Assembly (NCBI GenBank): GCA_029287395.1
Contig: JARFRF010000010.1
Span: 1-55,510, forward strand
Reading direction: 5' to 3'
Source: Methyloceanibacter sp.
Lineage (GTDB): Bacteria > Pseudomonadota > Alphaproteobacteria > Rhizobiales > Methyloligellaceae
DNA length: 55,510 nt
Positions 1 to 55,510 of this stretch are shown here, piece by piece; positions within the stretch are counted from its first letter, which is position 1, and each line of letters opens with the position of its first letter. The notes under the pieces were generated by a model that was not told the origin of the DNA, ran no database searches, and worked only from the letters and a program-made list of their open reading frames with translations. The position numbers were made by a program, and so were the translations under genes.

Positions 1-314
1 ATCATACGATTGTACAGGTCGAACATGATCCACAAGCTCCCGCCTACCATGATGAAAATCAAGACGAGTGCAAATGCCAGCGCCACGAGGTTTTCGCGCG
101 GCGTCGTCTTGAAATCGATATGGAGGAAGAAGGTCAGGTGGACGAAGATCTGCATGATTGCGAAGACCGCAATGATGACCAACGTAGTCTGCCGCGGCAG
201 CACACCAGTCGCTACGAGCGCAAACGGGATGGCTGTCAGAACGACCGCAAGTGCAAGCCCGATCAGATAGGGCTTGAGCGTTCGCTCGATTTGGAGCCCC
301 GACTTGATCTCCAT
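1..314 (-). CDS. cyoD: Cytochrome bo3 ubiquinol oxidase subunit IV (partial, 3' end outside window)
   Basis: Fourth subunit of the proton-pumping bo3-type quinol oxidase in the inner membrane; in this family it helps assemble the Cu/heme site of subunit I. Reading leftwards from an ATG at 314, 104 codons are visible before the window edge. They encode three hydrophobic segments (about residues 15-35, 44-64 and 78-98) with the family-type stretch HLTFFLHIDF between the second and third. The start codon shares one base with the cyoC stop (TGATG), as expected for translational coupling in cyoABCD. The full family length is about 105-130 residues, so only a short C-terminal part is missing. Identification rests on sequence character and operon position. 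Confidence 0.9.
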   Translation of the reverse strand, partial: MEIKSGLQIERTLKPYLIGLALAVVLTAIPFALVATGVLPRQTTLVIIAVFAIMQIFVHLTFFLHIDFKTTPRENLVALAFALVLIFIMVGGSLWIMFDLYNRM

Positions 315-913
315 CACAGCACTCCCGGCAGATAGACGACTGAGAAGATTACGACCCAGATGATGTCGAGGAAGTGCCAAAACAAACCAAGCCGCATCAG
401 CCGCGATGCGACAGGCGCGGAAATGCCCTTCGTCAAAACCTGACCAATCATCACCAGGATCCAGACCAGGCCGACGGTCACATGCAGTCCATGCGTACCA
501 ACCAGCGTGAAGAAGGCTGACAAAAACCCGCTGCGGTCAGGTCCCGCGCCCTCCGCGATCATTCCCGCGAACTCGTCAATCTCCAGATAGATAAAGCCGG
601 CGCCGAGCAAGAGCGTTATGGCGAGCCAGAGGACGACCTTGCCACGTTCTCCGGCCGACAGTGCAACGGCGGCGACGCCAAACGTCGCGCTGCTCAAGAG
701 CAGCAATGCGGTCTCGGCGGCGGCCCGGTCCAATTCGAAAACATCTTTGGGTGTCGGTCCGCCGGCCGGATTGCCGTCCATGACGAGATTGGTCGCGAAG
801 AGTAGCGTGAATATTACGGCATCGCTCATCAAGTAGAGCCAGAAGCCGAAATCCTTTCCTTCGTAACGCTCGGCATCACGATGGCCAATCGTCATTTGGG
901 CGACGCCGCTCAT
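314..913 (-). CDS. cyoC: Cytochrome bo3 ubiquinol oxidase subunit III
   Basis: Subunit III of the quinol oxidase, a heme-copper oxidase subunit-III family membrane protein that flanks subunit I. The 199-residue product has five hydrophobic segments and typical subunit III features: FGFWLYLMSDAVIF near the N-terminus, GTHGLHVTVGLVW in the middle and FWHFLDIIWVVIFSVVYL at the C-terminus. Length is close to E. coli CyoC (204). The ATG at 913 overlaps the cyoB stop by 4 bp (ATGA), and its own stop overlaps the cyoD start, so the gene sits inside a tightly coupled operon. Cytochrome c oxidase subunit III is the only alternative, excluded by the cyo gene order and by CyoA lacking CuA ligands. Confidence 0.95.
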   Translation of the reverse strand: MSGVAQMTIGHRDAERYEGKDFGFWLYLMSDAVIFTLLFATNLVMDGNPAGGPTPKDVFELDRAAAETALLLLSSATFGVAAVALSAGERGKVVLWLAITLLLGAGFIYLEIDEFAGMIAEGAGPDRSGFLSAFFTLVGTHGLHVTVGLVWILVMIGQVLTKGISAPVASRLMRLGLFWHFLDIIWVVIFSVVYLPGVL

Positions 914-2949
914 GTCGCAGGTTCCGCTGCCGATTCGCCCGCGAATCCCGGTTCGTCCGCCATTTCGTTTTTTGGCGCTTTGGCGAGTCGAGCGAAGCGC
1001 TCGTCTTCAATGGCCTTCACCTCGCTCGCAAGAATGATGAACTCGTCGTCATCGTCGCTCGCCCGGTAGATGATTGTCCCCGCGATAACCGCCAGCGCCA
1101 AAAACGCCAGCCACCACATCCACCAAATAGCGGCGAAGCCGAACACGCCGCCTGCAACGCCGATCACGAGACCGGCATAGGTGTTCTTCGGCATCACAAT
1201 GTCTTCGTACTTTTCCGGCCGCTGATAGGCGACACCGCGCTGCTTCATATCCCACCAAGCATCGCGGCTCTCCACTTTCGGCAGCACTGCGAAATTGTAG
1301 GGTGCTGCAGGCGACGCCGTCGCCCATTCGAGAGATCGGCCGTTCCACGCATCGCCTGAAAGGTCCAGTGCTTCGTTACGCTCGCGAATGCTAACGATGA
1401 GCTGCACCGCCAAGCAGATCATGCCGAGCAGAATGATGAAGGCGCCAACCCAAGCCACCACGAGATGGGGCTGCCAAGCCGCGATGTCGTAATGCTCCAT
1501 GCGGCGCGGCATACCGAGCATGCCGAGCACGTAGAGCGGCATAAACGCGATGTAGAAGCCAACGATCCAACACCAGAAGGCTCGGGTTCCCCATTTTTCA
1601 TTCAGCTTGAAGCCGAACGCCTTTGGGAACCAGTACATGTAGCCCGCGAGATAGCCGAATAGCACACCGGGGATGATCATGTTGTGGAAGTGCGCGACCA
1701 GGAAGGTCGTGTTGTGCATCATGTAGTCGATCGGCGGCAAAGCCAAAAGAACGCCAGACAGACAGCCGATGACGAAGGTCACGAGAAAACCGATCGTGAA
1801 CAGCATTGGCGGCTTAAAGATGATGCGGCCGCGATACATGGTCAGCAACCAGTCGAAGACCTTCACACCCGTCGGCACCGAGATAATTGTCGTCATCGTC
1901 CCGAAGAAAGAATTGACCTTCGCACTCGAGCCCATTGTGAAGAAGTGGTGCAGCCACACGGTGAAAGAGAGCAAGCCAATGGCGATGGTCGCGCAGACAA
2001 GCGAGATATAGCCAAATAGACGCTTCTGGCTAAAAGTCGCGACAACTTCTGAGAAAACGCCAAAGGCCGGCAGAATGAGGATGTAGACCTCTGGATGACC
2101 CCACAACCAAAACAGGTTGATGTAGTTCATCATGTTCCCGCCCATGTCGTTCGTGAAAAAATGAAAGCCGAAGTTCCGGTCCAGAATCAGCATGGCGCAC
2201 GCGACGGTGAGCGCGGGAAAAGCGAAGATAATCAGAACCGACGTAATGAAGATTGTCCATGTAAAGAGCGGGAGACGGAACATCGTCATGCCAGGCGCTC
2301 GGCATTTGAAGATGGTCACCAAGAAGTTGATGCCGGTCATGGTGGTGGCAAAACCGGATATGAAGACCATCCAAAGCCAATAGTCGACACCCACGCCGGG
2401 CGTGTATTCGACGCCGGAGTACGGCGGATAGGCCGTCCAGCCCGCCGTAGAGAATTTGCCGACGACCAACGAGGTCAGCATGAGCCCCGCCCCGGCCGTG
2501 GTTAGCCACAGGCTAACGGAGTTCATGAATGGAAAGGCCACATCCCGCGAGCCGATCTGCTGGGGTACGATGAGATTCGCAAGTCCCGATAGAAAAGGCA
2601 TGGCCATGAAGAAGATCATAATCGTGCCGTGGGACGAGAAGATCTGATCGAAATGGTCGGGCGGCAGATAGCCCTCGTTGTTGTAGGCGATGGCCTGCTG
2701 GCTCCGCATCATGGCGGCATCGACGAAGCCGCGCACCAGCATCACAAGCGCAAGCATGATGTACATGATGCCGATCTTCTTGTGATCGAGGCTTGAGACC
2801 CATCGGGTCATAACCATGCGCCAGGCGCCGAAATAGGTGATGGCGCCGGCGACGGCGAGCCCGCCGAGTACTGTCACCGCCGCGCCCGATGCAGCGACAG
2901 CGCTGTAGAACGGCAAGGAATCGATCGTCAGTCGTCCGAAGATATCCAC
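910..2949 (-). CDS. cyoB: Cytochrome bo3 ubiquinol oxidase subunit I
   Basis: Catalytic subunit carrying heme b, heme o3 and CuB; it oxidises ubiquinol, reduces O2 to water and pumps protons. The product is 679 residues (E. coli 663). The low-spin heme ligand region FSSHGTIMIFFMAMP has its His near residue 107, WGHPEVYILILP has the CuB/crosslink His at about 285, and VAHFHNMIIPGVLFG carries the later heme ligands; all sit one residue from the E. coli numbering. I chose the GTG at 2949, which begins VDIFGRLTIDSLPF and lies 5 bp after the cyoA stop. The longer frame to 3030 would overlap cyoA by about 75 bp and adds non-homologous sequence. No cyoE (heme O synthase) is in view. Confidence 0.95.
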   Translation of the reverse strand: MDIFGRLTIDSLPFYSAVAASGAAVTVLGGLAVAGAITYFGAWRMVMTRWVSSLDHKKIGIMYIMLALVMLVRGFVDAAMMRSQQAIAYNNEGYLPPDHFDQIFSSHGTIMIFFMAMPFLSGLANLIVPQQIGSRDVAFPFMNSVSLWLTTAGAGLMLTSLVVGKFSTAGWTAYPPYSGVEYTPGVGVDYWLWMVFISGFATTMTGINFLVTIFKCRAPGMTMFRLPLFTWTIFITSVLIIFAFPALTVACAMLILDRNFGFHFFTNDMGGNMMNYINLFWLWGHPEVYILILPAFGVFSEVVATFSQKRLFGYISLVCATIAIGLLSFTVWLHHFFTMGSSAKVNSFFGTMTTIISVPTGVKVFDWLLTMYRGRIIFKPPMLFTIGFLVTFVIGCLSGVLLALPPIDYMMHNTTFLVAHFHNMIIPGVLFGYLAGYMYWFPKAFGFKLNEKWGTRAFWCWIVGFYIAFMPLYVLGMLGMPRRMEHYDIAAWQPHLVVAWVGAFIILLGMICLAVQLIVSIRERNEALDLSGDAWNGRSLEWATASPAAPYNFAVLPKVESRDAWWDMKQRGVAYQRPEKYEDIVMPKNTYAGLVIGVAGGVFGFAAIWWMWWLAFLALAVIAGTIIYRASDDDDEFIILASEVKAIEDERFARLAKAPKNEMADEPGFAGESAAEPAT

Positions 2950-2954
2950 GTGAC

Positions 2955-3875
2955 CTATTCCGTCAGTTGAGCTTTTGACGATCGCGGCATGCGATCTGCA
3001 TCGCCGTGAGAATACTTTCCGATAATGCACTCGAAGAGATTGGGCTCGACGCCTGAGTAGTACGTTACTGGGACTTTTTCGCTCGGCTTGGCGAGCACCT
3101 CATACGTTGCTGCGTCCAGCGCGTTACTTGAGTCCTTGGCCTTCTGCACCCAGGAATCGAAAGCTTCTTGAGGCATTGCAAGAGTCTGGAACTGCTGATC
3201 TGCAAACCCGCGTCCGCTGTACTGGACATTTCGACCCCAGAATGTGCCCTCCTCGTCGGCAAGCAGGTTAAGCCGCGTCTGCATGCCGGCCATCGCGTAG
3301 ATCTGCCCCCCGAGCGCGGGGATCACGAGCGAGTTCATGACCGTGTCGGACGTGATGTCGATGCTTACCGGCCTCCCGACGGGCACGGCGAGCTCATTGA
3401 CGACGGCAATGTTTTGCTCCGGGTAGACGAACAGCCATTTCCAGTCCTGCGCGATTGCCTGGACCTGAAGCGGTTTCACACTCGGATCGATCTCCGTATA
3501 CGGATCGAGCTTGTAGGTGTACTCCCACAAATGAAACGCAAGCCAAACGACGATCGCGGCAGGGACGCTCCAAACCACAATCTCCGCAGGCCAATAGAAA
3601 TCAAAATTTGGGGCGTAGCGCGCTTTTCGGTTCGTCCCGCGATACCGGACGGTGAACCATGCCGCCATGATGAAGACCGGTATGATCACGATCATCATAA
3701 TCGCGGTCGCCCGGAAGAGTAGGTCACGCTCGGTTAGCGCGATCGGCCCCTTAGGATCCAGGACAGGCCCCTCCGCAACGCTACAACCGGAACACAGCAG
3801 AGACAGGCTTGCAACGGCGATTGCGACCGATGCACTAGATTTCCATGGACGTGAGCGCGCGTATTCGACGATCAT
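2955..3875 (-). CDS. cyoA: Cytochrome bo3 ubiquinol oxidase subunit II (lipoprotein)
   Basis: Subunit II of the quinol oxidase. The 306-residue protein begins with a lipoprotein signal ending LLCSG-C (Cys31), followed by two membrane segments (about 55-77 and 95-117) and a periplasmic cupredoxin domain. The cupredoxin domain has no Cys/His cluster for a CuA centre, which marks a quinol oxidase rather than a cytochrome c oxidase. The C-terminal region has the family stretch around GRGFADQQFQTLAMP. First gene of cyoABCD, with a 143-bp leader between it and rsmE. That leader holds a perfect dyad (3975-3994) that is a candidate operator. Expression of this operon is often tied to oxygen or energy state in proteobacteria, but nothing here identifies the regulator. 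Confidence 0.95.
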   Translation of the reverse strand: MIVEYARSRPWKSSASVAIAVASLSLLCSGCSVAEGPVLDPKGPIALTERDLLFRATAIMMIVIIPVFIMAAWFTVRYRGTNRKARYAPNFDFYWPAEIVVWSVPAAIVVWLAFHLWEYTYKLDPYTEIDPSVKPLQVQAIAQDWKWLFVYPEQNIAVVNELAVPVGRPVSIDITSDTVMNSLVIPALGGQIYAMAGMQTRLNLLADEEGTFWGRNVQYSGRGFADQQFQTLAMPQEAFDSWVQKAKDSSNALDAATYEVLAKPSEKVPVTYYSGVEPNLFECIIGKYSHGDADRMPRSSKAQLTE

Positions 3876-3974
3876 GTCTTCGCTGCTTCGATCCCAGGAT
3901 GATGTGTGTCGTGGTCAGTAACCGTAACGGCTTATGGCCACCTTTGCGAGGATAGACCAAGCTTCTCGCATAAC

Positions 3975-3994
3975 CTGTGACAATCGAGTCACAG
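3975..3994. promoter_or_regulatory. Perfect dyad CTGTGAC-N6-GTCACAG upstream of cyoA (candidate operator)
   Basis: Seven-base arms (3975-3981 and 3988-3994) are exact reverse complements around a 6-base spacer. The site is about 100 bp upstream of the cyoA start and 24 bp past the rsmE stop. It resembles a CRP/FNR-family half-site (TGTGA/TCACA) but with 8 rather than 6 bases between these half-sites, so it is not a canonical CRP box. No U-run follows on the minus strand, which argues against an rsmE terminator. A related dyad lies at 51067-51083. Binding protein unknown. Confidence 0.5.
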
Positions 3995-4018
3995 GGCCGA
4001 AGAGTTTTGCCGAAGTGT

Positions 4019-4750
4019 CTAACGCCAGTCACCCCAGACGGCATTAACGAGCGCAAGGCACGCGACAGCAGCCGTGTCCGCACGCATCACACGGGGGCCC
4101 AGCGAGATTGGCAGCACAAATTCTTGCCGCAGCAATAGATCGCGTTCCTCGGGGTCGAAGCCGCCTTCGGGCCCGATCAAGACGGCATGCGGACGAGCCG
4201 CCTCCGATGCCAATGCCTCGAGGGGCGACGCGACCGCCGCAGTCTCGTCGGCCACAACAAGAAGCCGGGTGGCGTCCCATGTCGACAGAATGTCTTCGAG
4301 CTTCTGCGGGGCATCCACTCGAGGCACCCGCAAGATGCCGCATTGCTCAGCAGCCTCTACCGCGTTCACTTCAAGGCGTTCGACCTTGACCCGTTCAGCG
4401 ACGGTTCGGCGCGTGATGACGGGCCGCAAGACGCTCGCGCCCATCTCCGTTGCCTTCTGCGCCACATAGTCGACACGCGCGCGCTTGATGGGCGCGAAAA
4501 GATAATGCAGATCGGGCCCATCTTCTTGAGGCCGGGTCTGGTGCTCTGCCTCCAGGTTCATGGCCTTCTTGCCAGCCTTACAAATGCGGGCGCACCACTC
4601 ACCGTCGCGGCCGTTAAAGAGCAAGACGTACGAGTCAGGCTTTAATCGAAGCACATTCGCGAGGTAGTGCGTTTGATCTCGATCGAGCACAACCTCCGTA
4701 CCCGAACCGAGCGGGGACTTGACGAACAGCCGTGGCAGTTTAGAGGGCAT
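4019..4750 (-). CDS. rsmE: 16S rRNA (uracil(1498)-N3)-methyltransferase
   Basis: SPOUT-fold methyltransferase that makes m3U1498 in 16S rRNA using S-adenosylmethionine. The 243-residue product has an N-terminal PUA-like part (about 1-75) and the C-terminal SPOUT knot motifs LIGPEGGFDPEE and LGPRVMRADTAAVACLALV, characteristic of RsmE. I start at the ATG at 4750 (MPSKLPRLFV). The open frame runs further upstream, but that part would overlap the divergent ubiA gene at 4789 and does not look like the family. The starts of rsmE and ubiA are only 38 bp apart, so their promoters must overlap. cyoA follows downstream on the same strand after 143 bp, probably as a separate unit. Confidence 0.93.
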   Translation of the reverse strand: MPSKLPRLFVKSPLGSGTEVVLDRDQTHYLANVLRLKPDSYVLLFNGRDGEWCARICKAGKKAMNLEAEHQTRPQEDGPDLHYLFAPIKRARVDYVAQKATEMGASVLRPVITRRTVAERVKVERLEVNAVEAAEQCGILRVPRVDAPQKLEDILSTWDATRLLVVADETAAVASPLEALASEAARPHAVLIGPEGGFDPEERDLLLRQEFVLPISLGPRVMRADTAAVACLALVNAVWGDWR

Positions 4751-4788
4751 AGTCAGCAAGCCGCAGTACAAGCGAAACGGCAGGACAC

Positions 4789-5757
4789 ATGACACGTCCG
4801 GACAATGAAGGCAAAGCTGGTGATTCGGCATCGGCACCCGTTGCCGATGCGCGCGCACAGAACTGGGTGGACCGCTATGCGCCGGCATGGGCGCTGCCCT
4901 ATCTACGGCTTGCCCGCGTAGATCGTCCCGTCGGCTTCTACCTGTTGGCGCTGCCCTGCTTCTGGTCTGTGGGCTTGGCAGGCATTCACACGAGCGCAGT
5001 CTATCCCGATCTCCGGCTGCTGGTGCTGTTTGCGATCGGCGCCATTGCCATGCGCGGCGCCGGATGCACGTACAACGATATCGTCGATCGCGATATCGAC
5101 GCTAAAGTGGCGCGCACGCGCTCGCGGCCCATCCCGAGTGGGCAGGTCTCGTTGAGCAGTGCCATCGTTTTCTTGGTTGCTCAGTGCCTCGTTGGCCTCG
5201 CCGTGCTTCTCAGCCTCAATGGCTTTTCGATTTGGTTGGGCTTTGCTGTCGTTCCGATTGTGGCTCTCTACCCGTTCATGAAGCGTGTTAGCCATTGGCC
5301 GCAAGCCGTCCTGGGCCTCGCCTTCAACTGGGGTGCGCTCATGGGCTGGGCTGCCGTTGCGGGAGGTCTTGATTGGGCGCCTGTCGCCCTCTACGTGGGC
5401 TCCGTCGCCTGGACCATCGGATACGACACCATTTACGCCCATCAGGACCGCGAGGACGATGCCCTGATCGGGATGAAATCCACTGCGCTGAGATTCGGCG
5501 CCAACACGAAGTCTTGGCTAACAGTTTTTTACACGGTGACAGGGTCGGCCATGGGACTTGCGGGAGTGCTTGCAGGGGCGGGTCCCGTTTTCTTCGCCGG
5601 CCTCGCTCTCGCGTGCGGCCAGCTCATTTGGCAAATCGCGACACTCGACATCGACGATGCCAGCAACTGCCTCGCCCGATTTAGATCCAATCGAGACTTT
5701 GGTTTGATTGTTTTTTTCGCGATTCTGTTGGATATGACGCTTGCATCTTCCCTCTGA
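4789..5757 (+). CDS. ubiA: 4-hydroxybenzoate polyprenyltransferase
   Basis: Integral membrane prenyltransferase that attaches the polyprenyl tail to 4-hydroxybenzoate, an early step of ubiquinone synthesis. The 322-residue product has the two Asp-rich Mg/diphosphate motifs of the UbiA superfamily: NDIVDRDIDAKVARTRSRP (about residues 96-114) and YDTIYAHQDREDDALIG (about 208-224), separated by hydrophobic helices. It is about 30 residues longer than E. coli UbiA, owing to a polar N-terminal extension. It diverges from rsmE. A GC-rich hairpin without a U-run (5838-5867) lies about 80 bp downstream. Its product pathway supplies the quinone used by the neighbouring Cyo oxidase and by glycolate oxidase further along. 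Confidence 0.93.
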   Translation: MTRPDNEGKAGDSASAPVADARAQNWVDRYAPAWALPYLRLARVDRPVGFYLLALPCFWSVGLAGIHTSAVYPDLRLLVLFAIGAIAMRGAGCTYNDIVDRDIDAKVARTRSRPIPSGQVSLSSAIVFLVAQCLVGLAVLLSLNGFSIWLGFAVVPIVALYPFMKRVSHWPQAVLGLAFNWGALMGWAAVAGGLDWAPVALYVGSVAWTIGYDTIYAHQDREDDALIGMKSTALRFGANTKSWLTVFYTVTGSAMGLAGVLAGAGPVFFAGLALACGQLIWQIATLDIDDASNCLARFRSNRDFGLIVFFAILLDMTLASSL

Positions 5758-5837
5758 AGGGACGATGTGTCGGACTCAAGCAAATCAGCCTAGACACGCA
5801 GGGGTGACTTGCGCGCGTTCCGAAGCACAACTCAAGT

Positions 5838-5867
5838 GGGCCCCGGTGCGTATCGCAACCGAGGCCC
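5838..5867. other. GC-rich hairpin downstream of ubiA
   Basis: Arms GGGCC/GGCCC, CGGT/ACCG and GCG/CGC can pair with small internal mismatches around a TAT loop. There is no T-run after it, so it does not fit a standard intrinsic terminator. It may stabilise the ubiA 3' end or assist Rho-dependent termination. The rest of the 261-bp ubiA-cysQ gap shows an AT-rich near-dyad, TTAAT-A-GACGTC-ATTAA, at 5956-5972, 46 bp before cysQ, and nothing else I recognise. Confidence 0.35.
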
Positions 5868-6018
5868 GTGTGACGCCTTGCTGTTAGCTTCCTTATTGGC
5901 TGCCTTGAGGTAGCCTTGATTGCCAGGATGGTGCCACGGAACGTTTCCCGGACGCTTAATAGACGTCATTAACGACCGGTAGCTTCCAGCATGGTTTAGA
6001 GAGTGTTCCCACCGACTG

Positions 6019-6855
6019 ATGACCGCGATAACGCACGATAAGACTTCCGAAGAGGCACATTCCTCATTGCCGAGCCGTGAAGAAGACTTCGAGATCCTCC
6101 GCCGCGCCGTCCGGGAAGCTGGCGCGTTAGCGTCGAGCTACTTCAAGGAGTCCCCAAAAGCCTTCACAAAGTCGGATGGTTCACAGGTTAGCGAGGCTGA
6201 CTTGGCGGTGGATGCGGCCCTAAAACTCGACTTGACGACGCGGCGCAAGGATTACGGTTGGCTATCGGAAGAAAGCCCCGACGATCGCTCACGCCTTAAA
6301 CATTCGCGGGTCTGGATGGTCGATCCTATTGACGGGACAGGCGCGTTCTTGCGGGAAATCCCTGAATGGACGATTTCCGTTGCCCTGGTTGAGAATGGGA
6401 CCCCGGTTATCGGGGTCGTTTACAACCCGGAAAGCGGCGAGTTTTTTCATGCCATCCGCGGGGCCGGCGCCTTTCTCAATGACGCGCCGATCCGCACAAC
6501 TGACAAGGCGACGTTGGAAGGTACGAAGGTAATCGCAAGCGGCGGGCTTTTTCGGAAGAAGATTTGGGAGAACCCTTGGCCCGACGTTACCGCGCGGTGG
6601 GTGAATTCCGTCGCCTATCGCCTCGCGCTTGTAGCTGATGGGACAGGCGACGCCACGATTTCATTGACACCCAAAGCGGAATGGGATCTGGCCGCGGCGG
6701 CGGTGATTGTCGAAGAAGCCGGAGGCGTAATCACCGATCACCTTGGGAATTTGCACAAATACAATAGCGAAAATCCCAAGTTTCCTAGCCTGGTCGCCAG
6801 CGGCAAGGCCTTGCACCCTGCGCTGATCGAGCGCACAAGCCGCGTGGACCTTTAA
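6019..6855 (+). CDS. cysQ: 3'(2'),5'-bisphosphate nucleotidase / inositol monophosphatase family
   Basis: Mg-dependent phosphatase of the IMPase/FBPase superfamily; CysQ members remove the 3'-phosphate of PAP formed during sulfate assimilation. The 278-residue protein has the family metal sites: WLSEES (Glu84), DPIDGT (Asp102 and Asp105) and WDLAAAAVIVEEAGG near the C-terminus. The CysQ assignment over a generic inositol monophosphatase comes partly from the conserved context cysQ - DUF4170 - lipid A genes seen in many Rhizobiales. It starts with ATG at 6019 after a 261-bp gap and is followed by the DUF4170 gene after 52 bp. Substrate specificity is not proven by the sequence. Confidence 0.85.
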   Translation: MTAITHDKTSEEAHSSLPSREEDFEILRRAVREAGALASSYFKESPKAFTKSDGSQVSEADLAVDAALKLDLTTRRKDYGWLSEESPDDRSRLKHSRVWMVDPIDGTGAFLREIPEWTISVALVENGTPVIGVVYNPESGEFFHAIRGAGAFLNDAPIRTTDKATLEGTKVIASGGLFRKKIWENPWPDVTARWVNSVAYRLALVADGTGDATISLTPKAEWDLAAAAVIVEEAGGVITDHLGNLHKYNSENPKFPSLVASGKALHPALIERTSRVDL

Positions 6856-6907
6856 AGCACAATTCGGCACATTGCCTTGGCGAACAAGTCAGCGAGGGGG
6901 ATTTCGC

Positions 6908-7165
6908 ATGTCTGCAAACAGCAATGCGCCGGCAAAAGCAGAGGACGACAAGCAACTGCTTCACCTCGTCTTCGGCGGGCACCTAACCGAATTGGACAGG
7001 GTGCATTTCGACGATCTGAGCAAATTGGACGTCGTCGGCATTTATCCCAACTACGCGACCGCCTATGACGCATGGAAAGACGCCGCGCAGCGCTCAGTGG
7101 ACGACGCTCATATGCGCTACTTCATCGTACACCTTCATCGGCTTCTCGACCCCGATGCAGCTTAG
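6908..7165 (+). CDS. DUF4170 domain protein
   Basis: Small cytosolic protein of 85 residues, unknown function. It matches the DUF4170 type in length and in its core (LVFGGHLTELDRVHFDDL, then a GIYPNYATAYDAWKDAAQ segment), and it sits in the usual alphaproteobacterial position between cysQ and the lipid A/Kdo genes. The ATG at 6908 is preceded by a strong ribosome binding site (GAGGGGG, 7 bp spacing); an upstream in-frame start at 6872 would bypass that site. No signal peptide or membrane segment. The context suggests a link to envelope lipid synthesis or sulfur metabolism, but that is association only. Confidence 0.8.
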   Translation: MSANSNAPAKAEDDKQLLHLVFGGHLTELDRVHFDDLSKLDVVGIYPNYATAYDAWKDAAQRSVDDAHMRYFIVHLHRLLDPDAA

Positions 7166-7311
7166 CTGAATGACGCGCCACCCCGTCTAAGCCCCCGAGA
7201 GGGCTGGTCCTTAACGGGATTTCGCCTTAAAGGTCCCATGGCTCTCGTGCTAGACAAGGGATACAGGAGCTTGGGCACGCCAGCCGTGCCCCGCAAGATT
7301 CGGGATAACCC

Positions 7312-9174
7312 TTGAAAGACAACGTCTTCATAGATGCCCGCGTGGCCGCTCGCGGTGGTGATGAGCTCACGGCCGAGCGCTATACGACACGTCAGATTGT
7401 CGAGCGAATCTGGCATGAGAATCTTCGGCCTCATGGCGTACTTCTGGGTTTTGGCATTCTGGCCATGTTGCTCACGGCCGTCACAACCGGAGCGATCCCA
7501 TTTCTTATTCAGCGGACGGCCGACGATATCTTCGTCGATAAGAATGCCGACATGGTCCTATGGATCACGCTTGCTGTTGTTGTCATCACGACCCTGAAGG
7601 CCGTTTCGGAATATGTGGCGAATGTGACTATCGGTTATCTCGGGCACCGCTTCATCGCAGACTTGCGCTTGCAGATGTTCGGGAAGCTCGCCGAAGCGGA
7701 TCTCGGCTGGATACAGACCGTCCATTCCGGTCGCATTCTCTCAGGGTTCTTGAACGACGCAACTCTGATGCGGGCCACAGCTAGCCGCACGATTGTGACC
7801 CTCGGCGAGAACCTGCTCAAGGTCGTCATACTCGTTGGCTCCATGATTTATATGGCCCCACGCCTCTCGATACTTGTGCTGCTGTTCATGCCGTTCGCGT
7901 GGCTGATGCTATCCCGCCAGCGGCGCAAGATGCGAAAATCGACAACAAAGTCGCTGCAGGAAACCGGCGATTTGTCCGCACTCGTTACTCAGACCCTGCA
8001 AGGAATGCGCGTCGTGCGTGCCTATAAGCAGGAAGCTCAAGAAGAGAAGCGCGCGAGCGAGGCGGTCAACCGGGCGCTCGAATACACAATGCGCGGCATG
8101 CGCGCTCGGGCTCTGTCCAGTCCTGCCATGGAATTGTTGGTTGGCCTTGGCTTTGCCGTCGCGATCTATGTGGCGGGTACGAACGGTATTCGGGGCGACT
8201 CCTCTCTCGGCCATTTCATGGGATTCACAACGGCGGCGCTTCTGATCTATGCGCCGCTCAAGAGCCTCGCCACGCTCCAAACGCAGTTGCAGGAAGGTGT
8301 CGCCGCAGCGACCCGCGTGTTCGGGATCATTGACCGTCCCAGCAAGCTCGTCGAAGCAAAGGATGCCAAACCGCTTGAGCTCACTGACGGCCAGATTGAG
8401 TTTCGCGACGTCAGCTTTGCCTATGATCCCCAGAACGTCGTCCTGAAAGGCGTGACGCTGACCGTGCCTCCGGGAAAAACCGTTGCTCTTGTTGGGCCCT
8501 CAGGGTCCGGCAAAAGCACGCTTGTAAACCTCGCCCTGCGCTTCTTCGATCCCCAAGAGGGGGCGGTCCTGATCGACGGCCAGGACATAAAGGGCGTGAC
8601 TGTGTCGTCCTTGCGCGACGCCATCGGCCTTGTGACACAAGACCCGGTTCTGTTCGACGATACGATCCGCGCCAATATCGCTTATGGCGCGAAACCCCTC
8701 GATGAGGACGAAATGATCGCAGCGGCAAAGGCCGCGGCGGCACACGACTTCATCATGAGCCTGCCCCGCGGTTATGAAACACGGGTCGGCGAGGCCGGCG
8801 GACTCCTTTCAGGTGGCGAAAGACAACGCATCGCCATCGCTCGTGCGATCTATAAAGATGCACCGATCCTCATGCTGGATGAGCCGACAAGTTCGCTCGA
8901 TTCTGAGTCGGAAGCCAAGGTTCAGGCGGCGCTTGAGAAACTCATGCAAGGCCGGTCTGTGTTGATGATCGCGCATCGGCTCTCCACAGTGAAGAAAGCC
9001 GATCTGATCTGTGTGCTGGACAAGGGGCGCATCGTCGAGACGGGGCGCCACGATGAACTCGTTTCACGCGGAGGCCTTTACACCCGTCTGCACCGAAACC
9101 AGTTCGGCATCGCTGGCGCGCCGGACCAGGCGTCTGCTGACGAGCTGCATGCTATCGCCGTTCCTGGCGAGTAA
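7312..9174 (+). CDS. MsbA-like ABC exporter (fused permease and ATPase)
   Basis: Half-transporter of the ABC exporter type, 620 residues. An N-terminal six-helix membrane domain (about 40-330) is followed by an ATPase domain (about 360-595) with Walker A GPSGSGKST (395-403), signature LSGGERQ, Walker B ILMLDEPTS and switch His in MIAHRLS. It would act as a homodimer. Placement directly before the acyltransferase-Kdo transferase and lpxK genes suggests export of lipid A or a related lipid, as for MsbA, but the substrate cannot be read from sequence. The only start giving the full N-terminus is a TTG at 7312; an in-frame GTG lies about 10 codons further in, so the exact start is uncertain. The next gene starts 12 bp downstream. 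Confidence 0.87.
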   Translation: MKDNVFIDARVAARGGDELTAERYTTRQIVERIWHENLRPHGVLLGFGILAMLLTAVTTGAIPFLIQRTADDIFVDKNADMVLWITLAVVVITTLKAVSEYVANVTIGYLGHRFIADLRLQMFGKLAEADLGWIQTVHSGRILSGFLNDATLMRATASRTIVTLGENLLKVVILVGSMIYMAPRLSILVLLFMPFAWLMLSRQRRKMRKSTTKSLQETGDLSALVTQTLQGMRVVRAYKQEAQEEKRASEAVNRALEYTMRGMRARALSSPAMELLVGLGFAVAIYVAGTNGIRGDSSLGHFMGFTTAALLIYAPLKSLATLQTQLQEGVAAATRVFGIIDRPSKLVEAKDAKPLELTDGQIEFRDVSFAYDPQNVVLKGVTLTVPPGKTVALVGPSGSGKSTLVNLALRFFDPQEGAVLIDGQDIKGVTVSSLRDAIGLVTQDPVLFDDTIRANIAYGAKPLDEDEMIAAAKAAAAHDFIMSLPRGYETRVGEAGGLLSGGERQRIAIARAIYKDAPILMLDEPTSSLDSESEAKVQAALEKLMQGRSVLMIAHRLSTVKKADLICVLDKGRIVETGRHDELVSRGGLYTRLHRNQFGIAGAPDQASADELHAIAVPGE

Positions 9175-9186
9175 CCGCGCGAGGCG

Positions 9187-11196
9187 ATGTTGAAGCGTTT
9201 CTTTGGATCGGAGCCGGGCACCGCCATCCTAAGCAAATTCGCATCCGGCTATATCCGGCTCGTCTATGCAACGAGCACGGTCATACGAGAGCCCGCTGAC
9301 ACCGATGCGAAGCTTTTCGACCAACATCCGCAAATTCTGGCCATGTGGCATGGTCAGTTCATGCTACTGCCGAACCTGAAACCGAAACGGCCGGCGGACG
9401 TCAAAGCCATGGTCTCGCGCCATGGCGATGCCGAGCTGATCGGCGATGTCCTGCAGCGATTCGGCATGGATCTCATTCGAGGCGCTGGCGCAGGGAAACG
9501 AAAGCGTAATCGCGGCGGGGCAACGGCAATGCGTGAGTCCTTGCGTGCGCTTGAGGCGGGCGCGACCGTTGCAATGACAGCGGATGTGCCCCCTGGGCCG
9601 GCACGGCGGGCCGGCATCGGCATCGCGACCTTGTCAGCCAAATCCGGACGCCCTGTCGTTCCATTCGCGATCGCGACAAGCCGCTCCTTGAAGCTTGCAA
9701 CATGGAGTGCCTTCACGATCAACCTTCCCTTCTCGAAACTCGCGATCGTTATAGGCGATCCGGTGACGGCACCTTCTTCCGAGACGCCCGACCAGCTCGA
9801 AGCCGGTCGAAACGCTATTGAACATGCCCTCGCTGAGACGACCGAGCGCGCCTATGCGCTCGCGGGTGCACGTGATCCGCTGAGCCCCGAGGAGAAGGCA
9901 AAACCCGGCACGGCGCTCAAGACCTATAGACTTGCAACGCAGCTTGCAGCACCAATCGCCCCGTTGTTGCTGGCTTGGCGTACCCAAAAGGGGAAGGAGG
10001 AGCCCAACCGCCGCCCCGAGCGCTACGGGAACGCAAGTGCCGCGCGGCCCTCCGGCTTCCTTGTCTGGTTACACGCAGCCTCTGTCGGCGAGACGAATGC
10101 CGCGCTCCCCGTCATCGACCACATTGCGCGGGCGCGGCCCGACATTCGTCTTCTTCTGACGACTGCAACGGTGACATCGGCGCGCCATGCGCGCGCGCGT
10201 TTGCCTGAAGGCGCGATCCATCAATACATCCCTCTGGACCGCAGCAGCTATCTCAGGCGCTTTCTGAACCATTGGCGTCCCGATCTCGCGGTCTTGGTGG
10301 AGTCGGAGATCTGGCCAAACCTTGTGCTGGAAACCAAACAAGCGGGGACTCCGCTTCTTTTGATCAACGCGCGCATGTCAGGACCGTCCTACAAACGATG
10401 GCGGCGCCGGCCTGGTATGAGCCGGCCAGTCTTTTCCGCGTTCGACCTTGTCTTGGCTCAGAATGAACGGCTCGCAGAGCAGTTCTCTCAACTTGGCGCA
10501 CCCCAGTCCCTGTCCGCAGGAAATTTGAAAGCGGATGCGCCGCCGCCACCCGTAGACGAAGCGGCGAAGGCGGACATGTCGGCAGCATTCTGGGGACGGC
10601 CGATTTGGCTCGCAGCCAGCACTCATCCTGGCGAGGACGAAATCGTCGGCGCGGCGCATGCCAAGATTAAGGCGGCCCTTCCAGGCATCGCAACCATCGT
10701 TGTGCCGCGCCATCCTGAGCGCGGTCCGGCTATTGCCGAGATGCTCCGCACCAGAGGATTGAAAGTTACGCTTCGGTCCGAAGGTGGCGGAATCGATGCC
10801 AAGACCGATATCTACGTGGCCGATACGATCGGCGAGCTCGGCCTCTTTTACGCCTTAACGCCAGTCGCCTTCATCGGCGGTTCGCTCGTCAAACATGGAG
10901 GCCAAAATCCGGTGGAAGCCATCAAGCTGGGAGCGGCTGTGTTGGCGGGGCCTCACGTCCATAATTTCCGAGAGATGTATGCGGACCTTTTGAAGACAGG
11001 CGGCGCTCGGAAAGTCGACGATGCGGATAGTCTCGCCGATGCGGTGCTCGAATTGCTTCAGAACGAGGTTGCCCGCAAGGAAGCCCATGCGCAGGCGACG
11101 ACATGCGTTGCAGCAATGACCGGCGCCTTACCAAAAACCTTGGCGGCGATCGAGGCGTACTTCCCGGATAAGGTGTCACTGCAACATGCCTCTTGA
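9187..11196 (+). CDS. waaA: Fusion: DUF374 lipid acyltransferase + 3-deoxy-D-manno-octulosonic acid (Kdo) transferase
   Basis: A 669-residue protein that joins two envelope enzymes. Residues about 1-225 match the DUF374 lysophospholipid-acyltransferase-like family (AMWHGQFMLLP at 52-62, SRHGDAELIGDVLQRFG, ADVPPGPARRAGIG). Residues about 240-669 are a complete KdtA/WaaA, including the N-terminal helix (TYRLATQLAAPIAPLLLAWR), the catalytic Glu302 in HAASVGE, ESEIWPNL and the C-terminal GGSLVKHGGQNPVEA segment. WaaA transfers Kdo from CMP-Kdo to lipid IVA at the inner membrane. There is no stop or frame break between the halves in the given sequence. In many Rhizobiales these are two adjacent genes, so this looks like a gene fusion. 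The stop overlaps the lpxK start by 11 bp. Confidence 0.9.
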   Translation: MLKRFFGSEPGTAILSKFASGYIRLVYATSTVIREPADTDAKLFDQHPQILAMWHGQFMLLPNLKPKRPADVKAMVSRHGDAELIGDVLQRFGMDLIRGAGAGKRKRNRGGATAMRESLRALEAGATVAMTADVPPGPARRAGIGIATLSAKSGRPVVPFAIATSRSLKLATWSAFTINLPFSKLAIVIGDPVTAPSSETPDQLEAGRNAIEHALAETTERAYALAGARDPLSPEEKAKPGTALKTYRLATQLAAPIAPLLLAWRTQKGKEEPNRRPERYGNASAARPSGFLVWLHAASVGETNAALPVIDHIARARPDIRLLLTTATVTSARHARARLPEGAIHQYIPLDRSSYLRRFLNHWRPDLAVLVESEIWPNLVLETKQAGTPLLLINARMSGPSYKRWRRRPGMSRPVFSAFDLVLAQNERLAEQFSQLGAPQSLSAGNLKADAPPPPVDEAAKADMSAAFWGRPIWLAASTHPGEDEIVGAAHAKIKAALPGIATIVVPRHPERGPAIAEMLRTRGLKVTLRSEGGGIDAKTDIYVADTIGELGLFYALTPVAFIGGSLVKHGGQNPVEAIKLGAAVLAGPHVHNFREMYADLLKTGGARKVDDADSLADAVLELLQNEVARKEAHAQATTCVAAMTGALPKTLAAIEAYFPDKVSLQHAS

Positions 11197-12226
11197 GACC
11201 CCGTCCTGGTGGTACGGCAAGCGCGCGGGTGCAGCCAAGCTGATGCCCCCCCTGCTAGCCCCGCTTGCAGCGCTCTACGGTCGTGCCGCAGCGTCGCGAC
11301 TGGCGCAAAGCCCGACCTATCGCTCGCGGTTGCCCGTAATCTGTATCGGGAATTTCACATCAGGTGGCGGTGGAAAGACCCCAACTGCGATCGCCGTCGC
11401 AACCCTGCTTAAATCAATGGGCAAGACTCCGGCCTTCCTCACGCGCGGCTATGGCGGAAGCGCTAAAGAGACCGTCCGTGTCGCCGGTCAAGATGCCACG
11501 GAAGTTGGCGACGAAGCCCTCCTCCTCGCTGAGGCGGCGCCGACCTTCATATCAGCGGACAGGGCAGCCGGAGCAAGAGCGATTGAACAGACGGAAGCCG
11601 ATGTCATCGTTATGGACGACGGCTTTCAGAACCCAGGACTCGCGAAGGACCTGTCACTTATCGTCGCCGACGCCGCAGCTGGGCTTGGAAACGGCCAGGT
11701 GATTCCCGCCGGCCCGTTGCGAGCGCCACTCGCGTCGCAAATGCCGCTTGCAAACGCTCTCCTCGTGATCGGCGACGGCCAGAAAGGCGACAAGCTCATC
11801 GAACAATTCGAGGCCGCCGGTAAGCCCGCCTTGCGAGCTACGATTACCCCCAATTGCGATGCGCGCTGGCTGAGCGTCCTGCCGACGATTGGCTTTGCGG
11901 GTATCGCGCGGCCTTCAAAGTTCTTCTATACTTTGCAGTCGAATGGCGCGCGCCTGATCTCTAGCTATGGATTTGGCGACCATCATCGCTTCACCGAAAA
12001 GGAAGCACGGCGACTACTCGACGAAGCGGAAGCCAAGAAGGCCATGCTCGTTACCACTGAAAAGGACTGGGCGCGCCTCACCAACGAAGAAGACGAAAGC
12101 GCGCTAGCTGAATTGAAGAAGCGCTCGCGCCCGTTCCCGATTGTCATTGCGTTCGATGACGAGGACGCGGTGAACGCATTGCTTCGCAATGCCCTCGGCG
12201 CCAAGAACACAGCAGCGACTAGTTAA
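11186..12226 (+). CDS. lpxK: Tetraacyldisaccharide 4'-kinase
   Basis: Membrane-associated kinase that phosphorylates the 4' position of the tetraacyl disaccharide 1-phosphate to form lipid IVA, just before Kdo addition. The 346-residue product has the P-loop GNFTSGGGGKTPT (55-67), the family stretch FLTRGYGG, the DDGFQ motif (MDDGFQNPGL) and a C-terminal TTEKDWARL segment. The ATG at 11186 lies inside the end of the upstream fusion gene, implying translational coupling with Kdo transfer. At the other end its TAA overlaps the TAA of the convergent DUF2093 gene in a shared TTAA, so there is no room for a separate terminator between the two. Confidence 0.94.
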   Translation: MPLETPSWWYGKRAGAAKLMPPLLAPLAALYGRAAASRLAQSPTYRSRLPVICIGNFTSGGGGKTPTAIAVATLLKSMGKTPAFLTRGYGGSAKETVRVAGQDATEVGDEALLLAEAAPTFISADRAAGARAIEQTEADVIVMDDGFQNPGLAKDLSLIVADAAAGLGNGQVIPAGPLRAPLASQMPLANALLVIGDGQKGDKLIEQFEAAGKPALRATITPNCDARWLSVLPTIGFAGIARPSKFFYTLQSNGARLISSYGFGDHHRFTEKEARRLLDEAEAKKAMLVTTEKDWARLTNEEDESALAELKKRSRPFPIVIAFDDEDAVNALLRNALGAKNTAATS

Positions 12227-12447
12227 GACTTTTCGGAATTCTCGCGCACGCGCTTGAGAGACGCAGCGGCGTCGACATAGGGCTCTTGCAGGGAAACGCT
12301 CCAATAGCGGAGCTCGTCGATTGGAATAGTTTGGCCGGTCACGGCACAGCGGACGAACTCGCCTGGTGTGATGACTTGCACCTCGCCATCGAGATAGCGG
12401 AGCTTGGCTTCGCCCTTGAACCCAAAATTTCGTTCAAATCGATTCAT
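12223..12447 (-). CDS. DUF2093 domain protein
   Basis: Small 74-residue cytosolic protein of unknown function, recognisable as DUF2093 by FKGEAKLRYLDGEVQV, then FVRCAVTGQTIPIDELRYW. One Cys is present in the CAVTG segment. I begin at the ATG at 12447 (MNRFERNFGF), which matches the family start; a TTG at 12495 would add 16 unconserved residues. It follows xseA on the same strand after 63 bp and may be co-transcribed with it. Its C-terminal codons overlap the end of lpxK. The family is typical of Rhizobiales, which supports the taxonomic placement. Confidence 0.8.
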   Translation of the reverse strand: MNRFERNFGFKGEAKLRYLDGEVQVITPGEFVRCAVTGQTIPIDELRYWSVSLQEPYVDAAASLKRVRENSEKS

Positions 12448-12510
12448 GGTGATTTTTGATCTCTCATGCTTTTTTGGCAGCTTAGCGTCAGGCAAAACGA
12501 ACCGCTAGAG

Positions 12511-13977
12511 TTAGAGCAAGCTTCCCTGATCCCCATTGGGATCGGGTTTGGGCTTAGCCTTCCTCGGGGTCTTCGATCTGTCGACCTTGGGATTCGCTGC
12601 ACCGACAGCTTTGGACGTAGCCGCTACCTCGGTCACGATATGGCCATCTGAGAACTGAATGTCGAGAGCCTCACCCAATTGCACAATGGCGGCGCTGCGC
12701 ACCATCGCGCCTTTAGCGTCACGAACCAGCGCGAAGCCACGCGCGAGAACATTCTCATAGCCAAGCGTATGGAGAAGCTTCGTCTGGGCGTCGAGCCGCT
12801 GGCGCGCCCGATCCATCCGCGCACTAATCGCGCGGGCGCGATCCCGGTCGAGACGCGTCAGGACGTCGCGGGCCGCTGCGGCGCGACGGGCGACGAGCCC
12901 GGGCCGCAACGGGGCTGATAGGCGGGCCAATATGGCGCGGTGGCTCTGCGTATTTGCGCGCAGGGCCTGGAGAAGCCGGCCGCTCGCTGTATCGAGCCTT
13001 TGCCGTGGCAGTCCCAGTATAGCTTCCCGGCGAGGCAACCCCCTGGCGGACGCATGGACGCGACTGCGCCAGCTCTCCAGCACCCGGCGTATTGTTCCAG
13101 CCATGCGCACACTATGTGTCCGCACCGCGTTCATAAGCTCCGAGCGAACCGGCACCGCACGCTCAGCGGCGGCCGTCGGAGTCGGCGCGCGATAGTCGGC
13201 TACCAGATCGATGAGCGTCCAGTCCGTCTCATGCCCAACAGCCGATATTAAAGGAATCGCGCTTGCCGCCGCTGCCCTAGCGACAATTTCTTCGTTGAAG
13301 CCCCAAAGATCTTCCAGGCTGCCGCCCCCGCGCGCCACGATTATCAGGTCCGCGAGAATGCCCTCTGTGGCCTCACCTGTGTTGAAACCCGCGATGGCCG
13401 CGGCAACCTCCGCCGCGCAGGTCTCGCCTTGCACCCGCACAGGCCAGACGATCACATGAGAAGGGAAACGATCGCCGAGCCGATGAAGGATGTCGCGTAT
13501 AACCGCGCCCGTCGGCGAGGTGACCACGCCGATTACGTCGGGCAAAAACGGCAGGGGCTGTTTGCGGTCTTCATCGAACAGGCCCTCTGCCGCGAGCTGT
13601 TTCTTGCGCTGCTCCAAGAGCGCCATGAGCGCGCCAGCGCCCGCCGGCTCCAGGTCGTCGATCACGATTTGGTATTTCGATCCGCTGGGGTAGGTCGTGA
13701 TCTTGCCCTTGGCAATGATCTCCAAACCTTCCTCCGGTTTGAATTTCAGCCGACCAAATACGCCACGCCAGACCACTGCCTCGATCGCCGCGTTTTCATC
13801 TTTCAGCCGGAAATAGCAGTGACCCGAGGCGTGTGGCCCGCGATAGCCCGACACTTCGCCACGAAGGCGGACAAGCCCATAGGCGTCTTCCACAGTCCGC
13901 TTAAGGGCGAAAGCCAGCTCTGACACCGAATATTCGGTGATATTGGTAGGCTCAGGTTGTGGATTGCGGGGTGCCAT
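12511..13977 (-). CDS. xseA: Exodeoxyribonuclease VII large subunit
   Basis: Large subunit of the single-strand-specific exonuclease VII, involved in DNA repair. The 488-residue protein starts with an OB-fold domain ([16 protein letters not shown], then [10 protein letters not shown]; about 15-110), followed by the catalytic domain with [17 protein letters not shown] and [17 protein letters not shown], then a long Arg/Ala-rich helical region (about 300-430) typical of the coiled arms. The C-terminal 35 residues are Lys/Pro rich. xseB (small subunit) is not in the window. It diverges from purD, with about 125 bp between the starts. Confidence 0.94.
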
Positions 13978-14102
13978 TCCTTCCGTCTCTTTTTCTCAAC
14001 TCGCTATTCTCGTGCTAAGAGCGCGACTTTCATCATGCTGCGAATCCTCAATAGAAGGGCATACAAGCCTGGGATTTGCGGAACAAGCGGGGCACGGTAG
14101 TC

Positions 14103-15377
14103 GTGAACGTTCTTCTTGTCGGCGGCGGCGGTCGCGAACACGCGTTGGCCTGGAAAATAGCGCAAAGTCCTCTCCTCGAGAGGCTCTATTGTGCGCCTGG
14201 GAACGCGGGCATTGAGGAAGTCGCCGAACTGACCGCGCTTGACGTCACCGACCACGACGCGGTCGCCGCATTCTGCCTCGACAAACAGATTGGGCTTGTG
14301 GTCGTAGGTCCTGAGGCGCCGCTTGTGGCGGGTATCGCCGACGATCTGGAAGCGCAAGGCCTTCTCGTATTCGGCCCATCGAAGGCAGCCTCGTCGCTTG
14401 AGGGCTCTAAGGGCTTCACCAAGGATCTGTGCACCGAGTTTGACATCCCCACTGCTGCATATAGGCGCTTTACCGACGCGGCGTCCGCCAGGGCCTATCT
14501 TCAGAGCCAGGCGATGCCGATCGTCGTCAAGGCGGATGGTCTTGCCGCCGGAAAGGGCGTCGTTATCGCCCAAACCCGCGACGAGGCGAACGCTGCCGTC
14601 GATGCCTGCTTCCAGGGCAGCTTTGGCGCGGCCGGCGCCGAAGTTGTGATCGAAGAGTTCTTAGATGGTGAGGAGGCGAGTTTTTTCGCCCTTGTCGACG
14701 GTGACACGGTTCTACCGCTAGCGACGGCGCAGGACCACAAACGCGTCCATGACGGTGATCGCGGCCCAAATACAGGCGGGATGGGCGCCTACTCGCCAGC
14801 CCCCATCATGACCCAAGCGCTTTGCGACCGGACAATGAATGAGATCATCCTGCCGACCGTCGCAGCCATGAAGCGGCGTGGGACCCCGTTCAAGGGTGTT
14901 CTCTATGCAGGGCTTATGATCGATGCTGCTGCCCCGAAGCTCATCGAATACAACGTGCGCTTCGGCGATCCCGAGGCCCAGCCTCTAATGATGCGGCTCA
15001 AGTCGGATCTCTTGCCTGTGCTCGTCGCGACCGCCAAGGGACGACTTTCGGGGCTGACGCTGGAGTGGGAGGCGAACGCCGCGCTGTGTGTCGTTATGGC
15101 TTCGAAGGGCTATCCGGGCGCCTACGACAAGGGAACTGAGATCAAAGGGCTCGATGCGGCGCGTACGGTACCGCAATCCACTGTTTTTCATGCCGGCACC
15201 GCACGTGACGGGACGCGAATCGTTGCAACCGGCGGCCGCGTCCTTGGGGTCACGGCCCTCGGTAGCGACATCGCGCAGGCCCAAGCGCGCGCCTATGAAG
15301 CCGTAGATGCAATCAACTGGCCCCAAGGATTTTGCCGCCGGGACATCGGATGGCGTGCTCTCACGTGCGACGCATAG
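14103..15377 (+). CDS. purD: Phosphoribosylamine-glycine ligase (GAR synthetase)
   Basis: ATP-grasp enzyme of de novo purine synthesis that joins phosphoribosylamine and glycine. The 424-residue product opens with [18 protein letters not shown] and carries the ATP-grasp signatures [33 protein letters not shown] and [12 protein letters not shown], ending in the usual [10 protein letters not shown] start at the GTG at 14103 because homologues begin directly with this dinucleotide-binding strand; a TTG at 14076 would add nine residues. It stands alone between divergent xseA and a small exported protein gene. The 166 bp after it show no clear terminator. Confidence 0.94.
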
Positions 15378-15543
15378 GGCCTTCTCTCCAGAAGATGGCT
15401 TAGTAAGAAATTCACCTAAACGCGCTATGACGCCAGCAACAGCCCGTTGCGCGTTCATTTTTCGCCGTGAACCGTTGCCTTTTCACGATGACGTCACTAT
15501 TTGCAAATGAACTAGCAGCTCGTTCACTTATTGAGATTTGCTC

Positions 15544-15906
15544 ATGACACTCCAACGGCCCCTTTCGAAGAAGACCGTATCCGGCGTAGTGGGCGTCATG
15601 GCGATTCTCTTCTATCTGTGGCTTCTGACTTGGTCAGCGCCCGCGAACGCGATGGGCGGCGTGATAGCCCAGCCAGAAGCTCCCGGCCTTCAGGTCCACG
15701 AGGTCCGGAGGATCTTTAAACGCGATCGCACGCCCATTTATCCCTACTCCGCAAAGGGTCCGGGGCCGAAAGGCTGGTCATCCTATATCGGGTTTGTGCC
15801 GTACAGCTGGGGCAACGTGGCGAACGAGGCGATACAGCGAAGTGTAAATCCCTCGCGCACGTGGCCGCATGACAAGAACGCGCCTATCCCGCGGCCTTAT
15901 CGTTAG
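15544..15906 (+). CDS. Small exported protein, unknown
   Basis: A 120-residue protein I do not recognise. A basic N-terminus is followed by a hydrophobic segment (about 14-33, ending SAPANA) that could be a cleaved signal peptide or a membrane anchor. The mature part is Pro- and Tyr-rich (YPYSAKGPGPKGWSSY, IPRPYR at the end) and has no Cys. The ATG at 15544 is preferred to a TTG two codons earlier; the ribosome binding site is weak. It lies alone 166 bp after purD and converges with tadA, about 50 bp apart. Codon use looks like that of neighbouring genes. Probably a lineage-specific envelope protein; function open. Confidence 0.6.
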   Translation: MTLQRPLSKKTVSGVVGVMAILFYLWLLTWSAPANAMGGVIAQPEAPGLQVHEVRRIFKRDRTPIYPYSAKGPGPKGWSSYIGFVPYSWGNVANEAIQRSVNPSRTWPHDKNAPIPRPYR

Positions 15907-15955
15907 GCTCTATCCGCACTCAGCTTAGGTTTGATCCACTCTGAAGTTGGCGCAT

Positions 15956-16387
15956 TTAACGGCGCACGGCGAAGAACCGCTTAAGCAGCGATGATGCAGC
16001 GCCCTCGCCAATGCCTCCATAGACTTCGGGAGCATGGTGACAGGTGGTTTGGCCAAAGAAACGTGGCCCATGCTCCAACGCCCCTCCTTTGGGATCGCTC
16101 GCACCGAAATAAAGCCGCCGTATCCGAGCAAAAGAAATAGCGCCTGCACACATGACGCAGGGCTCAAGCGTCACGTAGAGATCGCATCCGATCAGCCGCT
16201 CGCTGCCGAGTAGCGCCGCGGCAGAACGGAGGGCAAGAATCTCTGCATGCGCCGTGGGATCGCGTAGCTCTATGGTGCGATTCCCCTCTCGCGCCAGCAC
16301 CACACCATTCGCACCAACAACAACCGCCCCGACAGGCACCTCGCCACGCTCCGCAGCAAGGCGTGCTTCGTCCAAGGCCGCATCCAT
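15956..16387 (-). CDS. tadA: tRNA-specific adenosine deaminase
   Basis: Zinc deaminase that converts A34 to inosine in the tRNA-Arg(ACG) anticodon; essential in most bacteria. The 143-residue product has the zinc and proton-shuttle motif HAEILAL and the PCVMCAGA motif, plus EVPVGAVVV at the start of the fold. I start at the ATG at 16387 (MDAALDEARLAAERG), the usual family start. In-frame starts at 16444 and 16453 would overlap the start of divergent rluB: the palindrome TCATGA at 16441-16446 offers an ATG on each strand. The C-terminal 30 residues are typical for the family. Confidence 0.92.
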   Translation of the reverse strand: MDAALDEARLAAERGEVPVGAVVVGANGVVLAREGNRTIELRDPTAHAEILALRSAAALLGSERLIGCDLYVTLEPCVMCAGAISFARIRRLYFGASDPKGGALEHGPRFFGQTTCHHAPEVYGGIGEGAASSLLKRFFAVRR

Positions 16388-16442
16388 GGGTGTCGATCTG
16401 GAGTGCTTGCCGGAGGCTCGATCTTCTGCAAGCTTCGCCGTC

Positions 16443-17285
16443 ATGAAAGCCAAAGTGAACGAGCAGGCGTCCTCCGGTCAAGCGCCCCGGAACCGGGGAC
16501 GCGCACACCCTGCCGCGCCGAAGCGAGACATGGAGCCCATGCGCATCGCCAAGGCCATCGCGCAGGCAGGTCTCTGCTCAAGACGTGACGCGGAAAAATG
16601 GATTGAAGACGGCCGTGTGTGCGTGAATGGTGTCATCCTGAAAACGCCCGCACACGTCGTGAGTAGCGGCGATACGATCCTTGTGGACGGGGAACTGCTC
16701 CCGACCGCTCAAGCACCGCGGCTTTGGCGCTACCACAAGCCAAAGGGGCTCGTGACAAGCCACAAGGACCCGCAGGGCCGCCCGACAGTTTTTGCCAACC
16801 TGCCAGACTCCTTGCCGCGAGTCGTCTCTGTTGGACGGCTTGACATCAATACGGAGGGTCTGTTGCTCCTCACGACGGACGGCGCCTTGGCGCGGCACCT
16901 GGAGCTCCCGAGTACGGGGTGGCTTCGCCGCTATCGCGTGCGTGCTCACATGGGAAGTCACAGCGCAATCACTCAACGGTCGCTTGACGCGCTCAAACGT
17001 GGCCTCAGCGTCGATGGCATTCGCTTTGGCCCCATCGAGGCAAAACTCGAGCGAACGCAAGGTCGCAACGTTTGGCTCACAATTAGTTTGCGTGAGGGCA
17101 AGAACCGCGAGGTGAAACGAATCGCCGCTAACCTTGGCCTGAGCGTGAACCGGCTGATCCGAACGTCGTTTGGCCCCTTTGCATTGGGAGACCTCAAAGT
17201 CGGGGCCGTAGATGAAATCAAACAAAAGGTGATTGCCGAACAACTCGGCGGCACGGTGTCTCGTACGCTGGGCGTGAGGAGCTGA
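16443..17285 (+). CDS. rluB: Large-subunit rRNA pseudouridine synthase (RluB-type)
   Basis: Pseudouridine synthase of the RsuA/RluB/E/F family acting on 23S rRNA. The 280-residue protein has a basic N-terminal tail (about 1-32), an S4 RNA-binding domain (MRIAKAIAQAGLCSRRDAEK, from about residue 33) and a catalytic domain with GRLDINTEGLLLLTTDG, where the Asp of GRLD is the catalytic residue. The KNREVKRI segment near the end is also typical. The ATG at 16443 is the most likely start; the open frame continues upstream only as the complement of tadA. Its TGA overlaps the rsmD ATG (TGATG), so the two rRNA modification genes are coupled. RluB rather than RsuA or RluE/F is inferred from length and order. 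Confidence 0.88.
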   Translation: MKAKVNEQASSGQAPRNRGRAHPAAPKRDMEPMRIAKAIAQAGLCSRRDAEKWIEDGRVCVNGVILKTPAHVVSSGDTILVDGELLPTAQAPRLWRYHKPKGLVTSHKDPQGRPTVFANLPDSLPRVVSVGRLDINTEGLLLLTTDGALARHLELPSTGWLRRYRVRAHMGSHSAITQRSLDALKRGLSVDGIRFGPIEAKLERTQGRNVWLTISLREGKNREVKRIAANLGLSVNRLIRTSFGPFALGDLKVGAVDEIKQKVIAEQLGGTVSRTLGVRS

Positions 17286-17845
17286 TGCGCGTAGTCGCCG
17301 GACGCTTCAAGGGCAAGTCGCTCGCTGCCCCCAAAGGCCTAAACACCCGTCCAACCACGGATCGTGTCCGCGAAGCTTTGTTCAACGTACTCACTCATGG
17401 CGAACCACAAATCGCCTTCGAGGACGTTCGCGCGCTTGACCTCTTCGCTGGCTCCGGCGCGTTGGGGCTGGAAGCGCTCTCGCGCGGCGCACGCTACTGC
17501 CTTTTCATCGACGAAAATGCTGCCGCACGCGCTACGATCCGCCGCAACGTGGAAGCATTGGGCCTTACAGGCACTACAAAGATTTGGAGACGCGACGCAA
17601 CCCGATTGGGCCCTGTGGGAACGATGAAGCCTTTTGATCTCGTGTTCTGCGACCCACCGTATGGCAGGGAACTTGGCACGCGCGCCTTAAAGGCAGCGAT
17701 CGAGGGTGGCTGGCTTGCCGAAAATGCAATCACGGTTTTGGAAGAACAGGCGGGAAAAGTCCTACATTGGCCTCAACGTCTGATAGAGATCGACCGGCGC
17801 CGCTATAGCGACACAGAAATCGCGATCGCTCGATACGAGCGTTGA
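17285..17845 (+). CDS. rsmD: 16S rRNA (guanine(966)-N2)-methyltransferase
   Basis: SAM-dependent methyltransferase that forms m2G966 in 16S rRNA. The 186-residue product has the RsmD start MRVVAGRFKGKSLAAP and the TRPTTDRVREALFN segment, SAM motif DLFAGSGALGLEALSRGA, and catalytic motif FDLVFCDPPYG. Length matches the family (about 185-200). It overlaps rluB at its start by one base and abuts the next gene at its end, where another TGATG occurs at 17843-17847. All three plus-strand genes from 16443 therefore look like one transcription unit. Confidence 0.95.
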   Translation: MRVVAGRFKGKSLAAPKGLNTRPTTDRVREALFNVLTHGEPQIAFEDVRALDLFAGSGALGLEALSRGARYCLFIDENAAARATIRRNVEALGLTGTTKIWRRDATRLGPVGTMKPFDLVFCDPPYGRELGTRALKAAIEGGWLAENAITVLEEQAGKVLHWPQRLIEIDRRRYSDTEIAIARYER

Positions 17846-17856
17846 TGGAGAAATCG

Positions 17857-18351
17857 ATGCAACTATGGGCACTCACATACTTCGCCTTGGTCCTGGCGGC
17901 TGCTGAGCCTCGAACCGAGACATTCCAGACGGGCGACTGGAAAGGGCGCGCCAATTTCAATAGCGAGGGAGCCTTCACCGATTGCACAGTCCTACTGGCC
18001 GATCCCGAAGGAACGACGATTGGCTTCGTCATGACTCATGGCGGCAACCTGGGGATGATCGTCGCTAACTCGGCACTGAACATGAAGCCCGGCACCAAAA
18101 AGCCGGTCATCATTCATATGGACGGGCTCGACTCATTCGCGGCGATGTCCGACGTCGTCGCAGAGACCGGCGTCCTTGTTCCACTTGAGATCGATGGCGC
18201 GCTAGTCCGCAATATTGAGCAGGACAAAGAGTTTCGCGTCACCGTGCGGGAGAAGGAACTCAACCTTCAGCTTTCGGATACGCGCGAAGCCCTCAAGACC
18301 CTGAAAACATGCGTCGAGACCCACCGTGGGAAGAAGCGCATCGAGCTTTAA
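17857..18351 (+). CDS. Exported protein of unknown function
   Basis: A protein of 164 residues with a short hydrophobic N-terminus (MQLWALTYFALVLAAAEP) that fits a signal peptide, then a mature domain rich in beta-type segments (GDWKGRANFN, TDCTVLLAD, GFVMTHGGNLGMIV). Two Cys (in TDCTV and KTCVET) could form a disulfide. I do not recognise a family. The ATG at 17857 has a GGAG ribosome binding site at proper spacing; an ATG at 17845 overlapping the rsmD stop (TGATG) would add four residues and is the alternative. It follows rsmD directly and converges with mutL 7 bp away, so it is probably the last gene of the rluB-rsmD unit. Confidence 0.6.
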   Translation: MQLWALTYFALVLAAAEPRTETFQTGDWKGRANFNSEGAFTDCTVLLADPEGTTIGFVMTHGGNLGMIVANSALNMKPGTKKPVIIHMDGLDSFAAMSDVVAETGVLVPLEIDGALVRNIEQDKEFRVTVREKELNLQLSDTREALKTLKTCVETHRGKKRIEL

Positions 18352-18358
18352 AGTTCGC

Positions 18359-20200
18359 CTATCGGCGCTGGAACAGCTTTTCGATATCGGTGAGCTTCAG
18401 CTCCACATAGGTGGGACGTCCGTGGTTGCACTGACCTGAGAACGGCGTCTTTTCCATGTCGCGCAATAGAGCGTTCATCTCCTCAGGCGACAAGCGCCTG
18501 CCAGCCCGAACGCTGCCATGACAGGCCATGGTGGATAGAACGTGGTCAAGCCTATCCCGCAACGCCTGTGCGCCGCTTCCGTCCTCCGCGTCCATCAAGA
18601 TCCCTGCGAGATCCGTGAGCAGGGTTCGGGTATCGAATGTGCCAAGCAAGGCAGGCACTTCGCGAACCGCAAGAGCCTGCGGGCCGAAGCTCTCAATGAC
18701 GAGACCGAAGCTTTCTAGCTCGTCCCGTACGCCGAGCAAGCTGTCGACGGCCTCCGGGGCAAGTTCCACAATGTCTGGAATCAACAGCATCTGCCGCGCC
18801 ACGCCGCCATTCTCAAAGCTGCTCTTCAAACGCTCGTAGACCAACCGTTCATGGGCGGCGTGTTGGTCGACAATGACGAGCGCATCGTCCGTCTGGGCGA
18901 TGATAAACGTGTCCTGCACTTGGGCGCGTGCCGCGCCGAGCGGGTACGCGCGGCCTGGCTCGTCGAATGCCGCGCTCCGGCGCATGTCGGCCGAAGGAGA
19001 CGAGACGCCCGCAAGAGGCGCTTGCGCCTGCTCGCTGAAGGCGGTGCCCCGCGAGGATGGATAGGACGGCACTACCGGCTGAACATAGGTCTGAGGCCTA
19101 CTCTGATAGACCCGCAAACCCTCGTTCTCTGACGCTGGACTGCCCATAGCTGGGCGCATGCGCTGCAGGGCTTCCTGGGCCAGACTTCCCGTTGCCCGAT
19201 GCCCTGCCTCTGATAGAGCCTCTCGTATCGCGCCAATCAGCAGGGATCGGATACCGTTGGAATCGCGAAATCTCAGCTCGGTCTTGGCGGGATGCACGTT
19301 GACGTCAACTTCCTCAGGCGGGAGCTCCAAGAAGAGCGCCACCATGGGATATCGTCCACGGGGCACAAGGTCCCCATAGGCCGCGCGAACCGTTCCGGCG
19401 ATCAGACGATCGCGAACAGGACGTCCATTCACCACAAGATAGATACTTAGCCCATTCGGCCGGTGGAGAGTGGGCAGCCCCGCGTATCCCTCAACTGCGA
19501 CATTGCCACGCGCCGCGGAAACAGGAAGCGCGTCATCCACAAACTCGGTACCGAGAATGCGCCCGAGACGCGACAAGGTATGATCGAGGAGCCCAGGCGG
19601 ACATGCCTCCATACGCAAAGTAGTGCGCGCGCCATTCGACAGCGAGAAGGCGACCTCAGGATGGGCAAGAGCCAGACGCTTCACAGCATCGGCAATGGCT
19701 GCGGTTTCGGCGCGTTCGGACTTCATGAATTTGAGCCGCGCGGGCGTGGCGTAGAAGAGGTCGCGCACTTCTACATCTGTGCCGGCGGCTCGGGCGGCAG
19801 GCTTGAGCGGCGCACTTCTGCCGCCGTCCACTTCGATTGTGTAAGCCTCGCCCTCTCCTTGCTCGCGGCTGGTGATGCGAAGCCTCGCGACAGCGCCGAT
19901 AGACGGCAAGGCCTCTCCCCGGAAGCCCAGCGTCAGAATATGGGATAGATCGTCGTCTTTGAGCTTCGACGTCGCGTGCCGCTCGATGGCAAGCGCCAAG
20001 TCGCCCTGGCCCATGCCGCTGCCATCGTCGGCGACCCGGATAAGCTGGAGGCCCCCACCGTTCACCGTTACATCGATGCTGGACGCACCAGCATCGATCG
20101 CGTTCTCCACCAATTCCTTGACGACGCTCGCGGGCCGCTCGACCACCTCGCCCGCAGCAATGCGATTAATGAGGTTCGGCGGCAGCTGACGAATGGCCAT
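18359..20200 (-). CDS. mutL: DNA mismatch repair endonuclease MutL
   Basis: GHKL ATPase of mismatch repair that links MutS to strand removal. The 613-residue protein begins MAIRQLPPNLINRIAAGEVV and has the ATPase motifs ELVENAIDAGAS, DDGSGM and TLGFRGEALPSIG. The C-terminal domain has DQHAAHERLVYE, which fits the DQHA(X)2E(X)4E metal-binding motif, plus ACHGSVRAGRRLS and CNHGRP. It is therefore predicted to be a nicking endonuclease, as in bacteria lacking MutH. The ATG at 20200 is chosen over an upstream start at 20263 because the added 21 residues do not fit. It is the last gene of the minus-strand run from maoC, 105 bp after the inactive M16 protein. Confidence 0.95.
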   Translation of the reverse strand: MAIRQLPPNLINRIAAGEVVERPASVVKELVENAIDAGASSIDVTVNGGGLQLIRVADDGSGMGQGDLALAIERHATSKLKDDDLSHILTLGFRGEALPSIGAVARLRITSREQGEGEAYTIEVDGGRSAPLKPAARAAGTDVEVRDLFYATPARLKFMKSERAETAAIADAVKRLALAHPEVAFSLSNGARTTLRMEACPPGLLDHTLSRLGRILGTEFVDDALPVSAARGNVAVEGYAGLPTLHRPNGLSIYLVVNGRPVRDRLIAGTVRAAYGDLVPRGRYPMVALFLELPPEEVDVNVHPAKTELRFRDSNGIRSLLIGAIREALSEAGHRATGSLAQEALQRMRPAMGSPASENEGLRVYQSRPQTYVQPVVPSYPSSRGTAFSEQAQAPLAGVSSPSADMRRSAAFDEPGRAYPLGAARAQVQDTFIIAQTDDALVIVDQHAAHERLVYERLKSSFENGGVARQMLLIPDIVELAPEAVDSLLGVRDELESFGLVIESFGPQALAVREVPALLGTFDTRTLLTDLAGILMDAEDGSGAQALRDRLDHVLSTMACHGSVRAGRRLSPEEMNALLRDMEKTPFSGQCNHGRPTYVELKLTDIEKLFQRR

Positions 20201-20305
20201 GTGTTGACCCAGATGTCTCGACCCAAAGGCCCGGCCTCGATCCGCCCGGGGGGAAAGCTCCACCGGGCGCGAGCCGTAGCTTAGCCGATTCGTGTGCTGG
20301 GGAGC

Positions 20306-21736
20306 CTAGCCCGGCGCGCCCTCTGGCACGGGTTCTTCAACAGGCTGACCGACGATTGTTGTGATCAGCTGGTCCGGTGCGAGAAGCCGAGCAGCAACGC
20401 GCTTGATATCCTCTAGGGTCACGGCCTCGATTAGCCCGTTGCGCTTCGCAACATAGTCGATGCCGAGATTCTCGATCTGGATCCATAGGAGCTGGTTGGC
20501 GATGCTGCTAGACGATTCAAACCGCAATGCATAGGCCCCGGTCAGATAGGACTGCGCATCGTTTAACTGGGCCTCTGTGAGGCCGTTCTCAGCCACATCC
20601 TCCAGCTCAGCCCGGATTACATCCAAGGACTGCCCCACCGCTTCGTTCTTCGTCGCGACGTTGCCAACGAACACCGACCCGTGGCGGTACGGGAAAAGGT
20701 GAGAGTTCACCGAATAGGCGAGACCCCGTTTTTCCCGGACTTCTTCCATGAGACGTGACGAAAAACCACCGCCGCCGATGATGTAGTTCAGGATGTATGC
20801 CGCGATAAAGTCGTCGTCGTGCCGTGGTATACCGCGAAAACCGAACTGCGCAACGGACTGCGGAACCTCCATTTGGATGACCTCGCGCGTGGGGCCGAGA
20901 GGCGGCTGGGCATCTTCTATGTCGCGCAAATCAGACTGCTGAGGGAGACCGCCAAACAGCGCGTCTAGCGCTTCGCCGAGCTCCTCTGGCGTGATGTCTC
21001 CAACGGCCGACACAATAAGTTTATCCCGCGCAAAGACACGGCGAACATAGTCGCGCAAGTCGTCCGTGGACATTGCACCAACCGAAGAGCGTGTGCCCTT
21101 AACGGGGCGGCCATATGGATGGTCGCGGAACGCAATACGGTCCCAGGCCAAGGAGGCAACCGTGGATGGATCATTTTCGTCGTATTTCAGGCCGGCCAAG
21201 ATCTGCGCTCTTACGCGCGCCATTGCGCCTTCGTCGAAGCGCGGCTCTGTCATCGCGAGACGAGCAAGTTCAAACACCTCGTCCTTGTTCTCGGTGAGGG
21301 TCTGAAGAGAGCCGAGCATCACGTCGCGACTGGCATCGAAGTCCAGGCGCATGGCAAGCGACTGCGCACGCTCCTGGAATGCGGTGGCGTCGAGATCACC
21401 TGCGCCCTCGTCGAGCATGGAGGTCACAAAGTACGCTTGTCCCTCCTTGTCCGGAGCATCCTGAGCCGCGCCGCCGATAAACGCGAAACGGATCGCGATC
21501 AATGGATTCGCATGACTTTCCACGAGCCAGGCCTTGATGCCGCCCGGACTCGTGACTTCTTGGATGTTCATCATCTTTCCTTGAGAGGTCTCTTCGGCCG
21601 CCGGCACGGTCGGGTCTTGCAACGCCTTTTGTGCCATGGCCGAGGGTGAAAGCGCACCTTGAGCCGCTAGAGCTAAGGTCAAGCACACCCCCAAAAGCGA
21701 TTTGCGGATCGTTATCGGCACCTTACGACTTATCAT
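20306..21736 (-). CDS. M16 (pitrilysin) family protein, predicted non-catalytic partner
   Basis: An exported M16-fold protein of 476 residues with a signal peptide (cleavage near SAMA-Q, about residue 36). The fold is visible through the GGIKAWLVESHANPLIAI start and the RHDDDF..NYIIGGGGFSSRL and EVREKRGLAYSV stretches of the C-terminal half. The inverted zinc motif HxxEH is missing: the corresponding place reads GQAYFVTSMLDEGAG. It should therefore be the non-catalytic subunit of a heterodimer with the upstream active M16 gene, whose stop it overlaps by 14 bp. The ATG at 21736 gives a proper signal peptide; a TTG at 21766 is possible but less likely. Substrates in the periplasm are unknown. 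Confidence 0.88.
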   Translation of the reverse strand: MISRKVPITIRKSLLGVCLTLALAAQGALSPSAMAQKALQDPTVPAAEETSQGKMMNIQEVTSPGGIKAWLVESHANPLIAIRFAFIGGAAQDAPDKEGQAYFVTSMLDEGAGDLDATAFQERAQSLAMRLDFDASRDVMLGSLQTLTENKDEVFELARLAMTEPRFDEGAMARVRAQILAGLKYDENDPSTVASLAWDRIAFRDHPYGRPVKGTRSSVGAMSTDDLRDYVRRVFARDKLIVSAVGDITPEELGEALDALFGGLPQQSDLRDIEDAQPPLGPTREVIQMEVPQSVAQFGFRGIPRHDDDFIAAYILNYIIGGGGFSSRLMEEVREKRGLAYSVNSHLFPYRHGSVFVGNVATKNEAVGQSLDVIRAELEDVAENGLTEAQLNDAQSYLTGAYALRFESSSSIANQLLWIQIENLGIDYVAKRNGLIEAVTLEDIKRVAARLLAPDQLITTIVGQPVEEPVPEGAPG

Positions 21737-23180
21737 TACTGGCTGCAGGTAGGGGTTTTTCTTCAATGCGGCTGCTTTGCTCTTGCGACGGCTTCAGAAT
21801 ACCGGTCACTGAGTTCTCATCTACAAGATACTCCCGCGCGACCTTGAGACAATCGTCGACCGTCACAGCCTTGATGCGGTTCGGCCAGTCCTCGATGTCC
21901 TCGATGGAGAGCCCCGTGCTCAAGCGCCAGCCATACTGTCTCGCCATGCGCGAAATTGAGTCCGATGAATAAACGTACTCGGCCAATAGTCCGGCGCGCG
22001 CCCGGTCCAACTCCTCTTGGGTCACACCATTTTTCCGTATGTCTTCGATGACCTGTTCGATTGCAGCTTCCATCTGCTCAGGCGTGTCGTCCTCTCCAGC
22101 AATCGCGTAAAAGCCAATGCGCCCGGAATCTAATCCAGTGTCCGAGTACCAACCACCGGCGGAAGCAGCAGCTTTCTCTTTAACGACCAAGCTCTGGTAG
22201 ACACGGCTCGTGCTTCCATGAGTCATGATCCGAGCGAGTAGGTCGAGCGCCTCGGCTTCGCCGGGCTTCGCCGAAGCATATCCTGGAGCGATATAGTAAC
22301 GCTGCAACGTGGTGCGTCCCGCCCGTGGGTCCTCAAGCGTAACCGTTACCGACGACTCATGGTCGGGCTCAGTGGGGCGCTCGCGCACGATCGACTTGTC
22401 GCCGCGCGGTATTTTTCCAAAGGTCTCTTTGGCGAGAGCAAAAACCTCATCCGGCTCCACATCACCAGCAACCACCAAAATGGCATTATGCGGTGCATAA
22501 AACCGGTCGTAGAAGGCGAGCGCGTCCTCTCGATCGAGTTGCCGAATTTCGTGCTCCCAGCCGATGACCGGAATGCCGTAGGGATGGTTCCGGTACAGGG
22601 CAGCCATCATCTGCTCCTGGAGTAGACTGCTCGGATCGTTGTCGACCCGCGAGCGGCGCTCCTCGAGAATCACGTCGCGTTCGGTGTTCACATCGTTCTG
22701 ACTCAGACGCAGATTGGCCATGCGATCCGCCTCCATCTCCATCACCGAGGCGAGCCGATCGCTGGCTACGCGTTGGTGATAGGCGGTCACGTCTTGGCTC
22801 GTGAACGCATTATCGTCCCCCCCTTTGCGGGCCACGATCTTTGAGAATTCACCCGCAGGGATCTTTTCGGTCCCTTTGAACATGAGATGTTCGAGGAAGT
22901 GCGCGATGCCGGAGACACCAGGCGGCTCGTCGGCTGCGCCGACTTTGTACCAGACCATTTGCGTGACGACGGGGGCGCGGTGGTCCGGAATGACAACGAC
23001 GTCTAGCCCATTTTCGAGTGTGTATTCGAAGGCCTTCTTGGCAGCCGTGTGAGATGAAGGAGCCGGCGGAGAAGTCTTTTCCGCCTGAGCAGCAACGGTG
23101 GCAACTGGCATTGATAGGCTCACCAGGGTTACGACCAGACCGGCCCTCAAGCGGGACGCGTCGATCCATTGTTCAAACAT
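21723..23180 (-). CDS. M16 (pitrilysin) family zinc metallopeptidase
   Basis: Active member of the M16 pair, 485 residues, with an N-terminal signal sequence (VATVAAQA end, about residue 32) for export to the periplasm. The inverted zinc motif HFLEH occupies residues 94-98, followed by ERDVILEERRSR carrying the downstream metal-binding Glu. The C-terminal half has the usual TLEDPRAGRTTLQRYYIAPG and LARIMTHGSTSRVYQSLV repeats of the fold. The ribosome binding site AAAGGTG lies 8 bp before the ATG at 23180. It follows the DUF3035-like lipoprotein after a 225-bp gap and is coupled to its inactive partner. Probably a broad peptide-degrading periplasmic protease. Confidence 0.92.
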   Translation of the reverse strand: MFEQWIDASRLRAGLVVTLVSLSMPVATVAAQAEKTSPPAPSSHTAAKKAFEYTLENGLDVVVIPDHRAPVVTQMVWYKVGAADEPPGVSGIAHFLEHLMFKGTEKIPAGEFSKIVARKGGDDNAFTSQDVTAYHQRVASDRLASVMEMEADRMANLRLSQNDVNTERDVILEERRSRVDNDPSSLLQEQMMAALYRNHPYGIPVIGWEHEIRQLDREDALAFYDRFYAPHNAILVVAGDVEPDEVFALAKETFGKIPRGDKSIVRERPTEPDHESSVTVTLEDPRAGRTTLQRYYIAPGYASAKPGEAEALDLLARIMTHGSTSRVYQSLVVKEKAAASAGGWYSDTGLDSGRIGFYAIAGEDDTPEQMEAAIEQVIEDIRKNGVTQEELDRARAGLLAEYVYSSDSISRMARQYGWRLSTGLSIEDIEDWPNRIKAVTVDDCLKVAREYLVDENSVTGILKPSQEQSSRIEEKPLPAASNDKS

Positions 23181-23405
23181 TTATCGCACCTTTGAAGGAA
23201 GGCTTGATCAGATGACGCATAAGTGCCATCGCGCTCGCGACGCCGTCTGAGCATCACCCTACTATGTCGGTCTTATGACGTGTCGATTCAACCAAGTCTA
23301 ATCGCCAATTCGCAGCGGCTAAACTTACAGATTTGCAAGGTTTCTTAGGCCCGAGCGGACTTTGTGGGCCGAACCGATCGATAGGCGCGAAGAATAAGGT
23401 GCGGG

Positions 23406-24017
23406 CTAGTAGAGCGCCCGATTGTTGTTGGACTCCGTCTTGTAGCTGTTCGGCACCGCGGGCTGGAACGCTTCTGTATTCTGATTTGGAAGCGGCGCCT
23501 GTGATTGATGCGGCGTGATGCCCCGCTGTGTCGTCACGACGGACGTACCCGGTATGGCATCCGACGCATCGGGTTCCGGCACGTCGGGGACGGGTTCCTC
23601 TACCGTCTTCTTCTTTCCGCCACTGAAAAGCTTGTCGAGCAACGTTTCCTTGCCTGCGTACGCGTTCAGCGGATCAGCCTTTGCTTCCACCTCGGCAGCT
23701 GCGGCCTTTTGCTGTTCGACCTCACGCACTCGAACCTTTTCCGGGTCGTCCGGCCAATCCTGCCGGCTCGCTGCCACGGACCGGCTTTCCGTCGGAGCGG
23801 GAAGCCTTTGCGTATTCGGGGGGACCATCAATGGCGCCCGCGTGTTCATGGTGGGGTCGGGCTTCTGGCCACCGACTGTGCCGGAAAGCCCCGCATAGTC
23901 GAAGACCTTGCCTTCGAGCTCGACGCCGCCACAACCGCCAAGAAGCACCGCGCACGCAACAGCTGCCGCGATGTTTCCAAGCCCGCGTCTGGCGTTTGTG
24001 GCTATGATGTGCCCCAC
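23406..24017 (-). CDS. Lipoprotein, DUF3035-like (possible BamF-type)
   Basis: A 203-residue predicted lipoprotein: basic N-terminus, hydrophobic stretch and a lipobox LLGG-C at Cys29. The mature part holds the short RAPLMVPPN motif, a central Glu/Ala/Lys-rich helix (about 95-115) and a Pro/Gln-rich tail. DUF3035 proteins carry similar APLxVPP motifs and lie between lspA and the M16 proteases in many alphaproteobacteria, where some are part of the BAM outer-membrane assembly complex. This identity is inferred from position plus motif and is not certain. The start is a GTG at 24017 with a strong GAGGGGAG ribosome binding site; no ATG fits better. It follows lspA by 35 bp. Confidence 0.65.
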   Translation of the reverse strand: MGHIIATNARRGLGNIAAAVACAVLLGGCGGVELEGKVFDYAGLSGTVGGQKPDPTMNTRAPLMVPPNTQRLPAPTESRSVAASRQDWPDDPEKVRVREVEQQKAAAAEVEAKADPLNAYAGKETLLDKLFSGGKKKTVEEPVPDVPEPDASDAIPGTSVVTTQRGITPHQSQAPLPNQNTEAFQPAVPNSYKTESNNNRALY

Positions 24018-24052
24018 AAGCTCCCCTCGAATCCGGCAAAACCCGGATTTGC

Positions 24053-24601
24053 TTACATTTTAGAGGGGTTTCCGGCCTTTTTGTGACCCCCGAACAGCGA
24101 TTCATACAGGAGTCCGATCACCCCGACAACGATGGCAACGTCCGCAACGTTAAATACGTAGTCGAACATGTATTTGATTGGCCAAATGTCGATCCAGCGG
24201 ATGTCGATATAGAAAAAGTCCGCAACCCTTCCGTACGAAGCCCGGTCAATTGCATTCCCGATAGCACCGCCAAGGATAAGGCCGAGAGACAGCGCTGTCA
24301 GGGTCGATGTCCCACGCGCCAGCCAGATGACAAGCGCCACTGAGACAACCAAAGAAAATAACAGAAGTCCGATACGACCCATGGTCGTATCTTGGGGCAT
24401 CAGCCCAAGGCTCACGCCGGGGTTCCACACCATGTGAAGCTGAAAATAGGGGAACGGTTCGACGGGACCATTTTTGGTGCGCCCCGCAATGTCATACACA
24501 TGCAACAGCCAGAGTTTGGAACCCTGGTCTGCCAAAATGACCAAGGCAGCGACCACAAATCCGAACGGCGAGTAAGTCCCCCACAGCCAGTGACGAACCA
24601 T
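24053..24601 (-). CDS. lspA: Lipoprotein signal peptidase (signal peptidase II)
   Basis: Aspartic protease of the inner membrane that removes signal peptides from prolipoproteins such as CyoA and the DUF3035-like protein in this window. The 182-residue product has four hydrophobic segments, the N-terminal LVILADQGSKLW, the GAIGNAIDRAS motif and FNVADVAIVVG; the two Asp residues of these last motifs are the catalytic pair. The ATG at 24601 lies 4 bp after the ileS stop, so ileS and lspA are one unit, as in many proteobacteria. The open frame extends to 24724 inside ileS, but that part is not LspA-like. Confidence 0.94.
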   Translation of the reverse strand: MVRHWLWGTYSPFGFVVAALVILADQGSKLWLLHVYDIAGRTKNGPVEPFPYFQLHMVWNPGVSLGLMPQDTTMGRIGLLLFSLVVSVALVIWLARGTSTLTALSLGLILGGAIGNAIDRASYGRVADFFYIDIRWIDIWPIKYMFDYVFNVADVAIVVGVIGLLYESLFGGHKKAGNPSKM

Positions 24602-24605
24602 GGCG

Positions 24606-27600
24606 CTAACCCGCCTTCCGAAGGACTTGGTCGAACTGACGCACGGCTTCTGCATCCCTCGGCGACAGTGTCGGGAATTCTGGATCCGTCCCCACTTCAG
24701 GAAGGATCTTCCAGGAACGTGCACATTTCGTGCCTTCAGCGCGCGTAAAAACCACGGCTACGCCCGGCACGTCCTCAAGGCGGAAAGCATCTGCAGGCCC
24801 CTCGCCCGCTATCAGACTTGCCGCACTCGTGATTGCAATCTCTGCCAGATCGAGCTCGTCGACTGCGCTCATTAGCTCGTCGTCCGAAACATGGATTTTT
24901 GGTGCGGCCTCCAAGCTTGATCCGATACGGCCTTCTCGTCTCTCGACCTCCAGCGCGCCGGTGACAACGCGCCGGACTTGACGAACCTTGTTCCACTTTG
25001 CGCCAAGCGCCTGGTTGTCCCAGTCGTCCGGCACATTGGGAAAGTCACGCAGATGCACAGACCCCGAGTCGTTTGGAAAACGCGTCATCCATGCCTCGTC
25101 CATCGTAAAGCACAGCATGGGCGCAAACCAAGCAGTCAGCGCGGAGAAGAGCCGATCGAGGACGGTCAGCGATGCACGCCGTTGCAGGCTGTTGATCGGA
25201 TCACAGTAGAGCGCGTCTTTACGTATATCGAAGTAGAACGCCGAGAGATCGTTGACGCAGAAATTCAAAAGCGCGTGGAAGACCCTCTTGAAATCGTACG
25301 CGATGTAGCCCTCACGCACCAAGACGTCGAGTTCGGCGATGCGAGAGAGCAAGTAGCGTTCAAGCTCCGGCATCTCCTTATACGCAACCGTGGAGTCCTC
25401 GCGATAGTGGGCCAGATTGCCCAAAAGGAATCGCAAAGTGTTCCGTATACGGCGGTATGAGTCGACATTCGCTTTGATGATGTCGGGCCCGATACGCAAG
25501 TCGTCGGCGTAGTCGGAACTCATGGCCCACAGCCGAAGGATTTCCGCACCGGACTGGCGAATCACGTCTTGGGGCGAAACCACGTTCCCAAGCGACTTGG
25601 ACATCTTCCGCCCGTCTTCATCGTTGACGAAACCATGGGTAAGAACCTCGTCAAATGGCGCCCGACCGCGCGTGCCGCACGCTTCCAGCAGCGACGACTG
25701 GAACCAACCGCGATGCTGGTCGGACCCTTCAAGATAGAGCGAGGCGGGCCATTTCAGATCCGGGCGCTGCTCGAGCACGAACGCGTGGGTCGATCCAGAG
25801 TCGAACCAAACGTCCAAAATATCTCCGACTTTGTCCCAGGCTTCTGGGTCATCAACGAGTCCTTCTAGGAAGCGCTCCTTCGCACCCTCGACGAACCACG
25901 CGTCGGCACCCTCGGACTCGAAAGCGGTCGCGATCCGATCGATAAGCTCGCCCGATGCATTGAAGTCTCGGCGTGGGATTACCTCGCCGGTCTCCTTGTG
26001 CACGAAGACGGTAATGGGCACGCCCCACGCGCGCTGGCGCGAGACCACCCAGTCGGGCCGCGTTTCCACCATACCCTTGATCCGCTTCTCACCCTGCGGC
26101 GGGACGAAACGCGTCTTCTCAATGGCGTCCATCGCGCGCGACCGCAACGTGCCACCCAAGTCAAATCCCTCGTCCACGGCAATGAACCATTGGGGCGTCG
26201 CACGGTAGATGATGGGCTTTTTGGACCGCCAGGAATGCGGGTAGTCGTGGCGATAGCGGGCGCGAGCCACCAACGCTTTGGCCTCTACAAGCGCACGGAT
26301 GACCGTCTCATTGGCGTCGCCGAATTTGCCCTTGTCGTTGACGACGCGCTTACCCTCGAAGCGAGGTGCATCGCTCGTGAAGAAACCGGCCTCGTCGACA
26401 GTAAACGGAATTGTTTTATCGATGCCGCGATCTCGGAGAAGCCCTTCGCTTTCGACCCAAATATTGTAGTCGTCCGCGCCATGGCCCGGCGCTGTGTGCA
26501 CAAAGCCGGTGCCGGCATCCTCCGTGACATGATCGCCTGCGAGCAGAGGTACTTTGAACAGGTAGGTGTCTTCATCTCGCAACGGGTGCGCGCACTCGAC
26601 CTCAATCAAGACATCCGGCGTGACATCTTGCAGCCTCGTCCATTCCTCGATGCGCGCGGCGCCCTTGATCGTTTCTGCCAACGCGTCGGCCAGGATCAGC
26701 TTCTCACCGACCTTGGCCCAATTGTCCTCGGGCGCTTCAGTAACCTCATAGAGGCCGTGAGCGATGGACGGCGAAAAGGAAATGGCGCGGTTGCCCGGAA
26801 TCGTCCACGGCGTCGTGGTCCAGATCACGACCGACGCCTCACCCAAGGGACCAGCAATCGAACTGCCTTTGGGCCCAGACATGACCGGGAACTTCACGTA
26901 GATCGCCGGGCTCTCGATCTCCTGATACTCGACCTCGGCCTCCGCGAGGGCCGTCCGCTCCACCACGGACCACATCACAGGTTTCGAGCCGCGATACAGT
27001 AGCCCATTCATGGCGAACTTCATCAGCTCGCGCGCAATGGTGGACTCCGCCCCATAGTTCATTGTGGTGTACGGATCGTCCCAATCGCCTTCGATGCCGA
27101 GACGTTTGAACTCATCTCGCTGAACGTCCAGCCAGTGCGCTGCGTATGCGCGGCACTCGCGGCGAAACGCGACAATGGCTTCGGAGTCGCTGAAGTCTGG
27201 TTTGGCCTTGCCCTTTGAACGGTACTTCTCTTCTTCGACCTTCCACTCGATAGGAAGGCCGTGACAGTCCCAGCCGGGCACGTAGTTGGCATCCTTGCCC
27301 ATCATGGACTGGGACCGACAGATCACGTCTTTCAGAATCTTGTTGAGCGCGTGGCCGATGTGAAGATGGCCGTTCGCGTAAGGCGGTCCATCATGCAGGA
27401 CAAACATCTCCTGACCCCGGCCTTTCTCGCGCAGCCGCTCATAGAGTCCCATCTCGGCCCAACGTTGCAGCAACTCTGGCTCACGCTTAGGCAATCCCGC
27501 CTTCATCGGAAAATCAGTCTTGGGAAGAAATAGCGTTTCGCTCCAATCCCGATCCGTCTGCGGCGAACCCGACGCATGGGGCGCGGGGCTGGCGGCGCTC

Positions 27601-27626
27601 TTACCGCTTTTCGACTTGGTCACCAT
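24606..27626 (-). CDS. ileS: Isoleucyl-tRNA synthetase
   Basis: Class I aminoacyl-tRNA synthetase of 1006 residues that charges tRNA-Ile and edits mischarged valine. The HIGH motif appears in [15 protein letters not shown], the KMSKS loop in [13 protein letters not shown], and [14 protein letters not shown] marks the N-terminal part of the catalytic domain. The C-terminus has only a relic of the zinc ribbon seen in E. coli: [14 protein letters not shown] keeps one Cys of the first pair and the second CxxC is absent, which I also expect in related alphaproteobacteria. The first 25 residues are a polar Ser/Lys extension. It lies between ribF and lspA on the same strand. Confidence 0.96.
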
Positions 27627-27695
27627 AATTCCTAATTCCGCCAGAGTTGGATCGCGCAGGCGCGATTCGATGTGCGAGGCGTTCTAGCAACGGGG

Positions 27696-28694
27696 CTAGA
27701 GACAATCCAGTGTCCGCGTGGCCAGAGCGGCGCCAAGGGGGAACTGCCGCATGGGATCGTGCGCCTCCACGCTTGCCAAGACTGTGCGCGCGGCCTCACA
27801 GTCTTTTGCCATCTGTGCCGCAAGAGCCTCGCCGGAGGGAAAGACCTCATCCGGACGGATGAAATCGATGAATTCCACCTCGATGGTCTGATCGTAGAGA
27901 TCGCCCGAGAAGTCGAACAAAAATGCCTCTAGTGCCGGTTCGCCTACGCCGAATGTGGGCCGAGGGCCGACATAGCCCGCAGCATCGTGCCGCCCTCCTG
28001 CGTGGTGCACGCGCATGGCATAGATCCCGTGACAGACATCTTGGCCTGGCAGAAGCTTGAAATTCACTGTTGGGAAGCCAAGCCCATGGCCTCGCCCTGC
28101 GCCATGCGCGACCGAACCACGCGCGCGCCACCAGTAGCCCAGCTGTTCGGCGGCTTCCCGGACGCGCCCTTTGGACAGATGGTCACGGATAGCGCTGGAT
28201 GAGAAAACCGTCGCATCCCCAAGCTGAACAGGCTCGACCACGTCGACGCCATAGCCGGCCGCCTCGCCCGAGGCCGCAAGCTGCGTGACCGTGCCCGTCC
28301 TTCCTTTGCCGTAAACGAAGTCATACCCGACCACCACATGACGGGCTCCGAATGCCTTACCCAGAACACCCTCTGCGAAGTCATCGGCCGAGAGATCCGC
28401 GAGCGCTCGATCGAATGGCAGGGCGAAAACAACGTCGAGGTCGAGAGCCTCGAGCAATTCCAACTTCACTGGCAACGGTGTTAGCCGGAAGAACGGCCGG
28501 CTCGGAGCGAAAAACTCCCACGGATGCGGCTCGAAAACCACTGCCCCTGCCTTTCGGCCCTCAGCAGCGGCGATCGCTTTGGCAACGCCGAGCACGGCCT
28601 GGTGGCCGCGATGAACCCCGTCGAAATTTCCGATGGCTAGGACCGCGCCTTGCACGTCAGGCGGTGTTTCCCGCCAGGAGCGTACGATGTCCAT
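27696..28694 (-). CDS. ribF: Bifunctional riboflavin kinase / FAD synthetase
   Basis: Converts riboflavin to FMN and then to FAD. The 332-residue protein has the N-terminal nucleotidyltransferase domain (IGNFDGVHRGHQAVL, about 22-36; VVGYDFVYGKGRTGT) and the C-terminal flavokinase domain (GAGRGHGLGFPTVNF, then YAMRVHH and an FDFSGDLYDQ segment). Starts with ATG at 28694, 25 bp after the maoC stop, and is followed by ileS after 69 bp. The ribF - ileS - lspA order is widespread in proteobacteria. The FAD it produces is needed by GlcD/GlcE here, though there is no specific link. Confidence 0.95.
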   Translation of the reverse strand: MDIVRSWRETPPDVQGAVLAIGNFDGVHRGHQAVLGVAKAIAAAEGRKAGAVVFEPHPWEFFAPSRPFFRLTPLPVKLELLEALDLDVVFALPFDRALADLSADDFAEGVLGKAFGARHVVVGYDFVYGKGRTGTVTQLAASGEAAGYGVDVVEPVQLGDATVFSSSAIRDHLSKGRVREAAEQLGYWWRARGSVAHGAGRGHGLGFPTVNFKLLPGQDVCHGIYAMRVHHAGGRHDAAGYVGPRPTFGVGEPALEAFLFDFSGDLYDQTIEVEFIDFIRPDEVFPSGEALAAQMAKDCEAARTVLASVEAHDPMRQFPLGAALATRTLDCL

Positions 28695-28719
28695 CGGAAA
28701 CCCTTCTGCTTGCGGTAGC

Positions 28720-29157
28720 CTAGTCGCCAGTAGGCCTGCGCGAGACCATCATTAGCGCCTCGCCCACCAGGACGGGCTTCCCGTTAGCCGCACAGACACA
28801 ATCGAAGGAGACGCGCCCCTTTTCCGTATCCACATTGGTCACGGTGCAGGTGGCGACGAGTTCATCACCAATGAAGACGGGACCTTTGAATTTCATGGTC
28901 TGAGACATATACACACAACCGGGCCCTGGCAGCTTGGTGCCAAGCACCGTCGAGAACAAAGAGCCGGTCAGGAAGCCGTGCGCGATGCGCTTCTTGAAGA
29001 TCGTTCCGGCCGCAAACTCCTCGTTCAGGTGAACGGGATTGATGTCGCCAGAGAGCTCCGCAAACTTTGTAATGTCCTCGTTCGTCACGGTCTTGGAGAC
29101 ACTAGCCTCCATTCCGGGGGACAAATCTTCCAGATAATAGCCGTGATCGAGGCTCAT
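28720..29157 (-). CDS. MaoC-like (R)-specific hydratase/dehydratase
   Basis: Hot-dog-fold protein of 145 residues of the MaoC dehydratase family. The (R)-hydratase signature is visible as FAELSGDINPVHLNEEFA, with the Asp and His of GDINPVH as catalytic pair, followed by AHGFLTGSLFSTVLG. Such enzymes hydrate enoyl-CoA thioesters, or supply hydroxyacyl-CoA monomers for polyhydroxyalkanoate; the exact substrate here is unknown. The ATG at 29157 is preceded by GGGAG at 8 bp; the open frame upstream to 29256 is not family-like. It is the first gene of the maoC - ribF - ileS - lspA run and diverges from the CheY-like gene, with 180 bp between them. Confidence 0.87.
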   Translation of the reverse strand: MSLDHGYYLEDLSPGMEASVSKTVTNEDITKFAELSGDINPVHLNEEFAAGTIFKKRIAHGFLTGSLFSTVLGTKLPGPGCVYMSQTMKFKGPVFIGDELVATCTVTNVDTEKGRVSFDCVCAANGKPVLVGEALMMVSRRPTGD

Positions 29158-29337
29158 TCGATGTACTCCCTGCGGTGTCGGTGTTCTTAAGAGGGGCGCA
29201 AAATAGCGAAGGCCTTGCCGCACCGCAATACGTCTCGACCGACAGACAGAATCCAAAGAAAGTTTATGAAAAACAGTAGCTTAATACATTCTTAATCGAT
29301 AGTTCCTAGGCTTGATCCAGGCTGACGGAGGACGGCA

Positions 29338-29727
29338 ATGGCCCTCGATTTCAATATGCCTGTGCTGGTCGTCGACGACTACAACATGATGCTCCGGATC
29401 ATCCGCAACTGCCTCAGACAGCTCGGTTTCATCGACGTGGACGGCGCAAGCGACGGAGGCGAGGCGCTCGAAATGATGCGCGAACGGCATTACGGCCTCA
29501 TCATCTCCGATTGGAATATGGAACCGATGACCGGCTACGATCTCTTGCGGGAGGTCCGCGCGGATGGCGATCTGTCTCGCACACCTTTCATCATGGTCAC
29601 GGCAGACGGCACGTCCGAACACGAAGTCGCCGCGAAGCGCGCCGGCGTGGACGACTATCTCCTGAAGCCGTTCAACGCGGGCGCTTTGAAGTCGAAGATT
29701 GAATCCGCTTTCGACGCACGATCCTAG
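29338..29727 (+). CDS. Single-domain response regulator, CheY-like
   Basis: A stand-alone receiver domain of 129 residues. The acidic pocket is complete: Asp13/Asp14 (VVDDY), phospho-acceptor Asp58 (IISDWNM), Thr88 (MVTADG), Tyr107 and Lys110 (LLKPF). The start VDDYNMMLRIIRNCLRQLGF is very like alphaproteobacterial chemotaxis CheY proteins, so it probably binds a flagellar switch or acts as a phosphate sink or adaptor. No histidine kinase, chemotaxis or flagellar genes are in the window. The ATG at 29338 has a perfect GGAGG ribosome binding site 6 bp away. It is transcribed against its neighbours, between the HAD gene and maoC. Confidence 0.9.
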   Translation: MALDFNMPVLVVDDYNMMLRIIRNCLRQLGFIDVDGASDGGEALEMMRERHYGLIISDWNMEPMTGYDLLREVRADGDLSRTPFIMVTADGTSEHEVAAKRAGVDDYLLKPFNAGALKSKIESAFDARS

Positions 29728-29774
29728 CCCCAAAGCGAACGGCCGCGCAGTTTAGCTCGATCAGCATGTTTGAC

Positions 29775-30653
29775 CTACCACCGCAGCCCATGGGTTGCCG
29801 CGATCGGCGGGCTTGGCTCCTCCGCAAAGAGTGCCGCCAAGTGCTCGGAGTCTAGGAGCCCGACGCTTTCGTCGGGCGCATGGAGCTTGCTTGCCACGAA
29901 GACAGACGGCACGCCGAAAACGCCTGCGCCAATGATGTCGGTCTTGGCGCCGTCGCCAATTGCCAGAACGTCGGATTTCGTAATCGTTTCGCCGCGGGCC
30001 GCAGCTATTTGAGAAGCGGTCTCGAAGGCCAATTCATAGACCGGCAAATGCGGCTTGCCCGCATAGATGACGTCCCCACCCAGGCTCTCATAGGCTGCGG
30101 CAAGAGCGCCCGCGCAGTAGATGAGACGATGGCCGCTTTCGACTTTGTGGTCCGGGTTGGCGCAGATCATCGGCAGGTTGCGCGCAGCAAGGCTCGACAG
30201 CAGGTCCACATAGTCCTCCGGCGTCTCGACCTGGTCGTCAAACAGACCGGAGCACACGATCAGCTCCGCCTCCTCCGGGCTCGTCAACGACACCGCCGCC
30301 TGATCGAAGATCGGCAAATCACGGGCCGGACCGAGATGGAAGACGCGTGCGTCCTTGTGCTTACCCAGCTCGTGACGCGTCAGGTCGCCCGATGACACGG
30401 TGGCGTCATAAGCGTCGTCCGGAACGCCGATAAGGCGCAGCTGGTCCTGCAGAGCCGGACTCGGCCGCGGCGAATTGGAGAGCAGCACGACCACGCCGCC
30501 GCTATCCCGAAAAGCCCGGGTCGCAACGGAAGCATCTGTGAAGGCATCGCGCCCATTGTGCATGACACCCCAGATATCGACGAACCAGGCCCGGCGGCTG
30601 CCGCCAATTTCGCGAATGGAGTCGATCACGGGAATCTTTAGAGAAGCGTCCAT
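29775..30653 (-). CDS. HAD-superfamily hydrolase, class IIA (TIGR01459 type)
   Basis: Cytosolic phosphatase-like protein of 292 residues. The HAD motifs are in order: nucleophile motif WFVDIWGVMHNG (Asp26), motif II VLLSNSPRP, a class IIA cap in the middle, and motif IV AIGDGAKTDIIGAGVFG. The usual second Asp of DxD is replaced by Trp (DIW), as I recall for the TIGR01459 subgroup common in Rhizobiales. Its substrate is unknown. In related genomes it lies beside ribF/maoC, consistent with its place here; only the CheY gene separates them. The ATG is at 30653, and a small exported protein gene diverges from it. Confidence 0.85.
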   Translation of the reverse strand: MDASLKIPVIDSIREIGGSRRAWFVDIWGVMHNGRDAFTDASVATRAFRDSGGVVVLLSNSPRPSPALQDQLRLIGVPDDAYDATVSSGDLTRHELGKHKDARVFHLGPARDLPIFDQAAVSLTSPEEAELIVCSGLFDDQVETPEDYVDLLSSLAARNLPMICANPDHKVESGHRLIYCAGALAAAYESLGGDVIYAGKPHLPVYELAFETASQIAAARGETITKSDVLAIGDGAKTDIIGAGVFGVPSVFVASKLHAPDESVGLLDSEHLAALFAEEPSPPIAATHGLRW

Positions 30654-30784
30654 AGCGCTCGGTTAGAGGCTTGGCGCCTGCGGGTCAAGGATTGCGGATG
30701 CGGCCTGTCGAAGCGCTCCAACCATTGACGCGCCAGTGCTATGCTTGCCCTGAGGAAACAACCAACCACCGCAAGGAGAGTCAG

Positions 30785-31087
30785 ATGTTCCGTTTTAATC
30801 GGACCGTGTTGATTGCAGGATTTGTCGCCACAGGGGGGCTTGGTGTTTTCGCGCTCTCCGGCAGCTCGGCCCTGGCCTTCGGGCCGCAGCCCGCTGTGTC
30901 CGGTCTGTCACTGGTTGTGCCGATCATGGATGAGGAAGACAGCGCTATCGAGAAGGACCTGGAGCCTGACGAGGTCCCGAAGACCAAATCTGGAGGGGAG
31001 ATGATCCCGGTGCCAGATCGCGCAATTACCGATGGCGACGACGTGGAAGACGAAGAATTGAAGCGCGACCTGGAGACAGGTGAATAA
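30785..31087 (+). CDS. Small acidic exported protein, unknown
   Basis: A 100-residue protein with a signal peptide (hydrophobic 9-30, ending SSALA) and a strongly acidic mature part: runs such as MDEEDSAIEKDLEPDE and DGDDVEDEELKRDLETGE. No Cys and no recognisable domain. The acidic tail could bind cations or basic partners, which is a guess. The ATG at 30785 has a very good ribosome binding site (AAGGAGA, about 6 bp); the open frame upstream to 30671 lacks one. It stands alone between divergent HAD and convergent TipF-like genes, about 60 bp from the end of the latter. Confidence 0.6.
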   Translation: MFRFNRTVLIAGFVATGGLGVFALSGSSALAFGPQPAVSGLSLVVPIMDEEDSAIEKDLEPDEVPKTKSGGEMIPVPDRAITDGDDVEDEELKRDLETGE

Positions 31088-31147
31088 GCGGGTCGCAGTA
31101 GTGCCGTCGCATCTCCGTCGCACCGGAATGCCGACGCGCTCTAGATG

Positions 31148-33013
31148 CTAGCTCGCGCCAGCATTCGAGAGCTCGCGAGAGAGCGCTGCGTTCATGGGCG
31201 CTGGTTCAGCGAACAGATGGCCTTGGGCGAGCGCTATGCCCTGGTCGACGAGGGTCGCAACGTCGCCCTCATTCTCGACCTTCTCGATAATCAGTTGGAC
31301 GCCCGCGGAATCGAGGCGCCGCTTGAGCTCGGCGGCTTTGCGTCCAGGTCCTTCCAAGAATTCGGCCGCGCTGATTTTTACGAACCGGAAATTACGATCG
31401 GCCAACCCGTCCAAGCCTGCCTCCAGATCGACGACGTTGTCGAGGCAGAAACCGAAGCCCAGAGCGCTCAATGGATCGAGACAGCTAAGTTCCTTTTCGC
31501 TCAGCCCTTGCATCTCGGCCTGGTTGATCTCGAAAACCAAGCGTTCGCTTAAACCGGCGTTCTCTTCCATGAATTCGACCAGTTCAGGGAAATAGTCGAC
31601 ATCCAACAGCGAGTGCATGGAGATATTGGCGAAGACGCGTTCGATCGGCGCGTCGGGGCCAAGACGCCGCAAAACCTGAACAGCACGGACGACCAGCACG
31701 TTGTCGATTAGCGGCATCAGCGCCGAACGCTTCGCCACCGGCATGTAATCGCCAGGCATAACGATCTCGCCGTCGGTTTTGCGGATGCGTGTCAGGCCTT
31801 CGAAGAAGCGAACCTTGCGCCCAGGCAGTGTCAGCGTGGGCTGCAAATAGAGGTCTACCCTGCCCTGCTCGATACCATGTCGAATGATCTCAAGCATCGC
31901 GTCATCATCATCCTCATCCGCGAAGTCATACTCTGTCGCATCAGAGTCTTCTTCCGGTTGAGGCTCTGGCTCAGGCGCAGATTCTGGTTCAGATGCAGAC
32001 TCCGGCTCAGGTGCTAGCTCCAACCCTGCCTCGGCCTGCACACCAGCAAGCGCCGCAGCCAGCGAGCCCTCCTTAAGGCTGGTTTCAGCACCCGGATCGT
32101 TGATGGCTTCGGAATCAGGTTTGTCTACACCGTCGCCCTCGTCGAGCTCGGCGCTGATTTCGGCATCGGCGGCTTCCATGACATCGACGAGTTCTTCTGC
32201 CTCGGCGGTCTCGATTTCGGCGGCCTCGTCCTGCTCGGGCTGTGATGGCTCTTGCGACGTGGGCTCGACCACGCTTTCCGCGGCGTTTTCAGAAACTTCA
32301 GCAACGACTTCGCGTTCAACGACCAACTCCGCTTCCGGCTCCGCAATAACCTCTGCTTCAGGCTCGGCGATGAGCTCCGGTTCCAGCTCGGCGATCTGTT
32401 CGGGCTCGGCCTCAGGTTCGATCACGAGCTCAGGTTCTTCCACGGGCGCTGGCTCGAAAAGGGTGGGAGACGCCGGCTCGAGTTCCGGCTCCCTATCTGC
32501 AGCAGTCATTGCCGCCATTGCGGGCGCCGCGACAGCAGCGGCTGCCGGTGCACGACCGACCGTCTGGGCGATAAGATTTTCCAAGGCGCCCAGGTCGTTG
32601 ATGATTTTTTGGCGCTGCGCACGGCTCTCATTCGTCACTTCCGCACGAACCGTCTCAATCCGATCGTAAACCTGCTGGAGATCCGCGGAGCCCGCGCCGC
32701 TCGCCACGTGCTTATCGAGCTTTTCGACTTTATCGTTCAGCGCATTGACCCGGGTCATCCCGTCTTCAACGCGATCGAGACGCTGGAGGTCGATGTCGAT
32801 CACCTCTAGCGCCTGCTCCAGATCATCAAGGCGGTCACTACTAACGGCCCCGCCGCCACGTCCACCGCGCAGAAACGTCGTCGCCATCACCAAGAACAAG
32901 GCGGTGGCGCCGATAAGAACCGGCAGCAGCGGCAATCCGGCCTGCATGGTCAGGCCGGCGCCAAAGGCAGCCGCCGTCACGGCCATTGCCACGAGAACGA
33001 TCACATTGAGCAT
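31148..33013 (-). CDS. Membrane-anchored degenerate EAL domain protein (TipF-like)
   Basis: A 621-residue protein. Two membrane helices (about 3-23 and 27-48) are followed by a coiled coil (about 60-150), a long Glu/Pro/Ala-rich acidic linker (about 170-360) and a C-terminal EAL domain (about 372-615). The EAL domain is degenerate: EAL reads EGL (405-407), the DDFG site reads LDNV (524-527), and the region of the catalytic EIT(E) reads EINQ. It is unlikely to hydrolyse c-di-GMP but may bind it. The layout (two TM, coiled coil, linker, inactive EAL) resembles Caulobacter TipF, a c-di-GMP receptor for flagellum positioning; that identity is inference. The ribosome binding site GGAGG lies 8 bp before the ATG at 33013. 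Confidence 0.78.
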   Translation of the reverse strand: MLNVIVLVAMAVTAAAFGAGLTMQAGLPLLPVLIGATALFLVMATTFLRGGRGGGAVSSDRLDDLEQALEVIDIDLQRLDRVEDGMTRVNALNDKVEKLDKHVASGAGSADLQQVYDRIETVRAEVTNESRAQRQKIINDLGALENLIAQTVGRAPAAAAVAAPAMAAMTAADREPELEPASPTLFEPAPVEEPELVIEPEAEPEQIAELEPELIAEPEAEVIAEPEAELVVEREVVAEVSENAAESVVEPTSQEPSQPEQDEAAEIETAEAEELVDVMEAADAEISAELDEGDGVDKPDSEAINDPGAETSLKEGSLAAALAGVQAEAGLELAPEPESASEPESAPEPEPQPEEDSDATEYDFADEDDDDAMLEIIRHGIEQGRVDLYLQPTLTLPGRKVRFFEGLTRIRKTDGEIVMPGDYMPVAKRSALMPLIDNVLVVRAVQVLRRLGPDAPIERVFANISMHSLLDVDYFPELVEFMEENAGLSERLVFEINQAEMQGLSEKELSCLDPLSALGFGFCLDNVVDLEAGLDGLADRNFRFVKISAAEFLEGPGRKAAELKRRLDSAGVQLIIEKVENEGDVATLVDQGIALAQGHLFAEPAPMNAALSRELSNAGAS

Positions 33014-33200
33014 TGCGGGCCCTCCTCAAGCGGCACGGGATGCCGTCAAAACCCGCTCAACCGGACAAGATTCCAACGAAGAGATGGCCTCGGCGTTCCG
33101 GTCGGTCCTGGCTTCTCATGCGCCCCCAACTAAAAAAGCATGAGTGAGAGGCTATTGCAAAGCAACATCAAATTGGCTGCTGCGCCCCTAGGAGACTCGC

Positions 33201-33219
33201 CCGCATTGTGCAAATGCGG
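33201..33219. promoter_or_regulatory. Perfect dyad CCGCATT-N5-AATGCGG
   Basis: Seven-base arms with a 5-base centre (GTGCA), in the divergent region about 190 bp upstream of the TipF-like gene and 180 bp upstream of the groESL -35 box. No T-run on either strand, so it is more like a protein-binding site or a hairpin in a leader than a terminator. Regulator unknown. Confidence 0.3.
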
Positions 33220-33380
33220 AACGCGCGCGGCAGCGGCACAAAGGCTGTCCCGCGTCACAGGTCGCTATAAGGATCACATTGCAACCGGTCGGCAGAGCCC
33301 CTATCTGGTCGGCTAGCGGCTGACGCCAGGAGGGGCGTAAGTCTTGTGCAAATCCTTGCGCACAACAGACTTTGCGTGCC

Positions 33381-33409
33381 TTGACGCGTGACAGAGGCCT
33401 GCGTACAAG
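33381..33409 (+). promoter_or_regulatory. groESL promoter (-35 TTGACG, -10 TACAAG, 17-bp spacing)
   Basis: TTGACG at 33381-33386 and TACAAG at 33404-33409 are spaced 17 bp apart and fit a housekeeping sigma-70-type promoter. The predicted transcription start, about 33416, sits at the edge of the CIRCE repeat (33418-33444), the normal geometry for HrcA repression. The CTTGAC box also resembles the alphaproteobacterial RpoH -35, so heat-shock sigma input is possible. Confidence 0.7.
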
Positions 33410-33417
33410 CGGAACCG

Positions 33418-33444
33418 CTGGCACTCGGGAGGCCTGAGTGCTAA
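33418..33444 (+). promoter_or_regulatory. CIRCE operator (HrcA binding site)
   Basis: The right arm GAGTGCTAA (33436-33444) is identical to the CIRCE consensus. The left arm CTGGCACTC (33418-33426) differs from TTAGCACTC at two positions. The spacer is exactly 9 bp. It lies 34 bp before the groES start codon and next to the predicted transcription start. HrcA bound here would repress groESL under normal conditions and release on heat shock. hrcA itself is not in the window. Confidence 0.93.
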
Positions 33445-33478
33445 TTCGCACATTTCCAGAGGATAGGAGCGTATAGTC

Positions 33479-33766
33479 ATGAAATTCCGTCCCTTGCATG
33501 ACCGCGTGGTGGTCAAGCGGCTTGAGGAAGAGCAAAAGACCAAAGGCGGGATCATCATTCCGGATACGGCGGCAGAGAAGCCGCAGACCGGCAAAGTCGT
33601 CGCAGCAGGCCCCGGCGCCATCGGTGACGATGGCAAAGTGCACCCCCTTGACGTCAAGAAGGGCGACAAAGTGCTGTTCGGCAAGTGGTCGGGAACCGAA
33701 GTCAAGATCGATGGCGATGACCTTCTCATCATGAAGGAGTCGGACATCATGGGCGTTCTTAGCTAA
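33479..33766 (+). CDS. groES: Co-chaperonin GroES
   Basis: The 95-residue heptameric lid of the chaperonin. It has the canonical start [20 protein letters not shown], the mobile loop [17 protein letters not shown] that contacts GroEL, and the C-terminal [19 protein letters not shown]. The ATG at 33479 has a ribosome binding site AGGATAGGAG. First gene of groESL, with promoter and CIRCE upstream and groEL 90 bp downstream. Confidence 0.97.
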
Positions 33767-33835
33767 CCCAAGACCCAATCAAATTAGTTGGTCCACTTGC
33801 GGAAACGCCGATGAGTCGGCGCCGCGGAGGATTGA

Positions 33836-35491
<1,656 letters not shown>

Positions 35492-35517
35492 TCCACGCCA
35501 TCGAGGTTAAGAAACGA

Positions 35518-35548
35518 AAGGGCCGTCCCGATGGGGCGGCCCTTTTTT
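35518..35548 (+). terminator. Intrinsic terminator after groEL (bidirectional)
   Basis: A 12-bp stem (35518-35529 with 35533-35544; one G-T pair) closes a 3-base loop and runs into a six-T tract (35543-35548). On the minus strand the same stem is followed by a T-rich run (TTTCGTTTC), so it can also end transcription of the convergent gene whose stop is at 35562. Confidence 0.93.
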
Positions 35549-35561
35549 CGTCTAAGCGAAG

Positions 35562-36269
35562 TTAGCGCGTAGCTCGACAACCACTATCAGCGGGCAGGTT
35601 CGACGACTCGCCCCACTCATTGGCCGGCACTTTTGGGAACGACTTTCCAAAGTCCTGCTTCACCATCTCGAACTTGAGTGGGACGTTAGAGTTCTTCGGA
35701 AAATCGATAATCCAAAAGTAGTCGTTATTGTCTGCGGGCCACTCGAGCGGCACGCCCGGTAGAATGTCGAGGCGAAACAGCTGTCGGAGTGTCACCGCGG
35801 CCTCCCGCTCGAATCTCGCCTCGTACTCGGGATCGGCGATGTGCCGGCGGTCCCAAACCATCACGATCGTCTTATCCCTGAGCGCGGGATTGTTGAGGAT
35901 GTTGCCTGCGGCCTCGCGCGTACGGGCGTGCAATGCTTCCTCGAGCTTCTTCGGGTCGCTTTGTGGCAGCACTGAATAGTTAATGATCGGCTTGCGCCAG
36001 CTCCAAGAGGCGGGCGTTGCCGTGGCAACTGTCGTGGGCGTTACAGCAAAGAAATACGCAGGCGGCGCCTCTTCGGAAAAGAACGACTTCGCGGCTTTGT
36101 CTCCGAGGTAGTTGTAGCGCAGCCCCTGCGCTCGCTGACTCCCGACTTCGCAGAGCCGCCAGTCATCTGCCGCTTCGGCGCTTGTGAGGATCACGATACG
36201 CGCGGGCGCGGCCGCGGCTATAGCGGTTGTTGCGAAAACAATGACGCTGGCTGCAAGAATACGAAGCAT
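35562..36269 (-). CDS. Exported protein, possibly degenerate histidine-phosphatase fold
   Basis: A 235-residue protein with a clear signal peptide (MLRILAASVIVFATTAIA, cleavage after AAA). The mature protein opens with ARIVILTSAEAADDWRLCEVGSQRAQGL and later has ALRDKTIVMVWDRRHIAD. These resemble the first and third core strands of histidine phosphatases (RHGE, then a late His strand), but the catalytic RHG is absent (LTSAEA), so if related it is probably not an active phosphatase. This is a weak family guess. The ATG at 36269 is preferred over a GTG at 36281. It follows the SRPBCC gene by 34 bp, as the last gene of the minus-strand his unit. Confidence 0.55.
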   Translation of the reverse strand: MLRILAASVIVFATTAIAAAAPARIVILTSAEAADDWRLCEVGSQRAQGLRYNYLGDKAAKSFFSEEAPPAYFFAVTPTTVATATPASWSWRKPIINYSVLPQSDPKKLEEALHARTREAAGNILNNPALRDKTIVMVWDRRHIADPEYEARFEREAAVTLRQLFRLDILPGVPLEWPADNNDYFWIIDFPKNSNVPLKFEMVKQDFGKSFPKVPANEWGESSNLPADSGCRATR

Positions 36270-36303
36270 CAGAAGACCCACCTTTCGTAGCGATGCAGAA
36301 TGC

Positions 36304-36750
36304 TCACGACGCAGCCTGCTCGGCGACGCGCTTTAGATTGGCCATTTGGCGCCTGAGAATACTCATGGTCAGCGGCTTGAATAGAAAGCCGAGGACCTTC
36401 GCGAGCAGCGACTGCAAGGTAAGGTCGGCCGTGTAGTCGAGCTGTGTTCCTCGTTCAGTCGGAGCTAGCTTGTAGCGCACGTCGACGCCGAACCGGCCAT
36501 CCGTTAAACGCACGCCGAGCAAACGCTCGGGATCATATGCCGTGATCAATCCGTCATATGTCTTCTCATGCCCGCCCTCCTTCAACGTCTGACGGAAGCG
36601 CGTGCCGACGGGATCTTCGCTGTTCCGACCGTCAGGGTAAGAGATATCGACCACTTCCGTCATCCAAAGCGGCAATTTGGTATCGTCGTACAGAAAAGAC
36701 CAAGCGACGGGCACCGGCGCGGTGATCTGATTTTCGAACGTGATCTGCAT
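36304..36750 (-). CDS. SRPBCC (START-like) family protein
   Basis: A 148-residue cytosolic protein with the helix-grip fold sequence pattern: MQITFENQITAPVPVAWSFL at the N-terminus, the central GTRFRQTLKEGGHEKTYDG and EIxY-like strands, and a C-terminal amphipathic helix (LFKPLTMSILRRQMANLKRV). The family binds hydrophobic ligands; this type (polyketide cyclase/dehydrase-like) is common and mostly uncharacterised. The start at 36750 coincides with the domain start; a frame back to 36798 exists. It lies 59 bp after hisG on the same strand. Confidence 0.8.
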   Translation of the reverse strand: MQITFENQITAPVPVAWSFLYDDTKLPLWMTEVVDISYPDGRNSEDPVGTRFRQTLKEGGHEKTYDGLITAYDPERLLGVRLTDGRFGVDVRYKLAPTERGTQLDYTADLTLQSLLAKVLGFLFKPLTMSILRRQMANLKRVAEQAAS

Positions 36751-36809
36751 GACCGACGAAGCGTAGCCGCCCCCTTGGCATGCTGCCAGGCACTCCAACG
36801 AAAACGTGA

Positions 36810-37511
36810 TTAAGTCGACAGCGCCGCGAAGATCGCCGACCTGAGCTCATTGGCCCGGCCGTCCCAAATTGCACGCTTCGCCGCTAAGAGATGCGCCTGC
36901 GATTTCAGAATCAGACCGTCCTCAAGAACTTTCAGATTGTTTGCCTTCAACGTCGTGCCGGTGCTGGTGATGTCGACAATGAGCTCGGACGTACCGATCG
37001 TCGGCGTCGCCTCCGTCGCCCCAACGCTTTCGACAATACGGTACCCCGTGACGCCCTTCTGCGCGAAGAACCGCCGTGTGAGATTCATGTATTTGGTGGC
37101 GACACGCAGTCCCCGGCCGTGGCCACGGGCAAACTGCTCGGCCACATCCTCCAGGTCTGCCATTCGCGATACGTCGAGCCAGCATTGCGGCACAGCCACA
37201 ATGACGTCGGCGTGGCCGAAGTTCAGAGGCGTGAGGAACTCGACATGACTCTCCACGTCGTGCACGCTTTCGCGCACAAGATCCTCGCCCGTAATGCCGA
37301 GATGCACGCGGCCTGAGCGCAGTTGGTGTACGATTTCCGCAGCGGATGTGTACTCCACCTCCACATCCGGCAATCCTTCGAGCTGGCCGCGATAGCCGCG
37401 CTCGTGTCCCTTCACGCGAAGCTGAAAACCGGCAGCCTTGAACAGGCTCGCGGCCTTCTCTTTGAGCCGTCCTTTTGAAGGGACTGCTATGACAAGCGAT
37501 GGCGCGCTCAT
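36810..37511 (-). CDS. hisG: ATP phosphoribosyltransferase, short form
   Basis: Catalyses the first step of histidine synthesis, ATP + PRPP to phosphoribosyl-ATP. The 233-residue length and lack of the C-terminal ACT-like regulatory domain mark the short form (HisGS), which needs HisZ. Recognisable parts are VIAVPSKGRLKEKA, GITGEDLVRE, and IVDITSTGTTLKANNLKVLEDG. The ATG overlaps the hisZ stop by 4 bp (ATGA), consistent with a hetero-octameric HisG-HisZ complex made in step. Feedback inhibition by histidine would act through HisZ. Confidence 0.95.
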   Translation of the reverse strand: MSAPSLVIAVPSKGRLKEKAASLFKAAGFQLRVKGHERGYRGQLEGLPDVEVEYTSAAEIVHQLRSGRVHLGITGEDLVRESVHDVESHVEFLTPLNFGHADVIVAVPQCWLDVSRMADLEDVAEQFARGHGRGLRVATKYMNLTRRFFAQKGVTGYRIVESVGATEATPTIGTSELIVDITSTGTTLKANNLKVLEDGLILKSQAHLLAAKRAIWDGRANELRSAIFAALST

Positions 37512-38686
37512 GACGGCGTCCTTCCCACGGCGGCCAATAGGCGCTCGGTGTGAATGGCAGCACCAACGGCCGGCACCGGGTGTGGCGCACCAAGTGCGCT
37601 CAACAAGTTGTCGTATCGACCCCCGCCAGCCACAGGCTCGGTTTGGTCCATGCCCGGCGCCTCGATCTGAAAGACCAGGCCGGAATAGTACTCAAGCTTG
37701 CGGCCGAACTCCGTTGTGAAGGTGGCATTGGACAAGTCGACGCCCTGCTGTTCCAGCAAATCGAAACGGCCGGCAACAGCATACAGAGCGGCATCGATAT
37801 CGAGCCCGGCGCCGTGCGCGATCATGGCAACTTTGTCGACAGCTTCGCGCGGCGGCGCGTCCACGCCGAGATAGTACTCGATGACAGTTGCGACTTCTCT
37901 CGGCAGCGTATCTGCATAGAGATCGGCCGCCTTATCGCGCAGGCGGGCGGCGATCTCCCGAAGGCTCCTGTTACCCGAAATCGGGACCCCTTGTGCCTCA
38001 AGATAGGTGGAGACGATATCCTCCGCTTCCTTCTGGCTCTTGCCGGCAAGTTTCTCGCCGAGCGCCGACAGGATACGGTCAGGCTCAACGCGCTCGCCTT
38101 TCGCCAGCCGATCCACAAGCGAATGGAAACTCGGCGGGCGCCAGAAATAGTGCCGGAGCTTAAGCCGCCAGCGCTCTGGCAGATCCAACGCATCGATCAA
38201 CGCATAGAAGAGAGCAATGTCTCCAAAGCAGACCTTGTATTCAGACAGACCCGCGCTTCGTACCGCTTCCACGGCGAGCAAGAGGACTTCAACATCGGCG
38301 GCAGCCTTCTCTCGCGCACCGAAACACTCGACACCCGCTTGGCGAAACTCCCGCGGGTGTACAGCACTAGGGCCGAGCGGCTGAAAGCGGAACGCGGGGC
38401 CATTGTAGCAATAACGGGCTTCCTCGTCCGCGCGTGGGTGGCGCTCCAGGTACAGACGCGAGACGGGCACTGTGAGGTCGGGGCGTAAGCACAGTTCTTC
38501 GCCTGCAAGATCGGTGAAGACATAAGAGCGGGCTCGGACCTGCTCGCCGATCTGATCTAGGAAAACGCTTGCGGGTTGTATGATTGCAGGGGCAACGAAC
38601 TCGTACCCCGCCTCACCGAACAGCGCCACGAGATCGCGCGCCTGGCCCTCCAGGGCCTCGAATGCTTTGGCGGGCTCGGCGGTCAT
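37508..38686 (-). CDS. hisZ: ATP phosphoribosyltransferase regulatory subunit
   Basis: A HisRS-like protein of 392 residues without synthetase activity, the regulatory partner of short HisG. It carries the class II core (YEFVAPAIIQPASVFLD, LCLRPDLTVPVSRLYLE, FRFQPLGPSAVHPREFRQ), and the C-terminal GGGRYDNLLSALG stretch, but has no tRNA-binding C-terminal domain. The start is ATG at 38686 (MTAEPAKAF), 4 bp after the hisS stop; the frame upstream overlaps hisS and is not used. The gene lies between its paralogue hisS and hisG, a typical order in Rhizobiales. Confidence 0.93.
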   Translation of the reverse strand: MTAEPAKAFEALEGQARDLVALFGEAGYEFVAPAIIQPASVFLDQIGEQVRARSYVFTDLAGEELCLRPDLTVPVSRLYLERHPRADEEARYCYNGPAFRFQPLGPSAVHPREFRQAGVECFGAREKAAADVEVLLLAVEAVRSAGLSEYKVCFGDIALFYALIDALDLPERWRLKLRHYFWRPPSFHSLVDRLAKGERVEPDRILSALGEKLAGKSQKEAEDIVSTYLEAQGVPISGNRSLREIAARLRDKAADLYADTLPREVATVIEYYLGVDAPPREAVDKVAMIAHGAGLDIDAALYAVAGRFDLLEQQGVDLSNATFTTEFGRKLEYYSGLVFQIEAPGMDQTEPVAGGGRYDNLLSALGAPHPVPAVGAAIHTERLLAAVGRTPS

Positions 38687-38690
38687 GACG

Positions 38691-40250
38691 TTACGCCTTG
38701 TATCGATCGAGGACTTTGCGCACGCCGGCGACGAGTTCGGCCTCCGGCACAGCAAACTGAGCCTCTGCCTGTTTCTTCAGGTACTCATCGCGATCTTCAA
38801 TCGCCGTGAGTGTGGCGCCGAGCTTCAGATCCTTGATCTGAACTTCGTCGCGTTCCTTTTCGTCGCCACCTTGAAGGACAACGCAAGGGCCGCCGCGCTT
38901 GTCGGCGTACTTCATCTGCGCCTTCATACCAGACGACCCGAGATATAGTTCTGCACGAATGTCTGCATCACGAAGCGTCTGAACCATTCGCTGATAGTCG
39001 CTGAGGCGGTCTTTGTCGAAAACCAACACGACCACCGGCCCGGGAACGTCATCGCCCTTGTACTTGCCGAGAAGCTGAAGCCCGAAAAGAAGTCGCGACA
39101 CGCCGACCGAGATGCCGGTCGCTGGCACACGCTCGCCCGTGAAACGCTCCACGAGGCCGTCATAACGACCGCCGCTCATGACCGAACCGAGCCGGATCTC
39201 CTGCCCACGTTCATCCTTGATGGTCGAGGTCAGCTCGGTCTCGAAAACAGGGCCCGTGTAATACTCAAGGCCTCGGACGATGGACGGATCGAAGCAAATG
39301 CGATCAGGACCGTAGCCTGCTAACCGGACCGGTCGCTCCACCTGCTCAATCATCTCATTCAGCGCGTCCTCATACGGGAGGTGCGCCAATCCGCCGTGTT
39401 CGTCAGGAACCCCGCCCGAGTTCATAGTGATCTGGTCGAGAATCGGTCCAAGCGACTTGAAGTCCGTGGACTTAAGGACCGCAACAATAGCATCAATCTG
39501 GTCGTCAGTTAAAAGCGCGCCTTTAGTGAAGTCACCACTTTCATCTTTTCGACCTGGTCCAAGCAGGTCTCGAACTCCGTCAATTCCCAACCGATCAAGC
39601 TTGTCCATCGCCCTGAATGCGATCAAGCGTTTAGAGGCATTCGCTTCTCCCTGAAGTCCGATTGCCTCCATTACCCCGTCGAGCACCTTGCGGCTGTTGA
39701 CCTTCACCACATAGTCGCCACGCGGCACGCCAAGCGCTTCCATAGTATCGGCCGCGAGCATGCAAAGCTCGGCATCTGCGGCGAATGACGGCGCGCCGAC
39801 TGTGTCCGCATCGAACTGCATGAACTGGCGAAAGCGGCCTGGCCCCGGCTTCTCGTTGCGCCAGACGAGGCCCGTCTGATAGCGGCGGAAGGGCTTTGGA
39901 AGCTGCTGAAAGTTCTCGGCAAAGTAGCGGGCTAGCGGCGCGGTCAAGTCATAGCGCAGCGATAGCCATTGATCGTCGTCGTCCTGAAACGAAAAGACGC
40001 CCGCGTTTGGGCGATCTTGGTCGGGCAGAAACTTCCCGAGCGCATCGGTGTACTCCATCGCCGGCGTCGACAATGGCTCAAATCCGTAGAGTTCGAACAC
40101 GGATTTGATCGTCCCGAGCATCGCCTCGGTCGCGCGAATCTCTTGTGCCGCAGAGTCCTGGAGGCCTTTCGGCAAGCGCGCTTCGGGACGAGAGTCGCGG
40201 GGACGAGTGCTCTCTGAACCCTGCCCGGGCTTATCGGCTTTCTTACTCAT
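38691..40250 (-). CDS. hisS: Histidyl-tRNA synthetase (alphaproteobacterial type)
   Basis: Class II synthetase of 519 residues, longer than E. coli HisRS (424). It starts with a polar tail ([10 protein letters not shown]) and has the HisRS core: [22 protein letters not shown], motif 2 loop [18 protein letters not shown], the histidine motif [11 protein letters not shown], and [11 protein letters not shown]. The motif 2 loop is the form seen in alphaproteobacteria and differs from the E. coli form (RYERP.KGRYRQF). In that group HisRS co-evolved with tRNA-His lacking G-1. The ATG at 40250 is chosen over a TTG at 40271. It is followed by hisZ and hisG. Confidence 0.93.
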
Positions 40251-40327
40251 GAGGGATGCGGCTGTTTCCAATGGCTCTAGCCGCCGCGTTCTAGCCCATC
40301 ACCTGCCAGCCAGCAAGCAACCGCACC

Positions 40328-41704
40328 TTAATCGGCTAGGGCTTTTTCCTTGGCCGAGACCTTGGCCATCTCAACCAGCGCTTCGATGGGATGGGCGCTT
40401 CGGCGCAACTTAGACAATGCCGGCGGGCATGGGCCACCCGTCGCCCAATCGAGCATCTCCACGGTATGGACGATTGGGATGTCCGTCCCTGACTTGATTT
40501 GGGTCATGCAACCGATATTGCCCGTAACAATAACATCGGGCGCGATGGATTCGATGTTCTTGACTTTGCGGTCTCGAAGTTCCCCGGACAGCTCCGGCTC
40601 TACAATGTTGTAGGTTCCTGCAGAGCCGCAACATAGATGCCCCTCTGGAATCTCCGTCAGGGTATAGCCTGCTTGCTCCAGGAGCTGTCGCGGCAACTGA
40701 TCGAGCTTCTGCCCGTGCCCCAAGGAGCAGGCAGAGTGATAAGCCACTTTCAGTCCCGTCCACATGACGGGCGGATTGAGCGAAATCTCGTTTAAGAACT
40801 CTGTCGCGTCGCGCGCCAGCCCCGCCACATATTCTGCGCGTTCTGCATACCCGTGGTCGCGCTCGAGTAGATTGCCATAGTCTTTGAGCATCGTGCCACA
40901 ACCACTTGCCGTCGGGATGATGGCATCCAGGAGTCGCTCGCGCATTACCGCTGTCAGCGCATCGATATTCCGCCGTGCGAGGCTGCGTGCCTGCTCGTCA
41001 CGGCCCAAATGGTGCGGGAGCGCGCCGCAACACCCCTCGTCCTTAACCACCATCACGTCCACGCCGTGCCGACGCAGAAGGCGAATCGCCGCCTTGTTGA
41101 TCTGCGGGGCGAGCACCTCTTGAACGCAGCCCAACATGATGGCCACACGCTTGGGCTGGGGCGACTTTGGGTTATAGGCCGACCGTGGTCGGAGGATCTT
41201 AAGCTTCAGCGCATCGGGGGGGACTAGATCCAACGCCGCCGCGATACGTTTCATGCCGATCTTGCGGATCAGGTCGCGGAACGGTCGAGCAAACCACCCC
41301 AAGACCAGCATCGCCTTGAAGCGGCTTGGATAGGGCAAGACCCGGCTCAAGAAGGCGCGCATCGTGCTCTTATTTGGGCTGCGGTGACCGCGTTGTTCGA
41401 TGCGGGTCCGCGCTAGATCGACGAGGTGCATATAGTTGACGCCACTTGGGCAAGCCGTCATGCAGCCGAGACACGACAGACAGCGGTCGATGTGGTGTAC
41501 GGTCGTCGCTGGCACATCGCGCGATTCAAACATCTGCTTCATGAGATAAATGCGCCCGCGCGGACTGTCGCGCTCATCGCTTGTCAGGACATAAGTCGGG
41601 CAAGTCGCCGTACACAGCCCACAATGAACGCAGCGGCGCAGAATTTCGTCGGCGCGCGCAATCGTCGGGTCGTCAAGCTGAAGCGGATTGAAATTCGTTT
41701 GCAT
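40328..41704 (-). CDS. glcF: Glycolate oxidase iron-sulfur subunit
   Basis: Iron-sulfur subunit of the glycolate dehydrogenase complex that oxidises glycolate to glyoxylate and feeds electrons to the quinone pool. The 458-residue protein has two N-terminal 4Fe-4S motifs (CVHCGLCTATCP, about 26-37; CLSCLGCMTACP, about 76-87) and two C-terminal CCG-type modules (GCVQEVL...DEGCCGALPHH; SACSLGHGQ...HLCCGSAGTYNI). Starts at ATG 41704, 9 bp after the glcE stop. hisS begins 77 bp further on, so the two might share a transcript. Confidence 0.93.
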   Translation of the reverse strand: MQTNFNPLQLDDPTIARADEILRRCVHCGLCTATCPTYVLTSDERDSPRGRIYLMKQMFESRDVPATTVHHIDRCLSCLGCMTACPSGVNYMHLVDLARTRIEQRGHRSPNKSTMRAFLSRVLPYPSRFKAMLVLGWFARPFRDLIRKIGMKRIAAALDLVPPDALKLKILRPRSAYNPKSPQPKRVAIMLGCVQEVLAPQINKAAIRLLRRHGVDVMVVKDEGCCGALPHHLGRDEQARSLARRNIDALTAVMRERLLDAIIPTASGCGTMLKDYGNLLERDHGYAERAEYVAGLARDATEFLNEISLNPPVMWTGLKVAYHSACSLGHGQKLDQLPRQLLEQAGYTLTEIPEGHLCCGSAGTYNIVEPELSGELRDRKVKNIESIAPDVIVTGNIGCMTQIKSGTDIPIVHTVEMLDWATGGPCPPALSKLRRSAHPIEALVEMAKVSAKEKALAD

Positions 41705-41713
41705 CGTGTATCG

Positions 41714-42949
41714 TTACATCTGCCGGTAAATGCGGCCCGGATTGAACAGCCCCATGGGATCGAAGGCATGCTTCAGTTTTGCCGCCAGGGCATCGTGCGG
41801 CCGCTCAAGAGGCTGAAACACATCCGTCCCGTCGCGAATTGTCTTGTCCGCTCTCATCAACGTGGCATGTCCACCAAACTCCGCAAGCTGACGACGGATA
41901 TCGACTGCCGCGGCGTCAGTCAAAGATGGTGTTTCAATCCACATGAGACCGCCCGACCAATCATAGGCAACACGAACATCGATCTTGCGCGCGAGATTGC
42001 TCACAAGCGTCGCGGCTTTGCTGGGGGATGTTGAGACACGCCAAAGCGGGTATTTTGTGTCTTGAAACACTTTCAGAGACCGAATGTCTCTCCAAAAGGC
42101 CCGGCTGCGTTCGCTCTCAAGTTCGACTGACGGATCGTACGCCAGCAGAGCCTGGCGCAATCGGCTTGTCCGGTATCTCGCCGAGGCCGGAAAGCTTTCG
42201 ACTCGTATAGCGGTTAAAGCGCTGCCATTCCCTGCAAGCTCGGTATCCGACAACCTTGCGGCCAGCGGTCCCTGGAGATGCACCGTCCCTGAAACCTCAT
42301 AGGGCGTTCCCATGGCCAGGCAGAGGGCTTCGACGGCAGCGTAGTCTGCGAGCCCATAAAAGATAAGCGTCCGCGTATCTCTCTGTGCAGGTTGTACTTT
42401 CATGGCAATCTCGCACATCACGGCCAGCGTGCCCCAGGATCCCACGAGTGTGCGGGCCACGTCGTAGCCGGTGACGTTCTTCATGACTCGGCCGCCTGAC
42501 TTTACGATTTCGCCGCGTCCGTTCACCGCCGTAAGGCCAAGAACGTGATCGCGTACCGCACCCTTCAGAATGCGGCGGCTGCCGGAAATGTTCGAAGCAA
42601 CAAGGCCCCCAAAGGTGCCATCGCCTGGGCTGTAACCGAGCACCGGCGCGAGATCGACAGGCTCACACGCAAGCTCCTGGTCATTCTCTGCAAGAGCCGC
42701 CTCGATTTCGGTCAAGGGCGTGCCCGCCTTGGCTACAACGACAAGCTCAGTAGGCTCATAAAGGCTTATACCCTTCATATTCTCGGTGCTGACGATCGCG
42801 CCCGCCCGAACCACGTGACCTAGCTCGCGCTTGGTGCCTTTGCCCATAATCTCAAGCGGCGTCCGCGATTCCGCGGCTTGGATTACAAGCTGCGACAGCT
42901 CATCCTCCGTTTCCGGAGCATAGAACCCAAGGCGCATATGGGCGGTCAC
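41714..42949 (-). CDS. glcE: Glycolate oxidase FAD-binding subunit GlcE
   Basis: A 411-residue FAD-binding protein of the PCMH/FAD_binding_4 family, the second flavin subunit of glycolate oxidase. The FAD domain shows LVIQAAESRTPLEIMGKG, LGYSPGDGTFGGLVASNISG and GRVMKNVTGYDVARTLVGS, followed by a truncated C-terminal domain ending in DPMGLFNPGRIY. The start is a GTG at 42949 that overlaps the glcD stop by 4 bp (GTGA); an ATG lies four codons in. This overlap supports co-translation of GlcD and GlcE. Confidence 0.92.
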   Translation of the reverse strand: MTAHMRLGFYAPETEDELSQLVIQAAESRTPLEIMGKGTKRELGHVVRAGAIVSTENMKGISLYEPTELVVVAKAGTPLTEIEAALAENDQELACEPVDLAPVLGYSPGDGTFGGLVASNISGSRRILKGAVRDHVLGLTAVNGRGEIVKSGGRVMKNVTGYDVARTLVGSWGTLAVMCEIAMKVQPAQRDTRTLIFYGLADYAAVEALCLAMGTPYEVSGTVHLQGPLAARLSDTELAGNGSALTAIRVESFPASARYRTSRLRQALLAYDPSVELESERSRAFWRDIRSLKVFQDTKYPLWRVSTSPSKAATLVSNLARKIDVRVAYDWSGGLMWIETPSLTDAAAVDIRRQLAEFGGHATLMRADKTIRDGTDVFQPLERPHDALAAKLKHAFDPMGLFNPGRIYRQM

Positions 42950-44487
42950 AGCCGACCCTCGCTTTCAACAGTCTGTATGTCGTCCGAGAGGTCATCCTCC
43001 GGAGGCAGGCCATCCGAAGCCGCGTCAAGACGAGTCAGCTCCAGACTCGGCTTCACAGCATCGCGCCCGAGAATTGGAAACACTTTACCCGGATTCAAAA
43101 GCCAGGCCGGGTCCAGTTCTTCCTTAATTCGAACCTGCTGGTCGATATCCTCGTCTGTATACTGTTCATACATCAACTCTCGCTTCTCGATGCCCACACC
43201 GTGTTCGCCTGTGAGGCATCCGCCGAGTTCGACACAAAGCTTCAAAATCTCAGCGCCACAAAGCTCAGCCCGCTCAAGCTGACCGGGGTCGTTGGCATCG
43301 TAAAGTATCAGGGGATGAAGATTGCCGTCTCCTGCGTGGAAGATATTGGCTACGTCGAAACGGTATTTACGACATATCAGGCTGACGCCATCCAGGGCCT
43401 CCGGCAACGCCGCCAGCGGAATGACTCCGTCCATACACATGTAGTCGGAGATTTGCCCGATCGCACCGAAGGCCGCCTTGCGGCCCTTCCATATCAGAGC
43501 GCTCTCTTCAGTGGACTGGCTCCGCTTCATGCTGGTCGGATTATGGTCCTGCGCAATATCCTCGATCTTCTCCAAGAGATACTCGATCTCATCTTCGGAC
43601 CCCTCAACTTCGACAATCAGCGCCGCTTCGGCATCGAGAGGGTAGCCCGCAGGCACAAAGTGTTCACAAACATGGATTGCCGGCCTGTCCATGAATTCGA
43701 TTGCCACCGGGAGGATGCCTGAGCCGATAATCGCGGCAACGCAGGAGGCGGCGTCCCTGGTGGAGTCGAAGCCTATCAGCACCGGTCGCGCGCCCTCCGG
43801 CGCTGCAAGCAGTCGGACAGTTGCCTCCGTCACGACACCCAGCTGTCCTTCGGAGCCCGTTATGAGGGGCAGAAAATCGTAGTTAGGTGCATCAAGATGG
43901 GACCCGCCGAATTCGACGATCTCACCATCAATCATAACCATGCGCACGGCGAGCAGGTTGTTGACCGTGACTCCGTATTTGAGGCAATGCGCTCCACCGG
44001 AATTCGTCGCGATGTTGCCGCCGACTGTGCAGGCGATCTGGCTGGACGGGTCGGGTGCATAGAAGAAGCCCTGGGCAGAGGCGGCCTGGGTAATCGCAAG
44101 ATTGGTGACGCCAGCCTCTACGCGCGCGACCCGGTTGGCTGTGTCGATCTCCAGGACTTTGCTCATACGCGATAGGCAGAGAACGATGGAGTCTTCCAAC
44201 GGCGTAGCGCCGCCGCACAACGAGGTACCCGCCCCGCGCGGCACAACTTTCACCTGGTTCTCATAGCAGAAGCGCAGGATTGCCGAGACTTCCTCCGTAT
44301 TCGCAGGAAGAACCACCGCGAGCGGCAACCGGCGATAAGCAGAGAGCGCATCAGACTCAAAAGTACGCCGCCCTTCCAGATCGGCGATCATCAGCGCCTC
44401 GGGCGCCAATCTCTTGAGTTGTTTAACCACTTCGTTCCGCCGAGCCATGACGACGCGATCGGGATCTGGAAGGGTCACAGTGGACAT
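42946..44487 (-). CDS. glcD: Glycolate oxidase catalytic subunit GlcD
   Basis: The catalytic FAD subunit, 513 residues. The FAD-binding P-loop region VVPRGAGTSLCGGATP, the second GGNIATNSGGAHCLKYG, and the C-terminal catalytic parts FHAGDGNLHPLILYD and ELGGCLTGEHGVGIEKRELM are all present, with the length of the family (about 500). The C-terminal tail (about 30 residues) is polar and extra. I start at ATG 44487 (MSTVTLPDPD), with GGAG upstream at 9 bp; the frame runs to 44517. glcD-glcE-glcF are a unit. No glcB or glcC regulator is in the window; the solitary TRAP binding protein precedes glcD. Confidence 0.93.
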   Translation of the reverse strand: MSTVTLPDPDRVVMARRNEVVKQLKRLAPEALMIADLEGRRTFESDALSAYRRLPLAVVLPANTEEVSAILRFCYENQVKVVPRGAGTSLCGGATPLEDSIVLCLSRMSKVLEIDTANRVARVEAGVTNLAITQAASAQGFFYAPDPSSQIACTVGGNIATNSGGAHCLKYGVTVNNLLAVRMVMIDGEIVEFGGSHLDAPNYDFLPLITGSEGQLGVVTEATVRLLAAPEGARPVLIGFDSTRDAASCVAAIIGSGILPVAIEFMDRPAIHVCEHFVPAGYPLDAEAALIVEVEGSEDEIEYLLEKIEDIAQDHNPTSMKRSQSTEESALIWKGRKAAFGAIGQISDYMCMDGVIPLAALPEALDGVSLICRKYRFDVANIFHAGDGNLHPLILYDANDPGQLERAELCGAEILKLCVELGGCLTGEHGVGIEKRELMYEQYTDEDIDQQVRIKEELDPAWLLNPGKVFPILGRDAVKPSLELTRLDAASDGLPPEDDLSDDIQTVESEGRL

Positions 44488-44644
44488 GTCTGCACGCTCC
44501 GAACCGCCTAGGGGCAACAGAGATGATGGATGCTCATAACTCTTCGCATTTTCCGAGGCTGAAGAGCAAGCTGCGCTCGCAGTGTATCAAGGCATGGGCC
44601 CAAACAAAACGCGGCAGGGCCTGGAACCGTCCATGGCCAGTCGC

Positions 44645-45769
44645 TCAGGGCCCCACTGGCGTGGCGTCGCCAGGCGGCGGCGGGGGTGGTATCGCCTCCT
44701 CGGCCTTTCGGACCTTCGGATTGGCTGCGTTTTCGCCATCGACGCCGCCCGACCTAAACGCCTCTATGTCCTCAAGTACCTCCTTGAACAGGTAGTCTCG
44801 AACGCCCTCTTCCTCTGCCACCTGTTTCCAGCCCTCGCGCAAGGCTTCCTCAACGTCGTCGGGTAGGCTCAGGATTCTGACACTATCCTGATTGGCGAAC
44901 GCCGTAAGCGCTGCCGCTTGGAGATTGGTGCTTGCCGACAATGTCTTCTGAAGCATTTCGCCGCAGGTCCGCTCGATAAGCGACTGGCGCTCTGGACCAA
45001 GAGAATCCCATCGATCCTTATTAATCAGGAATTCGAAGACCGTGGCGGGCTGTATCCAACCCGGCTGGTAGAGAATCTTCGCAGAATCCTGAAGGCTGTT
45101 AGCCCGATCCACGGCTGGCGTATAGGCCTCCGCAGCATCGATCTTCCCCTCTGAAAAAGCCTCTCCAATTTGGCTGCCTGGAAGCAAGACCGGGACGGCG
45201 CCCAGGCGCATCATCACACGAGCTCCCAGCCCAAAAATACGTATGCGCAGGCCGTCCAGATCGTCAACGGAGGTGATTTCATCCACAAACCAGCCGCCAG
45301 CCTCGGCGCCGCCGAATGCGCACGGAATGACATGAACCTTGACCTTGGCTTGATCGTACATTTCTTGATAGAGAGCACGCCCATGGCCACGGTTGAACCA
45401 ATCTCGGTACTCTTTGGCCGTAGGGCCGAACGGATAGCCACTGAACAAGCTGGCCGCAGGCAGCTTTGCTGCCCAGTACCCGGCCGTTGAGAACCCAGCG
45501 TCAACTTTGCCGTCTGAGACCTTGTCCAAGATCTCGAATGGAGCCGTGCCGTCACCGGGTTCCTTCAATTCCAGCTGTATGGCTCCGTCAGAACGCTCCC
45601 TCAGGAGCCGGGCCAGGTCGCGTGCAGGCGTTCCAAGGCCCGGGACATGCGTTCCATAGGCTACGGGCGTCTCAAGCGTGACCGTTTGGGCGGGCGCTGC
45701 GATCGTTTCGGCCAATAGAGCGAGCCATAGGCCACCTGCTACCAATGCTTGAAATGCAGCACACCTCAT
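44645..45769 (-). CDS. TRAP transporter solute-binding protein (DctP family), solitary
   Basis: A 374-residue periplasmic binding protein. Signal peptide (1-27, ending ETIAAP), then the DctP fold: TPARDLARLLRERSDGAIQLEL, DAGFSTAGYWAAKLPAASLF and FGLGARVMMRLGAVPVLLPGSQ. The FLINKDRWDSLGPERQSLIER segment and the helical C-terminus also match. The last 25 residues form an unusual Pro-rich tail. No DctQ or DctM membrane genes are nearby. It lies 157 bp upstream of glcD on the same strand and might deliver a carboxylate such as glycolate, which is only a guess from position. Its leader contains the 16-bp dyad at 45792-45807. Confidence 0.83.
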   Translation of the reverse strand: MRCAAFQALVAGGLWLALLAETIAAPAQTVTLETPVAYGTHVPGLGTPARDLARLLRERSDGAIQLELKEPGDGTAPFEILDKVSDGKVDAGFSTAGYWAAKLPAASLFSGYPFGPTAKEYRDWFNRGHGRALYQEMYDQAKVKVHVIPCAFGGAEAGGWFVDEITSVDDLDGLRIRIFGLGARVMMRLGAVPVLLPGSQIGEAFSEGKIDAAEAYTPAVDRANSLQDSAKILYQPGWIQPATVFEFLINKDRWDSLGPERQSLIERTCGEMLQKTLSASTNLQAAALTAFANQDSVRILSLPDDVEEALREGWKQVAEEEGVRDYLFKEVLEDIEAFRSGGVDGENAANPKVRKAEEAIPPPPPPGDATPVGP

Positions 45770-45791
45770 CGCGAATCGCCGCCGGCTAGGC

Positions 45792-45807
45792 CTCCTTACA
45801 TAAGGAG
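45792..45807. promoter_or_regulatory. Dyad CTCCTTA-CA-TAAGGAG in the leader of the TRAP binding protein
   Basis: Perfect 7-bp arms with a 2-bp centre, 22 to 38 bp upstream of the start codon at 45769. Read on the minus strand it contains a Shine-Dalgarno-like TAAGGAGG, but 21 bp from the ATG, too far to act normally, and no in-frame start codon lies nearer to it. It may be an operator or an RNA hairpin that hides a ribosome-binding sequence. The other half of the 172-bp divergent region serves the 45942 gene. Confidence 0.4.
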
Positions 45808-45941
45808 CTTGGCCCCAAGATCGAAAGACCTCAACCCGTTGCTTCCGTTTAGATCGCGCTTCCGCTATGGTTCGTCCAATTTTCCGGCATGTATCATCTC
45901 GTTAGGCTAAGCTTTTGAGGGCCTGACGCAGGACGGGTTCA

Positions 45942-47906
45942 ATGAACTTCGCCGTTTGGCTCATCGAACGCCCCCGCTGGTTCAAGCGGATTCTCCTAAT
46001 CGCAAATGACTTCGTGATGCTCGGCATTGCGTTGTGGGCAGCCTATTCCTTGCGGCTTGGCCGCTTCTATGTCCCCGAAACCTGGCAGACCCTGCTGCTA
46101 TTCCTCGCTGCGCCCGTTATCGGCGTCTTCGTTTTTTATTGGCGTGGCTTGTACAAACTTGTCACTCGGTTCATCGGCCCATCTGGCACCACGCAAATCT
46201 ACGTCGCCGTTATAATCGCCGCGGTACTTTGGGCGCTCATCGTCTACTTGAGCGGCGTAAAGAATCACCCGCGTTCGGTCGTCGTGATTTACGCCTTGAT
46301 CGCGGCAATACTAATCCGCCTTACCCGGCAATGGGCTGGTTCCACTCTGCTCAAGGCTGCGCCACAGTATCAGCCGATCCGAACCGACATCCAAAAGAAC
46401 GTCATTATTTACGGAGCAGGCTCCGCTGGCATTCAGCTTCTCCGTGCGCTGAACGAAGTGGGCACCCATCGCACAGTCGCCTTTATCGACGCCAGCCCGT
46501 CGCTGGCCGGCCAGGTGGTGCATGGGGTCAAGGTCATCCGGCCCGAAAAAGTTGGCAAGGTGATAGCGGACGAAGATGTCGACGAGGTCCTACTTGCGGC
46601 ACCGTCCGCTCTCCGCAGCGAGCGCCGTGTCGCACTTAGAATGCTCGAACAATATCCCGTCGAAGTAAAGACACTGCCTGCACTGGAGGAGATCGCATCC
46701 GGTCGTGTCGAGGTGAGCGATTTGCGGCCAATCGATGTGGAGGATCTCTTGGGCCGCGATCCAGTGACGCCGGATACGGCTCTCTTGGCGTCCCAAGTTC
46801 GCGACAAGTCGGTTCTCATCACCGGCGCAGGCGGCTCTATCGGCTCTGAACTCACCAGGCAACTCTTACAGCTGCGACCGAGGAAACTCGTGCTGTTCGA
46901 TGTTTCGGAGCCGGCCCTGTACGATATATCGCTCGAAATTAGCGAGATGCAGCGACGCATGCAGGTCGGCTCTAGCAACACCGGCGAGCAGACTACGGTC
47001 GTTCAGGTTCTTGGCTCGGTGCTCGACCGCGACCTCGTGCGCCGGATTATCGACAAATACGATGTCGAGGTCATCTATCACGCTGCCGCTTACAAGCATG
47101 TGCCCATCGTCGAAATGAACCCTTCCGTCGGTTTGCGGAACAATGTGTTCGGCACACTCGTCGTCGCCGAGGCCGCCCGAGATGCGGGCGTGGAGCGGTT
47201 TGTACTGATCTCAAGCGACAAAGCCGTTCGGCCCACCAATGTCATGGGGGCTAGCAAGCGCTTGGCTGAGCTTATTCTGCAAGCTCTCGCCGAGGATCCG
47301 AGCAAGACGACGTTCACAATGGTACGCTTTGGCAATGTGCTTGACTCATCCGGCTCCGTCGTTCGGTTGTTCCGTAACCAGATCAAAGCGGGTGGACCGG
47401 TCACCGTCACCCATCCCGAGGTGATCCGATACTTCATGTCTATCCCCGAAGCCGCTCAGCTCGTTATCCAGGCTGGGGCCATGGCCGAAGGGGGAGAGGT
47501 TTTCGTGCTGGAGATGGGAACGCCGGTCAAGGTCGACGACCTAGCGCGCACGATGATCCGTTTATCGGGACTTGAAGTTAAGGATCAGGATCATCCGGAG
47601 GGTGATGTTGAGATTCGATACATCGGACTGCGCCCTGGCGAAAAACTCTTTGAGGAGCTGTTGATCGGCGAGGACGCGACGGGCACTGACCACCCGCGTA
47701 TCTTCAAGACCTCCGAACCCGTTCTTGCGTATGAAGACCTGGTCGCCGCACTGCAACGGTTCGAGAAGGCGATCGCGAGCAACGATCTCACTGAAGTCCA
47801 GGCGATGCTGCGCGCCACGGTGGAAGGCTACGCGCCAGGCAGTGCTGCAGCCGCCACAGCGCCCGGAACCGACGAATGGCAACCGCAATCGCAAACTCTG
47901 CACTGA
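45942..47906 (+). CDS. UDP-sugar 4,6-dehydratase, membrane type (WbpM/WreV-like)
   Basis: A 654-residue polysaccharide-biosynthesis SDR of the FlaA1/CapD/WbpM class. Four membrane helices occupy about residues 15-130. A NAD-binding-like domain with IYGAGSAGIQLLRAL lies at about 150-260, then the catalytic SDR domain from about 285 with ITGAGGSIGSELTRQLL. The catalytic segment SSDKAVRPTNVMGASKR has Met in place of the SDR Tyr, as is normal for these dehydratases. Such enzymes make UDP-4-keto-6-deoxy-sugars from UDP-GlcNAc. ATG 45942, with a GGACGGG ribosome binding site. It is followed after 4 bp by the sugar-phosphate transferase, and together with the next two genes matches the R. etli WreV-WreU-WreQ set. 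Confidence 0.9.
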   Translation: MNFAVWLIERPRWFKRILLIANDFVMLGIALWAAYSLRLGRFYVPETWQTLLLFLAAPVIGVFVFYWRGLYKLVTRFIGPSGTTQIYVAVIIAAVLWALIVYLSGVKNHPRSVVVIYALIAAILIRLTRQWAGSTLLKAAPQYQPIRTDIQKNVIIYGAGSAGIQLLRALNEVGTHRTVAFIDASPSLAGQVVHGVKVIRPEKVGKVIADEDVDEVLLAAPSALRSERRVALRMLEQYPVEVKTLPALEEIASGRVEVSDLRPIDVEDLLGRDPVTPDTALLASQVRDKSVLITGAGGSIGSELTRQLLQLRPRKLVLFDVSEPALYDISLEISEMQRRMQVGSSNTGEQTTVVQVLGSVLDRDLVRRIIDKYDVEVIYHAAAYKHVPIVEMNPSVGLRNNVFGTLVVAEAARDAGVERFVLISSDKAVRPTNVMGASKRLAELILQALAEDPSKTTFTMVRFGNVLDSSGSVVRLFRNQIKAGGPVTVTHPEVIRYFMSIPEAAQLVIQAGAMAEGGEVFVLEMGTPVKVDDLARTMIRLSGLEVKDQDHPEGDVEIRYIGLRPGEKLFEELLIGEDATGTDHPRIFKTSEPVLAYEDLVAALQRFEKAIASNDLTEVQAMLRATVEGYAPGSAAAATAPGTDEWQPQSQTLH

Positions 47907-47910
47907 CCCT

Positions 47911-48918
47911 ATGGACGACGCCAACGTTGTTTTGAGCGCAGTCGTGGTCGGCGCGAGCGCCATTTTGAGCGCAGCGCTCATTTTCTTACTCAGGCCGTTT
48001 CTGCTGCGCCACTTAATGGCGCATCCAAACGAACGCTCTTCCCATGCCCGCGCGACCCCAGAGGGAGCCGGCTTTGGCGTGATGGGAGCGATCTTTCTGG
48101 TGAGTCTTGGGCTTGCCGTCGGCACGCTGCCAATGGAGCCGATGCTCGTTCCGGTTCTTGTCGGTGCCGCGGTCCTCACAATCCTCGGCGGGCTCGACGA
48201 TGCACGGCCGCTACCCATCGCCTGGCGGCTGCTGGTCCAAGGTGCCGTGGCGCTTGGCATTGTTCTCACCTTGCCCCAGGACTTTCGAGTCTTGCCTACC
48301 ATGCTTCCCGTCGGTGCCGAACGAGCGCTCCTAGTCTTTGGCATCGTTTGCTTCGTGAACGTCGTGAATTTTCTCGACGGCCTAGACTGGATGACGGTCG
48401 CTCAAGCCGTCCCGATGTCATTCGGCATAGCAATCCTCTGGTGGTTAGGGTTCGTCCCAGAGGGAATTGGCCTTTTGGCGCTTGCGCTGCTTGGCGCCAT
48501 GCTCGGCTTCGCTATCTTCAACAAGCATCCAGCCCGCATCTTCTTGGGTGACTCCGGTAGCCTTCCCATCGGACTGCTCTTGGCCACAATGCTCATATGG
48601 GTTGCACACGCGCATTTCGTCTCCGCCGTCTTGCTGGCCCTCTACACTGTTGCCGACAGTGGGCTGACGTTCTTTCGACGCTTGCGGGACGGGGACAAGG
48701 TGACGGACGCTCACCGCTCCCACTTCTACCAGAGAGCGACGACCGGTGGATTCAGTATACCCGAGGTCAGTTCACGCGTCTTTCTAGTGTGCTGTTGGCT
48801 CGCAGCTCTTGCGATCGCGGCGGCGCTGGGCCGGTCTCTTTTTACCGATTTGCTCGCGCTTTTGCTTGGCACTGGCGGCGTTGCGCTTGTACTGATCGGT
48901 TTTGCGCGGGGACGCTGA
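47911..48918 (+). CDS. Polyprenyl-phosphate sugar-1-phosphate transferase (WbpL/WreU-like, MraY family)
   Basis: A 335-residue multi-helix membrane protein of glycosyltransferase family 4 in the WecA/MraY superfamily, which moves a sugar-1-phosphate from a UDP-sugar to undecaprenyl phosphate, the first committed step of O-antigen or exopolysaccharide chains. Motifs: NERSSHARATPEGAGFG (normally HPNxRSSHxxPTPxGGG), the Asp pair in LGGLDDARPLP, NVVNFLDGLDWM, IFLGDSGSLPIG and HRSHFYQR. The ATG at 47911 lies 4 bp after the previous stop; the open frame upstream overlaps that gene and is excluded. Acceptor sugar is not known; QuiNAc-1-P is suggested by context. Confidence 0.9.
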   Translation: MDDANVVLSAVVVGASAILSAALIFLLRPFLLRHLMAHPNERSSHARATPEGAGFGVMGAIFLVSLGLAVGTLPMEPMLVPVLVGAAVLTILGGLDDARPLPIAWRLLVQGAVALGIVLTLPQDFRVLPTMLPVGAERALLVFGIVCFVNVVNFLDGLDWMTVAQAVPMSFGIAILWWLGFVPEGIGLLALALLGAMLGFAIFNKHPARIFLGDSGSLPIGLLLATMLIWVAHAHFVSAVLLALYTVADSGLTFFRRLRDGDKVTDAHRSHFYQRATTGGFSIPEVSSRVFLVCCWLAALAIAAALGRSLFTDLLALLLGTGGVALVLIGFARGR

Positions 48919-48925
48919 GAAAAAA

Positions 48926-49855
48926 ATGCGAATTCTCGTCACGGGCGCCACTGGGTTCATTGGCTCGAGCCTCGTACCGGCATTGGCAAGACAGGGCTAT
49001 TTCGTTCGAGCGGCCGCCCGCGATCTTTCCTGTCTTGCGGCAGGCCCCAATATTGAACCCGTCGCGATGCCAGATCTATCGACTAAGGCGGATTGGTCCG
49101 AAACACTCGACGGCGTCACGCACGTTGTGCATCTCGCAGGCATTGCTCACGCCCCGGGGGCGCTGCCAGACCATGTCTATTCCCGCATCAACACCGATTC
49201 TGTGGTCAAACTTGCGGAGCAGGCAAAGGGACATGTCGAACGTTTCGTTTTCATGTCGTCGGTCCGCGCGCAGGCAGGGCTTTCGTCGCCTACCCCGATC
49301 ACCGAAGCCGACACGCCCTCGCCGACGGAAATCTACGGCTACACCAAGCTCGCGGCCGAACGGCAACTCGCTGCAAGCGGCGTTGATTTTACGGTACTTC
49401 GGCCTGCAGTCGTTTACGGGCCTGGCGTGAAAGGCAATATTGCCGCGCTCGCAACCATAGCCAAGACACCGATGCCGCTACCGTTCGGCGGATTGGACAA
49501 TCGCCGGTCCCTTGTCGCGATCGAGAACCTCATTTCTTCAGTGACCCATGTTCTTCGATCCGAACAGACTCGCAACGAGACCTACTTGGTCGCCGATGCT
49601 GCCCCGATCAGCGTCGCAGGGATCGTCGGCGCCATGCGCGAAGGACTTGGGCGTCCGCCACAGCTCGTGAAGATGCCCAGCAGAGCCATCCGCCGACTGA
49701 TGAAATCTTTCGGACGCGAAGACGACTGGGAACGCGTATGCGGAGCATTCGAGATCGACCCATCGAAACTTATGGCAACGGGCTGGAAGCCCGAGATAGA
49801 AAGCGCGGAAGGCATCAAGCGTATGATGCGCCTATCTCATGACCAGGCGACCTAG
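48926..49855 (+). CDS. NAD-dependent sugar epimerase/reductase (WbpV/WreQ-like SDR)
   Basis: A 309-residue extended SDR: RILVTGATGFIGSSLVPAL at the start (Rossmann glycine motif), HLAGIAH, and the YGYTK catalytic YxxxK around residue 140. The closest functional types are the 4-reductases that convert UDP-4-keto-6-deoxy-GlcNAc to UDP-QuiNAc (WreQ) or UDP-FucNAc (WbpV). The gene lies 7 bp after the sugar-phosphate transferase and is the third in the unit. ATG 48926 is chosen since RILVTGATG follows at once. Its TAG overlaps the TAG of the convergent glycosyltransferase in CTAG (49852-49855). A plain UDP-glucose epimerase is possible but the context favours the reductase. Confidence 0.85.
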   Translation: MRILVTGATGFIGSSLVPALARQGYFVRAAARDLSCLAAGPNIEPVAMPDLSTKADWSETLDGVTHVVHLAGIAHAPGALPDHVYSRINTDSVVKLAEQAKGHVERFVFMSSVRAQAGLSSPTPITEADTPSPTEIYGYTKLAAERQLAASGVDFTVLRPAVVYGPGVKGNIAALATIAKTPMPLPFGGLDNRRSLVAIENLISSVTHVLRSEQTRNETYLVADAAPISVAGIVGAMREGLGRPPQLVKMPSRAIRRLMKSFGREDDWERVCGAFEIDPSKLMATGWKPEIESAEGIKRMMRLSHDQAT

Positions 49856-50994
49856 CGATCAATCAAACTCGCATAGAGTTCTGCCGTCTCCTGACCGATT
49901 GCTCGCGAGGAGAACTTCTGTTCGGTGAGCCGCCGGGCCGCGGCCCCATAGCGACGCCGAAGGCTTGGATCGGCCGCAAGCTTGCTCATAGCCTCCGCGA
50001 GCGCGCTCGCATCATCGACAGGGACCAAGAAACCAGTCTCTCCCGGTATAGAGATTTCCCGGCAACCGGGCACGTCCGTGGCCACCATGGGCCGGCCGCA
50101 CGCGGCGGCCTCCAGCAAGCTCTTGGGAAGACCCTCACCGCCGCGCGAAGGCTGCACGGCAAAATGTGCTCGTTCCCAGACCTCCCGTACGTCCGTCACG
50201 TGGCCTAGCCAAGTAATGCCATAGGCAGAGGCAAGCTCTTGCAGCTGTTCAGGCGCGAGTGACCCAGGATTCTCTGGATCGCAGTCGCCCGCGAGCAGCA
50301 GATGCAGGCTCAGCGTTTCGCCGCTGGACATGCCGTCGGTTGCCTGTCTGAAGGCATCGATCAATGTCAGCACGCCCTTGTGCTGAAGCATCCGGCCGAC
50401 GAAGGCCGCCGTGACTACACCGTCGGGCTCTGGGAGAGGTTGGAACTTCTCGATGTCGACACCGGAGCCGGCGATGATTTTGATAGCCTCTTCGGGCACA
50501 CCCAGACTTGCAACAAAGGTTCGGTCTTCTGGGTTTTGCACCACTGCCATCGATCGGTTTCGCCGCAACAGCCGACTTAGAGCCATTACCACAAGCTTTC
50601 GTGTGACCTGGCTCGCGCCTCCGCCATGGACGAAAAGCGCACCCATGCCTGTGAGACTGTTGACGATCGCGGTCTCATTGAGGCCGAAGCCCGCTATGGT
50701 GCCCAGCAGGACCGGCTTCAAAGCCACGTTGTGAACAATATCTGGCTCAAGCTCGCGCATGAGGCCGCGTAAGTGCAACACGGCCGATAGGCTGTCAAAG
50801 GCTGAGATGCTGCCGCGGTTCCAGCTCAATCGATGCGGGACGAAGCCCTCTGCCTCAATTGCGGCCGCACCATCAAGAATTCGGGCTGCCACGTGCACCT
50901 CGAAACCCGCCGATTGGGCCGCACGCGCCATAGGCAGGCGGTGCGATAGGAAATACCAATCTTCCGTAACAATGTAGAGGATACGCCGCGCCAT
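49852..50994 (-). CDS. Glycosyltransferase family 4 (GT-B)
   Basis: A 380-residue cytosolic GT-B enzyme. The N-terminal domain begins RILYIVTEDWYFLSHRLPMA, and the C-terminal donor-binding domain has AFVGRMLQHKGVLTLIDAF, the EGLPKSLLEAAACGRPMVAT segment with the conserved Glu, and GETGFLVPVDD. Likely adds a sugar to the lipid-linked acceptor built by the convergent module at 45942-49855, for instance the second residue of the O-antigen. The donor sugar is not predictable. It is convergent to and overlapping with that module by 4 bp, and divergent from the 51223 gene. Confidence 0.88.
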   Translation of the reverse strand: MARRILYIVTEDWYFLSHRLPMARAAQSAGFEVHVAARILDGAAAIEAEGFVPHRLSWNRGSISAFDSLSAVLHLRGLMRELEPDIVHNVALKPVLLGTIAGFGLNETAIVNSLTGMGALFVHGGGASQVTRKLVVMALSRLLRRNRSMAVVQNPEDRTFVASLGVPEEAIKIIAGSGVDIEKFQPLPEPDGVVTAAFVGRMLQHKGVLTLIDAFRQATDGMSSGETLSLHLLLAGDCDPENPGSLAPEQLQELASAYGITWLGHVTDVREVWERAHFAVQPSRGGEGLPKSLLEAAACGRPMVATDVPGCREISIPGETGFLVPVDDASALAEAMSKLAADPSLRRRYGAAARRLTEQKFSSRAIGQETAELYASLIDR

Positions 50995-51066
50995 GGCCCA
51001 TGCTTTAGCCGCTCACGAAGCCCGCCGCAATTTCGCCGTGCCCCTAGGTTCTTTGGTGCCGGGGCG

Positions 51067-51083
51067 TGTGACGGCGGAGTCAC
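51067..51083. promoter_or_regulatory. Dyad TGTGAC-N6-GTCAC, related to the one upstream of cyoA
   Basis: TGTGAC (51067-51072), 6-base spacer GGCGGA, GTCAC (51079-51083). Five bases of each arm are perfectly complementary. The cyoA site is CTGTGAC-N6-GTCACAG with spacer AATCGA, so arms, spacing and the final GA of the spacer agree. It lies 73 bp upstream of the GT4 start and 140 bp upstream of the 51223 gene. Candidate site for the same unknown regulator. Confidence 0.4.
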
Positions 51084-51163
51084 GGTTCTGACTCAAAAAT
51101 TGCCCGAACTGGCGGGCGAATCTGGCGCCGACGAGCAAATCGCGCTAGAATTAATAAGTTAGC

Positions 51164-51203
51164 GGTCCTGATTCTGGATCAGACCTGGCGAGGTGGGACT
51201 CGC
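51164..51203 (+). other. Tandem hairpins in the leader of the 51223 gene
   Basis: Hairpin one: GGT/ACC and CTGAT/ATCAG around TCTGG with one bulged C (51164-51185). Hairpin two: GCGAG/CTCGC around a 6-base loop (51188-51203). Both lie just before the ribosome binding site GAGGGG (about 51209-51214) and the ATG at 51223. They may form a structured leader that affects translation or stability. No known riboswitch family is recognised. Confidence 0.4.
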
Positions 51204-51222
51204 TAGACGAGGGGTAAGATAG

Positions 51223-51522
51223 ATGCGTGCTACTTATTTTGCGCTCGTAGCTGCGGCGAGCTTGGGTCTTGCACCCGTCAGCGCTGGCGCTTTCGAGATC
51301 CAGGGCGAGAACGCGGAGATTCCCACAAGCACGGCAGAGCATCTTGGCCTCTCGCCAACGCATTCCTTGCCCCAGTTCGAAGGCAGCTCCTTGGCAATGC
51401 CTTTTGCCAATAGCGGCGAAGCCTCGGAATTTGCCTCAGATTATGGCAATGCCATTGCCATTCCGGCCCCAGGGATCAGCCAACCTACGCCTGCGTGGCG
51501 CTCTGGCCCCTTTTTCCGCTAG
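51223..51522 (+). CDS. Small exported protein, unknown
   Basis: A 99-residue protein with a signal peptide (MRATYFALVAAASLGLAPVSAGA, cleavage before FEI). The mature part is rich in Ser, Pro, Ala and Glu with no Cys, and lacks a recognisable fold (HSLPQFEGSS, IAIPAPGISQPTP). It may be disordered. The ATG at 51223 follows a GAGGGG ribosome binding site and the tandem hairpins at 51164-51203. A possible terminator overlaps its stop. Not coupled to the NicO gene 93 bp downstream. Confidence 0.6.
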   Translation: MRATYFALVAAASLGLAPVSAGAFEIQGENAEIPTSTAEHLGLSPTHSLPQFEGSSLAMPFANSGEASEFASDYGNAIAIPAPGISQPTPAWRSGPFFR

Positions 51523-51534
51523 TCGGCCATTTTT
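51504..51534 (+). terminator. Possible intrinsic terminator overlapping the end of the 51223 gene
   Basis: TGGCC (51504-51508) pairs with GGCCA (51525-51529) and is followed by five Ts (51530-51534). The stem is short and the 16-base loop is long; the stop codon (51520-51522) lies in the loop. Weak evidence. Confidence 0.35.
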
Positions 51535-51615
51535 CTTAGCTGTATTGCTGGGCTGGCGTTGTCCCACGGGGACGTGACTTGCTGCGCGCACACCCCTGTG
51601 TGAAACAGCCGCACG

Positions 51616-52350
51616 ATGCAGGACTTTATTGCCCTCCAGCGCTGGCTTTACGAGGGTATGGCGAGCGGACTGAGCGATGTCGCTGATGGGCGCTTTCCAG
51701 CGCTTATCGCCGCCATGGGCGCCGCGGTGCTCTTTGGCGTGCTTCACGCGATGATGCCCGGCCACGGCAAGACCATTCTGTTCTCCTATCACCTCGGTCA
51801 AAAAGACAGCTTGCTATCCAGCATCCTGAATGGCGCCATCCTCGCGCTCACCCATGTTGGGATCGCCATAGTGCTGGTGCTTGCCGGCTTCGCTGTTCTC
51901 TCACGGGCCTTCGCCTATGGCGGGCGCACACCCCAGTTCGAACTCGCGAGCGGTATCTTGGTCGTTCTCATCGGCGCTTATTTGCTCTGGCGGGCCGTTG
52001 GACGCGCGGCCACGCTGGATGCGGACAAGGCGCCCCCGCAAGAGGGCCGGACCCTCGCTTTTGTGACGGGTCTGGTGCCCTGCCCGCTGACGACTTTCAT
52101 CATGAGCTACGCGCTAGCGCGCGGTCTGCTTTCGGCAGGGTTTGCTGTCACCGCCGCCATGGCGGCCGGGATGGTGCTGACCATTTCCGCCGTGGCTGTA
52201 TTGGCGACGGTCTCCCGCGAGCGCCTCCTATCGTTCTTTTCGCGGACAGAGCGGCTCCGGCGGTGGCTTGGACGCGGTTTGGAGATTGGCGGTGCAGGGC
52301 TTGTTGTGCTTCTTGGCGTTTGGATGATCATGGGGGCACAGTCGACCTGA
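51616..52350 (+). CDS. Nickel/cobalt transporter family protein (NicO/RcnA-like)
   Basis: A 244-residue membrane protein with six hydrophobic segments. It shows the NicO-type features VLHAMMPGHGKTILFSYHLG (His and metal-site residues near 44-52), the TALTHVGIA-like ILALTHVGIAIVLV, and GLVPCPLTTFIMSYAL with its Pro-Cys-Pro. Members either import or export Ni/Co; RcnA is an efflux pump. The short length and lack of a His-rich loop are compatible with either. Starts at ATG 51616. It converges with the octaheme gene, leaving only 3 bp between the stops, and no nickel enzyme is nearby. Confidence 0.8.
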   Translation: MQDFIALQRWLYEGMASGLSDVADGRFPALIAAMGAAVLFGVLHAMMPGHGKTILFSYHLGQKDSLLSSILNGAILALTHVGIAIVLVLAGFAVLSRAFAYGGRTPQFELASGILVVLIGAYLLWRAVGRAATLDADKAPPQEGRTLAFVTGLVPCPLTTFIMSYALARGLLSAGFAVTAAMAAGMVLTISAVAVLATVSRERLLSFFSRTERLRRWLGRGLEIGGAGLVVLLGVWMIMGAQST

Positions 52351-52353
52351 GCG

Positions 52354-54849
52354 CTACCGTGCGCCCTGCTCTTCCATCAGCTCCTTCGTCAACACCTCGA
52401 TGAGAGTTTTGATCTGCGGATTTGTGGGATCGGCTTTGGCAAGCCGCTGCGCATAGTCCAACGCGCCTTTCAGATCGCCGTCATCACGAGAAAGATTTAC
52501 GAGAATGGACAATATCTCGACATTGCTCGGGTACTGCTCCAGACCCGATTTCAAAACGTCGATGGCTTCGGCGCGCTTTCCGAGTGACTCAAGTCCAACA
52601 GCATATACATAGAGGTAGCGCGCACGCGCCGGTTCCAAGTCCGCCGCACGCGCCAAAGCCGTCACAGCCTCTTCTGTCTTGTTTAGGCGAACGAGGGCCA
52701 AGCCCAGAGCATGGTGGAGCCCGCCATCATTCGGCGAAGAGCGCAAAGCAGCCCGAAGCACATCGACACCCTCTTCATCGCGCCCTTGCGCGCGATACAA
52801 ATCTGCGAGATTTACTGCAGCAGGCGCAAAATGGGGGCTGAGTTCGACAGCTGTCTTATATGCGGCCTCAGCCTGATCGAGTTCTCGCTTGCGAAGGTGG
52901 TATCGCGCCATAAGCGACTGTGATTCCGGCCGATCGGCATTGAGTCGCTGCGCAGCCACGAATTCCTCTTCGGCCTTCTCAAGTCTGCTCCGATCGCTTG
53001 CTGAGAGATTTCCGTCTGGTGTCCCAGCAAGCAGGAAGCCAACCTTCGAACGGACACCGCGCACTGGATCGTCCAAGAGTTGCGCAATGAGCGGCCAGAG
53101 CTGCGCGCCGGGGGCCGCCTCCAAATGATCGAGCGACGCGATCCGGACGAGAGGGTCAGGATCTGACAGTCCCTGTCGAACGATGCGCGCCGTTTGCCGC
53201 GATGGATAAGCGGCCAGCGCTTCGACAGCACTCGCACGCACAAATGCCGGAGTTGCGGCATCGTTTGCGACGTCCGCTAGCAATGCAGCCGCGTCGGGCG
53301 AGCCTGTCCACGCTGCGTGGAACGCCGGGCCAAATCTCTGATGACCCTTACGCTCCGGGCCGTACCAATCTTCGATGGCATCGGCCGCCCATTTAGCGCT
53401 TTTGTCCGTGTGGCAATCTGTGCAGGCATTGTCGACGCCTAGCGTCATCGACAGATCCGGCCGCGGCACGCGGAAGGAATGGTCGTGCCTTGTATCGATG
53501 ACCATGAACTCACGCGATGGCATATGACAGGATATGCACGTGGGCGCATCGGCGCCTTGGTGATGTGTGTGGCTCGGATCTTGATAGGTCCCGGCGTGGC
53601 ACTGCATGCAGACATTCGCGCCCGGCGCAAGCAGCTTGGCACTGTGCGGCTCGTGACAGTCGCTGCATGTGACGCCTGCCTCAAACATCTTGGACTGTTT
53701 AAACTGACCGTAATTGTAGACTTCGTCGAGCATTTGTCCGTCAGCCTGGTAGAGGCCCTGCGAGATCAGCGACACGTCGTGACTGTCTGACAGTGGCCGG
53801 CCCGGTACGAAGGCTTCGGACAGGATCCCCCGGCGCGCGTGGCAGCGCCCGCACATCTCGACTTCCTTGCGGACGCTCATAGGGGGTGAACTACGGATGG
53901 GCTGCTTGGTTTGTGGATCTAGCGACCAAGAAATTCCCTCTCGCTCGTTGAAGCGAGCTAGAAGCCCCAGCGCGTCGTCGCCCGCTGGGGACATGCCCCC
54001 CTCCGCCCAGGCGACATGGGCGGACCCTTCTCCGTGACACGCCTCGCATCCAACCGTGATTTCTTTCCAGGTCGTGTCATAGCGTTTCGTCTTCGGGTCG
54101 TAGTCCTTGGCAACGCCGGTCGAATGGCACTCGGCGCACATGAAGTTCCAGTTTTGATTTAGCTTGGTCCAATGAAGCGGGTCGTCATGACCGATCTTCT
54201 CGTACGGATAGAGGTGGAACCAGCGCTGGCCCCCTTGTTCTTCCGGCCGGCTATCCCACGCAATCGTCAGGGCCTGAACGCGCCCATCGGGAAACTCGAT
54301 AAGATATTGCTGCAACGGGTCGAGACCGAACGTGTACTTGACCTCAAAGGTCTCGAGCTCACCACCCGGACCATCGGTCTCGACAAGAAACTTGCCATCT
54401 TTTTTGAAGAAGCGAGAAGTGATGCCGAAATAGTCGAAAGTCGTGTCGTTGAAGTCTGCGAGCACCGTGTCAGTCGTGGCGTGCGCCATCGCATGAGCAT
54501 GTTGCGAGGGTTGCCAATTCTCTCCCACTTCTTGGTGGCAGGAGATACAGGTCTCGGTGCCGACAAAACTTAGTGGAGTGGCTGGCCCTGGTCCCGTCGC
54601 AGACTTGCCCCCGGTGTCCGCCGCACGGTCGGCCGGTACAGCCGGGTGTGAACCAATGACGTTGAGGATGAGCCCCACGGCGAGAAAGAGCGTGGCCGCG
54701 AGCGCAGCGAACCCAACTACCAAATAGACCTTCGAACGCTGCGGCAGCGGAGATGCGCCCGCAGTCCTTGATGCATTTTGCGGCTGCTTATCCGAACCGA
54801 GCGTTTCACGTTGGCTGTCCAAACTAGCTCCGCTCTCTCGATTGGGCAT
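52354..54849 (-). CDS. Membrane-anchored octaheme cytochrome c with HEAT and TPR repeats
   Basis: An 831-residue protein with an unusual architecture. A short cytosolic tail and one membrane helix (about 41-65) lead to a periplasmic cytochrome domain with eight CxxCH heme motifs: CISCH 101, CAECH 238, CEACH 268, CGRCH 333, CSDCH 395, CMQCH 414, CISCH 438 and CTDCH 476. Then come HEAT-like repeats (about 515-610; ASAVEALAAYPSRQTARIV, LVRIASLDHLEA) and TPR repeats (about 625-825). Spaced hemes as in cytochrome c554-type proteins suggest electron transfer or nitrogen/sulfur redox chemistry, while the repeats suggest a partner protein. Function is not established. The ATG at 54849 follows a GGGGGC; a TTG at 54858 is the alternative. 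It follows a small exported protein gene on the same strand. Confidence 0.88.
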   Translation of the reverse strand: MPNRESGASLDSQRETLGSDKQPQNASRTAGASPLPQRSKVYLVVGFAALAATLFLAVGLILNVIGSHPAVPADRAADTGGKSATGPGPATPLSFVGTETCISCHQEVGENWQPSQHAHAMAHATTDTVLADFNDTTFDYFGITSRFFKKDGKFLVETDGPGGELETFEVKYTFGLDPLQQYLIEFPDGRVQALTIAWDSRPEEQGGQRWFHLYPYEKIGHDDPLHWTKLNQNWNFMCAECHSTGVAKDYDPKTKRYDTTWKEITVGCEACHGEGSAHVAWAEGGMSPAGDDALGLLARFNEREGISWSLDPQTKQPIRSSPPMSVRKEVEMCGRCHARRGILSEAFVPGRPLSDSHDVSLISQGLYQADGQMLDEVYNYGQFKQSKMFEAGVTCSDCHEPHSAKLLAPGANVCMQCHAGTYQDPSHTHHQGADAPTCISCHMPSREFMVIDTRHDHSFRVPRPDLSMTLGVDNACTDCHTDKSAKWAADAIEDWYGPERKGHQRFGPAFHAAWTGSPDAAALLADVANDAATPAFVRASAVEALAAYPSRQTARIVRQGLSDPDPLVRIASLDHLEAAPGAQLWPLIAQLLDDPVRGVRSKVGFLLAGTPDGNLSASDRSRLEKAEEEFVAAQRLNADRPESQSLMARYHLRKRELDQAEAAYKTAVELSPHFAPAAVNLADLYRAQGRDEEGVDVLRAALRSSPNDGGLHHALGLALVRLNKTEEAVTALARAADLEPARARYLYVYAVGLESLGKRAEAIDVLKSGLEQYPSNVEILSILVNLSRDDGDLKGALDYAQRLAKADPTNPQIKTLIEVLTKELMEEQGAR

Positions 54850-54960
54850 GGCCCCCAATCACAAGGCCCTCAGATGAAGAACGGGCAGGTGCGAGCACCT
54901 GCCCATTACATCAAAAGCTTCAGTTGTCAGCGGCATGACCGCCAGCAACACTATCATGGG

Positions 54961-55380
54961 CTAAAAGCCATCCACGCAGTCTCCGGTTAACGACAAAGTC
55001 GCATCTCCCGTCGTGATACCACCGCGGATCTTTCCGGTCTTCGTCGAGATGGCTGCACTCCAGGAGCGAGGCGACTCGTCGTTGTCACCAAGGCCGTGCA
55101 GGAGAATAATATCACCCTTTTGCAGTACGTTTTTCAGGTCGACTCCGCGCGGCTCGCTACCGATGTCGTCCGACGTTATCCTATCCTTGTCGAAGTCCAA
55201 CTTTAGCACCGGCGCCAGGTTCGCGAAGTCGAGCGAAACGCGCTTACAGCCCGCAACCTCCGTGCATTCGTAAACGTCCGTAAAGGCACACAAGTAGGTG
55301 CCCTCGGCGGCGGAAACAGTTGCCGGAGCCGCAAGCAGACAAATGAGCCCGAGGCCCGCTTTTGAAATTATCGATCGCAT
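54961..55380 (-). CDS. Exported protein, unknown, Cys-rich
   Basis: A 139-residue protein with a signal peptide (MRSIISKAGLGLICLLAAPATVSA, then AEGTYLCAF) and four Cys in the mature part (YLCAF, YECTEV, AGCKR, GDCVD) that probably form two disulfides. The mid-part is a beta-rich domain with Asp and Gly turns (LLHGLGDNDES). No family recognised. The ATG at 55380 has an AGGAGCT ribosome binding site 7 bp away, which settles the start; the upstream frame to 55428 overlaps the partial gene at the right edge. It is upstream of the octaheme gene by 111 bp on the same strand. Confidence 0.65.
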   Translation of the reverse strand: MRSIISKAGLGLICLLAAPATVSAAEGTYLCAFTDVYECTEVAGCKRVSLDFANLAPVLKLDFDKDRITSDDIGSEPRGVDLKNVLQKGDIILLHGLGDNDESPRSWSAAISTKTGKIRGGITTGDATLSLTGDCVDGF

Positions 55381-55391
55381 AGTCTGAGCTC

Positions 55392-55510
55392 CTATTGGGT
55401 AACAACGTAGCCGCGGCCTTCGAGGCATAGCGCCCCGGCCTTGAGATAGTCCGCATACAGGGCATTCAGCCTGCGCACATCGGCGGAGGTGCGCGTATTG
55501 CCAAAGCCTC
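55392..55510 (-). CDS. C-terminal end of an unidentified gene (partial, 5' outside window)
   Basis: The minus strand frame read from 55508 ends at a TAG (55394-55392) and encodes the last 38 residues of a protein: NTRTSADVRRLNALYADYLK, then AGALCLEGRGYVVTQ. It looks like a genuine coding end: a helix with regular charge pattern, then a short tail. No family can be assigned from so short a piece. It ends 11 bp before the start of the next gene on the same strand, which fits an operon. Confidence 0.6.
   Translation of the reverse strand, partial: GFGNTRTSADVRRLNALYADYLKAGALCLEGRGYVVTQ

Follow-up and report, generated by a model that had tools for sequence, protein, structure and literature searches.

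What does a membrane-anchored cytochrome do when eight c-type hemes and a long run of HEAT and TPR repeats are joined in one chain? The question is raised by a gene in a 55,510-nucleotide contig of Methyloceanibacter sp. (JARFRF010000010.1, assembly GCA_029287395.1); we refer to this whole stretch of DNA as the window. Here we describe the protein, its relatives, and its gene neighbourhoods, with a focus on sulfatases. Sulfatases, which remove sulfate groups, are active only after one of their residues has been converted to formylglycine, and the known makers of formylglycine are FGE (SUMF1; PF03781), a copper enzyme, and anSME (TIGR03942), a radical SAM enzyme. According to a passage in PMC5066984, formylglycine is formed from a Cys or Ser of the sulfatase while the chain is still unfolded.

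Architecture of the Octaheme Cytochrome

The open reading frame runs on the minus strand from an ATG at 54849 to a stop at 52354, giving 831 residues, and the open frame extends back to a TTG at 54858, giving 834. There are exactly eight CxxCH motifs, at positions 104, 241, 271, 336, 398, 417, 441, and 479 (834-aa numbering); all Cys residues of the protein lie within these motifs, and there are none elsewhere. Pfam matches over the cut-off are to Cytochrome_C7, Cytochrome_C554, Paired_CXXCH, HEAT_2 (residues 540–605), and several TPR models. The AlphaFold2 model, from an alignment of 69 sequences (mean pLDDT 89.3, pTM 0.86), has in order a helix (42–65), a mixed heme domain with a beta-sheet insert (121–212), and an alpha-solenoid (485–830; 831-aa numbering). 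The coordinates of these features, and of the two neighbouring genes, are given in Table 1.

Table 1. Features of the cytochrome gene and its neighbours in the window (residues in 831-aa numbering).
Feature	Position	Strand	Basis
Octaheme c-type cytochrome with N-terminal anchor, HEAT, and TPR	52354..54849	-	ORF, motifs, Pfam, AlphaFold2
Predicted membrane anchor helix, aa 42–65	54655..54726	-	Hydrophobic stretch in translation; AlphaFold2 helix, moderate confidence
Eight-heme domain, OcwA/MccA-like predicted fold	53398..54561	-	OcwA profile match; model pLDDT 92.2; Z 19.7 to OcwA
Beta-sheet insert between hemes 1 and 2, aa 121–212	54214..54489	-	AlphaFold2 secondary structure; likeness to OcwA/MccA
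Heme 2 motif CAECH, candidate active-site heme	54124..54138	-	Aligned to open-site heme 2 of OcwA; by inference
HEAT-like helical repeats, aa 485–606	53032..53397	-	Pfam, AlphaFold2
TPR superhelix, aa 617–830	52360..53001	-	Pfam, AlphaFold2
Small exported protein, 155 aa, four Cys in likely mature part	54961..55428	-	Translation; relative in L035 only
NicO-like transporter, tail to tail with cytochrome	51616..52350	+	Pfam; same place in L035 only

An initial annotation of the gene had described an anchor, eight CxxCH sites, and HEAT and TPR repeats in a single protein of 831 residues, and the reading frame, motif count, Pfam, and AlphaFold2 all agree with this description. What was found also fits its further proposals, of a protein that is no classical respiratory enzyme and whose repeats could serve to dock a partner. 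Searches of Pfam and of the TIGR set, each covering the best 25 of 35 families, returned no well-characterised enzyme family with the same repeats.

Fold and Ligands of the Heme Domain

The heme domain was searched alone because TPR chains swamp the PDB match lists of the whole protein. A profile of 19 heme domains (hmmsearch) matched best to OcwA, the nonaheme terminal reductase of Thermincola potens (6I5B; whole-sequence E 4.6e-17), and second to an undecaheme S-layer cytochrome (6QVM; E 4.4e-11); c554 (E 6e-5) and MccA, the octaheme sulfite reductase of Wolinella (4RKM; E 2e-4), were among the weak matches. The pieces of the alignment pair hemes 1–4 with OcwA hemes 1–4 and hemes 5–8 with OcwA hemes 6–9, the heme-4 piece being weak. 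When folded alone the domain reaches a pLDDT of 92.2, and the predicted structure aligns with OcwA (VIA-align) at Z 19.7 over 323 of 407 residues and 3.2 A, with lower scores for 6QVM (13.6), MccA (8.6), NrfA (about 6), and HAO (4.1); Foldseek gives E 7e-6 against MccA. Taken from alignment and model, the heme core would belong with the OcwA/MccA/NrfA superfamily, with its hemes ordered as OcwA 1–4 and 6–9. Identity as NrfA or HAO was rejected by sequence: the NrfA match is weak (E 0.0097) and HAO is absent from the listed matches. The NrfA hallmarks of a CxxCK active-site heme and five hemes are absent from the cytochrome, which has eight motifs, all of them CxxCH; a passage in PMC6703420 gives the CxxCK heme as typical of most NrfA.

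The likeness to OcwA takes in the heme order, the predicted fold over most of the heme domain, and the beta-sheet insert, and an extra beta-sheet domain is common to OcwA and MccA in the account of PMC6703420. OcwA differs, in the same account, by its nine hemes, by a C-terminal three-helix bundle in the place of HEAT and TPR repeats, and by its role at the surface of a Gram-positive cell. After heme 8 the secondary structure of our model shows short repeat helices, at the place where the superfamily would have a bundle of three long helices. MccA is alike in its eight-heme core, but its structural match is weaker than that of OcwA. To our knowledge, MccA has neither a HEAT/TPR part nor a link to sulfatases.

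A search for axial ligands, as suggested in the initial annotation, yielded six non-motif His residues (120, 281, 405, 430, 433, and 460) and Met452, a candidate ligand, all invariant in 84 sequences (834 numbering). A further residue, His229, lies twelve residues N-terminal of heme 2 and is His in 77, Tyr in 6, and Phe in 1 of the 84. Counting Met452, there are seven candidate sixth ligands for eight hemes, in a model that contains no heme. This count fits one open heme, which by homology may be heme 2, aligned as it is with an open-site heme of OcwA; in OcwA, hemes 2 and 5 are described as open and heme 9 as His-Met (PMC6703420, in the passage available).

Relatives and Their Distribution

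A scan of GTDB contigs returned at least 303 relatives, and 80 loci were kept. By their record titles, these loci span the Alpha-, Beta-, and Gammaproteobacteria, Planctomycetota, Myxococcota, Bacteroidales, Acidobacteria, Gemmatimonadetes, and others; the closest to the window is that of Methyloceanibacter superfactus (L035, 68%). Eight CxxCH motifs are present in 81 of 83 listed relatives (82 of 84 with the window), and seven by pattern in the other two (L059 and L103). As it is kept in nearly all relatives, the eight-motif architecture is not a product of chance. One match, at L014, has nine CxxCH. The cytochrome also occurs in 147 plasmid records, 124 of them from Rhizobium or Sinorhizobium.

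Surroundings in the Window and in the Nearest Relative

The contig, and with it the window, ends 652 bp upstream of the TTG and 661 bp upstream of the ATG. Two unknown genes on the same strand had been proposed as possible members of the same system; one upstream gene does lie wholly inside the window, but the contig end leaves no second, and the downstream NicO-like gene lies on the plus strand, opposite to the cytochrome. Only in L035 was a relative of the 155-aa gene found among the 80 named loci, of which many are short. This gene and the NicO transporter, each present only in L035 of the 80 loci, were rejected as partners.

The genes before the cytochrome in L035 are, in order, a TAGR sulfatase, an HAD hydrolase, another sulfatase, and then the relative of the 155-aa gene; by tblastn, the two sulfatases are each split into two pieces in different frames. 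The genome of the window has a TAGR sulfatase and an HAD gene at the end of another contig (C13), an arrangement that is consistent with the L035 gene order continuing across the gap. The sulfatase partner would thus be invisible in the window because the contig ends just upstream of the cytochrome. The earlier idea of partner genes was therefore right in kind and wrong as to the genes, since the recurring partners are sulfatases (PF00884) beyond the contig end. Conservation of the neighbourhood divides in the same way, with the exported gene in the nearest relative only and a sulfatase within 5 kb in 30 of the 80 named loci. Glycan genes of the window were also noticed to have relatives in the same order in L035.

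Sulfatases as Recurrent Neighbours

Sulfatase PF00884 is the commonest neighbour family, present in 29 of the 88 stretches clustered. In the 80 named loci, many on short contigs, the count of loci with a sulfatase rises from the 30 within 5 kb to 33 within 10 kb, and 47, again many on short contigs, have none within 10 kb; of the 38 loci that extend 5 kb or more to each side, only 13 have one within 5 kb. Among the matches listed, a sulfatase lies within 5 kb of at least 20 of 40 cytochrome genes, and within the same distance in two of four further loci inspected by hand. An annotated arylsulfatase stands one to three genes from the cytochrome in all eight plasmid loci inspected, which were chosen for variety from the best 25 of the 147 records. 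In Methylosinus trichosporium OB3b the frames of cytochrome and arylsulfatase overlap by 4 bp (WP_003612355.1 and WP_003612357.1), and the cytochrome itself adjoins a sulfatase in the OB3b, Vibrio, and Planctomycetota (L083) loci. The pairing extends to unlike sulfatases, as both CTAGR and CSPTR classes occur beside the cytochrome.

Other families recur near the cytochrome. Short-chain dehydrogenases of one family occur in 9 loci, pyridine nucleotide-disulphide oxidoreductases of another in 4, and exported, barrel-like proteins of a third in 9. The Vibrionaceae and Dyella loci have an additional MoxR-DUF58-DUF4381-VWA-BatD set. None of the 20 annotated neighbour families is a cytochrome.

The association is also seen in whole genomes. 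Among 388 genomes of the window's phylum, the cytochrome is present in 35 and a sulfatase match (E<=1e-30) in 132; the match is present in 34 of the 35 cytochrome genomes versus 98 of the 353 without it (Fisher p 1e-16), a comparison in which genomes are not independent and the sulfatase profile (A3) includes cytochrome-linked sequences, which favours finding those. PF00884 was found at E<=1e-20 in 20 of 21 genomes reached through the loci. The cytochrome occurs without a sulfatase match in G649, of the 35, and in G303, a MAG chromosome, of the 21.

The structural likeness to OcwA, the best match of the heme domain, together with the exported barrel-like family nearby, would suit a respiratory or extracellular electron transfer cytochrome whose link to sulfatases is incidental; however, the genome-level excess of sulfatases, the 4-bp overlap in OB3b, and the lack of cytochromes among the annotated neighbour families make this reading very improbable.

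Division of Sulfatases among Known and Proposed Maturation Genes

The two known maturation systems were sought in 80 genomes by searching for PF03781 and TIGR03942. All 35 cytochrome genomes were included; the 45 controls came from the 98 that have a sulfatase but no cytochrome, every second one being taken and four dropped at the end. The other 53 controls were added later to the FGE search, and the anSME data cover the first 45 only. The 80 genomes have at least 117 sulfatase genes, those listed, with up to three candidates scored per genome. Within 10 kb of these, 28 have a cytochrome, 26 a PF03781 match of at least 200 bits (called FGE in this count before the Cys check; G569, G407, and G619 showed no Cys pair), 6 an anSME, and 57 none; in no case are two kinds present. 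In the five genomes with both cytochrome and FGE the two genes are far apart or on separate contigs. Read from gene positions, then, the cytochrome and the FGE-family or anSME genes exclude one another at the listed loci.

The residue to be converted follows a similar division. Of the 28 cytochrome-linked sulfatases 20 were read, all within 8.1 kb, and every one is of the Cys type (CTAGR in 13, CSPTR in 7), as are the 19 read out of 26 linked to FGE; three of these 19 (L267, L270, and L273) have the Cys in a pattern that departs from C-x-(P/A)-x-R. L272, whose FGE lies on another contig with none in the surrounding 14 kb, was rejected as FGE-adjacent and excluded from the 19 and from the tree described below. 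The partners of anSME within 3 kb (n=11) are 8 Ser-type and 3 Cys-type, and one genome (G631) has a CTAGR sulfatase beside the cytochrome and an STAGR sulfatase beside anSME.

For the genome-level comparison, FGE proper was defined as a PF03781 match with a Cys pair. It is present in 5 of 34 cytochrome-positive versus 49 of 98 cytochrome-negative sulfatase genomes (p 2.5e-4, genomes not independent), and at a sulfatase cut of E<1e-80, chosen afterwards, in 5 of 32 versus 43 of 64 (p 2.8e-6, with the same dependence among genomes). Weaker PF03781 matches were read in part, and those unread in cytochrome-positive genomes are second matches, or in G548 the sole match, and look like EgtB. In the separate 21 genomes, none of the 30 PF03781 loci read has the Cys pair. 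The contrast is partly one of family structure: FGE occurs in 4 of the 16 cytochrome-holding families, or in 7, with families f176, f178, and f182 gained, after adding the 53 later genomes. Of the 35 cytochrome genomes, 8 have an anSME over the cut-off, and six of these 8 belong to family f191; the counts are 4 of 45 among controls and 5 of 21 among the genomes reached through loci. With FGE in five and anSME in eight of its genomes, the cytochrome would therefore not always be the sole maturase; the contrast is weaker when FGE and anSME are combined (13 of 34 cytochrome genomes versus 30 of the first 45 controls, p 0.02).

The genome of the window, 81% complete, has seven sulfatase genes; its sole PF03781 gene is EgtB (567 bits, cut-off 360), and no anSME was found in it. 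Among the strong-sulfatase genomes that lack the cytochrome, 21 of 64 are without a Cys-pair FGE, and four of the ten of these searched for anSME were positive. In six strong-sulfatase genomes (G448, G484, G495, G518, G554, and G619) cytochrome, FGE, and anSME were all not found; therefore at least one more solution to sulfatase maturation probably exists besides these three.

Co-occurrence and exclusivity would be equally expected if the role of the cytochrome were indirect, that is, if it supplied electrons for another maturase, kept the active-site Cys reduced, or dealt with sulfide released in the periplasm. Electron carriage is a common role of multiheme proteins, the two oxidoreductase families described above recur nearby, and FGE needs a reductant whose physiological identity is given as unknown in a passage of PMC12123546. 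Those redox families are, however, rarer nearby than sulfatases; it is the cytochrome itself that adjoins the sulfatase in OB3b, Vibrio, and L083; and the ligand count suggests one open-site heme. An indirect role is thus unlikely in our estimation.

Exchange of Partners within One Sulfatase Family

A tree was made of 44 TAGR sulfatases: 32 linked to the cytochrome (within 10 kb), 8 to FGE, and 4 to anSME; one of the 32 is that of the window's genome, linked by inferred gene order. Labels on the tree are clustered, not random, and the well-supported branches force the cytochrome label to change six times or more, the FGE label at least four times, and the anSME label at least twice. One FGE-linked sequence (L255) is nested within a cytochrome-linked clade. 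As the tree has it, one sulfatase family has changed partner several times. Of 9 FGE loci inspected, 5 have the HAD gene along with the sulfatase, and the HAD gene was found in 7 of 80 cytochrome loci; the sulfatase–HAD pair is seen with either gene, and thus the same module appears to use one or another maturase gene. With the exceptions counted above, the cytochrome often occupies the place beside sulfatases that elsewhere belongs to a known maturase gene.

These exchanges bear on whether the cytochrome is a catabolic oxidoreductase whose substrate is the sulfatase product or some sulfur compound in that pathway, as the kinship of its heme domain with the sulfite reductase MccA and with OcwA might suggest. 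A pathway enzyme is not expected to swap with a maturase; therefore the occurrence of the same sulfatase family and the same HAD gene with FGE instead counts against it, and its partners include sulfatases as unlike as the CTAGR and CSPTR classes. We regard a catabolic role as improbable.

Proposed Function and Mechanism

On balance, and by a modest degree, we favour the reading that the cytochrome is a periplasmic, heme-based factor dedicated to the maturation of Cys-type sulfatases and not related to FGE or anSME, with formylglycine as the proposed product. That it is itself the formylglycine-generating enzyme—heme-based, periplasmic, membrane-tethered, spread over several phyla and plasmids, and a third chemistry beside copper FGE and radical SAM anSME—is a more tentative proposal.

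In the favoured reading the cytochrome would be anchored in the inner membrane so that its hemes face the periplasm, a placement suggested because it has an anchor and c-type hemes. Exported sulfatases reach the periplasm unfolded. The HEAT/TPR solenoid may hold the unfolded sulfatase as it emerges from export, while the multiheme domain would oxidise the active-site Cys (of C-T-A-G-R or C-S-P-T-R) to formylglycine, with the chemistry probably at heme 2, putatively an open heme. The net reaction would be a two-electron oxidation as in FGE, and the electrons could be stored in the heme chain. As outlined in a passage of PMC12123546, FGE removes a hydrogen from the beta-carbon of the Cys to give a thioaldehyde, which is hydrolysed to formylglycine. 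By these steps the cytochrome would replace copper FGE, and in part radical anSME, without kinship to either.

Further points are counted against the maturase reading. Known prokaryotic FGE acts in the cytosol, according to a passage in PMC4505483, and the cytochrome is proposed to act in the periplasm, a different compartment; in addition, many copies of the cytochrome are distant from sulfatases.

Comparison with Known Systems and Significance

Like the cytochrome, FGE is encoded next to Cys-type sulfatases, those of the same TAGR family with its HAD partner among them, and it differs in using copper instead of heme and in the PF03781 domain with its catalytic Cys pair. anSME is likewise a gene beside sulfatases of the same family, with mostly Ser-type partners. 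Among the best 25 of 35 families, the cytochrome has no match to either PF03781 or TIGR03942, and outside the heme motifs it offers no Cys to correspond to those of either system. We know of no relative of the octaheme-HEAT-TPR cytochrome among the known multiheme cytochromes of E. coli. That organism is described as having a third sulfatase maturation system, in a sentence and a cited title of PMC6189696, where its machinery is called elusive; this system would be alike in maturing Cys-type sulfatases without FGE or anSME. In titles and abstract openings of the open-licence PMC papers that our searches listed, we found no link between multiheme cytochromes and sulfatase maturation.

Many genomes with Cys-type sulfatases showed neither FGE nor anSME in our census, and a heme-based maturase, if true, would explain part of them. 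It would also be a new type of reaction for multiheme cytochromes, with a named gene behind it. For the organisms concerned, such a maturase would be relevant to the breakdown of sulfated algal and soil polymers, and it might give another route to aldehyde tags.

Genes Near the Cytochrome

Members of a gene set comprising a MoxR AAA ATPase, DUF58, DUF4381, VWA, VWA-TPR, and BatD proteins adjoin or stand near the cytochrome at loci carrying its relatives in Vibrionaceae (L098, L107, L109, and L112) and Dyella (L049, L051, and L061)—this set possibly acts as a helper in folding or metal loading. Also recurrent near the cytochrome is a family of exported proteins of ~280–300 aa, perhaps barrel-like (L039, L045, L046, L066, L069, L074, L084, L100, and L101); the one member scanned had no Pfam match.

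In Methyloceanibacter superfactus (L035), which holds the closest relative of the cytochrome among the loci listed, each of two sulfatase genes matches as two pieces in differing frames, reflecting either an assembly error or a real frameshift. This locus also has relatives of several genes from one segment of the window, in similar order, which looks like ordinary synteny (coordinates in the table).

Coordinates of the features discussed
Feature	Location	Coordinates
Glycolate-oxidase-like FAD protein, DctP protein, glycan genes	window	42946-50994
Sulfatase gene, split match	L035	2785-4277
Sulfatase gene, split match	L035	5425-7073
Pair of short PF03781 protein and anSME	G306:C2	391982-394118
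Pair of short PF03781 protein and anSME	G364:C2	1275127-1277266

Sulfatase Maturases across Genomes

Some genes for the maturase anSME are adjoined by short PF03781 proteins of 262–290 aa; pairs similar to those tabulated occur in genomes G470, G530, G538, G614, and G662, and the FGE Cys pair was not found in the short proteins of these genomes or of G306 and G364.

Strong sulfatase matches are present in six genomes (G448, G484, G495, G518, G554, and G619) in which we found no Cys-pair FGE, no anSME over the cut-off, and no cytochrome—a further route of sulfatase maturation may exist.
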